A stretch of DNA of 60,104 nucleotides from Nematocida parisii ERTm1. Lineage: Eukaryota > Microsporidia. Positions 1 through 60,104 of the stretch are shown in pieces (positions within the stretch are counted from its first letter, which is position 1; each line of letters begins with the position of its first letter). Both the position numbers and the translations under genes were made by a program. Below the pieces are notes generated by a model that worked only from the letters and a program-made list of their open reading frames with translations, ran no database searches and was not told where the DNA came from. Location: the NCBI RefSeq assembly GCF_000250985.1, contig NW_013524649.1, positions 165,350-225,453 on the forward strand, written 5' to 3'.

Positions 1-216
1 GCATTAAATAAAAATAATACTCTCAGTGTATTATAAATGTAAATATTAGATGTGTTTATGTATAGCCGATTTATTTCTATTATCTAATAATGATAATGTT
101 TTAAGCTGTAGCTTATCTAAAATGGCTGGGTATTTGTTATAGTTATATAATACAGACTAAAGACACACTTCTATTTTTATGTCTTGTTTTTATCAAATAG
201 TTTGATATTAACCGCT

Positions 217-3024
217 CTATTTTTTTGGTTTTTGCTCTATTTTCATAATATTTCCATCTTTTACAATGTGAAGTTCTTTATAAAAAGAATTTTTTTCAAT
301 AAAAGTGCAGTAAGATTCCAATGCTTTTTTCTCATCATCGTTTTGGGCAGGCGTTTTAGTTGGTGTTAGTTTAATATTAGATAGAGTCATTTCTTTAAGA
401 GTGGGCATTTTGCTATTAAACATAACAACTCTGTACATATCCATTGGAATGGGAGTAAAAAAGGATGAAACTGTGATTTTCTTAATCTTATTGTGCTCTG
501 CATACTTAAATAACCTATCAGAAATCGTTTCCATCATTCCACAATCATTCGATATATCATAATAACTAATAAATATAATTTCATCTATAACTGTTTCCCG
601 TGTGAATGGAAAGTCAATGCATTTAAGACAATCAATTACATCTTTAAACTTTTTTTTGCCTATATCAATAAATACCTCAAGCTTTGTTTTTTTAAAACTA
701 AAGATAAAAGAATCTTGCTTTGCCTTAGCATTTAATGAGCTGGGCGCCAATTGAAGTCTTATATAACCAAAATTATTATTATTTTTGGATTTTAATTTGC
801 ATAATCCTAAATCATTGTATAATTTTCCGTCTATATTAATCATAAGATTAGGAGAAATAGACTCGCCAAGTGCTTTGTTTTTTCTTACTATATCGTCTGA
901 CTTGTTTAATTCTATTTGTTTCTGTGCAGAAGAGTCTTCTGGCTCAGCTGTTATTCTTAAGTATTCTTCTGGATTCTGCTTAATTTTATCCAAGTCTTCT
1001 ATTTTAAATTCATTTGTATACGAATAGAAAATATTGTGCATAGTTAAAGTAAAAAGTTTATCCATTTTTCTAAGAAAGGAGAAGTCAGGTGAACCTTCAA
1101 AAACTATATTTTGGAGAGTGAATTCGTGTACATTACTAAGCTCTGCTAGGTTTTTAAGTGCAGAAGCGCTCATAAAATCAATGTTGGTTATAGACATTCT
1201 TGACATCCTACTCGCTTTAGCTAATCCAGTTAACAATGGATCTATACACTTTCCATCTATTCCATCTATTTCTACAGTCAATATGCATGATGAGCTTAGA
1301 TCTAACTTAGAATCAAAATCTATAACTGTATTGTTGTAAATATTAAGCGTATATATTCTTGAATTCTTGATTAATTGAGATAATGTACTAGCGAAAATAT
1401 GGGTTCTAGAAAGTGTAAGTGTTTTTACATGATTAAAAATGTCATATTTGCTGAAAACATGTGCCTTTTCTGAGAAGTTAAATCCATTAAGCGTTAAACA
1501 ATTCATGGAGCTTCGTGTGTTTTTATAATACCCTAGCAAAGCATGTGTTATGATTAGGAAGTGCTGGAGTTCTTTAGGGTAAGAAATAGCAACATTTGTT
1601 ATTAAAGAGTTTTTATATAACTCTAGCTGTTTTTTATCTTTTTTTACAATATTGTTTAATACTTTCCATAGTGTGATTCCAAAAAGTTTTTTAGGTTTCA
1701 ACCACAAAGCATTGAAATACATTTCAACTACAACCACATCTTTGTTCTTAATAATTGCATTAATAATTTCTTTATCCTTAGAATAGTTTACTCTTGGTAG
1801 GGCTGGGTTTGACTTAGCAATATCATTTAGCATACCAACCAGTTCTTTTTCTTCTGCAGTGGCACCATCTAGACTAGAATCAATTGTTTCAAATAATTCC
1901 TCTTTAGTCTTTAAATTATTTTCTTCTTTCACAGGAATAGTTGCTGTAGAACCAGAGCTCTGGCCTGCAGCAGGTGATGTGATAGAGAAAATCGCCCCTT
2001 CTTTATTAGGGTTGATTGCTTCAAGTGATTTCTCTGTGCTCTCTAAATTATTTTCTTCTTCCACAGGAATAGTTAGTGTAAAATCATAATTCGGGTCTGC
2101 GGCAGGTGGTGTGATGGTGGAAACTGCTTCTACCTTCTTAATGGATCTAGATTTATCATTAGAATTAATCGTTTTAAATGATGATAAATTAGACTCTAGA
2201 TGCATTTTCTTTTCTTCTTTTTCTTCTTCTTTCTTTATTTCCTTCTTTTCTTTTTCTTCTTCTTTCTCTTTTTGTTCCTCCTTTTCTTTTTCTTTAGTTA
2301 TACTAGAAACTGCATCTATTCCTCTAGATAGGGATGTAGTCTGCTGGTCATCCAAGTCTAATGCAGCATGTGAAGCGCCGGACTCTGTACTTAATTGTGG
2401 TAATTTATGTGCATAAACAGTAGTGAATTTTGTATATTTTGGCGAAGGATCTATAGAAACTCTTTCGTCATTAATATCATCCTCTAACCGTGGATACAAT
2501 CTGCTTCTACTAGCTGTAAAATCTGTAGATACAGTTGCGTTTTTAGCTAAATCATCTTTCTCAACATTTACTGAGGACTGGATACTTTGAGTTTGCTCTT
2601 CTAGTTTTTTAGAATCCCAATCGTAAATACTACCTTGATTTTCGGTAGTAGAAACGTCACCCAATAAAGATGTACTATCTACAGTGTGCCTATTAAATAC
2701 TTCTACTTTAGAAGTGGTTGATGTTGTCGGCGGCACTGTATGATTAAGGGGGCTATTGTCCACAGAAGAACGTGGATTGATAGCAAAAGCAGCAGGCGCC
2801 ACTATTGGTGTAGCTTGGTTTTTGTTCTGTTGTGTGGATGAATGATAAATTCTTTGAGCACTGATAGATGACTTTATTATATCACTTTCTGTGCTATCAT
2901 ATGCCTCGCTGCTAGTTTCACTTTCACTTACACTTATCTCTTTTATTATTTCATATACAACTATTCCAATTGCAATCAAAATGCATAGTAAGAATATAAT
3001 TAATAATATCTTAATGCGCCTCAT
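217..3024 (-). CDS. Large signal-anchored protein with low-complexity stalk and LRR-like C-terminal half (unknown function)
   Basis: 935 aa, ATG at 3024. Residues about 5-27 are a strongly hydrophobic segment after MRRIK, so the protein is probably a type II signal-anchored membrane protein or secreted. Residues about 30-380 are Ser/Thr-rich with a run of Lys/Glu, and carry an imperfect repeat of about 45 residues containing ITPPAA/ITSPAA and TIPVEEENNLE/TIPVKEENNLK. From about residue 450 onward the sequence is ordered-looking, with leucine spacing such as LTLSRTHIFASTLSQLIKNS that resembles degenerate leucine-rich repeats. I do not recognise a named family. Microsporidia, Nematocida included, carry lineage-specific families of secreted or membrane LRR-like proteins, and membership in one is an inference. 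A TATA-like box lies at 3048-3056, supporting this start. Confidence 0.75.
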   Translation of the reverse strand: MRRIKILLIIFLLCILIAIGIVVYEIIKEISVSESETSSEAYDSTESDIIKSSISAQRIYHSSTQQNKNQATPIVAPAAFAINPRSSVDNSPLNHTVPPTTSTTSKVEVFNRHTVDSTSLLGDVSTTENQGSIYDWDSKKLEEQTQSIQSSVNVEKDDLAKNATVSTDFTASRSRLYPRLEDDINDERVSIDPSPKYTKFTTVYAHKLPQLSTESGASHAALDLDDQQTTSLSRGIDAVSSITKEKEKEEQKEKEEEKEKKEIKKEEEKEEKKMHLESNLSSFKTINSNDKSRSIKKVEAVSTITPPAADPNYDFTLTIPVEEENNLESTEKSLEAINPNKEGAIFSITSPAAGQSSGSTATIPVKEENNLKTKEELFETIDSSLDGATAEEKELVGMLNDIAKSNPALPRVNYSKDKEIINAIIKNKDVVVVEMYFNALWLKPKKLFGITLWKVLNNIVKKDKKQLELYKNSLITNVAISYPKELQHFLIITHALLGYYKNTRSSMNCLTLNGFNFSEKAHVFSKYDIFNHVKTLTLSRTHIFASTLSQLIKNSRIYTLNIYNNTVIDFDSKLDLSSSCILTVEIDGIDGKCIDPLLTGLAKASRMSRMSITNIDFMSASALKNLAELSNVHEFTLQNIVFEGSPDFSFLRKMDKLFTLTMHNIFYSYTNEFKIEDLDKIKQNPEEYLRITAEPEDSSAQKQIELNKSDDIVRKNKALGESISPNLMINIDGKLYNDLGLCKLKSKNNNNFGYIRLQLAPSSLNAKAKQDSFIFSFKKTKLEVFIDIGKKKFKDVIDCLKCIDFPFTRETVIDEIIFISYYDISNDCGMMETISDRLFKYAEHNKIKKITVSSFFTPIPMDMYRVVMFNSKMPTLKEMTLSNIKLTPTKTPAQNDDEKKALESYCTFIEKNSFYKELHIVKDGNIMKIEQKPKK

Positions 3025-3047
3025 TGTAAATTAGTGATTTATCAGAC

Positions 3048-3056
3048 TATTTATAC
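3048..3056 (-). promoter_or_regulatory. TATA-like box upstream of the 217-3024 gene
   Basis: On the minus strand this reads GTATAAATA, with its near edge 24 nt before the ATG at 3024. The same arrangement recurs before many genes in the window. Confidence 0.45.
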
Positions 3057-3337
3057 TTTTGTCATTTAAATAACTGGTTATTTTCTATTTAAATTAAACA
3101 AATGATATCTTCAATTTATAACTTCTATGATTATAGCACCACAGTAGTTATACGATTATACACCAATAAAATAAATTATGAAAGAACAAATAAATACATT
3201 TATTGATGAAAATTTACACAAGGCGGCATAGAAGATTCTATTTCATGATTGTCTTAAAGGTAAGTAGTAATATGAAGTTCAAAGCATGTATATCACATAT
3301 AATTTTTTAAATGGAAATCAGTTTATTGATATAAAGT

Positions 3338-3426
3338 TCGAGAGGCCTCGTGCGGATGGCCGTCGAGCGCTACACACTCTCTTCCTATTCTTACTAAGCC
3401 GTTCCTCGTGCCCCTAGGGCGGCCGT
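3338..3426. other. GC-rich structured island, candidate non-coding RNA
   Basis: In a region otherwise near 25-30% GC, this stretch is clearly GC-rich. TCGA-GA-GGCC at 3338-3347 can pair with GGCC-G-TCGA at 3358-3366, and GCCC-CTA-GGGC at 3410-3420 forms a second hairpin. CCTCGTGC occurs twice (3346, 3404), as does GGCCGT (3358, 3421). There is no open frame of note. I could not fit tRNA, 5S rRNA, U2, U4, U5 or RNase P patterns on either strand. The strand is undetermined. Confidence 0.3.
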
Positions 3427-3695
3427 AACAAGTTAATGTCTTTAGCTGCTAGGGATATTCAAAAAATACATATAAGTATAAAAGATATCAACCATAACAA
3501 GTCTAAGCTAGGATTGCACTATAATATACTGAATGTTCTGTTTTAACAACAATGCAGGCTGTTAGAATTATTTAATATTAATAAGAAGCCAGTTCTATTC
3601 AAGCAGCTCTAAAAACAGATTATTATTATTATTTTATTATTATTAGAGACTATTATAATCCGAAATTTGTTCTACTACAATTGGGATATTTCGGC

Positions 3696-4325
3696 TTATA
3701 TATAATTAGAAAGGGATAGTGCCACCTCTTTGATCTCTCCATGGGCAGTATGATCATCGCTGTGTACTACCACATAGCCATTTTTACCTATCACTATTTC
3801 TATTTCCTTTCCGTTCACTGTTTGTTTATGGTACTGTCCTCTATTATCCGTTACTGCTCCTTCCAGCTTAATTAGAACACCAAAGGATATCTTTCTGTAC
3901 TTTGAACTTCTTGTGTGTAGCTGTATCTTGTTTCCTGTGGACTGCACTTCTGCTATTACTATATCCCCTATCGAGTAATATTCACTCATCATTATTTCAT
4001 CTAGTTCTCCTTTTCTTCTTTGAACATTTCCTATAAGATTGATTGAATTAAGAAGTAGAACGGTGTCTTGCCTAGAATTAATCTCAACATACCATCTTTT
4101 ATTTGCTATGCCAGTAACCCAGCCCACCACAACATCACCCACTCCTGGCGTATACCAGTATGTGTCTGCTTCAATGGTTATTAATCTATCAACTTGTTTT
4201 ACTGTCCCCGCTATGCTGGAAATGAACATTTCTTCATTCTCACCAGACATTTCTTTATATATCCCATGCCCTTCTAGACAGTCATCTGTGTATTCTAGTA
4301 TTTCACCCGGCCAAACAGTAGACAT
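3696..4325 (-). CDS. RRP4: Exosome complex subunit RRP4 (EXOSC2)
   Basis: 209 aa from the ATG at 4325; the frame continues two codons upstream only through a TTG. RRP4 is a cap subunit of the nuclear and cytoplasmic RNA exosome, binding RNA over the hexameric ring. The sequence opens with VWPGEIL and the HGIY element typical of the RRP4/RRP40 N-terminal domain. A central S1 domain follows (about 60-130, with YWYTPGVGDVVVGWV and RWYVEINS), then a KH-type region (about 140-205) containing a GxNG turn, IGKNGYVVV. The length is slightly short for the family, as is common in microsporidia. It is transcribed away from the aminopeptidase gene, with about 290 bp between the two starts. Confidence 0.88.
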   Translation of the reverse strand: MSTVWPGEILEYTDDCLEGHGIYKEMSGENEEMFISSIAGTVKQVDRLITIEADTYWYTPGVGDVVVGWVTGIANKRWYVEINSRQDTVLLLNSINLIGNVQRRKGELDEIMMSEYYSIGDIVIAEVQSTGNKIQLHTRSSKYRKISFGVLIKLEGAVTDNRGQYHKQTVNGKEIEIVIGKNGYVVVHSDDHTAHGEIKEVALSLSNYI

Positions 4326-4619
4326 TAACAATAAGAAAAAAGTGAATAAAAAGAAATTTAAGAGTGCATGTGTGCTTAGTTATAGAAATATTTAAGAGTA
4401 TATTAAGATGCTATTTAGCAATAGTTTGATTAATAATCATAACAAGCTATATATAGTGTTCAAACATAGCCCAGAGCAATAAACATAATTTGTTTTAATT
4501 ATACAGCTTAATTTCAAGTTAATTTTACTAAATTTATTATTATTCCGAAATATAACTATAAGAAATGTAATTAATATTGCAATTATAAGCCTTTTAAGTA
4601 TTTTATTTTTATACAATTA

Positions 4620-6017
4620 ATGGATTTAGATTGGAAGAGAATATGCTTTAGGAGAGAATCTGAAATAAAAGAAGGAGGATCGGGTGAAATAGTCATTTTT
4701 AAAGAAATAACAGATATTCCAAGTGAATTGCAGGAAATAGCAACAGGCTTGCCAGAAAACACAGCAAACATGTGGACGGTCTATAAAGAAAGAACATATG
4801 TCCTATGCAAGGTTTCAGAAGAGAAAGCAACTAATTTGGCAGAGATAAGAAGTATTGCTGCCAAAGCAACAGGAAGATTAGTTAAGGAAGGCATACAGAA
4901 CATAGTAATTGAAAAGGAGAGAGAGTCACAAATAACCCCATGGATAGTTGAAGGAATTCTTATTTCATCGTATAAATATGACTTACTGCATAGTAAGAAG
5001 AGCACGCCAGTAAATCTTATATACAATGGAGAGACCGCAGAGGTGCTTCAGGCTATAACCGTCTCAGAAGCACAGAACTTTGCAAGATTTTTAGTAGACA
5101 CGCCAGCAAACAAGCTTACACCAACACTTTTTGTAGAGTACGCCAAGGACTATCTTCCAAAGGAAGTGACTGTTAAGGTGTACGGCAGAGAAGAGCTTAA
5201 AAAAATGAACATGAATCTTTTCCTTGGTGTATCAAATGGGTCAGTAGAAGAGCCAAAGCTTCTAGAGCTAAGATACAATAAGGGAGAGAGCGAAGGAAAG
5301 GAGTGCATTGCTCTGGTTGGTAAAGGAATTACTTTTGATTCTGGTGGTATTAGCTTAAAACCATCTGCCAAAATGGCAGCAATGAAGGGTGATATGGGAG
5401 GCGGCGCTTCAGTTGTTAGTACAATTGGTGCCCTTGCAAGGCTCTCTGCTAATGCAAATGTGGTTGGAATCATTCCACTAACAGAAAACCTTCCATCGGG
5501 CAGCGCAACAAAGCCTGGTGATGTACATATAGGCAGTGCAGGAAAGAGTGTGGAAGTAGACAACACAGATGCCGAGGGGCGGCTGGTTTTAGCAGATGCA
5601 CTTGACCATGCATTGAAATTCAGCCCTGCAAAAATCATTGATATTGCTACTTTAACAGGTGCTATCACAGTTTCTCTAGGGCCAGTAATGGCTGGTCTAT
5701 TTAGTAACTCAGATGACCTAGCCAATTCTCTGTTTAATACGTCTCATGAAGTTGAGGACAAACTATGGAGGCTTCCTGTAACAGATGAGTATAAATCGCT
5801 CATCTCATCAGAGGTAGCAGACTTAAAAAATGTTGGAGGACCAGCGGGTGGATCAATCACTGCAGCACTGTTCCTAAAAGAGTTTGTTAAAGATACTCCC
5901 TGGGCCCATCTGGACATAGCAGGCGTGGCCTTCAATACACTTACACCAGATTTGCATGGAAAAGGTGCAACAGGGCGTCCAGTTAAATTACTGACTAACT
6001 GGGTTCTTAAGCAGTAA
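4620..6017 (+). CDS. Cytosolic leucyl aminopeptidase, M17 family
   Basis: 465 aa from ATG. M17 enzymes are hexameric two-metal peptidases that remove N-terminal residues, mainly leucine, in late protein turnover. The catalytic C-terminal domain is complete. GKGITFDSGGISLKPS (about 234-249) supplies a metal-binding Lys and Asp, followed by the MKGDMGG segment, and the family signature NTDAEGRL lies at about 315-322. The N-terminal domain is shorter and more divergent than in animal enzymes. An E. coli PepA-like role in transcription or recombination is not implied. It is convergent with the zinc-finger gene, and a 16-bp GC palindrome lies between the two 3' ends. TTCCGAAAT lies about 80 nt upstream. 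Confidence 0.95.
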   Translation: MDLDWKRICFRRESEIKEGGSGEIVIFKEITDIPSELQEIATGLPENTANMWTVYKERTYVLCKVSEEKATNLAEIRSIAAKATGRLVKEGIQNIVIEKERESQITPWIVEGILISSYKYDLLHSKKSTPVNLIYNGETAEVLQAITVSEAQNFARFLVDTPANKLTPTLFVEYAKDYLPKEVTVKVYGREELKKMNMNLFLGVSNGSVEEPKLLELRYNKGESEGKECIALVGKGITFDSGGISLKPSAKMAAMKGDMGGGASVVSTIGALARLSANANVVGIIPLTENLPSGSATKPGDVHIGSAGKSVEVDNTDAEGRLVLADALDHALKFSPAKIIDIATLTGAITVSLGPVMAGLFSNSDDLANSLFNTSHEVEDKLWRLPVTDEYKSLISSEVADLKNVGGPAGGSITAALFLKEFVKDTPWAHLDIAGVAFNTLTPDLHGKGATGRPVKLLTNWVLKQ

Positions 6018-6165
6018 GTATAAAATTAATGGATGGGTCTATATTAGAAATAAGCAAAATTTAAATAAATATAACCACCACCAAATACAATATAGCAATG
6101 TAAATATAAATAGAGCCGATTTTTACTTTATTCACTGGCACAGGACCAAATAAATAGGCCATACA

Positions 6166-6181
6166 GCCTGCGCGCGCAGGC
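6166..6181. terminator. Perfect 16-bp GC palindrome between convergent genes
   Basis: The sequence GCCTGCGCGCGCAGGC is its own reverse complement. It sits in AT-rich DNA between the 3' ends of the aminopeptidase (6017) and zinc-finger (6217) genes. It could be a 3'-end hairpin or a protein-binding site. Calling it a terminator is inference from position only. Confidence 0.3.
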
Positions 6182-6216
6182 AGACTTATAAAAAATTAGT
6201 GCTGTGATAAAAACAT

Positions 6217-6771
6217 CTACGGTCTTTTGCTTGTATGGATCTTCTCATGCTGCATTAAATTGTCAGAACGTGAGAATGTTTTGTTACACCCGTATATGGA
6301 GCACTTAAAAGGCTTTTCCCCGGTGTGTATTCGGTAATGTCTTTTTAAATGCTCAAATCTTTTAAAGGCCTTTTGGCAGTTAGAGTATGTGCATACAAAT
6401 GGCCTGTTCTCTTCCCCTTCTTTCTTGATTATATTCTTCTGCTTATACTTAGACTTAGATAATGGATCTATTGCATCTTCTGATTCAGCAAGGAATGATC
6501 TTTGTGTATATGCATCTACCCCAGTGTTTGGGAGATTATACATCATTTCATCTAAATTGTAAGCACTGCACATATCAATTATATCATTTGCATACGTCTC
6601 TGTATACTCGTGTTTTGTTTGTTCATTAAAGAATGCACGAGTAAAAAGGCTTTCTTGGTCATTTATGCTTTTTAAAATTATCTCTTCTATCTGGAGGTGT
6701 TTTTGGTCTTCTGAAACATTATGTTTTAGATTTGTTTTATCGCTGAACGCACTACTGTCGAATGGCGGCAT
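6217..6771 (-). CDS. C2H2 zinc-finger protein, probable transcription factor
   Basis: 184 aa. Two consecutive C2H2 fingers end the protein. The first (about 125-149) is [10 protein letters not shown] with HLKRHYRIH; it is followed by a canonical TGEKPF linker and a second finger [10 protein letters not shown] with NLMQHEKIH. The first 120 residues are acidic or polar and have no recognisable domain. The C-terminal finger pair resembles the fungal stress and growth regulators (Msn2/Msn4, Com2 style), which bind short G-rich sites in promoters. Orthology is not established. The intergenic region to SMC5 holds three copies of the CGGGTT element. Confidence 0.85.
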
Positions 6772-7136
6772 ATTTTCTATTTAGAAGTGGCATAAGGAGT
6801 ATTTTATCCAGGAAATGGCCAATTGAATGCTTTACTTATAAACCAAATGAATTTTATGCATGCGCCAATGAATGCGCATAAATCAATAAAATGGAACTGT
6901 ATCGGGTTGAATCGGGTTTATTGTCTTTTATAAATATTCTTATTGCTGTATAATAAGAATATTGTGCATGATAGTATATAATAACCCGTTGCGCTATTTT
7001 ATAGAGGAACGTAATAAAGTGTATACATGACAGGATTAGTTAAATTGCAGAGTAAAGACTGCTCCAAGGTAATAATTCGGGTTTATGAAAATAACAATAT
7101 AAGCTAGTCTATAAAAATGCAGAAATATTTTTGCGC
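6772..7136. promoter_or_regulatory. Divergent promoter region, zinc-finger gene / SMC5
   Basis: 365 bp between divergent starts. It contains TCGGGTT at 6903 and 6913 and TTCGGGTTT near 7077 (all plus strand), AACCCGTT near 6984, GCCAAT strings at about 6817 and 6866, and TCTATAAAAA at 7109-7118, 28 nt before the SMC5 ATG. It is the densest cluster of the recurring CGGGTT/AACCCG motif in the window. Confidence 0.45.
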
Positions 7137-10100
7137 ATGGGAAATACTTTCTTGCATTCACTGAGTCTAACCAACTTTCAGAAATATGCAAATACCACAT
7201 TTGTCTTTTCTCCAAATGGAAATTTGATAACCGGACTGAATGGTTCTGGAAAAAGCACGATTGCATCGGCAATTGCGCTTACACTAGGAGGAACAAGTAA
7301 AACACTGGGAAAGTCTTTGGGTGTGAATGAGCTTATAAAGTATGGAGAAGTAAAAGCAGTCTGTGAGCTAGTTATAAGAACAGGCCATAGAAGTGAAGTG
7401 TCAAAAATAGTAAAAATCAACGGAAAGGAAAGGATGATTGATATAAGCATATCTCGAACAATCACAGCAGCTGGCTCCACATATAAGATAAACAATCTGC
7501 CTGCTACACTAAACCAGGTAAAAGAAATAACAGAATGTTTAAACATACAAATAAATAACTTAGGACAGTTTCTGCCACAGGATAAAGTCACCGAGTTTTC
7601 CACCCTTACAGAAGAAGAGCAACTAGAGACAACGTTAATGGCATGCAACCCAGAATTGTTAGAGAAGAAACGAGAGTTAGAAGAGATTGTGGACAATGTA
7701 GTTGGGTATAGGCAGAAACTGCAGAAGGAGCTAATGCAGCAGACAGAACTAAAAAAGAAAATGGATGTGTTGGAAGAGGAGCAAGCAAAATTAAAAGAAT
7801 TTTTAGACAGAAAAGAGCACATCAGTCTATTGCAGGGAAAAATAAAATGGGTAGAGTACCAGACTATAAAAAATCAAAGAGATCAGTTAAAGACCAAACT
7901 TAAAAAGGAAGAAGCGGTTTATCAAGAGCACCAAAGTAGGATTGAATGCCTAGAAAAAGAATGTGCGAAGGAAACAGAGCAAATAGATAAGATTAAAAGA
8001 GACATAGAGAGCGGTATAAATATATCTGGGTTTGTTCAGTGTGTAGAGGAAATACAAAGGTCTGAAGCCCGGGAGAAATTTAAAAAAGAAGAATTAGAGG
8101 TGCTCAGGAATAGGGAAGCCCGTCTTGCTCGGGAAAAACTTGAAATGCCCCAACCAAGCGGAGTAAAACAGATGCAGCCACCAAAGAAAAAGCTAACTGA
8201 ACATTTGCAGGCAGAGTATTCTTCGTTAGAAGAAGAGTGCAAAAATAGCAAGATTGAAGACAGCACATGGCAAGTAGAGTCGGCGTTAAAAGCATCTGAA
8301 ATAAGAAACATCGAAGTAGAGCTTAGAAGAGAAAGTGAAGTAGAGGGAAGATTAATGGAAGCCTTGAAATCACTGCACAGAGATACATACACTGTTGTAG
8401 AAATGTTGAAAAGGAGCGACAAGAAGTGGGAAGTAGACCTTCCGGCAATTCTAACCATGAAAATAACTAGAGAAGAGTATACTGAAGAGATTTCCAGCCA
8501 GCTGAATGTTCATGCGCTTACATGCTTTGTCTGCCACACTAAGGAATCCTTCCATGAATTTATTCAAGAATTTAAAGAACGAAACAATCTTGCTATAAAT
8601 GTTGTGCAAAAGCAGCAAAGTGATATAGTTTCATCGCAGGCATCAGCAGGAAGTGAATTTGTGCAGTTTGACGATAAGTACAAGATGACATATTTATCGG
8701 ACTGTATAGATGCACCTTCCGCGGTAAAAGAGTTTCTGAACATTTTCTCAAAGCTTTCCCGCATTCCTGTAACAAAACTCTCATTAGCAGATGAGTATGA
8801 GTTTTTTAACAGATATAAGAAAATTAGTCGGATCATATCTAACAAAAAGGTGGTTGAGATAAGAAGGTCGCATTATACTAAAGATGAAACACTCACTATA
8901 TATCCAATACAAAAGGGTATAGACATACTAACCAAGCCATACGATAGCTTGGAGAAAAAAGAAGCACTAAACAGGTTAATTGCAGAGCGGGAAAAAAGAA
9001 CAGAGCATCGGCAGAATGTTCTGAAAAAGCGAGAACTAATTGAAAAACGATTAAAAGAATTAAAGCAGATTAAAGAAACCGACGTGAATGAGCAGGAAAA
9101 GTACGAAAGAATGCAAAGAGCACTGCAAGCATACAAAGAGCGCACAGAGGAAATAACAAAAGAGCGTGAGGAAATCAAAAACAAAATAAAATGCACAGAA
9201 GATGACATAAAAATCATAAAAAAAGAAGAAGTTCTTAAATGGAAGAATCTGCAACTGGCTGCTCTATTTAAAACAGTTGAAGAATTATCAGAGAAATCTA
9301 AGGCAATGAAATCGCAATATGAAAATCTGCAAAGAATACAAGCAGAAGTGCTTGGGGAAAAACAGATTTTAAAGGAACACCACACTGTGATTTTAAAGCT
9401 TAATCAGGAGATTTCAGAATTAAAACATCAGGCAATCATGAAGCAGGCAGAAGCCGATTCTACATACCATGTGTCCAAGGAAAATGATCAGTCAAAAAAA
9501 GAAAAGCTCAAAGCACTTCCCTCCTGTATAAAAACACTCACAACAATGCTTGCTCAGGAAAAAGCTAAGGTAGAGCTTAGCATAGTGGATTATTCTGCAA
9601 TAGAAGAGTATGAGGCGTGCAAGTCGCAATTTCTACAAATGGAAAAGTTTCTTAGAAAAGAAGAGGCCGATAAGGAAAAGTACGAAATAACAAAACATGA
9701 AAAAGAATCTAATCTAAAGGAAGAATTGGATCAGATAATTTCGTGTATAGATAAGAATGCATCGGCTCTTTTCTCTTCTGCTGGAATAGGATCTGAAATA
9801 AGTATTGAATACAACGAGCTACCCCGCAGGTGGAAACTTGTTCTAAAAGTAAGATTTAGAGCAGAAGGAAAGTTAGAAATCCTCTCAGCAGGAAGACATA
9901 GCGGCGGGGAGAAGGCAGTTTCTATTATTCTGTATCTTTTATCCATTCAAAGATTGTCAAATGCCCCCTTTCTACTAGTAGATGAAATAAACCAAGGAAT
10001 GGATGCTGGCCACGAAAGAACAATACACAGCATGCTAGTTGGAAACAGATCCATAAGTGAGAAACAATCTATTGTAATCACGCCAAAACTAATTTCTGAG

Positions 10101-10151
10101 CTAGATTACGCGCCAACCACAAAAGTACATGTAGTTATTGAAACCCAATAG
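7137..10151 (+). CDS. SMC5: SMC5, ATPase of the SMC5/6 complex
   Basis: 1004 aa from the ATG at 7137; two in-frame codons upstream start with TTG and lack support. SMC5 pairs with SMC6 in a ring-shaped ATPase needed for recombination repair and replication-fork stability. It has a Walker A, GLNGSGKST, at 33-41. GQFLPQDKVTEFSTLT is the SMC5-typical block after the first globular segment. Long coiled coils surround a hinge near 420-560. The C-terminal ATPase end has a signature motif, AGRHSGGEKAVS, and Walker B with the SMC5 hallmark DEINQGMD. The signature reads SGGEKAVS where LSGGERSVS is usual. The N-terminal position and DEINQGMD distinguish it from SMC1-4 and RAD50. Confidence 0.95.
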   Translation: MGNTFLHSLSLTNFQKYANTTFVFSPNGNLITGLNGSGKSTIASAIALTLGGTSKTLGKSLGVNELIKYGEVKAVCELVIRTGHRSEVSKIVKINGKERMIDISISRTITAAGSTYKINNLPATLNQVKEITECLNIQINNLGQFLPQDKVTEFSTLTEEEQLETTLMACNPELLEKKRELEEIVDNVVGYRQKLQKELMQQTELKKKMDVLEEEQAKLKEFLDRKEHISLLQGKIKWVEYQTIKNQRDQLKTKLKKEEAVYQEHQSRIECLEKECAKETEQIDKIKRDIESGINISGFVQCVEEIQRSEAREKFKKEELEVLRNREARLAREKLEMPQPSGVKQMQPPKKKLTEHLQAEYSSLEEECKNSKIEDSTWQVESALKASEIRNIEVELRRESEVEGRLMEALKSLHRDTYTVVEMLKRSDKKWEVDLPAILTMKITREEYTEEISSQLNVHALTCFVCHTKESFHEFIQEFKERNNLAINVVQKQQSDIVSSQASAGSEFVQFDDKYKMTYLSDCIDAPSAVKEFLNIFSKLSRIPVTKLSLADEYEFFNRYKKISRIISNKKVVEIRRSHYTKDETLTIYPIQKGIDILTKPYDSLEKKEALNRLIAEREKRTEHRQNVLKKRELIEKRLKELKQIKETDVNEQEKYERMQRALQAYKERTEEITKEREEIKNKIKCTEDDIKIIKKEEVLKWKNLQLAALFKTVEELSEKSKAMKSQYENLQRIQAEVLGEKQILKEHHTVILKLNQEISELKHQAIMKQAEADSTYHVSKENDQSKKEKLKALPSCIKTLTTMLAQEKAKVELSIVDYSAIEEYEACKSQFLQMEKFLRKEEADKEKYEITKHEKESNLKEELDQIISCIDKNASALFSSAGIGSEISIEYNELPRRWKLVLKVRFRAEGKLEILSAGRHSGGEKAVSIILYLLSIQRLSNAPFLLVDEINQGMDAGHERTIHSMLVGNRSISEKQSIVITPKLISELDYAPTTKVHVVIETQ

Positions 10152-10204
10152 ACTAAAAAATCACCATAAGACATTAATTAATAAAGGGTTTCCCCTGTAC
10201 TTCT

Positions 10205-10287
10205 CAAAACAAAATGCCGTCCTTGCGCAGGGGCATGCTGATCATCTCAGTTATGTATTGAAGAGGGGGCGCTAATAGTCCCGGGGA
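10205..10287 (-). ncRNA. U6 spliceosomal snRNA-like gene (compact, altered ACAGAGA box)
   Basis: Read on the minus strand. GAGATGATCAGCA (about 10235-10247) is the yeast U6 segment around the catalytic AGC triad. It is followed by CCCCTGCGCAAGGA, as in human U6. Together they form the U6 internal stem-loop at 10214-10236: ATGCC pairs with GGCAT, CCT with AGG, loop GCGCA, and a two-base bulge on the 3' side. TTTT directly after this stem could be a Pol III stop. Upstream, CAATACA is separated from GAGATGATC by TAACT, so the normally invariant ACAGAGA is either ACTGAGA or interrupted. The 5' part is very short and its end is uncertain. Function in splicing is not shown; it could be a relic. Confidence 0.75.
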
Positions 10288-10776
10288 TATAAAAATAAAA
10301 TAAATATTATACATAAGAACAACTAATTAAATCTGGCAGAAGTTCATGCCAATTTTTATAATAGGCGGGCAATGCAAACATATATCATAGCATGCTTGTA
10401 TTAAATTAAAATTACGATTTTACATCTTATATCTCTTTGTTACGATTTTATTTTTCTAGTAATCGAAAAAGTGCTTATTCAAATAGTCTATAGTACTCTG
10501 TAATATTTATATTTTAGCAATTATAAATTTGTATTCTGCTGTAGCAATATAGATTACTTATGTACTATATCTATATCATCCAGCATACTCTTTTATTCAA
10601 ATGGGCATTCTAGTGTATTAGTGGTGAACTGCCATATATTAGCAGAAAGAGCCTAAAAACAAATATTAAAATTGTAGAATATAGACATTTCTATATTTAG
10701 GCATATATAATGTAAATATTTCTTTTTGATAGTGGGTTTGCATGTAATAGATAGAGTCTAATAGAACATTTTGGTC

Positions 10777-10786
10777 TATATAAATA
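10777..10786 (+). promoter_or_regulatory. TATA-like box of the prune/PPX gene
   Basis: TATATAAATA, starting 34 nt before the ATG at 10811. Confidence 0.45.
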
Positions 10787-10810
10787 ATGTTTGTTGTTTT
10801 AAACAACTAG

Positions 10811-11992
10811 ATGCGCATAGGTCTGGAAGATATTATGAAGGGATGTAAAATATTACATCAATTAACACAAACATACAATCAATGCATAGAAAAACAAGAA
10901 TTTTCAATTGTAATAGGGAATACCAGCTGTGACCAGGATTCGTTTATTGGATCTTATGTTTTGGCACTAATGGAAGATAAACTACCGATTATAAATATAT
11001 CGCGGGAATTGTTTCAGCATAAGCACGATCTGTGTTATATAGTTAAGGAAATAGGTTTAGACTTAAATGACTTGGTGTTTCTAGAAAAAAGAGAAAATGA
11101 TCTTTTTTTTATCCGAGGAAATGATCAAGTTGCTTTAGAGTCTCTAAAAATAACTGCAACACTTGTGGATTTTAGCAATCCAGAAGAAGAGCTACTTAAA
11201 ATCAAGCATTTTTATGTTGATAAAATTATAGACCATAGAAAGCTTATAGAAGAGTCTCAAATACACTTTCATGCTAATGAATTATGGATTAACTTAAATG
11301 TTCACTCTTGCTGCACACTGATATTTCACTATATACAGATGCATTATAGGCGAAAAATAGAATCGGCACCTGCTCGGTACATGTTCATATTTCTACTAGC
11401 CATTTCTATTATCACAGACTCTTCTTTTTCAGACCGCCCGCTATATGATTTAGATGCATTTGCATTAGATGCCATAATAGCATTAACTAATGTAAGTAAA
11501 GAAGCCATTATGGATATACACCAAAAAATAAAATTACGCGAAAAGTCTAATCATAAAAAACCAACTAAAGTGATTGTTGCGCTTCGCCATAAAAGGTACA
11601 TGTATCCAGATATGTCAGGAAGATTTTTTAGTATAAGTTCTGTCAAATACCACTATGATGATTGGATTAAATCAAATGGAAAGAAAGAGTTCTTGGGTGG
11701 AATAAAAGAATTTAAAGAGTCAAACAACTATGAATTTTGCGTTATTAACTCAGAATCTCGCGATAAACGAGAAGTGTTCATATACGCAGCACCAAGCAAT
11801 GATTTTATAAGAAAAGTTCTGTATGATGGCAATAAGATCATAAAAAGGCAGATAAATAATGACCCTGAGCTGACTGTATATGAAATAGACAAGGAATATA
11901 AAGGAAAAATAATTTTTCCAAAGATTTTAAATTATCTTAAAGAGTCAACTACAGAAATAGACGACATCATTGAAATACGATTTTTAGATTAA
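10811..11992 (+). CDS. PPX1: Exopolyphosphatase / prune-like DHH-family phosphoesterase
   Basis: 393 aa. PPX1/prune enzymes (DHH superfamily, DHHA2 type) hydrolyse polyphosphate or pyrophosphate-like substrates using two metal ions in the cytosol. Motif I is NTSCDQDSFIGS (the prune/PPX1 NESxDLDS element). Motif III is IIDHRKL, with the DHR of prune. CCTLIFHYI follows, and motif IV is ITDSSFSDRPLY. The C-terminal DHHA2 region carries FFSISSVKY. In motif II, where relatives have VDH, this protein reads LVDFSNP, so one metal or phosphate ligand may be changed. I favour PPX/prune over inorganic pyrophosphatase because of the spacing and the DHR motif. Confidence 0.8.
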   Translation: MRIGLEDIMKGCKILHQLTQTYNQCIEKQEFSIVIGNTSCDQDSFIGSYVLALMEDKLPIINISRELFQHKHDLCYIVKEIGLDLNDLVFLEKRENDLFFIRGNDQVALESLKITATLVDFSNPEEELLKIKHFYVDKIIDHRKLIEESQIHFHANELWINLNVHSCCTLIFHYIQMHYRRKIESAPARYMFIFLLAISIITDSSFSDRPLYDLDAFALDAIIALTNVSKEAIMDIHQKIKLREKSNHKKPTKVIVALRHKRYMYPDMSGRFFSISSVKYHYDDWIKSNGKKEFLGGIKEFKESNNYEFCVINSESRDKREVFIYAAPSNDFIRKVLYDGNKIIKRQINNDPELTVYEIDKEYKGKIIFPKILNYLKESTTEIDDIIEIRFLD

Positions 11993-12819
11993 ACTGAATT
12001 TTTGGTATAAATCACACTGTATATTGCTATTTACCAGCTTAGGTAATCTACACAAAGAACACATTAATGTAATCACAAGAATAATTAAAGGCCCTCGATG
12101 CGTATAAATAATTATAGCCAGATGTTTTACTATAATTCTCTATTTTTACTCATTGGTTAGCCAATATTGATTAGTGCTCTTCTATGTGCTGCTATTGCTT
12201 TTATTTTCTTTAATAAAAATACTGCTGTTGTTATAGCTGTTTTTTCCTTAAAGACTTAGACATACGAAAACTTGTTCTTTATTAAATTCACGTCGTCCTT
12301 ATATAGACAACTTCCAATCACAAAAGCTGTCACTTTTATATTTTGGCACTCCCAACACCATCATTTTGTTTATTGTTCTGGATCTCACTATCCAAAACCA
12401 ACAGTTATTATAACTATTCTTAATATATTCTTGTTGTCATGTAGTGTTTCTATTTTATGCACTTTTGTTATATATTTGGCTATGTTTCTAGGTGTTTTCT
12501 AGATGTTTGTTCTGTTGTATATTTATACATTTTTCATTTCATATTCAAATCGCATAAATTATAATTATTTTATTTTTATAAACCTTCCACTAGTAAATAA
12601 AGAAATATAAAAATAATACGCATTAAGTTTAAAATAACCATAGAATATTAACATTTATATAAACATACACAAAACAGAATCTACCAAGGAATGTATATTA
12701 AAAACATATACATAAAAGCGAAACAATCTGAATCCGATAATATAAAGAAGAGGATTTAGAGAAACATAAAAAGAAGGAGGAATGTGAGTATTTTATGTTG
12801 TAAAAAACAATCTATTTAT
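11993..12819. other. Intergenic region between convergent genes, no supported feature
   Basis: About 830 bp between the 3' ends of the PPX-like and BRCT genes. A hydrophobic 76-codon frame at 12272-12502 opens only with TTG, and I do not accept it. The rest is AT-rich with scattered stop codons. I see nothing further. Confidence 0.5.
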
Positions 12820-14547
12820 TTATACGATCTGCTTTATTCGTGCTAAATGTGTTATAATATCTTTCATTTCAATTACTCTGGCAGAAGAAATATCACTTGG
12901 CGCAGTGACAGAAGAATCCACAAAATAGAAACCATCTCTATGGAAACCATGGGCATTTTCGCTTTTTATTACTTCACCCCCTCCATTCTCTATCAGTTGC
13001 TCTATTTTAGCAGTATCCTTTTTTGCTAAAACATGCACTCGCCACCCAGAAAATGCTCTTTTCCCATTATTTTCTTTGTTATCCTTCCATACAGACGCCG
13101 AAAAAATTAACTTTCGAATAACCTTTTCATTTTTAGGCGCGTCTATTTTCAAATCCCTTGCTTCTAGTGCGTAGCTGGTCTCTCCAGTATAGGTGTTCTG
13201 CTTTAAATCATCTATAATTCGATAGTCCAAAAGGATAGCACCACACGCTATTGCAGATAGGAATTTCAGTGATACGTTCACAGCGCCTACAATTAAATGT
13301 GTACATTCAGTGGAATACTCTGGGGAGTCTATAACTATAACGCCCTTTTTCTTTAGCACAGAAATCGCTTGCTCTTTCAAGGTGTCAATCAGTCCAGTAA
13401 ACTGCACTCTCCACCCGTCAAGATTGCTAGGAGTATATTTAATAGCAGTCTTTCTTTTTTTTGCTGTTTCTAGGGCTATCTGTGGTATAGTTCTAAGCGA
13501 AGTAGACATTTCAAATTTATTTTCACTTAGCCTTTTCATGTAGTATATTGACTGATTCAGCCATTCCAAAAAACACACATGTATTTTATACATCTTCATA
13601 TACCCCTGCATCTTATTCTGCAGCTGCTTACTCTTCCGCTCAACAATGCAGTGTGTTATTTTACTGCTCATTTGCATAGATACTTCACCACCAAGTGCCT
13701 GTATTTTGTTTCTTGTTCTAAGCCCCTCCTCTTTACACACCATTGGAAGCACAATTGTATTCTCCAATGGAAGCGCAGGAAGATCCGTATAATGCACCTC
13801 ATAGCCATCAGGCGAAAGAAGGGTTTCTAGCTCTGCGCTGTCTAGAATCCACTGGTACCAAATAAAATTGCGGCCTTTCCCATTGCCCCCAAAATATATT
13901 GAATAATCTACATCTGGACCAGGCTCTTCAACACGATTTCCGCCATGCTCTATTATTAATCGGCGTACAAGCCTGTGGATTTCAGTTTCTCCTTCAAAAT
14001 AGAATATCTTTCCATTGAATATTTCATCTGTGAGTGGTTCATTAATGAAACTCTCATATTGTATATTCTTCATAAAAAATGTAACTCGATCATCAAACAC
14101 GTGTTCAGCAGTAATAATTGGAATATTGCATTCTTTGGCATACATAATCTTATCTGTAACCTGGTCAGGCGAATTCACCACAAGAAAATCACAGTACCGA
14201 TTTAGAATAGAAGAGTGATATGCGCCGTGCAATCTGTAGTAATTTATAAACAGATCATTTGTAATACCAGAGGTACAAAAAACACACCCTTCATATTTCC
14301 TTAATTTAAACTGTAGAATGTTTCTACAGTTAAGCGATTTGTACACCCACATAATACTAATGACCGGAATGCCCCACCTTTCTGCAAGTATTCTTTTTTC
14401 AGTAAAGGTGCTTTTGTTAGACAAGAGATAAGAGGTGCTTGAAGTCATGGTCTCCTCCAGTCTATATTCAGTCTCCGCGAATATCTTTGCAATAAGATTC
14501 TTTTCTAGAGAAGAAAGGCCTGTGGTGGTAAATAGAACAGGCTTCAT
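12820..14547 (-). CDS. Multi-BRCT domain protein (Rtt107/Brc1/PTIP-like)
   Basis: 575 aa. BRCT domains bind phosphoproteins at damaged DNA. An N-terminal pair occupies about residues 1-170, with the tryptophan of the first in IMWVYKSLN. A middle BRCT contains KITHCIVERKSK and FLEWLNQS. The C-terminal pair begins LDGWRVQFTGL (about 385), and STECTHLIVG with VSLKFLSAIACGAILLDYR is the pattern of the MDC1/PTIP/Brc1 C-terminal tandem BRCT, followed by SGWRVHVLAKKD and GGGEVI. Fission yeast Brc1 and budding yeast Rtt107 have six BRCTs and work with SMC5/6; a TopBP1/Dpb11 assignment is the alternative. It shares a 28-bp divergent promoter with the SND2 gene. Confidence 0.75.
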   Translation of the reverse strand: MKPVLFTTTGLSSLEKNLIAKIFAETEYRLEETMTSSTSYLLSNKSTFTEKRILAERWGIPVISIMWVYKSLNCRNILQFKLRKYEGCVFCTSGITNDLFINYYRLHGAYHSSILNRYCDFLVVNSPDQVTDKIMYAKECNIPIITAEHVFDDRVTFFMKNIQYESFINEPLTDEIFNGKIFYFEGETEIHRLVRRLIIEHGGNRVEEPGPDVDYSIYFGGNGKGRNFIWYQWILDSAELETLLSPDGYEVHYTDLPALPLENTIVLPMVCKEEGLRTRNKIQALGGEVSMQMSSKITHCIVERKSKQLQNKMQGYMKMYKIHVCFLEWLNQSIYYMKRLSENKFEMSTSLRTIPQIALETAKKRKTAIKYTPSNLDGWRVQFTGLIDTLKEQAISVLKKKGVIVIDSPEYSTECTHLIVGAVNVSLKFLSAIACGAILLDYRIIDDLKQNTYTGETSYALEARDLKIDAPKNEKVIRKLIFSASVWKDNKENNGKRAFSGWRVHVLAKKDTAKIEQLIENGGGEVIKSENAHGFHRDGFYFVDSSVTAPSDISSARVIEMKDIITHLARIKQIV

Positions 14548-14575
14548 ATAAAAAATTTACTGAGACAATTTTAGA

Positions 14576-15001
14576 ATGGCATCGGACTCGGCAAAAAGAA
14601 GAATAAAAAGAAATACACAATTCTTAAGAATGCTAATAATTAGTGCAGTAGCGATTGGCGCATGCACAGTCATTGGAAATAGAATATTTAGAAGAACATT
14701 CCTAAGTATTCCATTAGTTGCTTCTATAATAGTTGAGGCCATTATACTGGGGATCCTGGGATACTTAGTAAACCCAAAATTCATAAAAACCAGCAGAGGC
14801 CTTGAAATAAAGGATGGTGGTGTGGATCTGCATGGCAGAGGGCTTATTCGTATTTTCATAGACATGCTGTATACATTCTATGCAGTAGAAGTACTTGGTA
14901 TATTCTTCGGGCGCAAGGCATTCATTCTTATGCTAATTATTCCTGTAACTGCCTACTATGAAATATTCAGGCGGATGACTGTACAGAAAAAAACACAATA
15001 A
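14576..15001 (+). CDS. SND2: SND2/TMEM208-like ER membrane protein
   Basis: 141 aa. SND2/TMEM208 helps direct proteins, especially tail-anchored and centrally anchored ones, to the ER independently of SRP. The sequence has a basic start (SAKRRIKRN), then hydrophobic segments at about 17-35 and 45-63. A conserved-looking block DLHGRGLIRIFIDMLYTFY (about 84-102) follows, then a last pair of helices (about 103-131) ending in basic residues. This topology and the D-L...G-L-I...D pattern match TMEM208. The family is short and divergent, so confidence is moderate. The start lies 28 bp from the divergent BRCT gene start, and the 3' end is 4 bp from that of frataxin. Confidence 0.65.
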   Translation: MASDSAKRRIKRNTQFLRMLIISAVAIGACTVIGNRIFRRTFLSIPLVASIIVEAIILGILGYLVNPKFIKTSRGLEIKDGGVDLHGRGLIRIFIDMLYTFYAVEVLGIFFGRKAFILMLIIPVTAYYEIFRRMTVQKKTQ

Positions 15002-15005
15002 ATGC

Positions 15006-15305
15006 TTATTCAAGTAAATATTCGTTATTAAGAATCTCTTTAGAAATTACTTTTAATAGGTTATTTCCTTGCCTATCAGCCCATATGCCTCTACTTTGCC
15101 GAAAGTGGTATGGGCCAGAAATTGGAGAAGAGAGCCATATTTCCTCTTTTGTTGGCTGCCTGTTTAGTATAAACACACCCTTATTGGGAATATCTATAGT
15201 AATTACATTGTCCTTTAATGACACGTTATCAATAGTTCTGTCAACCACTTCATATATACGCTTCATCACGCTTTTGGAAAGGCTGTCATATGTTCTCAGC
15301 AGCAT
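15006..15305 (-). CDS. YFH1: Frataxin (mitosomal iron-sulphur assembly)
   Basis: 99 aa. Frataxin stimulates the NFS1-ISD11-ISCU complex for Fe-S cluster formation, in microsporidia within the mitosome. The core beta-sheet is recognisable: GVFILNRQPTKEEIWLSSP corresponds to the family's YVINKQTPNKQIWLSSP, followed by SGPYHF and a tryptophan strand. The conserved acidic first helix is reduced, and no long N-terminal targeting sequence is present, in keeping with weak mitosomal signals. It is convergent with SND2 (4 bp apart). Upstream there are 330 bp to gamma-tubulin with TTCCCGAAA about 40 nt before the start. Confidence 0.85.
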   Translation of the reverse strand: MLLRTYDSLSKSVMKRIYEVVDRTIDNVSLKDNVITIDIPNKGVFILNRQPTKEEIWLSSPISGPYHFRQSRGIWADRQGNNLLKVISKEILNNEYLLE

Positions 15306-15634
15306 TATTTTTTCCCAAGAATAAAACTACAGATAAACTGAAATTCCCGAAAAGAAAAGCTTGGAATTTCAGAGCATATGTGTATAGTATTCTAAACACA
15401 GGACACAAGAAGCTCACGAATTAGAAAAGTCCAGTAAATTTCAGGCCATTTTGGTGTGAAAGAAGTACTATAGAATAAAGATAGAATGATAAATATCCAA
15501 AAGTTGTGGGTATTGTAATGCATACAGGGCATTTCTAGGACAATGTAATATCTCATAGTATATGTAATTTAATTAGAATATTCTATAATAGAAATATATA
15601 GTGTTGAAGTATACAAAGGAAGTAAAATATTTTT
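15306..15634. promoter_or_regulatory. Divergent promoter region, frataxin / gamma-tubulin
   Basis: About 330 bp with no ORF. TTCCCGAAA at about 15344 is close to the frataxin start; AAGTATACAAAGG and AAATATTTTT lie directly before the gamma-tubulin ATG. Confidence 0.4.
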
Positions 15635-16939
15635 ATGGGAAATGTAATAACTCTGCAAGTGGGGCAGTGCGGAAACCAAATAGGAAATGAGTTTTGGGAG
15701 AAAGTGTGCAGTGAGCATGGGATATCAAGCAGCGGAGAAGTACTAACGCACACCACAGCAGACAGAAAGGATACATTTTTTTACGAGTCGTACGATGGAA
15801 GGTACTTTCCCCGGGGAATTCTTATTGATTTAGAGCCAAGAGTGGTTACATCTATCACAAGCAGCAAGCCGCATTTATTTAGCCCAGAAAACATATGGGT
15901 AGGCGCAGAAAGCAGGGGGGCTGGGAATGTTTGGTCAAGTGGGTATCAGCAGGGAAAAGAGAGCCAAGACGCGCTTCTAGAAATTATACAGAAAGAGGCT
16001 GAAAGCAGCAATTTTCTTGATGGGTTTATTTTATTCCACTCGCTTGGGGGAGGAACTGGGTCAGGGCTCGGGTCATATCTTCTGGAGGAAATACGAGACA
16101 GATTCCCAAAGAAGACAATTCAGACGATTTCAATATTTCCAAACAATTCAGAGGTAAGCGAGTCTGTTGTACAGCCATATAACACAATTCTAACACTAAG
16201 AAGATTAATGGGCAGTGCAGATGGTGTGATTGCAATGGACAATGGATCGCTAACTAGTGCAATTGGCGATGCGCTAAAAGTGTCTGCACCCACCATAGCA
16301 CACACAAACAAACTAGCATCTTCTGTGGCTGCTGCCTCCACTGTGACGGTGCGGTTTCCTGGAAGTAGGTTTAGTGACATGAATACACTTTTATCTGCTG
16401 CCTCGCCAATACCAGGGTGCCATTTTCTAGTGCCCTCCTATGCGCCATTTATTGAATCAGAGGCCAGCACAGTTAGAAAGATAACATGTTTAGATGTACA
16501 AAGAAGACTTATTCTTCCTAAATCTCGGTTGGTAGGATTTGAAGAGAGCGAAACAAATAGGGTAATATCAGCAGTTAACATAATGATGGGGGTAGATGCA
16601 GGAGAAATTGAAAAAAGCATGCAGAGAATTCGGCAGAGAGAAGCCGTCAGATTTGCACCATGGACTCCCCCGAACATTCAGGTAGCGATTGCAAAGTCGC
16701 CTAATAAGAGCATTTCCGGGCTGCTACTAACAAATACTACAGGATTCTCTCGAACACTTCAGAAGATATCTGCACAATACGATGTTCTGAAGAGAAGGAA
16801 TGCCTTTTTAGACATGTATAGAAAAGAAGGAGATGAATATATTGAAGAGTTCGAGCCGGCGAGAGAAGCAGTCCAGGAGATCATTGATGAGTATAGGAAA
16901 GCCGAGCTATCCAATTATCCAGAGGCAAGAGCTTTATAA
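15635..16939 (+). CDS. TUB4: Gamma-tubulin
   Basis: 434 aa, close to the usual 450. Gamma-tubulin nucleates microtubules at the spindle plaque of the closed microsporidian nucleus. The start is ITLQVGQCGNQIG, and the gamma-specific blocks ILIDLEPRVV and NVWSSGYQQGKE are present. The GTP-binding T-loop reads GGGTGSGLGS (about 138-147), where the residue before GGTGSG is Gly rather than the usual Ala. PNNSEVSESVVQPYNTILTL and the MDN segment follow. The GTPase domain and C-terminal domain appear complete. It is convergent with the coatomer gene. Confidence 0.95.
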   Translation: MGNVITLQVGQCGNQIGNEFWEKVCSEHGISSSGEVLTHTTADRKDTFFYESYDGRYFPRGILIDLEPRVVTSITSSKPHLFSPENIWVGAESRGAGNVWSSGYQQGKESQDALLEIIQKEAESSNFLDGFILFHSLGGGTGSGLGSYLLEEIRDRFPKKTIQTISIFPNNSEVSESVVQPYNTILTLRRLMGSADGVIAMDNGSLTSAIGDALKVSAPTIAHTNKLASSVAAASTVTVRFPGSRFSDMNTLLSAASPIPGCHFLVPSYAPFIESEASTVRKITCLDVQRRLILPKSRLVGFEESETNRVISAVNIMMGVDAGEIEKSMQRIRQREAVRFAPWTPPNIQVAIAKSPNKSISGLLLTNTTGFSRTLQKISAQYDVLKRRNAFLDMYRKEGDEYIEEFEPAREAVQEIIDEYRKAELSNYPEARAL

Positions 16940-17055
16940 GATTAAAATAAGGCTGTTATTTAAAGAACTCCTTAAATAGCCCGAAATAAGTTATAAAAAT
17001 AAAAATCCAGTATTTTATAAGAAACAACTAGGTATAAAAACAGCAGTATATTTAT

Positions 17056-17571
17056 TCACTTTTTAAACCAGGAAGAGGCAAATGACTTTTGTGCCTTTTT
17101 GAATGCGCTTGAAAGCTTGGAAGGCATGGGAATAGCATCCAATCCCTCAAATGTTCTTTTGGGAAGTGAGTTTATAAGATCGGTTGAGCTATCAGTGACA
17201 ATGACTGTTTTATATATGAAAGAGTCAACCAGAAGAAACATTTCATCATAATGCTTATCCAATGATTTTTGTGTAAGCGGCCCACCCAGCGTCTTAATCA
17301 CTGCAGTGTAAAAAGCATCCAGAGCATCTGAGAGTGCAATTTCATTCTCATTGATTGGTGCATATAATAAAATGCAGAGGTCGCCGACTATTTTGTACAG
17401 TACAAGATTATCTTCAAAGAGAATAATTGACTCATTTGTTTCCTTTGCTTTTTCAAACATCCTCTTCTCTTTCTCGCGAATTGTCTGTGATATGACCAGA
17501 GGGCTGCCTATTAGTCTATTTCCATTTTCACCAATAATGGCTAGTCCATGCACTACTTCACTCTCGCACAT
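17056..17571 (-). CDS. RET3: Coatomer subunit zeta (COPI)
   Basis: 171 aa from the ATG at 17571. The frame runs 44 codons further upstream as a hydrophobic stretch to 17703, but zeta-COP has a soluble longin fold starting just before GLAIIGENGNRLIG, so the internal ATG (MCESEVV) fits. Zeta pairs with gamma-COP in the F-subcomplex of COPI on Golgi-to-ER vesicles. Visible elements are NLVLYKIVGDLCILLYAP (longin strands), ALDAFYTAVIKTLGG and FLLVDSFIYKTVIVTDSS, matching the family's LAVDEIVDGGVILESD. The C-terminal tail is short and basic. Confidence 0.8.
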   Translation of the reverse strand: MCESEVVHGLAIIGENGNRLIGSPLVISQTIREKEKRMFEKAKETNESIILFEDNLVLYKIVGDLCILLYAPINENEIALSDALDAFYTAVIKTLGGPLTQKSLDKHYDEMFLLVDSFIYKTVIVTDSSTDLINSLPKRTFEGLDAIPMPSKLSSAFKKAQKSFASSWFKK

Positions 17572-17844
17572 AATGAATACGAAAACAAAATGGCTAAAAT
17601 ACAAATAGAAAATACAGAAAAGGAAAACTAGAAAACAAAAAAACAGAACAATTAATAGAAGAGCAGTAAATGCATCAACAAATAACGCAAATAACTGCAA
17701 CATGCCAAATAAAAGTACGGGGGTTCATTCTATTTTATATAGAAAGTCCTGGTTATATATGGCGATGAGAAGGAGGTAATGAGGCATTCTTAAATTTAAA
17801 CATAAAGATTTATTTCTCGTCAATTTTCTATTAAATCCTAGTTA

Positions 17845-20800
17845 TTATTCAATAGAAGGAAATCCAGCCATTAGCTTCTTAGATTCATTGTATCGGCTTA
17901 ACCCCTCGGAAGTGCCTTCTAAACTATTTGATATGGTTACCCCAGCTTCTTTAAATAGAAGTAAAAGCTCATTTCTTTCATAGTCTTTTAAATCAGCGCA
18001 GATTTTGAAAAAACAGTTTTTTAGCGTGTTAAGGTTTCCTTGCTTTCGGGTTATAAGCATAAGCAGAGACAAGGACAGATTTTCATAATTTTGGTTGCTG
18101 CTTGTGTGTTTGTCTTCAATAGAAGCACTTGTTTTTATATAGAGATACTTTGCCGCATCTGCCATTAGCTCTGAGGAGCTATTTTTTAGCTCTTTTTTAG
18201 CAAAGTCTTTTATTAAACCTACCACAGGATCACTTATAGTGATTTTCTGCAATGTATATGCTAGAACTTTAATTATAAATAGTTTCATTTTGTCATCCAG
18301 CTTAGTGACTGTTGGTAGCTTTATAAGAGCTTTAATAAACTTCTCAGTGAGCGCCAGGTCATTAATCGAGACAATAAAGTCAAATACTATTCTTCTTCTT
18401 TTTTCATCTACATTCTTTCCCTCTTTAGAAGATTTATGGTATGTTTTTGCACTATTTAGCTCTTTGTGCATGTCTGTGCCTGTTCGCTTAAATATTATTT
18501 CCTCTGCGATCTTGTACTCTTCTTGATTTGTGACTGGATTGTGCTCTTTGGTCTCGTGCAGAACTACATCGATTGCATCATAAGCATAGTCTTTTCTGCT
18601 GTCTGCAGTAAGATTGACACCATTAAATGATGAAAGGTCTATTTCTGTTATAAAAAGCGACGCAATGGTGTTTCGCACTGCATTTTTGACAGCAGTGTAA
18701 TGGTTGGGGTCGTATGGTTTTTTTCTGCCGCTTCTGACCTCTTTTTCTGTGTATATTCCATCAAGCTCTATAAGCCGACGAATAAGAAGCGCCAATGCTT
18801 CTTTCTCGGCTCTACTTATAAACGTGCGAACAGTTTTTCGAAGAGTGATCAGAAACTCTTTGTGCCTAACATACATAGGAAGGGTTTGGAGGAATATTGC
18901 ATCATAGATGTGGTCGCTTTCAAGAAATACTGTAATTGGTGGGAATGACAACAGGTGCACGCTTGCAGATACTTTTTCAAATAGCTGGTGCGGTGACTTA
19001 TGCCGTAGAATATCCTGCGAAAAATTCAATTCATTCGGGGAGATTAGTGATTCTTTCAGAAGAAATCCAAGAGAGTTCCACTTTTCAGAGAATATTCGAT
19101 CAGCTAGTTCTTGTGTGCCGTCGTACTGCTTTCCATCAAAGGTTGCTGGGATGTTAATACTTGAAAACAGATTATAGTGTTCCTTGATTGGCAGCTCAAC
19201 GGATCCAGACAGCCTTGATAGATACAGCAGCAGATGAAGTAATTTTATATGCGCCAATGCATATAAAAGAGTATCATATGTTATCCTTTTTTTCCACTGA
19301 ATTGCCTCCTTCACCTTCTTGTATGTAGATTTGTACTCGGTGTTAAGCATTGTAATAAATACTAAAAGGCTCTCTTGGGTTATCTTTACGTTATCAAGCC
19401 TGTGGCCTTGGTCTGCAAGAGAGTCCTCGCCCTTTTCAGAGTCATCATTTGTTTTAGAGCTTTCATCTGAGTCAGATTCTTCATCAGAGTACTTAACATT
19501 CTCCATTTCTGGAACGATTTTTACCTTATCCTTGCTTTTAAGCTCCTTCTTTTGAACATAATTCTTGATATCGGACGGCTTTTTGTTTGTTCCGGCTTCC
19601 CCACTGACTATCGTTCGATTTATAATTGAATTTGCCAAAATTTCAATTGTATCCACAATCTCTAGTGCATCTGCAATAGAAAATATCTCGCAGGAGGTGC
19701 TTGTAAATGAATCAGAGAAGTATCTTATGTATTTAATTGCATCATTAAATCTCTCATTGAAACCACTCATATGCACCTTAAGAAATGCCCAAAAAGCGCG
19801 TGCAAACACAACTGAATTTTTTTCAATTGTTTCTTTTTCTATATACTTGCCTATCATATTGAATGCTGGAGAAAGCCCTTCTGCTGTTAGATGCATGTCA
19901 TTTATCGTAAACATAACAGAGTATAGAACACTGCGGTGTATATTTCGAACAAACAGCCCGGCACACAATTCCTTATAATAATTTACAATGTGCACTCTTC
20001 CAAACAGTTCTATAAACAAATTGCGAATGCTTTTATCCTGCTCAATTTGAGACAGCAGGTCGTACGAGTGCTCGACTGTCACATCTGAAAGAATACACCT
20101 CTCAAAGAGATCTTTGATAATCTGAGAGTATGGAATAGTATCCAAGTACATAATTCGAAACGATCTAACAAATAAAGACAGCTGAACAACACACTCATCA
20201 GACAAAAAAGGCGGAACATCTTTCATCTTTCTCAGTATAAAGAGCGCGATATATGGACTTTCTGCTCTGTGTAGAACATCTAAAAATACTTTCTGAATAG
20301 TTTGGGGACTTAGTTTTTTTAGAGTGCGAATGAGCTGGTCTGCTGTTGCAACAAAGTTTTTATTCCGACAGTAGTACAAAGAAATCTTCTGAATTATCTG
20401 GTCTGCCCTCGAGACTCTTTTAAGGCTTTCCCTTATAGCATTTTCTTTTTTTTCTTTTTCTAATTCCTTAAAGTCAATTTGGAATTTGCTCTTTGACTTC
20501 TCTAGAAGGGTTGTCCCAAATTGCTTGTCCTTTTTTCTAAGAAAATCATCTGAAATTGTTTTTATGGTGCCATTCTCAGAATTATTTCGGATCGATATAA
20601 ATACAGACTTCTTGTTTTTCTCCACACTTTCTTTTCCCTTAAGACGATTCTCATTGATTTGCTTGATTTTTTCATTAACCAGATGTCCTCCTTCTTTATC
20701 ATTTAGTTTGAATTCTTTCTCATTTTTTACTATTTTTGCTTTATTCGCCTCATCTTCTGGGGCATCCTTAGAGGATTTGGCATCTTTACTGGCTTTTCCA

Positions 20801-21630
20801 TCTTTTCTACCGTCTTTTTTATTCTTGTCTTTATTACTGCTTTCTTTGTCTTTTTCATTGTCTGATTTTTTGTTCTTATCTTTACTGCTGCCCTTGTCTG
20901 ATTTTTTAGTACTAGTTTTACTATTTTCATCTTTAGACTTTTCTGCAGGATTTTTAGATGCCTTGTTAGATTTATCCTTAGTAGATAGTTTTTCATTTTT
21001 AGAGTCATTTTTGCTTTTTTTCTTATTAGTCTTCTCTGTACTATTATCACTTATGGAGTCTTTTTCTGCTTGATCATCTAGTTTATTGTTTGAAGCTTTT
21101 TTCTTACTAGGCATTGTATCTTTGCTAGTACTTTTTGAGCTATTGTTTTTATCTGACTTCTTCTTGGGCTCTTCACTATGGTCGCTATCTTTGCTATCAT
21201 CATTGTTACTGTCATCATTGCTCACAGATTCAATATTATCACCTACTTCATCATTCACAGAGCCACTATCACTTATTGGCTCACTGCTTATTTCAGTACT
21301 ATCACTTACTGAGTCACTTACATGCTCACTATTACTATCTTCATTACTACCATCATTGCTTGCTTCAGCACTGTCACTTACATGATCACTATTACTATCT
21401 TCATTACTACTATCATTGCTTGCTTCAGCACTGTCACTTGCAGGATCACTGCTTTCTTCACTTACTTCATTACTACTTGCATTATTATGTGTACTTTCAT
21501 TGTTGCTATCAATAGACTCTTTTGCGCGGCCTTTACCATGTAATTGCTTATTCTGCGCAGATTTATTCTGATTTCTTTTATTTGGCGGCGTTTCTAGCTT
21601 TGTAATTTTTTTGTTCTTATTTTTGTTCAT
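17845..21630 (-). CDS. Large helical protein with Lys/Ser/Asp-rich repetitive N-terminus (unidentified)
   Basis: 1261 aa. Residues 1-320 are low complexity: a basic start, then Ser/Asp/Glu/Asn repeats including two copies of a 20-residue unit (SAEASNDSSNEDSNSDHVS and a variant), then Lys/Ser/Asp-rich sequence. From about 400 to 1240 the protein looks like alpha-helical repeat (HEAT/ARM or MIF4G-like), for example LIRTLKKLSPQTIQKVF and SPYIALFILRKM, interrupted at about 690-750 by another acidic linker. I considered NOC1/MAK21, CWC22, eIF3c and NIP1, and found no decisive motif. A nuclear or nucleolar role is plausible from composition only. It is divergent from MED14, with 104 bp between the starts. 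Confidence 0.7.
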   Translation of the reverse strand: MNKNKNKKITKLETPPNKRNQNKSAQNKQLHGKGRAKESIDSNNESTHNNASSNEVSEESSDPASDSAEASNDSSNEDSNSDHVSDSAEASNDGSNEDSNSEHVSDSVSDSTEISSEPISDSGSVNDEVGDNIESVSNDDSNNDDSKDSDHSEEPKKKSDKNNSSKSTSKDTMPSKKKASNNKLDDQAEKDSISDNSTEKTNKKKSKNDSKNEKLSTKDKSNKASKNPAEKSKDENSKTSTKKSDKGSSKDKNKKSDNEKDKESSNKDKNKKDGRKDGKASKDAKSSKDAPEDEANKAKIVKNEKEFKLNDKEGGHLVNEKIKQINENRLKGKESVEKNKKSVFISIRNNSENGTIKTISDDFLRKKDKQFGTTLLEKSKSKFQIDFKELEKEKKENAIRESLKRVSRADQIIQKISLYYCRNKNFVATADQLIRTLKKLSPQTIQKVFLDVLHRAESPYIALFILRKMKDVPPFLSDECVVQLSLFVRSFRIMYLDTIPYSQIIKDLFERCILSDVTVEHSYDLLSQIEQDKSIRNLFIELFGRVHIVNYYKELCAGLFVRNIHRSVLYSVMFTINDMHLTAEGLSPAFNMIGKYIEKETIEKNSVVFARAFWAFLKVHMSGFNERFNDAIKYIRYFSDSFTSTSCEIFSIADALEIVDTIEILANSIINRTIVSGEAGTNKKPSDIKNYVQKKELKSKDKVKIVPEMENVKYSDEESDSDESSKTNDDSEKGEDSLADQGHRLDNVKITQESLLVFITMLNTEYKSTYKKVKEAIQWKKRITYDTLLYALAHIKLLHLLLYLSRLSGSVELPIKEHYNLFSSINIPATFDGKQYDGTQELADRIFSEKWNSLGFLLKESLISPNELNFSQDILRHKSPHQLFEKVSASVHLLSFPPITVFLESDHIYDAIFLQTLPMYVRHKEFLITLRKTVRTFISRAEKEALALLIRRLIELDGIYTEKEVRSGRKKPYDPNHYTAVKNAVRNTIASLFITEIDLSSFNGVNLTADSRKDYAYDAIDVVLHETKEHNPVTNQEEYKIAEEIIFKRTGTDMHKELNSAKTYHKSSKEGKNVDEKRRRIVFDFIVSINDLALTEKFIKALIKLPTVTKLDDKMKLFIIKVLAYTLQKITISDPVVGLIKDFAKKELKNSSSELMADAAKYLYIKTSASIEDKHTSSNQNYENLSLSLLMLITRKQGNLNTLKNCFFKICADLKDYERNELLLLFKEAGVTISNSLEGTSEGLSRYNESKKLMAGFPSIE
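21313..21449. repeat. 60-bp tandem repeat inside the 1261-aa gene
   Basis: About 2.3 copies with period 60, in frame, encoding the acidic Ser/Asn/Asp unit. The first two copies differ at only a few positions, so the array is recent or recently homogenised and may vary in copy number between isolates. Confidence 0.8.
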
Positions 21631-21734
21631 TCTTTGGATATTTTGTAGATTTCTTTATTATATCTATTAGTCCCTCTTACATTGTATCAGCATTCGGCCA
21701 ATTATTTTATAAACATAGACTTTTTTTTTCTGGT

Positions 21735-24368
21735 ATGAAAGTGAAAGTTCAATTATCTCAGAAAAGAGAAAGTTTAACTGTCCAACTATCAACAGCCATA
21801 TTGAATGAGAGAGAGCCCAAGAGAATAAACATAAATACTATCATATTAAATAAAATGAAGTATTTATTGAACCTCATATATTTAATAACTATTGAAGATG
21901 TAAAAGAACAAGAAAGAAGGCGAAAAATAATCAGACTGTATATAAAAGAGACTAATGAGCTGATTAAGATAGTGACTATGCTACTTTCAGTAAAGCACGG
22001 CCATCATATAAATAATTTAGAAAGAAAGGTACTAAGGCTACATAAGTATAACACAGAACAGGAAGAGCTTGCAGACAAATTGGTGTATCTTTGCAATGAT
22101 TTAAAGCTGCAAGCGTCTTCATCTTACGACATACCCCGGGCATTTAAGGTTTTGCTAAGTGGAAGGAGCGATTTTCCATCAGAGATTATAAGGCTCGCAA
22201 ACGAGCTAACCAAAGAAAAAGAAAGCCGTTTTGGCAATGCAGGAAGCAATCCAATGAATGAAAGGTCTGATAAGTCTGTAGACTATACAAGACTTGATCA
22301 GTTATTGGTGCTTCATATTAAACGGTCTGGCATTTGGACAGATGAAAATGTATTTTATACTGTGCGGAATGGGGTGGTTGAGCTGACTTCATACGGGTTT
22401 AAAAGCACTCTTATTTTGTCAATAACTAACAATATATACAGCTGGAGTGTTTTAAGCATAAAACATACAGACGATACAAAAAACATTCCTATAAAGGGCA
22501 TTGTATTTAAGAACACTATTAAAGAGATTGTAGATATGACAAAATACACGGATTCTGTTATAAAGATAGAAGAAATCTCTAGAGTACTTCGAAGCAGAAT
22601 AGAGAATAAGATATTTGATATGGAAATTAGCGGCACAACAAAGAACTTTGTTTTGACCATTCTAGGAGTATTCAAGATATTCTTTAAAATAGATGTCAAC
22701 TGGGACGGTCCTTCTATCATCTGCCAGGTCACGTACAAAAACACACGAGAAATACTTAAGTCAGACTTCATAAACAAAGGATTTGAGATAATTAATAGCC
22801 ATCTGCAAAAAAGCGTTTCAGAGCATGCATACATTAACTTTGAGAAGGGTCTTTTCTATAAAGATAGGCTTATGTTTACTATGAGAGATCTGCAAAAAGA
22901 AGCACTCCTAGAGAAAAGTCTAAATAGAATAGCTGCACCAGGAGTAATCACTAAAGAAAAGATAAATATTTTGTGCAATGGAACCATTGTGCAGCTAAAT
23001 GTGCTTATGAGAATGGACACTTCTGTTTTTGTAGGGTTACACTGGGAAACAGAGAAAAAAGGCGCGCGGATATTCTATGGAATATACCAAACAGGCTCAC
23101 TACTGGTAGGAACCGAAATGCTTATTCGGTATTCTACGGCTCCTATAGAAGAGCCGCGCAGACAAAGCACTATGTATACTAGCATCCATAATGAGGTTTG
23201 TGATAGCGATTATGAAGAAAGCTCTGATGAGAGATCAATGCAAGACAGCCATATGCCGAGAGAACATTATTCTGGGCCAATTAGTTTTTCAGAGCGAGAA
23301 AATTATATTGGAAGAGCCTCCACTCCAAATACACCAAATGAGAATTTATTCTTAGATACTATGTACAGCTCGACGCATCTTATTAACTATATTCTGCAGA
23401 ATCCAAAACACCTGCTTACAGCAGTGTCTTTATATCATGCAGTCAGGCTGAAAGGAAAGCACAGTGCCAAATCTAGAGATGATTACAGAATTACACTATG
23501 CACCTCGTTCAAGCTAATTTTATTTAAAACTGTTATTTTAAAATTAGGCGGATCAACAGGACAAAAACTATTTACTAAGATTGTTTCTAAGCGGGTAGGT
23601 ATAGAAGATTATCTAAGCACAAACGATATAATAAAGATCACCTGGCTTGCTGTTGTAGCAAAAGGACTCACATCAACTAGAGCTATCCTGCCTAGCCTGC
23701 ACAAGAAAATAGGCATAGAAGGCAGACTAGAAAAAAATAAGTACCTTCTGTTTAAGGGAAAGATCAATTTTGCTATAAAATATGCGAACGGCAAGATCTT
23801 ATGTACCTCTGCAAATTATGCTGTAGCTCTTTGGGCTGCTTCTATTCTTAATCAGAGAATAAAAGAAAGCCTTTTCCTCTTTTTTGACATGCATCGTATA
23901 CTGATGTATCCTGGATTAGTTACAACTATACCATTGCACAATATGCTAGGCGGGCAGTTAAAGAACACTTGTAATACATCCATTTTATACCGAGTTACCC
24001 GGCACATAGAGGTTTATTGGCATAAAAAAGCAGAAAAGGTAGAGCAAGCACTGAAAAATATTCCAAAAATAGCAGGAGGTCTGCACAGCGCAGCCATTTC
24101 TCTGGAGTATTTAGACGGTTTTCTATCAATTATTTCTAAGCTACTCTCACAGGAAAGAATTCAGGAACTGGGACCACATGTAAGGGTAGGAAAAAATGAA
24201 AAAGAGTACGCGGTGTATAGTTTACGACTAGAAAACAACAAATTGTTTGCCTACTTGGCCGAAAAGGGCAACATTAACATTCATATTAATATAGAAGAAA
24301 TATTACAAAAAAGCCCAGACGCAGAAAAGACCCTTCTAGAACATAACCTGTACCTTTTTCCTTATTAG
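21735..24368 (+). CDS. MED14: Mediator subunit MED14 (Rgr1)
   Basis: 877 aa. MED14 is the architectural backbone of Mediator, bridging head, middle and tail at RNA polymerase II promoters. The N-terminal region (about 35-155) has the MED14 helices and then SSYDIPRAFKVLLSGRSDFP, matching the family motif DIPTAxDVLTTGxYPRLP. It is followed by RLDQLLVLHIKR and a short RNGVVELTSYGF segment, corresponding to LNQILRHRL and the NGRVKF strand of the next repeat. The rest is poorly conserved, with an acidic insertion near 480-510. TTTATAAA at about 21706 lies 28 nt upstream of the ATG, and GCCAAT at about 21697 is shared with the divergent neighbour. Confidence 0.7.
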   Translation: MKVKVQLSQKRESLTVQLSTAILNEREPKRININTIILNKMKYLLNLIYLITIEDVKEQERRRKIIRLYIKETNELIKIVTMLLSVKHGHHINNLERKVLRLHKYNTEQEELADKLVYLCNDLKLQASSSYDIPRAFKVLLSGRSDFPSEIIRLANELTKEKESRFGNAGSNPMNERSDKSVDYTRLDQLLVLHIKRSGIWTDENVFYTVRNGVVELTSYGFKSTLILSITNNIYSWSVLSIKHTDDTKNIPIKGIVFKNTIKEIVDMTKYTDSVIKIEEISRVLRSRIENKIFDMEISGTTKNFVLTILGVFKIFFKIDVNWDGPSIICQVTYKNTREILKSDFINKGFEIINSHLQKSVSEHAYINFEKGLFYKDRLMFTMRDLQKEALLEKSLNRIAAPGVITKEKINILCNGTIVQLNVLMRMDTSVFVGLHWETEKKGARIFYGIYQTGSLLVGTEMLIRYSTAPIEEPRRQSTMYTSIHNEVCDSDYEESSDERSMQDSHMPREHYSGPISFSERENYIGRASTPNTPNENLFLDTMYSSTHLINYILQNPKHLLTAVSLYHAVRLKGKHSAKSRDDYRITLCTSFKLILFKTVILKLGGSTGQKLFTKIVSKRVGIEDYLSTNDIIKITWLAVVAKGLTSTRAILPSLHKKIGIEGRLEKNKYLLFKGKINFAIKYANGKILCTSANYAVALWAASILNQRIKESLFLFFDMHRILMYPGLVTTIPLHNMLGGQLKNTCNTSILYRVTRHIEVYWHKKAEKVEQALKNIPKIAGGLHSAAISLEYLDGFLSIISKLLSQERIQELGPHVRVGKNEKEYAVYSLRLENNKLFAYLAEKGNINIHINIEEILQKSPDAEKTLLEHNLYLFPY

Positions 24369-24386
24369 GACACATTAAATTCATAA

Positions 24387-24395
24387 TTATAAATA
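24387..24395 (+). promoter_or_regulatory. TATA-like box of the secreted-protein gene
   Basis: TTATAAATA, 29 nt before the ATG at 24416, inside the 47-bp spacer after MED14. Confidence 0.45.
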
Positions 24396-24415
24396 AACCA
24401 AATCATTCTCAGGGT

Positions 24416-25264
24416 ATGAAATTATTTTTAATGGTACTTTGTATTTCATTCATGGGAACTGTACTTGCAGGAGACCATAAAAAAGGAAAGAAGAACTCTT
24501 CTTTATCAAACAGAAAGGCACACAGAAAAAATCTAGTGAATGACATAAAAAGAAAAAAAGACAGAAAGTACAAGCTGGAGAAATTTGAGCTATACGGTAT
24601 GGAAAGTGATCTTTCAAATGATGTTTCATCTGATGGATATAAAGCAGACTCCGGAATAATAATCAAGTCTTTAAACAAAGCAAGTAAAATTCTTGGAGTT
24701 AGTGCAGAAGTAGTTGAAACTCCTATACTAACATGTACATCATGTGCCAGCAGTATTACAGAAACCAAATCTACTGCTTCAAAAGAAGAAGAGGAAGAGA
24801 AAAAATCTACTACAGAGGAAGAATCTGTAAATGGAAGTACTGTAGAAAGCACTGACACAGACAGCTTTTCCTATGTGTCTGACTTTAATACACAGATAGA
24901 AGATTTAGAGTATAAACTTGAATCAATGCTTACAGATGACATCAATACAGCAGAAATTGCAAATACATTTGAATTAAATGTGAAGCTTGAAGAGATTAAG
25001 AATTCAATAGGCAAGCATACGATGACTGAGAGTGAATTAAGTCTTATCCATAAAGTAACTGAAGAACTAGAGAAGGACAATATCCCAGCAGATAAAGTGC
25101 TTTCTAAAATGGTACAGACAGTGCTTTTTGAGTCAAAGTCAGAGGATGGTAAAACAGAGGCAACCAAAATCAACATTGGTAGCTATATATACTTAAAAAC
25201 AGTCGATGCCAACCCAGGCGTATTACAAAAAACTGTAACTAAAGTATTTGTAATTTCAGAATAA
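24416..25264 (+). CDS. Secreted acidic protein, candidate effector (unknown)
   Basis: 282 aa. Residues 1-18 are a clear signal peptide (MKLFLMVLCISFMGTVLA) with a likely cut before GDHKKG. A basic stretch follows (KKGKKNS, NDIKRKKDRKYK), then an acidic Ser/Thr/Glu-rich region, a CTSCASS cysteine pair and helical acidic segments. There is no transmembrane span, no GPI-like tail and no domain that I recognise. Secretion to the spore wall, the parasite surface or the host cell is inferred from the signal peptide and the lineage-specific neighbourhood. It starts 47 bp after MED14 with its own TATA-like box. Confidence 0.75.
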   Translation: MKLFLMVLCISFMGTVLAGDHKKGKKNSSLSNRKAHRKNLVNDIKRKKDRKYKLEKFELYGMESDLSNDVSSDGYKADSGIIIKSLNKASKILGVSAEVVETPILTCTSCASSITETKSTASKEEEEEKKSTTEEESVNGSTVESTDTDSFSYVSDFNTQIEDLEYKLESMLTDDINTAEIANTFELNVKLEEIKNSIGKHTMTESELSLIHKVTEELEKDNIPADKVLSKMVQTVLFESKSEDGKTEATKINIGSYIYLKTVDANPGVLQKTVTKVFVISE

Positions 25265-25577
25265 ACAGCAAATCCTGTAATTTTTATGTTTTTACAATTT
25301 TTCTCTTCTATTCTCACTACACATTCTTTATTATTAATGTTTTTTAAATGAATTAAACTATAATTACATAATTAATCCAAATTACTCCTATATTAAAATT
25401 CTATTACTATAATAAATATATTTAAAGAAGTATTATAAAAATATAAAAAGTGCTAAGTTTAAATAATACAAGTAGAATATATTATATTAATATAGGATTT
25501 AATAATAATTTGTCTTTCAATTATATATATACAATATACCCAATACTGAAATATTGTTATAAGAAATCGGCATTATT
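25265..25577. other. AT-rich spacer, nothing recognised
   Basis: 313 bp between convergent 3' ends, composed mostly of A/T runs and short TATA strings without an ORF. Confidence 0.5.
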
Positions 25578-26057
25578 CTATTCAGAATAAATATACTTCA
25601 TTGACATGGAAAAACCTCCTAAAATTAACTCTTTGAGAAATATTAGTAGTAAAATACACAATATATAGCCCATTATTGGTTTCATTACTGCATTTATGCT
25701 TGTTATAAAAAAGTGGAAATTGGGATGTGCCTTAAAGTTATAGAATTCAGGCTTGTTAAACTTTGCTCTTTGCCTATATGGTATATTATTGTATAATTTT
25801 TTAAAATATGTTCTGAATACTGGATGGACTGTTTCAAAAGAAAAAATCTCACCTTGGGCTATTTTATTCTCTTTTAGGTAGTGCTCTATTTTTGTAAATA
25901 TAGGTGTTATTCCCTGCTGTATAAAAAGACGGCTTTTCCACCCATTTTTAACATTTTTTTGATACTCCTGAATGGTTATTCCATAAAATCGCAGCCATTT
26001 GTGATTGCGAGCATCTATTATCTCTGTAGAATAGGGGGCTTCCGTGCTGTTGTTCAT
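25578..26057 (-). CDS. Small membrane protein with C-terminal span (unknown)
   Basis: 159 aa. It is polar and aromatic-rich for about 120 residues (RNHKWLRFYGITIQEYQ, NIPYRQRAKFNKPEF), then has one hydrophobic span near 126-146 (IMGYILCILLLIFLKELIL) and a short tail. There is no signal peptide, so it is probably anchored near the C-terminus with most of the chain cytosolic. I do not recognise it. It is one of three adjacent minus-strand genes with similar design. Confidence 0.65.
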   Translation of the reverse strand: MNNSTEAPYSTEIIDARNHKWLRFYGITIQEYQKNVKNGWKSRLFIQQGITPIFTKIEHYLKENKIAQGEIFSFETVHPVFRTYFKKLYNNIPYRQRAKFNKPEFYNFKAHPNFHFFITSINAVMKPIMGYILCILLLIFLKELILGGFSMSMKYIYSE

Positions 26058-26114
26058 TTCTTATCTATTTAAAAAAATTAAAATATTAAACACTGCAAAT
26101 CCAACTCCAATATT

Positions 26115-26957
26115 TTAAAGTACTTTTAAAAAAGCCCCTTGATTACTAGCATACAGTATAATGAGCGTAATTACTGTGGCTACTATAAGAATAAGAAATA
26201 TCACAAAGAGTCTTGCTAGAACAAAAGTATATGCCTGCTTGCCACCATATGATCTATATTTGAAATTATTGTGCAAATTCAGTTCATTGTCGTTTTTTTG
26301 GGATTTCTTTTTGTTCTTAACCGATTCATTGAAGTAGAGCCGTTCATCATCTATATGCGTATAACATACTGGTTCAATTTCATTAATTAACTCTTCAGAT
26401 ATGAAATTTTTGCTTACGCAATGACAACTTGCTTGTAATTCTCTATTGCACAGCGAAATGGATCCATATGCTGATAAACCGTTGCTGGTGGTGGAAATAT
26501 ATGGATTATATCCAAATTCTTTATTTATTTCTCTGTAAATATCTGAAATTCTATTCTTTTCGTCTAAGCTATTTCTATATTCATTTTTATTTATAGAAAT
26601 AGCCTGAGGTTTATCTTGAGATTCTATGTTTAATGTTTTATGAATATCCACAATTTCTTTATTTTCCTGTAATTCGCATTCACTTAAAACTCTGCCCCTA
26701 TATGAGATGCACGGCGTGCATATAGATGTGCCGTTTAATTCTTGGTGAACATCCACAATTATTTGTAGTTTTTCTGGCAAGCATATGCTATAAGAACTAA
26801 TATAGATAGAATTTTCATCTATTCGCTCTTTATGAAGATTCTTCTTTTTAAGTAAGGATGTTGACACACTAATCTGATCATCTATATCTATATCTAGTTT
26901 TTCTTGCTGTATACATGGCTGCCTTAAATAGCGGCTTAATTTGGATTTTTTGTGCAT
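26115..26957 (-). CDS. Membrane-anchored protein with triple internal repeat (unknown)
   Basis: 280 aa. The N-terminal 240 residues are hydrophilic, with a span at about 247-269 (ARLFVIFLILIVATVITLII) and a short C-terminal tail. A short motif recurs three times about 35 residues apart: QIIVDVHQELN (65-75), EIVDIHKTLN (101-110) and RISDIYREIN (136-145). Several cysteines (CIQQ, CTPC, CHC) are present. There is no known domain. TTTATAAAA near 26987 lies about 30 nt upstream of the start. Confidence 0.7.
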   Translation of the reverse strand: MHKKSKLSRYLRQPCIQQEKLDIDIDDQISVSTSLLKKKNLHKERIDENSIYISSYSICLPEKLQIIVDVHQELNGTSICTPCISYRGRVLSECELQENKEIVDIHKTLNIESQDKPQAISINKNEYRNSLDEKNRISDIYREINKEFGYNPYISTTSNGLSAYGSISLCNRELQASCHCVSKNFISEELINEIEPVCYTHIDDERLYFNESVKNKKKSQKNDNELNLHNNFKYRSYGGKQAYTFVLARLFVIFLILIVATVITLIILYASNQGAFLKVL

Positions 26958-27437
26958 ATTTTATTTAGATTGCTGATTCTCTTGGTTTATAAAACAATTA
27001 TATGTCCAACAATCACGTTGATATTCTCATAAGAATGCAACCTGTTTAAGCTGTAAGTTATTGTTGGTGTATCTAAAAATTAACCTGTTCTGTTTTTCTG
27101 GGATATATTATAATAAGAACCATTCAAATTTTATATTAATATACAAAAATATATTAAGTTTGAACTATACATGATTTATTAAGAATAAAATATTGTTTAT
27201 ACCATACATTAAGTAGAAATAACCCAAAATATTAAATTATTTTTTCTGTACATTTTAAAAATATTCTATATGCGTATAAATACATTTAATGTTGCCAACA
27301 AATTAAACCAAGATAAAATTTTATTAAACTAATTATTAATATATAGCGTCATAACAACATTTAATAACAATCAATAAATTAGAAAACATACAAAGAATAA
27401 AAAATATAATTCAATATATTTGGGGTAGTTTAATATT
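26958..27437. other. AT-rich spacer between membrane-protein genes
   Basis: 480 bp, very AT-rich, with no ORF and no recognisable RNA. The part next to 26957 carries the TATA-like box of the leftward gene. Confidence 0.5.
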
Positions 27438-28196
27438 TTAATTTGTATAATTAGCTGGTGGTATATATGTGCTGTTATTAACACTATTAAACTCCTGATT
27501 ACTATTATGCACGAATAAGAGCTTTATCCATGTTTTAATTAAATGTAGGATGCTTTTAATTTTAGTGTCAATTTTATTAAAGAAATTATATATAGAGGCG
27601 TTAACACCAAGGTACCCTCCAGCAAAAATTACTATGCTTGCCATTAATATTGTAATTATTGCCACTAATAGCAACAAAATTGCTATTCTTGTAATAATAT
27701 GTATAGTAAAATCCAGTGATATGAACTTTTTATCGCATGTATTTATATCTACAATATAATCATTAGCTTTTTGCTTTCTAGACGGTCTTTGATTATTGAT
27801 AGCCTCTGCATTATTGATATTTAGTGGAATCATAGGAAGAAGACCTGGTTCATTTTCTGTTGCATTGTAGAAATTTGCTTTTTCAGTTTCTGTACGGTTG
27901 TTTCTGAGCGGTATTGGGGCTTCCAGATTTTTATTCGGGCTATTATAATAACTTGTACTAGCAATATCAGATTTGGAATACAAATTATCATTTGTAGGCT
28001 CAACTAATGGACTAATTTTTTGGAATAGACTAGTCCAATATCGCTTATCTGTAATATTGTTATTTTTTAAATATTGGTCTTGTAAGCTAGGGTCGATTAA
28101 AAATAAAGTTTCTGGCAGCGTGGTGGATGGTGCATTTGGGTCATTGAAACTTAATTGTTCGGATTCTGAATTTTTGGGGCGTTTATTATCATCCAT
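27438..28196 (-). CDS. Membrane protein, single central span (unknown)
   Basis: 252 aa. It is a hydrophilic, Asn/Pro-rich N-terminal part (NKRPKNSESEQLSF, NDPNAPSTTLPETLF), then one strong span at about 168-193 (ITRIAILLLLVAIITILMAS), and about 60 residues after it that include a second, weaker amphipathic segment ending in an Asn-rich tail with possible N-glycosylation sites (NSTY, NYTN). There is no signal peptide or named domain. It shares design, strand and neighbourhood with the two preceding genes, but I see no clear sequence similarity among the three. Confidence 0.65.
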   Translation of the reverse strand: MDDNKRPKNSESEQLSFNDPNAPSTTLPETLFLIDPSLQDQYLKNNNITDKRYWTSLFQKISPLVEPTNDNLYSKSDIASTSYYNSPNKNLEAPIPLRNNRTETEKANFYNATENEPGLLPMIPLNINNAEAINNQRPSRKQKANDYIVDINTCDKKFISLDFTIHIITRIAILLLLVAIITILMASIVIFAGGYLGVNASIYNFFNKIDTKIKSILHLIKTWIKLLFVHNSNQEFNSVNNSTYIPPANYTN

Positions 28197-28691
28197 ATCT
28201 ATTTAAGTTTGTACAAAAGTTTTAAAATATATAATTTTATTTTTTTAAATTATAACCAAATGGGAAATATTGCACAAGCTAGCAGATTGTTTTTCTTTTA
28301 ATTTAATCATTATAAACATTTTATATACAAACAATTTATGTAAATAATAAATTAATCTAAATTCGTTTATATTAAAATGCTGCTGCATAATAAACACAAA
28401 GACAAAGAAACTGTAGCCTTTAAAACATGCTTAAGATTCTTGTAAAACACGAAATATTTAATTATAAACTTATTTAAGTGTATCCCAAGTATTGTGATTA
28501 TTTAAAAGCTATACTGCTTGTTTTGTTACACAAAGAAATCTTGGGCACTAGCTGTACTTAAACTATACTAGAAAAATTTGGGAGTCTAGTTATATTTTAT
28601 TTATATGCTAAGAAAGATAGAGTGGCTATTTGTAATAAGGGTTGTATCTTAATATAGAGGCATAGTATACATTACAGAAGCGGATGGTTTA
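28197..28691. other. AT-rich intergenic region
   Basis: 495 bp between the start of the membrane-protein gene and the 3' end of the CAP-G gene. I see no ORF above background and no RNA-like element. Confidence 0.5.
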
Positions 28692-30860
28692 TTATTCTCT
28701 GCTTATGAGATCAAACAAGATGTTCTTTACCACATCATTATCTGGCAGTATTTTAACTGTTTGTTTGCTTAGTGCGCTCGATAGTTCAATTGCAAGGGTC
28801 TTCTCTTCCTCTGAAAGTGTATATTTCAGCACAGATACCTTGCTTAGCAAATCTAAGTGTCTTTGAAGTATCTCTTTCTTCTCTTTTAGTGGCATTTTGT
28901 CTGTGCTTGTGCTTAGCGCTTTCAAAACAACAGAAAGAACCTCAAGCAATAGGTCTGTTTCTGTGGTAGCATTTTCTTGCTGGCTTTCAAACCAATATAC
29001 TATTTGGTCGTTAAATACCTTCCAGTGCTTTATCTGTGAAACTGCCTTGGTGTATACAGTAAATACCACTGAGTGATTATTTCTAAAGTATTCGTAAAAG
29101 AACACATGTAAGTATTGGGCATCTTCTAAATTAGTCTGTTCAGAATAGAACCGGACTATCAGTTTTTCTAGCAGCTCTGTTCTTTGTTCTTCTGTGGGCA
29201 GCCCCGACAGAAGCATTTTTGTAACTGATTTATCCTGAAGGGTAAATTCTACTGTCTTTACCAGCTCAAAAGCCAAATTGAATATATCCCGTCTTTCCCT
29301 AAAAATGGCAGACAAATCAACTAGTGCACATAATGCACTTTGTGAATTCTGCTTTGCCAGAGCCAGCAACTGTTCAAGAGCCTCGTCACAGCTATTTATT
29401 TCAGATGCGTACAACACCAAAAGTCTAATACAACACTCTTTTATATCCAAGTCAGAAGAGAATATTGCAGTTCTGTATTTCATCTCAATCATCTGGTATA
29501 CAGACGGAAAACTTTCAACAGAAAACTCTCTGGCTTTCATAAGCGCCTCTGCGAATAAAACCTGCGTTCTTTCCTCCCCAACCGAAAGCGCTTTTATATA
29601 GAACTTGTCGCTGTGCGATCCGCTGCATGCTTTTATTATCATGTGGCACACCGAGTTTACTACCCCACCCAGCAGTCGCGCTGGCTGCGACAGAATGTAT
29701 AATCCGCACTTTATCAGAAGATTTCTTTCATTGCTCTGAAATACATCGTAGTACTCTAAAAGAGCAAATAGTGCATGGGCCAGAGTACCTTCATACTGAT
29801 CGCTGCTATCAACAGAACAGGACGCATCAGCAATAGACTTTAAAAGAACTGGCATCTCTGGTAGAAATAAATTATCTCTTCCCCTATCTCTGTCTATGTG
29901 CTCAAGTGACACCCACATAAGAAATAAAAGAGATGGTGTAGCTCTTTCTAGAAACTCTTCTGTAAAACCATCTGCATATTCATATCTCTTCATTAGTTCC
30001 TTTAAAATTCTCTCCAAAGATTTGTTGTTTCTGTTTTCCAGATAGAATGCATTTGTGAACATCTCATACTTCCCCAGAAAAACCTCCTCAAAAATCACTT
30101 CAATTCTTTCAATCGACTTTTTTCTTATTTCCGGCACTCTTTCCTCCTCTAATGCTTGTAGTAATCCAGACCTTTGCTCAAGTGAAAGACCGTCCTCCCA
30201 TGGTATAAGAGAAAGCTTGCTCATCACAAAAACCATCCGAACACCTTCGCTTACATCCGCAGCCCTGCTAATTATTGCCTCGATTGTGCTTTTATTTACC
30301 ACAATATACTGCAGTACTAACTTGCGTACTTCTGCTGACGAATCATACCTAAGTAAGTCTTTGAATAGCTTGTAGAACTGTAGCCCATTTTCAATCGCTG
30401 TTTCCTGATACTTCGCTGCTATTCTAACTGCCTGTGTTCTTACATTTACTTCTTTATCAAATAGTTTCTCTCCTATTTTTACCTTTACTATTTCCCACAG
30501 CCTAGGACTAACACTATCTAAGTGCTCCATACAGCTCCAAAGAAGCGAAAGACTATTATACCGCACATGTTTTAATTTTGAATCTATACCCCGCACCAGA
30601 TACTTTATTAAGTTGTGCATAAAATTTCTTCCTGTTTTTGCGTGTTTTAGCCTTTTCATTAGCTCATTCATAAACTGAAGCAGGCTCTTTGGGAGGTCTC
30701 CCTTTTTACATCCTATTATTATGCTGGTGCACTCGCAGAATTCTTTGAATATATGGGTTGTATCTCCTTCTAATATTAATTCTTCCAGTTGTACCAGAGC
30801 CTCTCTTGATTCTTGTATTTGCTCTGTCTGCACTTTATTCAGCAGACTCCCAACACTCAT
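28692..30860 (-). CDS. YCG1: Condensin subunit CAP-G (Ycg1/Cnd3)
   Basis: 722 aa, shorter than yeast Ycg1 (over 1000). CAP-G is a HEAT-repeat condensin subunit that binds DNA with the kleisin and is needed for mitotic chromosome compaction. The N-terminal region has FMNELMKRLKHAK, LIKYLVRGIDSKLKHVRY (the family's FLLRGVESKDKNVRYR) and LFDKEVNVRTQAVRIAAKYQ, the characteristic HEAT repeats. The remainder is helical and diverged. It is divergent from RPB6 with 30 bp between start codons. Cohesin-associated HEAT proteins are the main alternative but lack the RGIDSK block. Confidence 0.8.
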   Translation of the reverse strand: MSVGSLLNKVQTEQIQESREALVQLEELILEGDTTHIFKEFCECTSIIIGCKKGDLPKSLLQFMNELMKRLKHAKTGRNFMHNLIKYLVRGIDSKLKHVRYNSLSLLWSCMEHLDSVSPRLWEIVKVKIGEKLFDKEVNVRTQAVRIAAKYQETAIENGLQFYKLFKDLLRYDSSAEVRKLVLQYIVVNKSTIEAIISRAADVSEGVRMVFVMSKLSLIPWEDGLSLEQRSGLLQALEEERVPEIRKKSIERIEVIFEEVFLGKYEMFTNAFYLENRNNKSLERILKELMKRYEYADGFTEEFLERATPSLLFLMWVSLEHIDRDRGRDNLFLPEMPVLLKSIADASCSVDSSDQYEGTLAHALFALLEYYDVFQSNERNLLIKCGLYILSQPARLLGGVVNSVCHMIIKACSGSHSDKFYIKALSVGEERTQVLFAEALMKAREFSVESFPSVYQMIEMKYRTAIFSSDLDIKECCIRLLVLYASEINSCDEALEQLLALAKQNSQSALCALVDLSAIFRERRDIFNLAFELVKTVEFTLQDKSVTKMLLSGLPTEEQRTELLEKLIVRFYSEQTNLEDAQYLHVFFYEYFRNNHSVVFTVYTKAVSQIKHWKVFNDQIVYWFESQQENATTETDLLLEVLSVVLKALSTSTDKMPLKEKKEILQRHLDLLSKVSVLKYTLSEEEKTLAIELSSALSKQTVKILPDNDVVKNILFDLISRE

Positions 30861-30890
30861 AAAAATAAATGAAATCTTGAAAAATTTACT

Positions 30891-31259
30891 ATGTCAGACC
30901 AAGAGAGCAGAGAAAGTTATGGGAGTGATGATAAAACATTTGAAGAAAACAACGAAGAAATTCTACTAGAAACCGCAGAGAATGACATGGGAAATAAAGA
31001 GCCAGAGATAGAAGCAGAAAAAAGATTTACTTCGCCAATTATGACAAAATTTGAGCGGGCAAAGATTCTAGGAATACGTGCGCAGCAGATAAGTATGTCA
31101 GCACCAATTATGGTAGAGTATGGGGATGAGACAGATCCTGTGGAAATAGCAAAGAAAGAATTAAAAGAGAAAAAAACACCTTTAATTGTATTAAGGCGGC
31201 TTCCAGATAATACATATGAGAAATGGGCAGTAAAAGATCTTATAAACTTTTATGACTAG
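30891..31259 (+). CDS. RPO26: RNA polymerase subunit RPB6 (ABC23), shared by Pol I, II and III
   Basis: 122 aa. RPB6 stabilises the clamp base of all three nuclear polymerases. The acidic N-terminal tail is followed by the conserved core [19 protein letters not shown], then [17 protein letters not shown] and [16 protein letters not shown], equivalent to the family's TDPLEIAxKEL and RRYLPDGSYEDW. The length fits the family. The start follows AAAAATTTACT directly, and only 30 bp separate it from the CAP-G start, so the upstream elements of one gene must lie in the coding region of the other. Confidence 0.95.
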
Positions 31260-31628
31260 AGTCTGGGTATACTAAGAATTAAAGAATATTTACCTGTATT
31301 TATACTTCTATGAGTAAAGGTTGTTATGTGTATATCAGAGAATTATGAAGTATTTAGAGCATTTAGATTATATTTGAGTGTGTTGTGCGGTGTTTGGGGT
31401 GTAATTTGTTTTTACTATTTACTAATGGAGCATTATGGTTTGGTATATGTTCTAAATGGGAATTTGAAGACTATTTTGGGCTTCATGGTGTTCTATGGGT
31501 AGAAACCTGTCTAATTACATGTATTATTTCTTAACTTAGTATTAATTATATGCTATTTCTGTTTTTATGTCATAATATTTCTTATATGTTAAGAAAAGAG
31601 TGTAAAGTAATTTTACAATTAGTTTTTT
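31260..31628. other. Spacer between RPB6 and the kinesin gene
   Basis: About 370 bp. It holds a possible 58-codon membrane ORF (31326-31502) with TATTTATAC about 30 nt before it. Nothing else was recognised. Confidence 0.4.
31326..31502 (+). CDS. Possible 58-aa membrane micro-protein
   Basis: ATG-started frame of 58 codons. The first 17 residues are polar (MCISENYEVFRAF), followed by one hydrophobic span (LYLSVLCGVWGVICFYYLLM) and a weaker second segment ending in a stop. The base composition is less AT-biased at third positions than in the surrounding spacer, and a TATA-like string lies upstream. It faintly recalls small signal-peptidase subunits, but I could not confirm any family. It may be a chance ORF. 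Confidence 0.35.
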   Translation: MCISENYEVFRAFRLYLSVLCGVWGVICFYYLLMEHYGLVYVLNGNLKTILGFMVFYG

Positions 31629-33242
31629 ATGAACAAAGTAGAAGCACTTATACGAATACGCCCTTTATCGCCCGAAGAGAAGAGCACCGGGGTAAAGCAG
31701 GGGTGGTACAAGCTGGGAGATAGAGGCATTATCCAGCACTTAAACAGCTATGGACAGGAAGTATCCGCGCAGACTCTACTATTTGATTGGGTTTTTGATG
31801 AGGAGTCAAAAAATGAAGATCTATTTACTCATATAAACAGTACAGTAGATGAGTCTCTGTATGGTGTAAACGTGTGCGTAATTGCGTATGGCCAGACGTC
31901 TTCTGGGAAAACCCATACAATGAAGGGAATCCTGCCAGAGAACTACTATGCAGAGCCAAGTGAGAACAGAAATGAGAATGTACACAGTTCTATGAACATG
32001 GCAAGAAATGGGACAGGATGTGTTTCTGATCCTGGTATAATTCCTAAATCACTTAATTGGATATTTAGTAAAAAAACTCAGCACAGAATAAGCCTGTCAT
32101 ATGTTGAAGTGTACAATGAGAACATATACGATTTACTAGGCGATCCGTCCGAACCACTTCAGATACGAGAGTCTGCAGATGGGGATGTATACATTAAAGA
32201 TGTTTCTGAGATAGAAGTGTTTACAAAGAACGAGGCTGCAGAACTATTCAGAAAGGGAAATTCAATTAGAAAAGTCTCTGCAACCAGAATGAATAGGGAA
32301 AGCAGTCGGAGTCATGCAGTTTTAAAGCTTACAATTAGGCTAAAAGGAGTGCGGTCTTCTTTGGTTTTTGTTGACCTTGCTGGGTCAGAGAGGGTCAGCT
32401 CTGCGCGTACCTCTGGCACTACACTTAAAGAGGGCGCATGCATTAACAAAAGCCTTTTGGCTCTAACGAGCGTTATTTCAAAACTTTCCAAAAAGCAAGC
32501 ACATATTCCTTATCGAGATGCCAAACTAACCAGATTGCTTCAGCCTTCTTTTTCTGGTTCTTCAAAGACGGTTCTGATTTGTGCTATTTCGCCCACGCCT
32601 AGCTGTATTGATGAGACTATTTCTACTCTTTCACTAGCAAGCAGGGCCAGAAACATAGAAATCAAGCCCACCCAGAAGCCGCAAGTAAGGAAAGAATCAA
32701 AAGACTCAAAAGTATCATATATAAAGATGAAAGAGATAACTAGCGTATTAGACCTGGCTAAAAATCAGATTAGAGACATTAAAGAAGGCATCAACCAGGT
32801 AAATTCACTAGTGTTTAATATTTGCCAACAGGCGAGCTTATCACTGAATAGCCAGCAGATACGGCTGAGCACTTTGAATTCTATTCTTAAAGAAATCAGA
32901 AGAGAGAAGGAAGAAAGCGTGGATAAGCTTTCTCTTCTGTCCAATTCTGTCCAATATTTGCTTAAACAGGAAGAGCACATCTCGCAAAGTCTTAAGCCAG
33001 CGCCAGATGCAGTAATTCTTTTAGAGCACCTGGCAGAGGGCGATGCTATAATACAGCAGCAGAGAGCTCAAATAGAACAGCTTAAGAACAGCAAGTATAT
33101 TAACGAAACCAATATTTCCATGGCACTAGAAATAGACAGACTAAAGAAAGCAAATGAGAGAGAGAAAAGAATTATGCAGCTGGAAATAGCTCAGTTAAAA
33201 TCCCAGATAAGATCACTATCGCCATCTGACATGGCAGACTGA
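31629..33242 (+). CDS. Kinesin motor, N-terminal (CENP-E/kinesin-7-like)
   Basis: 537 aa. The motor domain covers about 1-355. It has the P-loop GQTSSGKT (88-95), switch I NRESSRSHA, switch II VDLAGSER, and PYRDAKLTRLLQPSFSGSSKT. Starting directly at VEALIRIRPLSPEEK with no N-terminal extension, together with the form of the C-terminal motor end (ICAISPTPSCIDETISTLSLASRAR), is most like kinesin-7. About 180 residues of coiled coil follow, with no tail domain visible, so the protein is very short for CENP-E. Roles in spindle or kinetochore transport are inferred from class. Confidence 0.9.
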   Translation: MNKVEALIRIRPLSPEEKSTGVKQGWYKLGDRGIIQHLNSYGQEVSAQTLLFDWVFDEESKNEDLFTHINSTVDESLYGVNVCVIAYGQTSSGKTHTMKGILPENYYAEPSENRNENVHSSMNMARNGTGCVSDPGIIPKSLNWIFSKKTQHRISLSYVEVYNENIYDLLGDPSEPLQIRESADGDVYIKDVSEIEVFTKNEAAELFRKGNSIRKVSATRMNRESSRSHAVLKLTIRLKGVRSSLVFVDLAGSERVSSARTSGTTLKEGACINKSLLALTSVISKLSKKQAHIPYRDAKLTRLLQPSFSGSSKTVLICAISPTPSCIDETISTLSLASRARNIEIKPTQKPQVRKESKDSKVSYIKMKEITSVLDLAKNQIRDIKEGINQVNSLVFNICQQASLSLNSQQIRLSTLNSILKEIRREKEESVDKLSLLSNSVQYLLKQEEHISQSLKPAPDAVILLEHLAEGDAIIQQQRAQIEQLKNSKYINETNISMALEIDRLKKANEREKRIMQLEIAQLKSQIRSLSPSDMAD

Positions 33243-33371
33243 GCAGTGTGTGATGTGCACTAATTGGCATCCGCATGTACAAATAGACTAAAAGAAATTG
33301 TAGAGATTATTATTCTAAATAACGGAAACAAATAGTTGAAAGAATAAAAATTATTTTTTTTTATTACCACC

Positions 33372-33881
33372 ATGCATATAAAAGAATACAAAGTACTTGC
33401 CTCTGAGAAGCCAACGGCTGCTAACCCAGTCCCACAGATCTTCTCAAACAATGTTTTTGCACAGAATGAGATCATTGCCAGAAGCAAAACATTCAGCTTA
33501 TTAAGAAAGCAGTACAAGATAAAACTTTCAAACGGTGTAGTCTTAAAGATGGAAGAAGTACCACAGCACAACGACGGGAAAGTAAGAACTTTTGGTGTCA
33601 GAGCAGCATACATCATTAAGAGAAAGACAGTGAATGTTCACAAGGAGATTAGAGCACTCTGCAGAGCAGAAGCTGTATTTAACTTATGGCAGGACCTTAG
33701 AAGCAGACACAGTGTAAGACCAGAAACTGTTGGAATTATTGAAGTAACTGAAATTCCCACAAAGGACATCACTAGCAAAGAGCTTTTACAAATTGCAACC
33801 AACCCAAGATACCCACTGTTTGACAAGAGAATCCCACACAGTGAGCCAACCTGCAAAGTAGTTGCTTATGACAGAGCATAA
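33372..33881 (+). CDS. RPL20: 60S ribosomal protein eL20 (L18a)
   Basis: 169 aa. It is a component of the large ribosomal subunit. It starts IKEYKVLASEKPT (the family's LREYQVVGRKLPT), then VFAQNEIIARSKTFSLLRKQYK, KVRTFGVRAAY, HKEIRALCRAEAVFNLWQDLRSRH and PLFDKRIPH. All blocks of the family are present in order, and there is no intron near the ATG. The start follows a T-rich run and ACCACC. Confidence 0.93.
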   Translation: MHIKEYKVLASEKPTAANPVPQIFSNNVFAQNEIIARSKTFSLLRKQYKIKLSNGVVLKMEEVPQHNDGKVRTFGVRAAYIIKRKTVNVHKEIRALCRAEAVFNLWQDLRSRHSVRPETVGIIEVTEIPTKDITSKELLQIATNPRYPLFDKRIPHSEPTCKVVAYDRA

Positions 33882-35019
33882 ATAAATTTATACTTTCTAT
33901 TTTTCTTTATCCGTATAACCACTTATTCTGTTCACTTCACAGACAAAACATTATGGCATTGTTTATTTTATTATGTAGATAAAACACCTATATAAATCTC
34001 TTGGCACGTATCTGATTATTATTCTAACCCGAATTATCTAATAATGAAACACTGCTGACATAACTTAGAGCATAGTCTAAATAAATTGCAAAATAGAATA
34101 AATTATGTAAATTTATTAACCAAAATATAATGCATACAGATTTAAATATAGTTGGCTTGGTTAATATGCTAAATTATATGGGTTCTTTAATGGTTAATAT
34201 TCTTTTTGTATAATTTATAGCTATACCTATTTTCATTATTTGTAAGGCATAAATAATGTTTTATTTTTAATAAATTATGCATAGTTCACATTATAAAATA
34301 CTTTTTTCTTCTTCTAGTTATAATATTTCTCGCTATATACACATTGAGCATATAAAAACAGTGGGAACATTGGCAATATAAGCTATACTTCTTTGATTTT
34401 TGTGTTCATCATTGCTCAATTGATTTTGCTGTTGTATAGGGTATTTATCGTTTTTATTCTATGTTTATACATGAAAACAGAAAGTGTATATATTTTATTG
34501 CAATAATTATTTAAATGGAAGGGTTTGTTTGCTTTAAGAATTAAATTCACTGAAAATTAAACAGCAGCAATTATAAATACAACAGGCCACCTAGGCATAT
34601 GCATATAAATAAGTAGCGCAAGATAAAAACATATAATATTTAAACTATAAAAACATTCAACAATTTATTACGCACGATCTTAATAATATAAACTATACAT
34701 GGCACACCTATTCTGTATAAACAAATATCACAGTAGAAGCAATTAATTTAGTAGGACAATAGTACTTTGATTTAAAGCAGTCTTGGGTCTTTTAAAGCAG
34801 TAAGAGAAGAAAGAAGCATACATTCACATTATATAGCGTTAAAATCTATTTTTTGGTATTTAAATTATATCATTGTGATTTAAAGGAGCGCGCCTAACAT
34901 ATACTTAATAGAATAACAAATATTTAAAATATTTCCTGAATAAGTATTATGAGTATGCTTAAATAAGCAATGTAGGAGTATAAACATAGCTCATTATATT
35001 AAACATAAATAAGGATTTA
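33882..35019. other. 1.1-kb intergenic region between convergent genes, no gene found
   Basis: This is the longest gap in the window. It lies between the 3' ends of eL20 and the FKBP gene, so it need not hold promoters for either. It is AT-rich with only short ORFs (none above about 35 codons). AACCCGAATTA occurs near 34027, and the string TTTAAAGCAGT is repeated near 34772 and 34795. I searched by eye for tRNA T-arms and found none. A small RNA gene cannot be excluded. Confidence 0.45.
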
Positions 35020-36185
35020 TTATTTTAGAATGCTGCACAGCTCAACTTGGAAAACAAGCAGTGAATTTGGAGGAATCGCACCCACTCTTGTAGATCCATA
35101 TCCTAGGCGGGGAGGAACTGTAATTGTTCTTTTGCCTCCAACGCGCATTCCTTCTATTCCCAGCTCTAATCCTCTAATAATTTGACCATCACCCATTCTA
35201 AAGACAAGACCGGATGACTTGTTTTTATCGACCATTTTATTATTCACAAATAGCGTATACTTAATCTTTACTTTGTCTGTCTTCCTTGCCACCTGTTTGT
35301 TTTTGGACTTAACCACGTCTACTATCTTTATTTCTTTTAAGTCTCTTTCTCTTTCAGCAAGTTTCTTCTCTTCCTTTGATAGTTTTTTTCCTTAGGTGCT
35401 GGGTCTTCTTCCTGCGGTTTATTTGATGACTTTTTCTTTGCCGCTGGACTTACTCCTAAGAACTGCTCCATCTTTTCGTCAGACAGAAACTCGTTATCGT
35501 TAATTTCTTCGCTTTCTTCTGATGCATCAGTGTATTCCTCACTATCGCAGGCGCATTCTTCAAAGAAATGCCCACATTCGTAGCACTTTTCTTCATCAGA
35601 CACCTCTTCATGATCCTCTTCAGGCGATACGTACCCAATTAGCTCAACTTCACCCTTTCCTACAATGAATAGCTGTAGCTCCTCATCTTCAAAGGTTTCT
35701 AAAGAGATTTCTGCTGTTTCAATTCGGTTTGGCACAAGATTTGCCAGAGTTACCTCCTCTCCATTCACTAAAAGGCAGAGTGAAAGTCTTTCAGAGTCGC
35801 AGGAAGCTATTGACACCAGAGTGTACACAGTTGGGCCGGTGACTAAAACCTTTTCGTTTTCTTTAATTCGTAATGTAACTAAAGAAGTACTCCCGCAAGG
35901 ACTTTTTTCATATTCACTTTCTAAATAAGAAATGTGTATTGCATTCTGCGTTGTAGTTGATAGCTTGAAATTCTCGCCTGGCTGAAGAATTGTATTTGCC
36001 ACAATAGCTTCATTAACGCCCGGAACAAGTGTGCAAAGGATTGTTTTATTCCCATTGCCGTCCACAGCAATTAATGAAGTGGGCTCTTTAGATGAGTCCT
36101 TCTTTATCAAAGTGAACTCGTGGAGAAGTGTCTCTGCCGATGTTTTAAAGATTGTCTCTTCTAGTATTTCTATTCCTTTGTTCAT
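35020..36185 (-). CDS. FPR4: Nucleolar-type FKBP peptidyl-prolyl isomerase (Fpr3/Fpr4-like), split by a -1 frame change
   Basis: Two frames make one gene. Frame 1 (36185-35337) gives an N-terminal nucleoplasmin-like beta domain (about 1-180), an acidic region with CYECGHFFEECACD, and a basic segment. Frame 2, shifted -1, continues with a Lys/Glu-rich linker and the FKBP domain: RMGDGQIIRGLELGIEGMRVGGKRTITVPPRLGYG. Joined length is about 388 aa, matching yeast Fpr3/Fpr4 (411/392 aa), histone-binding prolyl isomerases of the nucleolus. The frames meet at 35382-35388, A AAA AAC read in frame 1. Frame 1 stops about 15 codons later. Either the ribosome shifts, or one A has been lost from the A run by mutation or sequencing error. 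Confidence 0.8.
35382..35388 (-). other. Slippery heptamer A AAA AAC at the FKBP frame break
   Basis: In the upstream frame the codons are GAA AAA AAC TAT, so the seven bases fit the X XXY YYZ rule for -1 slippage exactly. Slipping back one base gives CTA as the next codon and opens the FKBP frame. The downstream sequence is purine-rich and I see no strong stem-loop or pseudoknot. A deletion of one A from an original A8 run would create the same string. Confidence 0.55.
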
Positions 36186-36670
36186 TAGTAAATTTTTTAA
36201 ATATCCATATTTATAAAGTCCGTTATTTCAGTGGAAACACACAGAAAATTCAATAAAACAAATGGATTATATCACAAAAACAGCAAATACCTTATATTTA
36301 TCTATAAGAAATTGCTACTACACAACAAAAAACAGCTCTAACATCCAGATATAGCCCGAAATTATACTGAAATATTCCTATAGTAAAACTGTACAGAAAG
36401 TATTTTTACATAGAATTCATTTTACTATACACTGCAAAGAATAAATTGTTGGCATAAAATATCAATCAATCAATTAGATACATGCCCATAATTAATCAGA
36501 GGTCTATACAGAGAACTAAACGAATTAAACAGATAAAAACCACAAAATACTCTAAAACACAAAATGCCATCATCTTAAATATGCTTTCCTACTTTTATTT
36601 TCTTTCCAAAATAATTTAACCTGACTAATTCTAGCATAAAACACTTATTGCTTTGTTATTTGCTTTGTTT
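36186..36670. other. Intergenic region upstream of the FKBP gene
   Basis: 485 bp. The FKBP promoter side has TATTTATAAA (plus strand) at 36209-36218 and AAATTTACTA just before the ATG. AGCCCGAAATTA lies near 36352. Only one short ORF (30 codons from 36281) is present, and I do not accept it. Confidence 0.45.
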
Positions 36671-37120
36671 TTACCGGATAAATCTCTGTTTAATCTCTTT
36701 TATCTTTGTTTCTTTATAGTTTATTGTCTTGTTGAGATAGTACCTTTCCTCTTCTACTTTTAATCTTTCCTCCATCACAGTTAGCTCATTAAACGAGTCT
36801 TCTTCTGTGCAAAGAATTTTAGTTAAGCTATCAAGTGTCTCTGTCATGTCCTGTATATCCGGCACCCTATTTACACTGCTATATATTAAATCGTCATATG
36901 TTGGGGATATGAATATGTGGTATGGAATAAGTGAGTCATATGCATTTGTGACACTTGTGAATGGTTCGATCCTTGGGTTTAGCACTTTGTCTTGGTCCCT
37001 CTTAAGCGCCTTAAGAATAATATCTTTATTTAACGGCGGGGCCAATCCGTGTAAAATATTTTCTGCCGGAATACTTGTCTCATACACATTTTCATGCATA
37101 AATAAAAGTTTTAATTCCAT
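36671..37120 (-). CDS. Hypothetical protein with C-terminal coiled coil
   Basis: 149 aa, ATG at 37120, 5 bp after the stop of the arrestin-like gene on the same strand. The N-terminal half is mixed (PAENILHGLAPPLNKDIILKALKRD, IPYHIFISPTYDDLIYS). The last 50 residues are a basic/acidic helix suited to a coiled coil (MEERLKVEEERYYLNKTINY). I do not recognise a family; a small subunit of a larger complex is plausible. The 5-bp spacing suggests that it lacks its own complete promoter, or that its promoter lies inside the neighbour. Confidence 0.65.
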   Translation of the reverse strand: MELKLLFMHENVYETSIPAENILHGLAPPLNKDIILKALKRDQDKVLNPRIEPFTSVTNAYDSLIPYHIFISPTYDDLIYSSVNRVPDIQDMTETLDSLTKILCTEEDSFNELTVMEERLKVEEERYYLNKTINYKETKIKEIKQRFIR

Positions 37121-37125
37121 TTTAT

Positions 37126-38043
37126 TTAACAGTGGAATGAAAGATACTTTTCAGGATAGATAGAGCTTTCAGGAATCTCGGGAGGAGTATATTCACCGTA
37201 CGATTCCTTTCCTCGGACTGAAATAGGCCTTATTATCTCGGTTGTTCCTTCTCCTTTTATTGTTACACTAATTACTATATTGTAAGAAATTGAAAAAAAG
37301 TCATTTCTAGATGTCTCAGAGGGAAGGGACTCATCAATCTGCAGATGCACAGCACCGTCCTTCTTTGTTGCCTTGCACGGAAACACCAGTTTAATCGGGT
37401 TTATCATATCTGTGAAGGAGTATAGGCTCATTTCCAAGTCGCATGATATTTTAGCTATATTCTCACCATTAGTGGTGGACATTTCTAGGGCATGCGTCTT
37501 TCCAGCATAAAGAACAGAATCGTGTTTTATTAATAGTTCAACCGATGAGTTTCCAAAGCACAGACAATTGTTTATTTGGTGTGTATAGTTAATCTTCTTA
37601 ATGCTATCGGATGCTGACTCAATAAGATGGATTTCCTTGGTGTACTTGGCTACTGGCTTAAAAATTCCATATATTTTTACTTCACACTTGCTTATATACC
37701 TGTTTAAGGCATAAATATTTTTGTTCTGAGTTGCTTTCTTATACTCAATGGTAGCCCCTTCATCTGAAACAAGTCTAAAGCTAAATGGAAACTTGTGCAC
37801 CCCAGGAAGCATCTTTCTGGCTTTGTCTCCATATATAATAAATCTGCCAAGATGTCTAATCGCTTTTTCATTTGAAATGGCTCTGTTTATATCTGCCACT
37901 CTAATTTCTGATTCTTTATCTATAGTAAGTATAATGCTCTCAATGGATACTACACTTGGTATCTGAAGGGAGATATATCCTGTGACTAAATCTCCTGCAG
38001 AATATGTTCTTTTATAGTAAAATATGCCAACTAAGCAAACCAT
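37126..38043 (-). CDS. Arrestin-fold protein (alpha-arrestin/Vps26-like)
   Basis: 305 aa. Arrestin-fold proteins link membrane cargo to sorting or ubiquitin machinery. The N-terminal sandwich shows YSAGDLVTGYISLQIP and LPGVHKFPFSFRLVSDEGATIEY, the alpha-arrestin signature (PGxHxFPFSFxLP). The second sandwich contains CCDLEMS-like strands and NDFFSISYNIVISVTI. No PPxY ubiquitin-ligase motif is evident in the short tail (EYTPPEIPESSIYPEKY). VPS26 is an alternative because of the small size. Two CAGCCAATAA boxes lie 45-70 nt upstream of the start. Confidence 0.7.
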   Translation of the reverse strand: MVCLVGIFYYKRTYSAGDLVTGYISLQIPSVVSIESIILTIDKESEIRVADINRAISNEKAIRHLGRFIIYGDKARKMLPGVHKFPFSFRLVSDEGATIEYKKATQNKNIYALNRYISKCEVKIYGIFKPVAKYTKEIHLIESASDSIKKINYTHQINNCLCFGNSSVELLIKHDSVLYAGKTHALEMSTTNGENIAKISCDLEMSLYSFTDMINPIKLVFPCKATKKDGAVHLQIDESLPSETSRNDFFSISYNIVISVTIKGEGTTEIIRPISVRGKESYGEYTPPEIPESSIYPEKYLSFHC

Positions 38044-38399
38044 CCTGTGCAGTATTCATCATGCTATATAGAGCCATTCAGCCAATAAGGCGATTGAAGC
38101 AGCAGCCAATAAAACCACAGAAGAATAAGCAAATAAGCGGCTAATGCCTATTTATAGATACATGCAAACAAAAATCCGGCACATAATGTATACACCTTAA
38201 ATTAATTAATATAAAATTAGGTAATATTTCGTACTAAGTTGCACAATACTTTCGTAATATACCATGCGATATATAGCCAGTCAAATATTACAAATAAAAT
38301 AAAATTACTGTCTTATATAGAGATACTTTATTATAGAGAATATACAGCGCTCTGTATAGTATTTACTGCTCTTCGAGATGCCTCAGATATATTGCACGT
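38044..38399. promoter_or_regulatory. Region upstream of the arrestin-like gene with paired CCAAT boxes
   Basis: 356 bp between the arrestin start (right to left) and the 3' end of the 94-aa gene. CAGCCAATAA occurs at about 38089-38098 and 38103-38112, in the same direction, with GGCGATTG between them. Otherwise it is AT-rich with no ORF. Confidence 0.4.
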
Positions 38400-38684
38400 C
38401 TACTTTTTTATAAGTGAGTTTACAATATCAATTAATTCGTTTACATCTTCTTCCACATCCTCTTTATTTGTTGCTTTTTGGAAGATATCCGATGCTCTTT
38501 TATGTATATCCTTTTCTGTTTTTATTTCATCCTGCAGTTCCTCTGGAGATACCTCCTCCTTACTCTCCAGATACACAACTACTGATTCTAAATACTTCCC
38601 CAACTCCATAAGTATCTCTCTGTCTTCTTTCAGAAGAGCACTTCTTAGCTCTTTCTCTTTTTCTATAATTGCTTCTATATTCAT
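38400..38684 (-). CDS. Small acidic helical protein (unknown)
   Basis: 94 aa, predicted almost entirely helical and highly charged (IEAIIEKEKELRSALLKEDR, DVEEDVNELIDIVNSLIKK). Its size and composition suit a small coiled-coil subunit of a complex such as Mediator or a kinetochore or tethering complex, but no family motif is visible. It is separated by only 23 bp from the stop of the V-ATPase e gene on the same strand. Confidence 0.6.
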   Translation of the reverse strand: MNIEAIIEKEKELRSALLKEDREILMELGKYLESVVVYLESKEEVSPEELQDEIKTEKDIHKRASDIFQKATNKEDVEEDVNELIDIVNSLIKK

Positions 38685-38707
38685 GGGATATAATTTTAGT
38701 TTGCTAT

Positions 38708-38951
38708 TTATTTTTTAACTTCTGGGGATATCATTGGCCTTGCCTGCCCCATAAACACGCATGCCCAAGAAAGAATTAAGCAGAATATGGATGTCCACAC
38801 CGTAAACACAATAACTTCTTTTGTTGACTTATTCTTTATTCCTCACGTATGTATTTATAAATCGCAGAATAAGATAGCCAGAAACCATTCCCAAAGACGA
38901 AACTAGCAATACAACTCCCAGAGGTGGCCACTCGTGAATATTTAAAAACAT
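38708..38951 (-). CDS. VMA9: V-ATPase subunit e (Vma9), interrupted by a +1 frame change
   Basis: Read from the ATG at 38951: 40 codons give MFLNIHEWPPLGVVLL, a first membrane span and YVRNKE, then TAA at 38829-38831. The +1 frame carries on as KSTKEVIVFTVW, a second span (IFCLILSWACVF), then MGQARPMISPEVKK and a stop at 38708. Joined, this is 80 aa, the normal size of subunit e, whose second span typically ends W..Y..QL.PL..P. The shift must lie in about 14 nt, because the +1 frame is closed by TGA just upstream. Skipping the T of TAA gives GAA AAG TCA. AAATTT lies just before the ATG. Subunit e is part of the proton-pump membrane sector. Confidence 0.7.
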
Positions 38952-38973
38952 TCCCAAATAAAATTTAATTTTA

Positions 38974-39207
38974 CTAAAAGCAACAATCACAGTCAATTGG
39001 GCACTTACTTGTATTTCCTCCCCTTCCTATGTTTAATTCTTCATGTGTATATATTTTATATCCATCACAGGAGAAAATGTCTTGCTCAAGCTTGCCACTG
39101 CCTCTTACATCGTAATCCTTTTCTTTCTTTTTTTTGGATTTATTCTGTGATTTTTTGAGCTCTTCTCTATGCTTTGGTGAGAATATGTCATCTATTGTAC
39201 TTGCCAT
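38974..39207 (-). CDS. DUF1764 family protein
   Basis: 77 aa. The small conserved eukaryotic family DUF1764 has unknown function. The N-terminus STIDDIFSPKHREELKK and a Lys-rich middle (KSKKKKEKDYDVRGSG) precede the family signature DGYKIYTHEELNIGRGG and the cysteine-rich end CPIDCDCCF. The length is near the family minimum. The basic middle suggests nuclear or nucleolar location, which is inference. It ends 22 bp upstream of the V-ATPase e ATG, in the same direction. Confidence 0.88.
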   Translation of the reverse strand: MASTIDDIFSPKHREELKKSQNKSKKKKEKDYDVRGSGKLEQDIFSCDGYKIYTHEELNIGRGGNTSKCPIDCDCCF

Positions 39208-39705
39208 AAAATATTTTGCTGGCAGAATATTTTTAACCTCTGATAAAATGCCAATTCATGCACAGCACAGTAGAACTTCTGAAGAATTTTAATATTATAA
39301 ATTTACGTATTATAAATTACAGCTATAAATTATAGGTAGTTATACGCACTAAGGAGGAACTAAATGGGAGCAAATATAAACAAGCTTAACTCGTGTTCAA
39401 TACCAAAGTATTTCTGCAGCATGCTGTTATTAGTGCTTTCTCTAATAAGTATCTAGCTTAAAGAACGACTGGTCTGTATTAAAAATAGAAAAGACCCAGC
39501 TATTGAATATTTTAAGGAGATTTAACCAACTGGCTTTTAAAGATAAAACTGTTCTGGGTATTAACCAATTATATACTGATTAGTAAATAGACCAATTAAG
39601 ACATAAAACAAACCAATCTTATTTAGATAAGGGTGTTTCTGGAATAAGATCTATTATTTCCTCCTGATTTTGTAAAGTATAAAAGCAGAACTTACTATAC
39701 AAAAC
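39208..39705. other. Intergenic region with one doubtful micro-ORF
   Basis: 498 bp between divergent genes. It holds a 30-codon ORF at 39364-39456 (MGANINKLNSCSIPKYF then a hydrophobic LLLVLSLISI end), GCCAAT near 39250, and GTATAAAAG at 39677-39685 for the next gene. Otherwise it is AT-rich. Confidence 0.4.
39677..39685 (+). promoter_or_regulatory. TATA-like box of the 57-aa membrane protein gene
   Basis: GTATAAAAG, 29 nt before the ATG at 39706. Confidence 0.45.
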
Positions 39706-39879
39706 ATGGCAGAAGGAGCAGATGGAAGCAAGAAAAAGAAAATAATAATTGTAGCAGGCATAGTCGCTGCTTTGATAGTGGCAGGTGGTGTAATATTCTT
39801 TATATGTAAGGGTAAAGCCGGAGATCCTTCAAACGAAAATTCTCCATCGGGTGAACCGACCTCTAAACAAGGGAACTAA
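39706..39879 (+). CDS. 57-aa single-span membrane protein (unknown)
   Basis: 57 aa. MAEGADGSKKKK is followed by one clean span (IIIVAGIVAALIVAGGVIFFI, with a flanking CKGK) and a polar Ser/Pro/Asn tail (GDPSNENSPSGEPTSKQGN). The Lys-flanked span and the spaced upstream TATA-like box favour a real gene over chance. It has no known family; the layout is that of a small tail-type membrane protein with both ends hydrophilic. Its right-hand neighbour (40368) has a similar Lys-then-span layout. Confidence 0.6.
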   Translation: MAEGADGSKKKKIIIVAGIVAALIVAGGVIFFICKGKAGDPSNENSPSGEPTSKQGN

Positions 39880-40367
39880 ACGGAAAATGAAATTCTAGCT
39901 AAATAAAGTGTACTACAATATAACTTTTAGGCCATCTAGTTTACTTAAGAAATTCAATTATTTATCCGGCTATATAAATAGACAGTCACCCCCCTGATTA
40001 AATTATAGCCCAGGCCGCTTGCAGTCTATTCCCTCCAACAAAAAAGCACTTTATTTAGGATTATGCGTTGAATTATTCGTAATAAATATAGTTTCTTTGT
40101 AAATTGCATGTATTTTCAATTTTAATTTTTAAAAGAGATACTATAGAGGGTCTTCTTGAGCCCAGGCTCACCCTCAAATTCAAAAACATTTAGAAACAGG
40201 ATTGCAATATGATTGCCCAATTATTTTATATAAAACTCCATACAAGTAATGTTTTATACTTAACAAATCACTTTAACCTAAAAATATAGTTATTTGTTAC
40301 TTTTTTTTGTTGCAATTGGACCATTCGAAACACAAGATATAAATAGATCTGAAATTATCATTGTAAA
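39880..40367 (+). other. Spacer with two hairpins, possible non-coding RNA
   Basis: 488 bp without an ORF. A TATA-like GCTATATAAATAG lies near 39969. AATAGAC at 39977 can pair with GTCTATT at 40024, enclosing a GC-richer segment (ACCCCCC, CCCAGGCCGC). A second hairpin is at 40146-40175. GATATAAATAG at 40336-40346 precedes the next micro-ORF. I could not match the region to a known RNA class. Confidence 0.3.
40146..40175 (+). repeat. Two-tier hairpin in intergenic DNA
   Basis: GAGGG at 40146-40150 pairs with CCCTC at 40171-40175. Inside it, TGAGCC at 40157-40162 pairs with GGCTCA at 40165-40170, leaving a six-base bulge on the 5' side. It is GC-rich against an AT-rich background. Confidence 0.5.
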
Positions 40368-40469
40368 ATGGAGAAAAAAGGTAAGTTAATAGGAGGATGC
40401 ATATCAATTATAATAGGAACAGCACTGGGGGCGATCTGCGTAGTGCACATGTGTCATATGTGGTTCTAA
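40368..40469 (+). CDS. 33-aa membrane micro-protein (possible)
   Basis: 33 codons from ATG: MEKKGKLIGG, then a glycine-rich hydrophobic stretch (CISIIIGTALGAICVV) and HMCHMWF. GATATAAATAG lies 32 nt upstream, the spacing seen before accepted genes. A perfect GTAAGT at 40381 and TAATAG ending at 40416 would bound a 36-nt in-frame intron-like segment, but the ORF is open without splicing. No family is known. The product is too short to judge by codon use. Confidence 0.4.
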   Translation: MEKKGKLIGGCISIIIGTALGAICVVHMCHMWF

Positions 40470-40488
40470 GTTTGTGCCTATGCTATAG

Positions 40489-41451
40489 TTATGATATGTG
40501 CCTGCTATGTTTTAATTTGGCTATAAATAAACTGTCACTAAAAGGCAACTTCTCACTTCTTTCGGTTCTTATATTTTTTGTACTTACACCATATGCTGCA
40601 AGCGTGCTTTCTTCAATTGGTACGCGGACTATGTGAGGATGCTTTTCTAGAACCTGCTGAATAACATTTTCATTTTCTTCTTCCTCAAATGTACACGTAG
40701 AGTAAATAAGTATTCCGTTCTCTTCCAGCAAGCTTATTCCATGGCTTAGAATGTTAATTTGAATCCTTGAGTAGTCTTTTGTAGGCGGCTTGTCTCCTTG
40801 CATATACTTAACTGTGCTAGTCTGTGAGCACTCTGGGTCTACAAGTATTCTATCATACTTTTGTGGGATATGCCTATGCCCTATTCTTCTAAGATTAGTG
40901 CTAGTATAATATGCTTTTTCTGGCGGGGTCTCTGATATTCCACCGCACCTGCACACACCCTCTTTGTTTCTTACCTTATCCAGCGATGCAGGTATGATTG
41001 GTGGACTAGTAAAACAAGACGTGTCTCCAAGCACAAGCCGTACATTTGGTACTTTATATTTCAACACAAGTGATTTAGCTATACTTAGCCTTGATCGTGA
41101 AATATCTATGCCAGTTATGGATCCTGTTTTCGTGCTGTTATTATAATTTGCACTGTCTAACAATAGTCCAGAATATACTAGTTTCATACCAGGGGCACAG
41201 CACATGTCAAGCACTTTAGATGATCTCTCTATCTCTAGCAAATTCACTGCTATTATAGACCATAGGGACATAGAGAGAATTTGCCTGTTTATATACTCTT
41301 CTGTATAAGATATTCTGTAATCACTTGGATATGAGAATATTTGATCTGTCACAGCATCGCAGTCAAATGAAAATGTATAATTATTAGAATTTTGAGTTTT
41401 TCTCCCTCTTGGGTTAACGACAAAACACTTTTTTCTTCCCTCTTCTTCCAT
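40489..41451 (-). CDS. NOL1/NOP2/Sun-family RNA m5C methyltransferase (NSUN)
   Basis: 320 aa. It transfers methyl from S-adenosylmethionine to cytosine C5 in rRNA or tRNA. The SAM site is VLDMCCAPGMKLVYSG, with GSITGIDISRSRL and VRLVLGDTSCF. Motif IV is RILVDPECSQTSTVK, and the catalytic motif VI is IYSTCTFEEEENENVIQ. The spacing DPxCS in motif IV resembles NSUN5/Rcm1 (DPSCSGSG) more than the usual D(A/P)PCSG of NOP2, so an Rcm1-like enzyme for large-subunit rRNA is a possible assignment, not a firm one. The target-binding N-terminal domain is largely missing, and the protein is short for the family. Confidence 0.82.
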   Translation of the reverse strand: MEEEGRKKCFVVNPRGRKTQNSNNYTFSFDCDAVTDQIFSYPSDYRISYTEEYINRQILSMSLWSIIAVNLLEIERSSKVLDMCCAPGMKLVYSGLLLDSANYNNSTKTGSITGIDISRSRLSIAKSLVLKYKVPNVRLVLGDTSCFTSPPIIPASLDKVRNKEGVCRCGGISETPPEKAYYTSTNLRRIGHRHIPQKYDRILVDPECSQTSTVKYMQGDKPPTKDYSRIQINILSHGISLLEENGILIYSTCTFEEEENENVIQQVLEKHPHIVRVPIEESTLAAYGVSTKNIRTERSEKLPFSDSLFIAKLKHSRHIS

Positions 41452-41745
41452 TCAGAGTATACTTAAAAATAATGCCAAATATATAATTTCCAGTTAGGAT
41501 GCTATACTGCACATTTTGCAATATAATATATGCTATTCTGCAATATTTATTAATTATATAATGAAATAGTTAGTTATATATAAATAAGAAATCATTAGCA
41601 CCATAATATCCCACAGATTATTTACTGCACATAAACAATAATCCGAAATTCAGATTATTTCTTATATATTCTTAAATCCCCAAATAGACAGCCTTGCTAT
41701 CAAAATATATCTTTATTTTTAGGAATATTAACTTAGGAACACCAA

Positions 41746-43839
41746 CTATTTAACGCGAGCAATTGATCTGGCCAGATTTACAGACTCTGAAATACTTTCA
41801 TATACGCTGTCTGGCGCTTTAAAGCCCTTTATATTACTGGTTATTGTGGGAGTCGACTCGCCAGAGTTAAATATTGCAGATACATTCCCCATTTGGCCAG
41901 TCTTTCCTTTTCGTATCATAAACTGAATCGAGAGCTCTTTTTCCGTGTAGTATATCTCATACGGAACAGACACACCAAGCTTCTTAACCTCTTTCTCAAT
42001 CGATGCCATTTTAAGGACATATCGAATGATCATTGGAATGCTTTCTACGATTAAATCCATTGCCACTAGGCTCTTTCCGATTGACAAAGCAATAAACTCT
42101 TTAAAAATGCTTTTCACTTTTGTTTCTGCATAGACGTCTACAATGGTCACTCCATCATATATAATTGTAATTACAATATCACAGACAGAAAATAGAAGTC
42201 TGCTGTGAGAGATCTCAAGTATTTTCACCCCCAGTATAACTTCCATCCTCTGCACGGCCACTTTAATCTGCTCTAAGTCATCTTTCTGCACCTCTTCCAC
42301 AAGAAGACTTTCTTGCAGGTTTTGTATTTCTGCCTTTTCATTCTCTATTAGCTGTGAGATTTCTTCGTTTTTTTGCTTTATACATGCCAGTTCTGCTGAT
42401 TTTGTTTCTAGGCAGTCTTTTAGCGCGACTTCATCCTTTTTATTCTGCTCCACTTCTGCCACAAATTCATTTACTTCCTCCTGCGTAAGTGTGCCTATTT
42501 TTAGAAGAATCTCTTTCATCGATCTTTCTTTCTTTTCTAGGTCTATTAGATTTGTTTTTTGGATTTCCTCTTTCATTTTTTCAATCTTTTCTGCCAACTC
42601 TGCCTTTTCCTTTTCAAACCCCGCATAAATTCTTTCTGTTTCTTCTAGGAACTCTCTTTCCACGCCAAGTCTTTTCCTGTGCCAGTGAGACTTTCCCTCC
42701 TTTCTTGCATCTGATTTCATTTGGCGCAGCTTTGAGAGAAGAGTGTTCCTGTCAATTGATGAGAGACCTGTACAATCTACCTCTCTTTCAATTACTTCTG
42801 TTTCCTCTCGGGCCTTTTCTATTTCAGCAGAAAGCTTTGAAGATAGTGCATTTTGTGTGTCAATTCTTCTTTGCATGAATTCTTTGTAGTAGATTACATC
42901 AGCAGGTTCTACCTTATTTCGTATTTTAGACAAAGTCTCCCTTCTGTTGCCAAGAGATAAGTTGTCTAAAAATCTTATCCCAGTTTCTGCTAGTATTTCA
43001 CGTATTTTTTTAGTCTCCTCTTTCTTCGTAGTCTCATATTTACTAAGAACCTCTTCAACATTCACTGTATCATACACCAAAGTATTATTATCCGCAGCAC
43101 ACACAATCTCTGATAGCATGTCACTTAAGATGTCATCTCTATCCCCATCCAAAGAGTATTCTGCATTGTTGTAACACTCACTCACTGGAATGTGCTCATA
43201 TGCATCTTTACTTGGTGAAAGTGGCTCTAATATTTCCTCAAGCCTAATACCGCCCTCCTCTTCAGCATTAGCTAAAGATAATACAGACTTATCTCTTTTT
43301 TCATTTACTGGGCTGAGTGCACTCCCCTGGCTCTGTTGAGTATTATTATAACCACTAACAGGTTCATTCGATGCCCTGTTCTGCACAGTGCTATATTGCG
43401 CATTCCTTTCTGGGCTTGCAGTGCATGCTGCAGACTCCTTCTCTGCAAGATGAATATTACAAATTGTTTGCTCCATAGTCCTCTCCCTGTCAACAGGACA
43501 CATGCTCATTCGCCTTTCTTCCAAAGTCTCCTCTGAGTCATCCATAATAAAGTTCTCCTCCTTCTCTTCGCATAAAGGAAGGGTTTCATTTTGTAAAAGC
43601 TCTTCTTCCATCAAATTGTCATCCAGCGAAAGCTCCATCGACATTTTGTTTGGAACTTCCATGCTCATTCCCATTGAGCTGCTTTCTGATTTACTGGTTT
43701 CATCTTTCACCTGAGAATATACAATCTGAGGTTCAAGCGCAAAGCTCACCCTCCGTACAGACGGCCTTCTCTCCTCCATCTCTGCAGGCGGCTGTTCATC
43801 CATTTGGAAGTATTGGTCTATTTCTTTAGACTTTTTCAT
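41746..43839 (-). CDS. SPC105: Kinetochore scaffold KNL1/Spc105/Spc7
   Basis: 697 aa. KNL1 joins the KMN network, recruits PP1 and, through phosphorylated MELT motifs, the Bub checkpoint proteins. RVSF at 30-33 is a textbook PP1-docking motif. MSMEV and MSMELS (about 58-71) resemble MELT repeats, far fewer than in yeast or animals. A long disordered acidic region follows. The Spc7 domain begins near 250 and contains AETGIRFLDNLSLGNRRET, the family's TGIxFxDxL...RR block, then about 250 residues of coiled coil and a C-terminal RWD-like region. It is divergent from the KEN-box micro-protein, and Mis12 lies about 1 kb away. Confidence 0.85.
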   Translation of the reverse strand: MKKSKEIDQYFQMDEQPPAEMEERRPSVRRVSFALEPQIVYSQVKDETSKSESSSMGMSMEVPNKMSMELSLDDNLMEEELLQNETLPLCEEKEENFIMDDSEETLEERRMSMCPVDRERTMEQTICNIHLAEKESAACTASPERNAQYSTVQNRASNEPVSGYNNTQQSQGSALSPVNEKRDKSVLSLANAEEEGGIRLEEILEPLSPSKDAYEHIPVSECYNNAEYSLDGDRDDILSDMLSEIVCAADNNTLVYDTVNVEEVLSKYETTKKEETKKIREILAETGIRFLDNLSLGNRRETLSKIRNKVEPADVIYYKEFMQRRIDTQNALSSKLSAEIEKAREETEVIEREVDCTGLSSIDRNTLLSKLRQMKSDARKEGKSHWHRKRLGVEREFLEETERIYAGFEKEKAELAEKIEKMKEEIQKTNLIDLEKKERSMKEILLKIGTLTQEEVNEFVAEVEQNKKDEVALKDCLETKSAELACIKQKNEEISQLIENEKAEIQNLQESLLVEEVQKDDLEQIKVAVQRMEVILGVKILEISHSRLLFSVCDIVITIIYDGVTIVDVYAETKVKSIFKEFIALSIGKSLVAMDLIVESIPMIIRYVLKMASIEKEVKKLGVSVPYEIYYTEKELSIQFMIRKGKTGQMGNVSAIFNSGESTPTITSNIKGFKAPDSVYESISESVNLARSIARVK

Positions 43840-43949
43840 ATTTTCAATTTCGCATTTTAATTTATGTAAATCTCACCCAAATTCAAAAGCTTCAATCATT
43901 ACACATGCACTTAAACCACATATAAACCTATTCATTTTCTAGTCTTTAT

Positions 43950-44162
43950 TTATAATATACATCCTAATAATTCGTTTAGCCAAAGAAGCTCTACTTTTGG
44001 AGCTATGTCTACTTTTGAAGAAGTGCTTTTATTTTCGCCTTCTTTCTTTTCACAGGAGCCAGCAATGGTTTTTGAAGAAAACTCTAATGTGTCGGGGTCT
44101 TTGTTCTCCTTATCCCATACATCTCTGAATTCCTCTGAGAACGATAATCTTGGCGCGCGCAT
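43950..44162 (-). CDS. 70-aa protein with a KEN box (possible APC/C substrate or securin-like)
   Basis: 70 aa. MRAPRLSFSEEFRDVW is followed by DKENKDPD, in which K18-E19-N20 is a KEN box with acidic/Pro context, as in targets of the anaphase-promoting complex. The remainder is polar and Ser/Lys-rich and ends with a hydrophobic segment (VELLWLNELLGCIL). No RxxL D-box is evident. It lies next to KNL1 and close to Mis12. TATTTATAA at 44183-44191 (TTATAAATA on the coding strand) lies 21-29 nt upstream, supporting expression. The securin-like role is speculation from motif and size; an uncharacterised short protein is equally possible. Confidence 0.6.
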   Translation of the reverse strand: MRAPRLSFSEEFRDVWDKENKDPDTLEFSSKTIAGSCEKKEGENKSTSSKVDIAPKVELLWLNELLGCIL

Positions 44163-44887
44163 TCAATAGTTTCTTTTCAGAGTATTTATAACAAATTATT
44201 GGCGGGTATTTTACCGCCACTAATCACCATTCAGTATGCAACAGTGCACGCACAAACCAAAGAGTATACACACCACACATACTATTTCATAGATGTTTGC
44301 ATGCGCGCGTATAGACCACACCAAGCTCAACAATAATTACACCGAGCGCTTTCTCATCCACCACAAGTATATACATTTGCTGCACACAGAATAACCCGAA
44401 CTAGAGTATAAGAATGTACCTCACCCGAAGGCAGTTCTTACTTGCTAATAAAAGAACTCTAACTAAGATCATAAACAAATCATAGAACTCTGTACACAAA
44501 CCATTACTACTAATAAGACAATAGTAATCTTTATTCAGTTCTTCCTGTCTATATTTAGTAGTGAGCGCCCAAATACTTATATAAATTCTAAGTATATCGA
44601 TTAAAACGCTCTCTTAATTATATCTGAATCGTTATACCAAAACAAAATTTCCAATTTAGATTTATCTATAGCCTGAAAGTACTAGTCTAAGTGCCTGCTG
44701 ATAAATATATATAACAATTAAATTATTTCTATTAACAGATACATCCACGCATGCTCGGCTATCTAGAAATGTATTTATATAGAATTCACACATGGCATTC
44801 ACAAGAATTATAATTTTAGCTGAATTTCAATGGAAATAAAATTCGCAGTGTATTTTAGTGGTGCTGCGAAATATTTTATTTATTCGC
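44163..44887. promoter_or_regulatory. 725-bp divergent region, KEN-box gene / Mis12
   Basis: No accepted ORF; the longest ATG frame is about 33 codons. It holds the TATA-like box at 44183-44191, a GCGCGC near 44315, AACCCGAAC near 44394, CACCCGAAG near 44422, and a 7-bp hairpin AGTTCTT/AAGAACT (about 44431-44457). Before Mis12 the sequence is TTTTAGTGGTG and AAATATTTTATTT. Confidence 0.4.
44183..44191 (-). promoter_or_regulatory. TATA-like box of the KEN-box gene
   Basis: TTATAAATA on the minus strand, its near edge 21 nt before the ATG at 44162. Confidence 0.45.
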
Positions 44888-45505
44888 ATGGCAAGTGAAT
44901 ACGAAGATGAATTAGAGTTCTTCTCTTTCTTTCCAGCAGACTTTCACATGGAGCTGTACCAAGGAATGAGTAAAATAATTGTAGGCTCACTGGGCAGCGC
45001 AGAGAATATCCGAGGAAGAATGGATCGAATAGAGACGGCGCTGCAGAAGAACATGTTAATATTTGAGAGGTTTACTTTGCGAAATATCTTTACTTTCCCA
45101 GAAGACTTTGTATATAATAGAAAGGAGTCCTCTATTGATCCAATTCCCTCAGAAGACTTAAAAGAAAAGATTCTTTCACTAGCAATAAAAAAGGCAGAGG
45201 TGTCTGCTGTGAAGGAGGGGATAGAGCAAAAGACTCGAGTAAATTTGGAAATGCTACAGAAGTGCAAGAGCCTGCAAAGCATACCATCGCTCTCTCCAGT
45301 ACTTGATGGGCTGTCTGAGCTAAACCAGCTAATGCGGAGTACTCGGGACATCAAGAACAAGTATATCCAAGGACACACTGGACAGAAACAAAAAACTACG
45401 AAAAAAGAGCTAGAAGATGAGATTCGAAAGAATGAGTGCGAGGATCTTGAAAGACGGATTCCTCTTGCAATACTAAGCACACTTGACAAATCACTTTCAT
45501 TATAA
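44888..45505 (+). CDS. MTW1: Kinetochore protein Mis12/Mtw1
   Basis: 205 aa from the ATG at 44888; the in-frame GTG codons upstream are not needed. Mis12 is the core of the MIND complex, which links centromeric CENP-C to KNL1 and NDC80. The N-terminal head fits the family: LEFFSFFPADFHMELYQGMSK, then a helix MDRIETALQKNMLIFERFTLRNIFTFPEDF, in which FERFTLRNIFxxPED is the Mis12 signature (KFELYxLRNIFxVPEDL). The C-terminal part is coiled coil with a Lys-rich segment. It lies near the KNL1 gene, its direct partner. Confidence 0.85.
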   Translation: MASEYEDELEFFSFFPADFHMELYQGMSKIIVGSLGSAENIRGRMDRIETALQKNMLIFERFTLRNIFTFPEDFVYNRKESSIDPIPSEDLKEKILSLAIKKAEVSAVKEGIEQKTRVNLEMLQKCKSLQSIPSLSPVLDGLSELNQLMRSTRDIKNKYIQGHTGQKQKTTKKELEDEIRKNECEDLERRIPLAILSTLDKSLSL

Positions 45506-45528
45506 ATAAACTATGAAGATTTTATTGT

Positions 45529-46362
45529 TTACTCTTCATCACTCTCCTCAACAGAGTTTTCTTCCTCGAAGTCTTCTTCTTCTTTGAACTCACCATAGAC
45601 CATATTACTGTCCATCATGGCATTGGTTCTGATACCTCTTTCCTTTGGAAGAGTGATTAAAGACTCACCTGCATTTCCAATAACCATAAGATTGTCTGTT
45701 CTTGTGGTGTACATTCTACCATTTAAGTCCTCCAGAATGGAAATAGAGAATCCACTGATGTGCACTTTAATCTCACGAATAATTCCAACACATCCCAAGT
45801 TCTTTCCTCTAAAGGCATATGCAGTCTTTCCAACCTCAAGAGAGTAGAAGCCCTGTACTTCGCCAGACTCTAAGTCGAATTTAATGCTGTCTCCGATCTT
45901 GATGCTTGGGTCTGCATACTTAATGGTTCTTCCGTCGTTGGTGTGCAGAGTAAGAATACTTCTTCCTTCAAGCCTCTTGCTAAGTACTTTGCAAAGTTTG
46001 AACTTTGCCTCTTCCTTGGTAATTGGCTGCAGACAGAACTTCTTGTTTACGTTGTATAATAATCTGTAGTTCTCATGAATCTTGTCAAAGCTCACTACAT
46101 CCATAACTCCTGCTGGGTACTTTGGGTCCTTTCTTACCTTTCCATCCACCTTCACAAGTCTGTCATTTAAAATGTGTAATACTTCTTTAGTGTTCTGGGC
46201 AAAGCTCAGCTTTCTTCTAACTATTAAGCACAGAGGAAGGCATTCTCTTAGCTTGTGTGGTCCACATCTTGGCCTTGGGGCGAATGTACCTCCTAACTTG
46301 TCAAGTATCCATGAGTTTGGGGCATTCAGTCTCTTTAAATGTTTTCGTGGTCCGTTTACCAT
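45529..46362 (-). CDS. RPS4: 40S ribosomal protein eS4
   Basis: 277 aa. It is a component of the small subunit body. It begins GPRKHLKRLNAPNSWILDKLGG and FAPRPRCGPHKLRECLPL, the family's strongly conserved start, followed by the S4 RNA-binding segment, VDGKVRKDPKYPAGVMDVVS and the central domain with SIKFDLESGEV, then the KOW domain (GKNLGCVGIIREIK). Unusually, the C-terminus carries a 20-residue acidic extension (GEFKEEEDFEEENSVEESDEE) not found in yeast or human eS4. There is no intron at the 5' end. Confidence 0.95.
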   Translation of the reverse strand: MVNGPRKHLKRLNAPNSWILDKLGGTFAPRPRCGPHKLRECLPLCLIVRRKLSFAQNTKEVLHILNDRLVKVDGKVRKDPKYPAGVMDVVSFDKIHENYRLLYNVNKKFCLQPITKEEAKFKLCKVLSKRLEGRSILTLHTNDGRTIKYADPSIKIGDSIKFDLESGEVQGFYSLEVGKTAYAFRGKNLGCVGIIREIKVHISGFSISILEDLNGRMYTTRTDNLMVIGNAGESLITLPKERGIRTNAMMDSNMVYGEFKEEEDFEEENSVEESDEE

Positions 46363-46408
46363 TTTTCAAGGGTATAAAAATTAAAAGATATTTTATGCGT
46401 TTTATTTT

Positions 46409-47050
46409 TCACTGCGTATCTTGAATAATCCTTCCCTTCAAGAAAGAATAGCAAACATTATTCTCACAAACAGTATTTCTCATGTCAATAACGCTTCCAT
46501 CTGTTCTTGTGTAAACCCACTCTTTCTTCTCTTTTTCTTGGATTTTTTTAATATTAATATCTTCTGTATGCAGTTTTAACTCTTTCTTTACCTCTTCTGT
46601 TATATCAATTAGACCGCTTCTATCTATCAAATCCAAAGGAAAGAATGCGTCTCCACTGTATTCTTTGTATATTTCTGTTAAGTATACCGTGCAATTGTAT
46701 CTTTTAATTGCTTCATAGTATACTGCGTTGCCACCAAATACAATTGGTTCTAGCTCTAGTTCTTTGCATAAAGAAACTGCTGCATCTAATGAACTCTTAA
46801 AATACACTTTATAATTAGAACCGAATATTGGATTTTTCATTTGTGATGTAAGCACAATTGTTGTTCTGTTGGGAAGGGGCCTTCCTATTGATTCAAATGT
46901 GGATCTACCCATAATTATGCCAGTTGGCGATTTGGTTGTTATATATTTCATAAATTGAAAGTCTGTTTTGAGAGTTGGCCATGGTAGTTTTCCATTTGCG
47001 CCAATTACTCCCGTTTTCTCGGAGTATGCTGAAAGAATTGTCAGATTCAT
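46409..47050 (-). CDS. DFR1: Dihydrofolate reductase
   Basis: 213 aa from the ATG at 47050 (MNLTILSAYSEKTGVIGANG). An in-frame ATG at 47092 would add 14 residues, but DHFRs normally start a few residues before this strand, so the internal ATG is preferred. It reduces dihydrofolate to tetrahydrofolate with NADPH. NGKLPWPTLKTDFQFMK carries the WPTLKxDFxxF active-site block (acidic residue Asp), GIIMGRSTFESIGRPLPNRTTIVLT follows, and PIVFGGNAVYYEAI is the NADPH-binding GG loop. The gene is DHFR alone, with no thymidylate synthase fused. Confidence 0.93.
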   Translation of the reverse strand: MNLTILSAYSEKTGVIGANGKLPWPTLKTDFQFMKYITTKSPTGIIMGRSTFESIGRPLPNRTTIVLTSQMKNPIFGSNYKVYFKSSLDAAVSLCKELELEPIVFGGNAVYYEAIKRYNCTVYLTEIYKEYSGDAFFPLDLIDRSGLIDITEEVKKELKLHTEDINIKKIQEKEKKEWVYTRTDGSVIDMRNTVCENNVCYSFLKGRIIQDTQ

Positions 47051-47132
47051 AGTGCAAAAATAAACCAATTCTAATTTTAAATAGCGAACCATTCAAGATA
47101 AGCTTTTTATTTACAAAACAACAGGAACAAGC

Positions 47133-47612
47133 ATGAATAGACTGAGAACAGAAGTGAAGAAACTATTAAAGAAAAACTATCCAGTAGAGTATGAAGACTC
47201 TTCTGCTGGCTCATCCTTCTACGTAATAATCAAAGGGCCCCCTGGTACTCCATTTTCCCAGGGAAAGTATAAAATACGCATATTCCTTCCAAAGGACTTC
47301 CCATTTAAGTCTCCATCAATTGGGTTTGTTACTAAAGTATTCCATCCGAACATTGATGAAAGCAGTGGAAGCGTTTGCTTGGATGTGCTAAATCAAGTTT
47401 GGTCGCCTCTTTATGATGTTTTAAATATTATTGAAACATTCCTTCCACAGCTATTGGCGTACCCAAACCCAGATGACCCACTGAACATTGAGGCAGGAAA
47501 GCTATACAGAGAAAATATAGAGGCGTATGAAAAGAAAGTGTGTGAATATGTAAATCAATATGCAAAAGAAGATGACTTGCATGATGCAGACTTATTGGAA
47601 GAAATTGTATAA
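47133..47612 (+). CDS. UBC8: Ubiquitin-conjugating enzyme E2, UBE2H/Ubc8 type
   Basis: 159 aa. The E2 fold is complete: YVIIKGPPGTPFSQGKYKIRI, HPNIDESSGSVCLDVLNQVWSPLYD with active-site Cys82, and FLPQLLAYPNPDDPLN. The last block is nearly the UBE2H/Ubc8 sequence, the E2 that works with the GID/CTLH ligase in regulated turnover (for example of gluconeogenic enzymes in yeast). The C-terminal tail is short and ends in acidic residues. Its start lies about 80 bp from that of the divergent DHFR gene, and a short ORF begins 3 nt after its stop. Confidence 0.95.
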   Translation: MNRLRTEVKKLLKKNYPVEYEDSSAGSSFYVIIKGPPGTPFSQGKYKIRIFLPKDFPFKSPSIGFVTKVFHPNIDESSGSVCLDVLNQVWSPLYDVLNIIETFLPQLLAYPNPDDPLNIEAGKLYRENIEAYEKKVCEYVNQYAKEDDLHDADLLEEIV

Positions 47613-47615
47613 AAT

Positions 47616-47771
47616 ATGCAATTTACAGGAGAGAAAAGAGAAAGAGTGAAAGGCGTATTTGATGCACTTTCCTCAATAGTAGATGAGACCTTGTATATAG
47701 GTCCAATCGAATTCATACAGACAGAGTTGTATATAATTAAGCGCCAGGACTTTTTATCAGATGAGCTGTAG
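47616..47771 (+). CDS. 51-aa protein starting 3 nt after the E2 gene (unknown)
   Basis: 51 codons: MQFTGEKRERVKGVFDALSS, IVDETLYIGPIEF, then IQTELYIIKRQDFLSDEL. It is a soluble, amphipathic helix-like sequence of normal composition, not a membrane ORF. The 3-nt gap to the E2 stop means any promoter is inside the E2 gene or the two share a transcript. I considered small DASH, Mediator and gamma-tubulin-complex subunits and found no match. Confidence 0.5.
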   Translation: MQFTGEKRERVKGVFDALSSIVDETLYIGPIEFIQTELYIIKRQDFLSDEL

Positions 47772-47882
47772 AATAAATTCATGCAAAGTCTTTTCGTTCT
47801 ATTATTTATTTTAGTATTTTTACAGATTAGCTACATAACCCGAAATTTTAAGAACAGCTTTAAATGCATCAGTTAGATTAGC

Positions 47883-48056
47883 ATGGCTAATACCAGTCGC
47901 TTAAACATACTTGTCCAGTCATTCCAGAATGCCATCCCTATTATAGTAATGTATCTAGGTGGCATTCATTTTTCTATTATCATAGTATGCATGTACATTT
48001 CTTATGCACTGTGCATTATTTTGCCAGTTATGTATTTGTATACAGGTTTTATCTGA
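47883..48056 (+). CDS. Possible 57-aa membrane protein, faint Tom7 resemblance
   Basis: 57 codons from ATG: MANTSRLNILVQSFQNAIPIIVMYLGG, then a second hydrophobic stretch. The pattern F..AIPIIVMYLG resembles the Tom7 core (GFIPLVIYLG), but the extra hydrophobic tail does not. The last 55 nt overlap the 3' end of SPO11 on the other strand. AACCCGAAATTT lies about 45 nt upstream. It could equally be a chance ORF. Confidence 0.3.
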   Translation: MANTSRLNILVQSFQNAIPIIVMYLGGIHFSIIIVCMYISYALCIILPVMYLYTGFI

Positions 48057-48919
48057 ACTATTTCTTCTATTGAAGCGACTCTTTTTGTTTTTATCATTAT
48101 ATCAATGTCATTCTTTAATTCTTCTATAGTCTTTAAATTCATTAGAAGAGTTATCTGATATTTACGATGAATATAGATTGTCTCTCGTGTAACAGGTATA
48201 TCCTGCAGGTGTACACCTATTCTCTGCATGTTCGGTATTTTTAAGTGCGGCCTTTTTTTACTTCCATACTTATACACAGAGTATATAGACAGCCCGTGTG
48301 GATCACAGTCAAATAGTCCATATATTCTAACACTAGAAAGCACACCAAGAAACATAAGTGTATTAGTGCAAGGATACCCCTTCCCAGTAATAATTAATAC
48401 TTTACCTACTTTATTTTCTATATTCTCTATCTCCTGTATAATATCATTAAAAATTGCCTCTTTTTCTACAACAATCACCACACTAGCACCAGTCACTACT
48501 CTCTCGCCAGGTCTTACACGAGGTATAACAGAAGTATTCTTCATTATTATTTCTTCTGCTTCTTTAACTATTTTACACTCTCCATATAGCAATCCCTTGT
48601 ACCCAGAAATTATATTTAAAGTTATATTCAGCCGCTTTTCTATGTCTCCTAATATTTTAATTACTTTCTTTTGTTCTTTAAATAATCTTTTGCACCGGTA
48701 AAATACCTCGCGCACCGTCATCTCCTTGCTTTCATTGAGCAAAACATAGTACACATTAAGTAGATATACTGCATACTGCATATTCATTTGCGAAGTAAGA
48801 ATTTCTTCTGTGATATTTAAGATGTCATCATATATCACAGAACTATACGAGCACTCCTTATACTTTAATAAAAATTCGCTCTTCTCTCTAATTATTCCAG
48901 CAATCCTTGACACTTTCAT
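48002..48919 (-). CDS. SPO11: Meiotic DNA double-strand-break enzyme SPO11 (Top6A-like)
   Basis: 305 aa. SPO11 makes the breaks that start meiotic recombination, through a covalent tyrosine-DNA link. The winged-helix domain has TVREVFYRCKRLF with the catalytic Tyr74. The TOPRIM domain shows VVEKEAIF (Glu152 region), GKGYPCTNTLMFLG and FDCDPHGLSIYSVYKYGS (DxD at 204-206), all expected metal-binding residues. The C-terminus (LQDIPVTRETI, LMNLKTIEELKNDI) also fits. The length is somewhat short. The gene appears intact, which implies selection for meiosis or another recombination role. Confidence 0.92.
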   Translation of the reverse strand: MKVSRIAGIIREKSEFLLKYKECSYSSVIYDDILNITEEILTSQMNMQYAVYLLNVYYVLLNESKEMTVREVFYRCKRLFKEQKKVIKILGDIEKRLNITLNIISGYKGLLYGECKIVKEAEEIIMKNTSVIPRVRPGERVVTGASVVIVVEKEAIFNDIIQEIENIENKVGKVLIITGKGYPCTNTLMFLGVLSSVRIYGLFDCDPHGLSIYSVYKYGSKKRPHLKIPNMQRIGVHLQDIPVTRETIYIHRKYQITLLMNLKTIEELKNDIDIMIKTKRVASIEEIVQIKPVYKYITGKIMHSA

Positions 48920-49006
48920 ATTATATAAAATATATTGTCTTTTTATTAATATTTATTAGCTAATCACTTTAACATATCGAGAAATTATTCTAAAATTATC
49001 CCGAAA

Positions 49007-49525
49007 TTATTTCATATGCGATTTAATTACTTCTATTATTTTAATAAGAGCGGCGTCTTGTTTCGACTTTAATATATTATATTCTTCTATTGGGATGTGC
49101 GAAGATGACGGTATGCACTTAATAACCTCGTCATCGATTAAAAATATATTATTTACTGGCACACCCACTAGATTTGAAATAACGCTTAAATCCTTTCCTC
49201 TTTTAAATGGATGTCCTTCTATTTTTGTAGAGTGTGCATGATATAATTTATAAAGAGATTTTGTCATTCCTTTCTTTTCAACAGCATTCATTAAATGTAT
49301 TCCATTATGCTCCATGGCAGTTGTCCATAAAACATACTCAATGGCATTGCTGTGCAAGTACTCTATTAATTTGTCTAAATGGGGTCTTACGTATATAAGA
49401 TCCCCCATTCCTGGAATAATTCCATCTGGTTCCATTAAATTCAGAATTTCTCCCTTGTTCTCTTTTACTCTTGTTAAGAGTGTTCCGTTTAGGTCAAACA
49501 CAAATATCTTTCTGTCTGCAGACAT
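49007..49525 (-). CDS. HAD-family phosphatase with FCP1/NIF homology domain
   Basis: 172 aa, essentially one FCP1 homology domain. IFVFDLNGTLL supplies the nucleophile Asp, but the second residue of the DxD motif is Asn (DLNGT instead of DLDET). YVRPHLDKLIEYL, YVLWTTAMEHN (motif II Thr), HPFKRGKDLSVI (motif III Lys) and NIFLIDDE (motif IV Asp-Asp) are present. Relatives dephosphorylate Ser/Thr, such as the RNA polymerase II CTD, or act in Tim50-like roles. There is no membrane span, so a soluble SCP-like enzyme is likely. DLNG variants exist in other eukaryotes, so activity cannot be excluded. It is divergent from TFIIIC with 47 bp between starts. Confidence 0.8.
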   Translation of the reverse strand: MSADRKIFVFDLNGTLLTRVKENKGEILNLMEPDGIIPGMGDLIYVRPHLDKLIEYLHSNAIEYVLWTTAMEHNGIHLMNAVEKKGMTKSLYKLYHAHSTKIEGHPFKRGKDLSVISNLVGVPVNNIFLIDDEVIKCIPSSSHIPIEEYNILKSKQDAALIKIIEVIKSHMK

Positions 49526-49572
49526 CTTACAAATATTAAAAATATTTTAGACTCAAATATTTTCGGGAGATT

Positions 49573-52281
49573 ATGGTTTATTTGAGTTGGCTGTCGAAGA
49601 CTCCAAAAATAGACGAGATAAGTGGATTTGAAGAGTACATCAGAAGAGAAAAGGAAGAGTCTGTCCGCATAATGAAAAGGCGGCTGAAAAGAGGAAAAAA
49701 CAGTGATAGGCAGATAGCAGAGGATACACTAGGTTTAGCAAACAAATTATATGTAAAAGGCGATTTTTCTGCTGCAATTAGCAAAATAAAAGAAGCGCTT
49801 ACTTATCACAGCACCAGTGATAATGCCTATTACTTACTGGGCGTAATATATGAAGAACAGGAAGAGACAGAAAAGGCATTTAATGCATTTTTAATTGCTG
49901 CTAGCATAAAAAGAAGTGACATAACTCTTTGGAGAAAATTGTATGACTACAAAAAAAGAGAGAACGATTTGGAGTACCAAGTATATATTCTTAAAAAAAT
50001 TAAGAAATTAAAAACAAGCACAGAAACGCTACAAGACCTTTTAACGATATATAAAAAACAAAATAACCTTGAAAAAGTATTTGAGACTAAAGCAGAGATG
50101 ATGGGACCAGAGTTTCCTGCTGAGGTTATTTTTGAAGTATTAAGTAATGTGCGCCTACTTAAGAACAGAAGTAGAATTATTGAGATAATTAGTAGAGCAT
50201 TGGATAAAGAAAAAACCTTTTCTTTACTTTCTGACGGGTTTATAATTGGATATATTGACTTATTATTTGTTGAGAGTAAGTATCATTTGCTTTCACAGTT
50301 GAACAATTCACTGGTTTATTGCAGGAAGAGTGTGGTGTGTATTCGGTCACAGATTATTCTGTTTTTTTCTGTTATATTCTCTGAGATTATAAATAGATGC
50401 CAGTCTTGTGCTGGGCATAATTTGTGCACATGCAGAGACATAGCAGACATCGATGCCTCACATAACATTCTTATTGAGACAACTAAAAAAACTTCGATAA
50501 TTAACGTAAACTTTGATGTAAATGTGATTTCTGATCCTATCCATCTCTCGCTGACAGGATATTTAGTGGATATTCTTATTAAAATGAGAAAGTATAAACT
50601 ATCTGTTAAACTGCTTATAATGATAGACAAGTGTGCAGATTCTTACTTGGCAAGAGAGGAATATACGGATGAAATAGGGCTAGTAAAGGATAGGGTTATA
50701 GCTGAAAGCATAAATATTAAAAAAAGAATAGGACTAGTGTATGATAAGCTAAGAGACTATGACAAGAGCATCATGCATTATAAACAAATTCTTAGTACAA
50801 AGTATTCAGAATCACTGCAGAGTGTGCTGGAAGAAGTAAAGATGAGAATATCTGAGATATATAAGAAAATAGGAAATATTGACTTGGCGCTGGAGTACGC
50901 CCTGCAAATACAGACCAGTACAATTACTGAAGGAATTCAAAGAGACGGTTTGTTATTTTATAAAGAAATTGACTGCATGCGAATGCGGTCCTTGATGTAT
51001 AAAGCCATGCACATATATGAAGAGCAAAACATACACGACCAGTCAGTTAGAAAATACTTTATAAGTTCAGCACAGGAGCTAGTCATGTTTCTATTAAAAA
51101 ACACATTTGTATTTGCTCCAAAGAAAAAGAAAAGAAATCTACTAGAAAGTGACCATATCCCAGAAGAGCAACTAATTGGGGTGAAAGAGTTTGAGACTGA
51201 TTACGAGCTACTTCATGAGATAAATGGACTGGGGAAAGTGTTTACAAATGAGTTGTCAGAAGAAGTAATCCTTGGTAAGAAAATCTACTTTGATGTAATA
51301 TCTTCTCTTCTTGGGGGCCTGACTGTGAAAGAGTGGTCTACAGTTATACGCAGATACATCACAGCACTATACTATGATGGATCATACGACCTCTCAATTC
51401 TTCTTCTTAGAAAGGCTCTTACATCCCCAGCACTTCGCAGCTTATTTGAAGAGTATACTGGGCTCTTGTGGCTTCTGGTCAGAGTATCAAAAGATGCCAA
51501 GGATATTGAGTCTATGCACTGGGGGATTACAAATATAATCAGATATTATGCCCATAGAAATAGCGTAGACTCCGTATCCTTCTATTATATGTGCTACTTT
51601 TTGATCAGCCAGATTCCTAAATTTCACAGAAAGTCAGAGTACTACAAGTTCCAGAAGAATGTTCAGAGGAATCTCCGGCGAAAGAATCTTTCCCGTAAGA
51701 AGAGCACTCAAGACATTCTTACAATTATGTGCTTTTCATATATGCCTAGCTTTATATACACTTATACAGCAGAAAGACTTGAAAAAAATGTGGAAGGCTC
51801 TGTGCACCCGTATAAAGACATGCCGCTAATTGATATAACCAGAGCTATTGCTCTTTCTTCTCTTTTTCTTACACACGCATCCAGCAGAAAAGTAGTGGAC
51901 AGAGACAGATACATAAAAAAAGGCATAAAAATCCTAAAGGATCATGTATTACTCTTTAAGTCCGTATATAGGCACCAACAGAATGCAGTTCGCACAGATG
52001 TCGAGAATGGCTTAATTATATACACAGTAAATATAACTAAAAATGGATTACAAGACATAACATATACAGAGGACAATCCAACAGAAAAGCTCGGTCTTTT
52101 ACTATATAACCTTGGAAGGGCCTTCCACCAGTACAAGCTATACGGTCTGGCAGAGCTATACTACATAGAGTCGGTAAAGCACACCACAAACAAAGAGCTC
52201 TTAATACTTCTACAGATAAACACGTCCCTTCTTGGTAAGCAACTAAAGGTACAAATAGGGCCAGCGGCACTCAATGCATAA
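49573..52281 (+). CDS. TFC4: TFIIIC subunit tau131 (Tfc4/Sfc4/GTF3C3)
   Basis: 902 aa. tau131 is the TPR subunit of TFIIIC that binds the tRNA-gene A box with its partners and recruits TFIIIB. The N-terminus shows LANKLYVKGDFSAAISKIKEAL, YYLLGVIYEEQEETEKAFNAFLIAASIK and ITLWRKLYDYKKREND, which follow the conserved start of the tau131 TPR array. More TPR-like helices occur to about 480, and a last pair sits at about 850-890 (YNLGRAFHQYKLYGLAELYYIESV). The central part is divergent. TTTCGGGAG lies 11 nt before the ATG. Confidence 0.88.
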   Translation: MVYLSWLSKTPKIDEISGFEEYIRREKEESVRIMKRRLKRGKNSDRQIAEDTLGLANKLYVKGDFSAAISKIKEALTYHSTSDNAYYLLGVIYEEQEETEKAFNAFLIAASIKRSDITLWRKLYDYKKRENDLEYQVYILKKIKKLKTSTETLQDLLTIYKKQNNLEKVFETKAEMMGPEFPAEVIFEVLSNVRLLKNRSRIIEIISRALDKEKTFSLLSDGFIIGYIDLLFVESKYHLLSQLNNSLVYCRKSVVCIRSQIILFFSVIFSEIINRCQSCAGHNLCTCRDIADIDASHNILIETTKKTSIINVNFDVNVISDPIHLSLTGYLVDILIKMRKYKLSVKLLIMIDKCADSYLAREEYTDEIGLVKDRVIAESINIKKRIGLVYDKLRDYDKSIMHYKQILSTKYSESLQSVLEEVKMRISEIYKKIGNIDLALEYALQIQTSTITEGIQRDGLLFYKEIDCMRMRSLMYKAMHIYEEQNIHDQSVRKYFISSAQELVMFLLKNTFVFAPKKKKRNLLESDHIPEEQLIGVKEFETDYELLHEINGLGKVFTNELSEEVILGKKIYFDVISSLLGGLTVKEWSTVIRRYITALYYDGSYDLSILLLRKALTSPALRSLFEEYTGLLWLLVRVSKDAKDIESMHWGITNIIRYYAHRNSVDSVSFYYMCYFLISQIPKFHRKSEYYKFQKNVQRNLRRKNLSRKKSTQDILTIMCFSYMPSFIYTYTAERLEKNVEGSVHPYKDMPLIDITRAIALSSLFLTHASSRKVVDRDRYIKKGIKILKDHVLLFKSVYRHQQNAVRTDVENGLIIYTVNITKNGLQDITYTEDNPTEKLGLLLYNLGRAFHQYKLYGLAELYYIESVKHTTNKELLILLQINTSLLGKQLKVQIGPAALNA

Positions 52282-52410
52282 GTTTTTATATAGACTCACT
52301 GAGTATAACTTTTTATTTCTAGTGCCGGATACTCCGCTATCCTCTATGCTTAATTTAATAATTATCACACATTTGTTCATATGTTTTATTCTTCTGCTAT
52401 ATTAGTCTAT

Positions 52411-52692
52411 TTATTCTTTATCTTTGTATAAGTCTCTAAGCATTTTTTTCTTTTTTCTAAGGGCCATTCGGGCACTTCTATTTGCTGTGAGCACCTTTTG
52501 TGTCTCTTCGTCTCTTTTGAGTATTTCTGCTCTTAACGCTCTTCTCTGGTCTCTGATTTCAGCTCTTTTATTCCACGTGTCTGTATGTCTGTTTTTCTTT
52601 ATTTCTTCCTTTCTCTTTCTTTCCTCAATGTCTATATCGCTTTTAGTTCTCTCAACTTTTCGGCGGGTTGCGCACTCTCTCTGCTTTGCCAT
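52411..52692 (-). CDS. Small very basic helical protein (unknown, perhaps nucleolar)
   Basis: 93 aa, about 40% Lys/Arg/Glu, predicted one long helix: ECATRRKVERTKSDIDIEER, then KNRHTDTWNKRAEIRDQRRA and a Lys-rich end (MALRKKKKMLRDLYKDKE). The single Trp in a W..RAEIRDQRR context faintly recalls the C-terminal segment of SURF6/Rrp14 ribosome-biogenesis proteins, but the match is too weak to name. Nuclear or nucleolar function is inference. Confidence 0.6.
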   Translation of the reverse strand: MAKQRECATRRKVERTKSDIDIEERKRKEEIKKNRHTDTWNKRAEIRDQRRALRAEILKRDEETQKVLTANRSARMALRKKKKMLRDLYKDKE

Positions 52693-52893
52693 GGTATTTA
52701 ATTATTTAAAATTTTTATATCCCTGCTATTTAGTGTTGCTCTTCTGATTATTCACTGGTGCGTTAAAAATAGCATACAGCAAAAAGGCGAAGATCATTTC
52801 AGTCTCTTCTTCTACATTTTCATATTAACTTCTTAATTACGCCATGTTTTATATGACACGGATACATATTTATAATACAAAAATATTTTAGCC

Positions 52894-53244
52894 ATGGACT
52901 CTCTTGAGCACGACTTGCGAACAAGCATTGCCGCACTTGATGAAGTGGTTCAGCGAATTAGCACAGTAAACCAAATTGTGGAAAATATAAAAGAATTTCA
53001 GCGCATAAATGCACCAGAAAGGACAGAAACAATTGAAGAATACTATCTTTCCGAAATAAACAAGTGGATTTTAGCGACCGACAAAAAGAATGCAGAATTG
53101 GAAAAGAAGGAAAAGCATTTGCTAAGCACCCAGACAAAATACTTGGCAGCACTAAAAAAGCTGAAAGATTTAGAAAACAAAATACAGAATACAACAGAGA
53201 AGTACAATTACTGCAAGAGTCAGATTGAAAAATTACAAAAATGA
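52894..53244 (+). CDS. Coiled-coil protein (unknown)
   Basis: 116 aa, helical throughout with heptad-like hydrophobic spacing (LEHDLRTSIAALDEVVQRI, then KKNAELEKKEKHLLSTQTKY). The ATG follows AAAATATTTTAGCC. There is no cysteine motif or known domain. It could be a small subunit of a kinetochore, nucleoporin or Mediator assembly; nothing in the sequence decides between these. Confidence 0.6.
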   Translation: MDSLEHDLRTSIAALDEVVQRISTVNQIVENIKEFQRINAPERTETIEEYYLSEINKWILATDKKNAELEKKEKHLLSTQTKYLAALKKLKDLENKIQNTTEKYNYCKSQIEKLQK

Positions 53245-53368
53245 TTTATACTTGTTTTAGGAAACAATCCTTTCAGTTATAAAATAAAAATAATTATATG
53301 AACGGTTTATTTTTATTTTACTTGGAATAATACAGAAACATGTTTACTTCCAAATATGGCAATTCCAC

Positions 53369-53881
53369 TTAGAATATTTTACCAAGAGCATTACAATCCA
53401 TGCCTTTAAGGTCTTTACACTCTATAAAATTTTTGTTTTGCTTATCGTATACTTTAAATACATCGTCAATTCCTGCTTGAATCTCTTCTGATTTTTCATC
53501 CTTTGGGTATAGATTACTGGCTATCTCCTCCAGATCTCTTCTAGTAACTCTTCCATTTGTGGATATTAAATTAAAGAAAAATCGTACTTTTTCCTCATTT
53601 GTTGAATATTTACTGAATATTGTAACAGCAGACACAAATCCATTAAAATCGATTTTCCCCTCTTCATCGCATATCTTTCGGGCCACTTTCTCGCCAAGTG
53701 GGTTTATGCTTATCTCAGGAATGCAAAGTAGCTGATCTACAAATATTCTTCCGATTTCTTCCTTGTCTAAGTCTTTGAATCGCTTGTACAGAAGCTTTAT
53801 CTGCTTGGGCGGCAGGCGGCATCCTGTCTGCTTTACTGCTTTAATGTCTTCTTTTGTCAGTCCACTAAACACTGTCCCCAT
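53369..53881 (-). CDS. CNB1: Calcineurin-B-like protein with degenerate EF-hands
   Basis: 170 aa. Calcineurin B binds and activates the phosphatase catalytic subunit. It starts MGTVFSG, a plausible N-myristoylation site as in CnB. LPPKQIKLLYKRFKDLDKEEIGRI and IPEISINPLGEKVARKIC match CnB and its relative CHP. The four calcium loops are changed: loop 1 is DLDKEEIG, loop 2 shortened (DEEGKIDF), loop 3 STNGRVTR and loop 4 DKQNKNFIE, none with a full set of acidic ligands. The fold may persist without calcium binding. CHP-like identity is the alternative. It is divergent from the insulinase gene with 40 bp between starts. Confidence 0.75.
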   Translation of the reverse strand: MGTVFSGLTKEDIKAVKQTGCRLPPKQIKLLYKRFKDLDKEEIGRIFVDQLLCIPEISINPLGEKVARKICDEEGKIDFNGFVSAVTIFSKYSTNEEKVRFFFNLISTNGRVTRRDLEEIASNLYPKDEKSEEIQAGIDDVFKVYDKQNKNFIECKDLKGMDCNALGKIF

Positions 53882-53921
53882 GGGCTATTAATATTTAAAA
53901 TTTAATTGCCCATGCCATTGA

Positions 53922-56645
53922 ATGTTAGTAGGAAAGGGAGATAGGTATATATATAGACCAATTACACTGCCAAATGGAATAAGAGTACTGCTATCACATG
54001 ATCCAGCCGCTGATAAGGCAGCGGTTGCGATGTCTGTGAAAGTTGGCAGTTATTCTGATCCAATTGAGCACATGGGCATGGCACACTTTCTTGAGCACAT
54101 GCTGTTTATGGGGACAGAGGAGTACCCTGATGAAAATGCATATATGGAATATATTCACATGAATGGGGGAAACAGCAATGCAAACACTGCGGACGAGGTA
54201 ACAAATTATTTCTATGACATAGACCCTGTACGGCTAAGAAAAAGTATGGAAATGTTTAGTGGGTTCTTTAAGTCTCCTTTGATACGAGAAGATGCGCTGA
54301 CAAGAGAGCTGCAGGCTGTGAACAGTGAATATAGTGTTAATATCCTGGCAGAGATCTGGAGGAGGTATCACTTGTTCACGCTTATTGCAAAGAAGGACTC
54401 GCCCACTGGCAAGTTTAACATAGGATCATCTGAAACGCTCGCTTCAACCACTAGAGAGGACTTAATGAATTTCTGGAAGTGCTTTTATCGGCCGGAAAGA
54501 ATGTGCCTGGCCGTACACGGAAGCGAGCCTTTGGACGTGCTGGAGAAATGGGTAAATGAGTGCTTTTCAGACATTAAGCCATATGAAGCTGAGTATTCAT
54601 GGAGCGACAAAATGTATCTGCCTCCAATCTGCCAGAAAAAGGGTGATTTAGACTATCGTGTGTTTAACGAGGAGGTAGAGAACAAGGTGATTCTATACCG
54701 GCCTGCTGTGAATCTTAACACAGAGCATTGTACAATGACTATTAGTATAGTGCTTCCTGAGTCTATCACAAATTACCGAAATAAAACATGCGTGTACATT
54801 GATGAACTATTAAATGGAACCGGGCACTCTGGCCTGGTTGGTACGCTTCTTAAAGAGGGAATAGCAACAAAAATGACAGCTTGTTTGGATGAAACTTCTA
54901 TAAACACGACAATTCAGATAGTTATTGAGCTGGTAGATGACAATAGATCACAAATATCTGTTATACGAGATTTGGTGCACCATTATCTGGAAATGATCAA
55001 AACCAATGCAACTAGTGAGCTATACAATGTGTTTAAAACCATTAGTGAAAAGGAATTTGATGCAAATGAGTCAATTGAGCCTCTTGAGCTAGTTGAGCAT
55101 GCAACAAAAACCATGCAGTTTTACCCTACTGAGGAGTTTCTGCGGCATGAGCATATATGGGATGGGTTTAATAAAGAAGAGTTTGACCAGATAATAGGCA
55201 TCATGCTAGACAAAAGCAAGTGGGTAATTATGTACCAGGCTAAGAATGTGCATGATCCAGAAAACATAATTGTGGATAAGTTCTATGGAATTAACTATCT
55301 AATTGATGTTATTCCAGAAGAGAATGTACAGCTGCTTAGTGAGCTAAAAAGTAAGATAGAGTGGTCTTTCAATGTGCCAGAAGAAAAGGATCTGTCTGAG
55401 GCAAGAAAAGACAGTGTGTCAGTTAGTCTAGGGTGTATTCCTAAGAACATACCAGAATATCCGGATGAAGCGGCAGCAATTATGTGCAAGGACATATGTC
55501 AGCAAGGGTGCTCTGGGTATTTGGTACACAATCCAAAATATAGAAAAAATGCAGAGATAAAGCTTATTTTGGAGACAGATGAGCATTTGGCAGATGAAAA
55601 GACGTATGCAGCAGCAATTGGGTATTTCAGGGCCTTTGTTAAGATATTCAATGAGAAGTATAAATTTGGCATGATGGCATCTATTGTTACATTAGGAACA
55701 TGTGAGTCTGTGTACGGATTCGGTGTTAAATTCAACGGTACGCCTGTAATTATTGAGGATCTGGTTGAAAGATTCTTTAACGAATACACTGCCAGAGACA
55801 CCCAGCTATTCAGCTTAGCAAAAGAATCTGCACTCTCTTGCTTTTTACACGAGGCCAGGCAGTCTCCATATAAAAGCACTGTAGCAGGAATTAGCTACTT
55901 AGCTGGGTATCCAAAATTTGACGTGTATAAACTTATGCAGGCGGCTAAAGAGCTTCTTCCAGATGATCTTGTTGTTATAAGCAAAGCTCAGGTGAAAGTA
56001 CTTGGGGTGGGAAATATAACAGAAAAAGAGTTTGAGCATATAATAGCCCGTATAGGTAAGTACATTACATTTGCACCGCACGAATTCTCATTTACACCAA
56101 AGGAGGAGAAACTACTTCTGCCTACTGTTGACCTGCAGAATATTGCAGTTACAATTGTGCACCGAGTGGTTTTAGACAGCCTTCTGCAGTCTATAGCCAC
56201 TGGTGTACTTCTAGCACAGATATTCTCTGAAAAGTTCTTTGATGAGCTAAGAACAAAGGAAGAGTATGGATACATTGTGTTTATGTCGTATAAAATATGC
56301 ATGAAAAAAGTTTATGTGCACTTTACAGTTCAAAGCACCCGAACTCTTGATAATGTAACTGCAAGAATAGAAGAATTTATTGGGCTTGTGGAAAGCCGAC
56401 TTGCCGCTATATCTGATGATGAGTATACAACCCACAAGAATAGTGCTATACTAGCCATTAAAGAGGAGGCCATTAATTTGGAAGATTACTCTCAAGAGCT
56501 ATTCCGATATTGGCAGGATATGGGATTCAATTTAGAAAACAAAGAGATTATTTCTAAAGAAATTCAAAAAATATCAAAAGAAAACATAACAGAATATTCT
56601 AAGAATATGTCAAATCGCATAATAATACAGGCAACAAAGCCCTAA
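53922..56645 (+). CDS. STE23: Insulin-degrading-enzyme-type metallopeptidase, M16 (Ste23)
   Basis: 907 aa. IDE-type M16 enzymes are cytosolic zinc peptidases that enclose peptides in a chamber of four homologous domains. The inverted zinc motif HFLEH (55-59) is present, followed by MLFMGTEEYPDENAYMEYI, NGGNSNANTADEVTNYFYD and the downstream zinc Glu in ELQAVNSEYSVN. The second half contains KEEYGYIVF, the expected RxxYGYxV element that binds substrate. The full four-domain length is present. There is no signal peptide, so unlike some parasite M16 proteases it appears cytosolic. Confidence 0.95.
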   Translation: MLVGKGDRYIYRPITLPNGIRVLLSHDPAADKAAVAMSVKVGSYSDPIEHMGMAHFLEHMLFMGTEEYPDENAYMEYIHMNGGNSNANTADEVTNYFYDIDPVRLRKSMEMFSGFFKSPLIREDALTRELQAVNSEYSVNILAEIWRRYHLFTLIAKKDSPTGKFNIGSSETLASTTREDLMNFWKCFYRPERMCLAVHGSEPLDVLEKWVNECFSDIKPYEAEYSWSDKMYLPPICQKKGDLDYRVFNEEVENKVILYRPAVNLNTEHCTMTISIVLPESITNYRNKTCVYIDELLNGTGHSGLVGTLLKEGIATKMTACLDETSINTTIQIVIELVDDNRSQISVIRDLVHHYLEMIKTNATSELYNVFKTISEKEFDANESIEPLELVEHATKTMQFYPTEEFLRHEHIWDGFNKEEFDQIIGIMLDKSKWVIMYQAKNVHDPENIIVDKFYGINYLIDVIPEENVQLLSELKSKIEWSFNVPEEKDLSEARKDSVSVSLGCIPKNIPEYPDEAAAIMCKDICQQGCSGYLVHNPKYRKNAEIKLILETDEHLADEKTYAAAIGYFRAFVKIFNEKYKFGMMASIVTLGTCESVYGFGVKFNGTPVIIEDLVERFFNEYTARDTQLFSLAKESALSCFLHEARQSPYKSTVAGISYLAGYPKFDVYKLMQAAKELLPDDLVVISKAQVKVLGVGNITEKEFEHIIARIGKYITFAPHEFSFTPKEEKLLLPTVDLQNIAVTIVHRVVLDSLLQSIATGVLLAQIFSEKFFDELRTKEEYGYIVFMSYKICMKKVYVHFTVQSTRTLDNVTARIEEFIGLVESRLAAISDDEYTTHKNSAILAIKEEAINLEDYSQELFRYWQDMGFNLENKEIISKEIQKISKENITEYSKNMSNRIIIQATKP

Positions 56646-57329
56646 TTGTAGTTTTGTGTGTGCTTTAAATACTTTAGAATAAATCTGCATATACTGCTCT
56701 AGTTACTAATTAAAAATATTTATCTCTCATAAATGAACTTTCGTATTATAATATACTCAATTCTAGCCGTGTCCTTAATGGACTAAAAATGTTTTATGTG
56801 TATTCTGAACTTGGGCTTCTTTGTTCTAATTTGCCTATATTATGATAATTATGTATAATACCTTCTAATATAACAATCTAAACCCCAGACTATTTATGCT
56901 AGATCAGTCCACTACTTCTTAAAGCATGCATAAATATCCATTGCTTGCCATAATAACCCAAATAAACTCAATTCTACACTAAATATTCCATAGAATTCAC
57001 TATAAAATAATTTATATTGTGCATTCTAGCTTTGGATTATATTCATAGGCTTATTATTTGTGAACTATGGATAATTTATGCCTTACATTATTAGTCTATT
57101 CTTTAGTTCCCCTCTAATAGTGTATTCAATAGCAAATTGATATATTTTTATAATATAACCCTAATTGTATTGTTGTTATTTCCTAATTAAGCAATCTTTT
57201 CAATAGGACGCACCAATATACAGTCTAATAGTAAATTTTCCATAAAACAGAAGAATCTATTTTTACTAGATTTTATTCTAAAATTAATTCCTGTATATAA
57301 TAAAAAACACACTCTTTCTAAACTACTCA
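56646..57329. other. AT-rich intergenic region, no gene found
   Basis: 684 bp. Only short frames occur, for example a 17-codon hydrophobic one near 56731. It is rich in AT repeats. TATATAATAAA near 57294-57304 may be the core promoter of the next gene. Nothing else is seen. Confidence 0.45.
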
Positions 57330-58020
57330 ATGATAAACATTTTTAATCCACCAGACACTGACATAAATTTTGATGCTATGCCACACACTCTAGTAAATAC
57401 TGAATATACACTAGCCAATCCATCTTCAATGATAATCAATCTGGCTTAAAAAGGGTATTTCTATCGCATTAATACTTATAGGAATTTTCTCGGGTTATAC
57501 ATTTTTAACTCTGTTATACAATGCAAATGATATGCTGTTTGTGCCTGTGATTTGCTTGTGTTTGTCATTTGTGCTTATGATACTCATTCCTTCTAGTCAT
57601 CCCAAAGAAAATAGAGAAATTCACACAGAAAAAGAATCCATTTCTATTTTAGTTCTTATATTCTTATTAATACCTTGTGTATGCATTAACATACCAGAAA
57701 TGTTCTTTGTATTAACAAATCACCTATCCACAACGAACGAGTACTTCATAATACTTTTAAACCATGCTGTGTTTTATATTCTTTCACTTTTACATATTCC
57801 TAATGAATTTAATACTCTTCTAAGAATATTACCTTCTATATTTGCCTTATTGGTAATAACCGAATATAAACTATTCTCTCTTTATCAAGTAAAAATATTC
57901 AAATACAAAATAACAATATCCAGTGCTCTAGCTACTTTGACAGCATGCATATCATTGATTTACTATGTAACTACAATTTATCTGCCGGATATATCTAAAG
58001 TATCTTATGTATATAACTAA
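57330..58020 (+). CDS. Multi-span membrane protein interrupted by a +1 frame change (unknown)
   Basis: Frame 1 starts at the ATG at 57330 and gives 39 residues (MINIFNPPDTDINFDAMPHT...MIINLA) before TAA at 57447-57449. The +1 frame, closed by TAA at 57433, then runs to 58020: KKGISIALILIGIFSGYTFL and more hydrophobic spans (PVICLCLSFVLMILI, ILVLIFLLIPCVCI, FIILLNHAVFYILSLL and others). An ATG at 57532 could start a shorter 162-aa product, but the hydrophobic pattern begins well before it. Joined length is about 229 aa with five or six spans. The family is unknown. It could be a pseudogene, a sequencing error or a shifted gene. Confidence 0.5.
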
Positions 58021-58228
58021 TGGCTGGTCTTATTTCTACAATAAAATTATTTACCGTTATATTTCATTTTTCTATAATTGGAATCGTTTGTGGCATTTTG
58101 ATTGGATGACCTATCTGCTATTTAGCTGTTGCAGGGGTATAAATATTTTACTTCTTTAATAATTTTATTCCGACCAACTGTCTCTGAAAATATTTATAAT
58201 TTTATTTTTCTTTTTAGAGACAAGGGCA

Positions 58229-59221
58229 ATGATACAAAATCAAGTAGAGTGCTATGAAATAGACGGAAACACAATATATAAAAAGGTAGACTTACCAAAA
58301 GTATTCTCCATTCCAGTGAGAAGTGACTTAGTATGCGTTGTTCACGATATGGTAAAGAGAAACACCAGACAGCCATATGCAGTTGATCCAATGGCCGGTA
58401 TGAGACATTCTGCCCACTCCTGGGGAACTGGAAGAGCGCTTGCTAGAGTGCCTCGTGTATCCGGTGGTGGTACACAGAGAGCTGGACAGGGAGCCTTTGC
58501 CAACTTCTGTAGAAAGGGTAGAATGGCCAGTCCTACTACTGTTTTAAGAAGATGGTTCAGAAAGACTACTAAGAACACAAGAAGGCATGCCGCAGCAATG
58601 GCAGTTGCAGCAACTGCATCTCCTGCCCTGGTTGAAAGCAGAGGACATATTATTTCTCAGTTGAAGAGCATACCAATTGTTATTTCCAATGAGATAGAGT
58701 CTTTAAAGAGAACTAAGCAAGCTCTTGAACTTATAAACAACTTCTCGCTTACAGAAGAAATTGAAAGAGTAAAAAACAGCAAAGCCATAAGAGCAGGAAA
58801 GGGTAAAGCAAGAAACAGAAGATGGGTCTTAAGAAGAGGAGTTCTTGTCATTTACAAAGAGGATAAAGGAATTACCAAAGCATTTAGAAACATCAGAGGA
58901 ATAGACTTAATGCCAGTTGACCAATTAGATCTTTTAAAGCTTGCACCTGGTGGTCACCTTGGAAGACTTGTTGTATGGACAGAGGGAGCTTTTGAGAGAT
59001 TAAGAGAGCTCTTTGGAGATGATGGAAGAGTTGCTGTTAAAGAAGGATACAACTTACCAGAGTCTAAGATTAGTTGCCCAGATGTTAAAGTCTTACTGAA
59101 GTCTCAAGAAGTACAGGCCCTCTTTGACAAGAAGCCATGCTTGAAGCTTGGAAAGACAAAGGCAGACCCAAGTGTGGTGGCATCAATTAACCCATACTTT
59201 GAACTTTTCAACACGGTTTAA
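58229..59221 (+). CDS. RPL4: 60S ribosomal protein uL4
   Basis: 330 aa. It is a component of the peptide exit tunnel. IPVRSDLVCVVHDMVKRNTRQPYAV, AHSWGTGRALARVPRVSGGGT and GQGAFANFCRKGRMASPTTVLRRW (the tunnel loop and its flanks) are well conserved. The C-terminal part includes GIDLMPVDQLDLLKLAPGGHLGRLVVWTEGA. There is no intron within the coding region. The leader just before the ATG is T-rich and ends TTTTTAGAGACAAGGGCA, reminiscent of a 3' splice site, but I see no matching 5' site. Confidence 0.96.
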   Translation: MIQNQVECYEIDGNTIYKKVDLPKVFSIPVRSDLVCVVHDMVKRNTRQPYAVDPMAGMRHSAHSWGTGRALARVPRVSGGGTQRAGQGAFANFCRKGRMASPTTVLRRWFRKTTKNTRRHAAAMAVAATASPALVESRGHIISQLKSIPIVISNEIESLKRTKQALELINNFSLTEEIERVKNSKAIRAGKGKARNRRWVLRRGVLVIYKEDKGITKAFRNIRGIDLMPVDQLDLLKLAPGGHLGRLVVWTEGAFERLRELFGDDGRVAVKEGYNLPESKISCPDVKVLLKSQEVQALFDKKPCLKLGKTKADPSVVASINPYFELFNTV

Positions 59222-59248
59222 ATAAACTATCATTTAACAAAATTATTT

Positions 59249-59908
59249 ATGGGGGAGAGAAGACACACCCGCGTTACTTTAGTTAAAATTCCAAGAATTC
59301 TTGAAGAGTATCTTGAAGAGTATTCAGAGCCTGTAGAAATAGGGCATATAGAAGAAAGAGGTACTTCTAATGTCCTAAAAATTAGCACACAGCTAGGCCC
59401 ACAGAACTTTCCCAGAGAGTGGATAATTGAACCACTTGAGGCTAAGACAGGGGTATTTACATTTGTTCAGAAGCCACACGGCGCATTCATTGATGGAGTA
59501 ATTACAGATGAGGTGTATGCTAAGCCTAAAATAACTCCAGAATATTTGAAGTATAAGAGAGAAAGAAGCGCCGTATTAAATGTAAAGAAAGACGTAAAGT
59601 CAGTTGACAGTCTAAAGGAAGGAATCCGCATGGAGAGGTACGGTGCAACTGAATATGACATTATGGCTAGAAAAAGAAAGAAAATGCTTATGGAAAAGAA
59701 AAGAGAAAGGCTTTCCAAGACAGAAGTCATGGATATTATATTCCGAGCATTTGAAGAATACCCGTATTGGTCTGTTAAAGACTTAGCAGATCGATCTGGA
59801 CAGCCCTTAGCATATATCCAGGAATTACTTCCGGACATTGCTGTTCTTAATAAAAAAACGCATAGAAATATGTATGAGCTAAAACCAGAATATAAGAATA
59901 ATAGTTAG
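59249..59908 (+). CDS. TFG2: TFIIF subunit beta (Tfg2/RAP30)
   Basis: 219 aa. TFIIF escorts RNA polymerase II into the pre-initiation complex. The dimerisation domain (about 1-95) is divergent. The linker and C-terminal winged helix are clear: MARKRKKMLMEKKRERLSKTEVMDIIFRAFEEYPYWSVKDLADRSGQP...YIQELLPDIAVLNKKTHRNMYELKPEY, matching the family's FxxFExxPYWTLKEL and NxxTWELKPEY. It starts 27 bp after the uL4 stop on the same strand. Confidence 0.88.
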   Translation: MGERRHTRVTLVKIPRILEEYLEEYSEPVEIGHIEERGTSNVLKISTQLGPQNFPREWIIEPLEAKTGVFTFVQKPHGAFIDGVITDEVYAKPKITPEYLKYKRERSAVLNVKKDVKSVDSLKEGIRMERYGATEYDIMARKRKKMLMEKKRERLSKTEVMDIIFRAFEEYPYWSVKDLADRSGQPLAYIQELLPDIAVLNKKTHRNMYELKPEYKNNS

Positions 59909-60104
59909 GCTATTAGTCATGTGTTATAACAGCTATATAACTCGGAATTGAAATAAAAGGCAATGCTCTTATACAACATTGAAAATTATACTTTAGTAAA
60001 AATCTATAGAATATATTCTTTTACTAAAATATAGCATACTCTACTTTTATTTAAAATACACAAACCTAACATATTATACCTTTAATGGCTATTGTATTCA
60101 GGAA

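Follow-up and report, generated by a model that had tools for sequence, protein, structure and literature searches.

We find that the minus strand of a 60,104-nucleotide stretch of the Nematocida parisii ERTm1 genome (the window; contig NW_013524649.1, C4:165350-225453 in our contig numbering) almost certainly carries a U6 snRNA gene. Judged from the sequence, its product is probably, at odds of roughly two in three, a working U6 that belongs to a minimal spliceosome and has very few substrates. Its partner would be a U2 snRNA whose gene lies on another contig, and this U2/U6 pair, seated on Prp8 and Sm/LSm proteins, would form the core of a strongly reduced spliceosome.

The Rfam U6 model RF00026 was matched by the minus strand at positions 10180-10282 of the window (42.1 bits, E 4.8e-9, cmscan over 901 bases), and the alignment covers model positions 1-105, which is the whole model without truncation. 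A genome search with this model (3,978,357 bases, 11 contigs), in which scoring covered the best 47 of 488 first-look candidates, reported the window locus as its only match at E <= 0.001 (E 5.0e-9); at the same threshold none of 14 control genomes gave a match, the control genomes named elsewhere in the analysis being bacteria and archaea. The U6 core that the initial annotation had placed on the minus strand at 10205..10287 is present, and its resemblance to U6 lies beyond chance, as had been claimed. The place holds and the extent differs slightly, the U2-pairing tail reaching 10198 and the model match 10180. A covariance score below threshold had been named there as a refutation of the identification, and taken literally this applies; the score is 1.9 bits short of the gathering score of 44, so that an Rfam scan of the whole window at gathering scores listed no RNA family, and the E-value together with the U2 pairing described below outweighs this shortfall. 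The folding energy of the 131-nt stretch proved ordinary (z 0.29, with 126 of 200 shuffles folding at least as stably) and was dropped as evidence for the locus, and the case for U6 thus rests on sequence homology and pairing rather than on folding energy.

The U6 homologue lies in a 659-base gap between a convergent gene for an SMC-type protein (7137..10151, plus strand) and a gene with a DHH-domain match (10811..11992, plus strand; 26.9 bits against a cut-off of 28.1). Inspection by eye revealed a putative TATA-like sequence upstream of the match (10302..10311, minus strand) and a run of six Ts that may be an RNA polymerase III stop (10155..10160, minus strand), and no upstream element of at least 8 bases common to U2 and U6 was found within 160 bases. 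Four long minus-strand frames elsewhere in the window (17845-21630, 217-3024, 28692-30860 and 41746-43839, encoding 1261, 935, 722 and 697 aa, respectively) gave no Pfam match at E 1e-4. Introns of other microsporidia are described as largely restricted to ribosomal protein genes (PMC3749934). The ribosomal protein S4e gene of the window (45529-46362, minus strand) is a single open frame whose N-terminal domain is matched from residue 4, and it therefore has no intron near its start.

The strand of U2/U6 helix I, GAUGAUCAGC (10237..10246, minus strand), includes an unchanged AGC catalytic triad at 10237-10239, which lies within AUGAUCAGCA. The internal stem-loop follows at 10214..10236 (minus strand), where in the predicted fold AUGCCCCU and AGGACGGCAU enclose the loop GCGCA with 8 pairs, the outer AUGCC/GGCAU and the inner CCU/AGG, and a two-base AC bulge (10219..10220, minus strand); the intact stem-loop and its outer pairs, already noticed in the initial annotation, were confirmed. 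This bulge corresponds in position to the conserved AU bulge, a binding site for catalytic metal, an equivalence taken from the available text of PMC4424553. There, domain V of group II introns is said to coordinate the catalytic metals through its AGC triad and an AY bulge; the AGC of U6 is accompanied by an AU bulge that most drawings place opposite an unpaired C; and a domain V sequence could stand in for the corresponding segment of a minor-spliceosome RNA. The base at the metal site is C instead of U; AC fits the AY rule, and the predicted fold has no unpaired C opposite. By analogy with domain V, a C would be tolerated at this U6 position. The likeness to domain V (AGC triad, AY bulge, no unpaired C opposite) is confined to form; U6 works in trans, together with U2.

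The ACAGAGA box is altered. Its counterpart in the RF00026 alignment is ACUGAGA (10245..10251, minus strand), with the central A changed to U, and an alternative alignment places CAAUACA with a 5-nt insertion at the box. The alga Cyanidioschyzon merolae is a splicing organism. The available text of PMC10581693 reports that the ACAGA box is 100% conserved in 240 species (230 Saccharomycotina and 10 outgroups), that C. merolae U6 carries an A-to-U change at the central position, and that a change of the central A could allow Watson-Crick pairing with the +4 A of the 5' splice site. Because of the C. merolae variant and the possible +4 A pairing, ACUGAGA is rare but, by analogy, compatible with splicing. 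The initial annotation had called the box broken, of which the alteration stands, whereas breakage is unproven in view of the same change in C. merolae U6 (PMC10581693).

A U2 homologue was found on another contig at C1:356715-356848 (minus strand), in a gap between two open frames. In the genome search RF00004 scored it at 43.4 bits (E 3.3e-7), under the gathering score of 46, and the second-best place in the genome reached only E 0.398; at E <= 10 the model also matched in 7 of the 14 control genomes, in none of them above the cut-off. Rescored on its own locus, the candidate matched the full model with E 1.1e-6. It carries GUGUAGUAUCU, an intact GUAGUA segment of the kind that pairs with the branch site, and an Sm-type AUUUUUG.

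The 3' tail of U6 (10198..10212, minus strand) is able to pair with the 5' end of this U2, as UGAGAAGUA (10198-10206) is exactly complementary to UACUUCUCA near the 5' end of the candidate (9 bp, perfect), with 5 more pairs upstream. This complementarity was first spotted by eye and its statistics were computed afterwards: at least 9 contiguous pairs with U2 were formed by 29 of 19,991 random 35-mers from the window and by 17 of 20,001 mononucleotide shuffles, and a duplex at least as stable as the observed one (-16.3 kcal/mol) was formed by 17 of 10,000 random 35-mers from the window and by 2 of 5,000 dinucleotide shuffles of the tail. Helix II complementarity confirms the identity of the RNAs and suggests upkeep, its probability being not fully independent because such complementarity is partly a family trait. 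An unconstrained cofold of U2 and U6 (-43.8 kcal/mol) contained 6 + 2 pairs of helix I, 8 of the stem-loop and 9 + 5 of helix II, so that helices I and II are both formed, in prediction, within the same genome. In this naked-RNA cofold the U2 segment AGU..GUAU is also paired with U6, namely with the ACU of the box and the preceding AUAC, which counts against the splicing reading: that U2 segment should hold the branch site, and the pairing would need to open for substrates to bind.

Protein components were searched for in the same genome. PF10596 matched one frame on contig C8, and the ATG frame of 1834 aa was identified as Prp8, with the PROCN, U6-snRNA_bdg and U5_2-snRNA_bdg domains above the Pfam cut-offs and RRM_4 just below. 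The frame matched 15 distinct PDB sequences, 14 named Prp8 or S. pombe Spp42 and one an MPN domain protein, and a profile of six Nematocida proteins matched a Prp8 profile built from two members at columns 502-2346 of 2362, the columns before 502 being unaligned. Among seven homologues, five bear Nematocida names (92, 47, 43, 39 and 26% identity), the best being that of Nematocida sp. AWRm78 at 92%, a 90%-identity cluster representative. These five homologues and the open frame suggest that Prp8 has been under long-term selection. We count Prp8 as support for splicing and not as proof, since it has been published in species without splicing.

Eleven Sm/LSm matches were obtained in the genome at E <= 1 (L010-L020), 10 of them above the cut-off and each in an ATG open frame. 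Seven look by eye like LSm1-7, and three others are ambiguous. The remaining Sm protein has SmD2 chains as its best matches (1e-8), while UniRef names the identical N. parisii NEPAR06_0669 Sm protein B; possibly this is the SmB that Desjardins et al. list (PMC4435813). This identity of 100%, and an equally complete one between a helicase encoded outside the window and an N. parisii record, place the genome in N. parisii or very near it. LSm8 was not recognised by eye among the 11 matches, and a set resembling LSm1-7 raises the question of whether mRNA decay and U6 share a single LSm ring. The only PF02889 helicase (L067:2203-5271, contig C2) has a single cassette and is nearer to ASCC3 (643 bits) and Slh1 (592) than to Brr2 (589). 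Nine Nematocida-named relatives of 1002-1077 aa are called ASCC3 (five), BRR2 (one) and uncharacterised or hypothetical (three) by NCBI; they were drawn from proteins of up to 1.75 times the query length, and a double-cassette Brr2 may exist in the genus. The DEAH OB domain matched two proteins, neither above the cut-off, one nearest to Prp43 and the other tentatively nearest to DHX8/Prp22. The earlier description of a genome without spliceosome parts is contradicted by U2, Prp8 and the 11 Sm/LSm matches; among the components proposed there for a search, Prp8, U2 and LSm-like proteins were recovered and U5 gave no match.

The assumed patterns used beside the covariance models for U4, U5 and introns were drawn up by eye. 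No U5 was found by the covariance search at E <= 10 (best 46 of 426 candidates scored), and the pattern CCTTTYACN{20,50}ATTTTT gave 15 rows against 13 in the control, places that we rejected, as no stem was convincing by eye and the count was close to the control. The U4 covariance search yielded weak matches only (E 2.55 and 5.09; best 41 of 216 candidates scored). The U4 pattern YYTTGCGCAG was present at 17 places against 2 in the reversed control; 15 were rejected as lying in or opposite frames of at least 391 aa, one as the antisense of U6 itself, and the non-coding L039 as having no U4-like 5' stem-loop by eye and no relevant Rfam match. At L039 (C2:370250, plus strand), UUCUUGCGCAG is able to form 11 base pairs with the stem-loop strand of U6 and is followed by UGAUCAU, complementary to the U6 core.

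Introns of the GTADGT/TACTAAC type were sought up to about 100 nt. GTADGT, 5-35 bases, TACTAAC, 0-20 bases and AG gave 13 rows against 17 in the reversed control, and the form with 36-66 bases before TACTAAC gave 12 against 11. The two patterns correspond to 14 distinct places (8 + 6), none of which is convincing or extends a conserved gene, and the counts are close to the controls. Nine were rejected as lying in or opposite frames of at least 419 aa, one as lying inside a 77-aa frame that resembles an RNA polymerase subunit by eye, and L021 and L025 as intergenic; L022 has no frame above 108 aa. Among the 14 places, the match at L094 was followed over 80 bases, short of its 3' end. The 63-nt intron-like L098 (C5:100317-100379, minus strand; GTAAGT...TACTAACAG), with its branch motif directly beside the AG, was rejected as part of a degenerate LTR-element remnant, which has a gag-like frame with a CCHC knuckle and, by eye, repeated ends; L098 is compatible with chance, for which base composition gives a rough expectation of about 0.5 such places per genome. 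The negatives for introns, U4 and U5 are soft, covering the best first-look candidates, one motif set and length range, and a genome in which some stretches read N, such as the first 600 bases of C9, C10 and C11.

We favour a minimal spliceosome because the genome has kept Prp8 and Sm-type proteins along with a U2 that matches the U6. Against it, both snRNA scores fall slightly under their gathering scores, no U4, U5 or convincing intron was found, the one PF02889 helicase leans towards ASCC3/Slh1, neither DEAH OB match exceeds its cut-off and LSm8 was not recognised by eye. The step from parts to activity we infer throughout. ACUGAGA would pair by Watson-Crick rules with AGU at +4 to +6 of the 5' splice site, that is GUNAGU, and GUGUAGUAU of U2 would take a UACUAAC branch site. 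Very few substrates would be left, either missed introns or non-coding RNAs, which would explain why gene-based searches saw no introns.

The three options raised in the initial annotation, a splicing RNA, an RNA with a new role and a relic, are all still in play, and the matched U2 shifts the weight towards the splicing RNA. Chance resemblance or host contamination, to which the sub-threshold RF00026 score might point, is for practical purposes already refuted by the genome-wide E-value, the empty control genomes, the flanking parasite genes on a 539-kb contig and the matching U2 on another contig. If splicing had been lost recently, U6, U2 and Prp8 would be decaying remnants without function, a reading that we consider improbable. 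The altered ACAGAGA box, the U-to-C change at the metal site, a gap of 7 bases against the RF00026 model on the upstream side of the box, the scores of both snRNAs and the failure to find U4, U5 or introns would all suit it; decay would, however, be hard to reconcile with an uninterrupted 1834-aa Prp8 frame that has homologues in five named Nematocida records down to 26% identity, with the perfect predicted pairing of helix II and the outer stem, and with an A-to-U change that is the one reported in a splicing alga (PMC10581693).

Slightly less probable still is a U2/U6/Prp8/Sm particle kept for a non-intron job, such as a first-step cleavage forming the 3' end of telomerase RNA. Core RNAs and Prp8 are present without detectable introns, spliceosomal cleavage is described as forming telomerase RNA 3' ends in fission yeast, with data for other fungi (PMC4299874), and Desjardins et al. 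proposed undetected introns or an alternative purpose for retained splicing proteins (PMC4435813). Against such a role, no telomere-like repeat was found in the 70 bases at each of 14 readable contig ends, a lack that may stem from the assembly. A variant of the favoured minimal spliceosome, to which we give the smallest chance of these readings bar chance or contamination, is a stripped-down machine, perhaps lacking recognisable U4 and U5, that would have adopted ACUGA independently, use a group II-like AC metal bulge and serve one or a few non-coding RNAs instead of ordinary mRNA introns.

C. merolae splices introns, whereas none was found in N. parisii. The two share the central A-to-U of the ACAGA box by published description (PMC10581693), and C. 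merolae is described as missing U1 (PMC6461891). Encephalitozoon cuniculi resembles N. parisii in the small protein set of its reduced spliceosome, and its U1 RNA is described as not identified; it has, however, 37 introns with strict motifs (PMC3629993), whereas PMC8476143 describes N. parisii as having none. The Hemiselmis andersenii nucleomorph likewise has no introns and keeps four spliceosomal protein genes, and a matched U2/U6 pair is not mentioned for it in the available text of PMC6461891. Compared with RF00026 U6 in general, the Nematocida RNA has the full-length model match, AUGAUCAGCA with AGC, the internal stem-loop and the U2-pairing tail, and differs in ACUGAGA for ACAGAGA, an AC for an AU bulge and a shortened region upstream of the box.

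The intron-free description of the genus given in the initial annotation is found in print: PMC3749934 has introns and splicing machinery apparently lost altogether from Nematocida, citing its reference 22, presumably Cuomo et al. 2012; N. parisii is called devoid of introns (PMC8476143), and PMC4435813 has canonical splicing lost or reduced in Nematocida. Among the open-licence literature listed, titles and abstract starts mentioned neither a U6 nor a U2 RNA of Nematocida. Prodigal is a bacterial gene finder without an intron model. Genes of nine nematode-infecting microsporidia were called with it in 2023 (PMC10393165), and because it models no introns, these could have been missed in those genomes; "intron" and "splic" never occur in the main text of that paper.

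Microsporidia without splicing are described as keeping 5-10 of 89 components, with SmB, Prp8, Brr2 and Snu13 in most; this retention was thus already known, and the available text of PMC4435813 leaves its reason open. With U2 and U6 that match each other, this question becomes open to test: the RNA active site has been kept, so that the organism either still splices or puts the core to some other use. The altered box also yields a concrete prediction for the 5' splice site, an A at +4. Statements that Nematocida has lost the splicing machinery entirely need revision, and N. parisii may still splice an as yet unfound substrate. If the substrates were non-coding RNAs only, the spliceosome would have outlived the introns of its genome.
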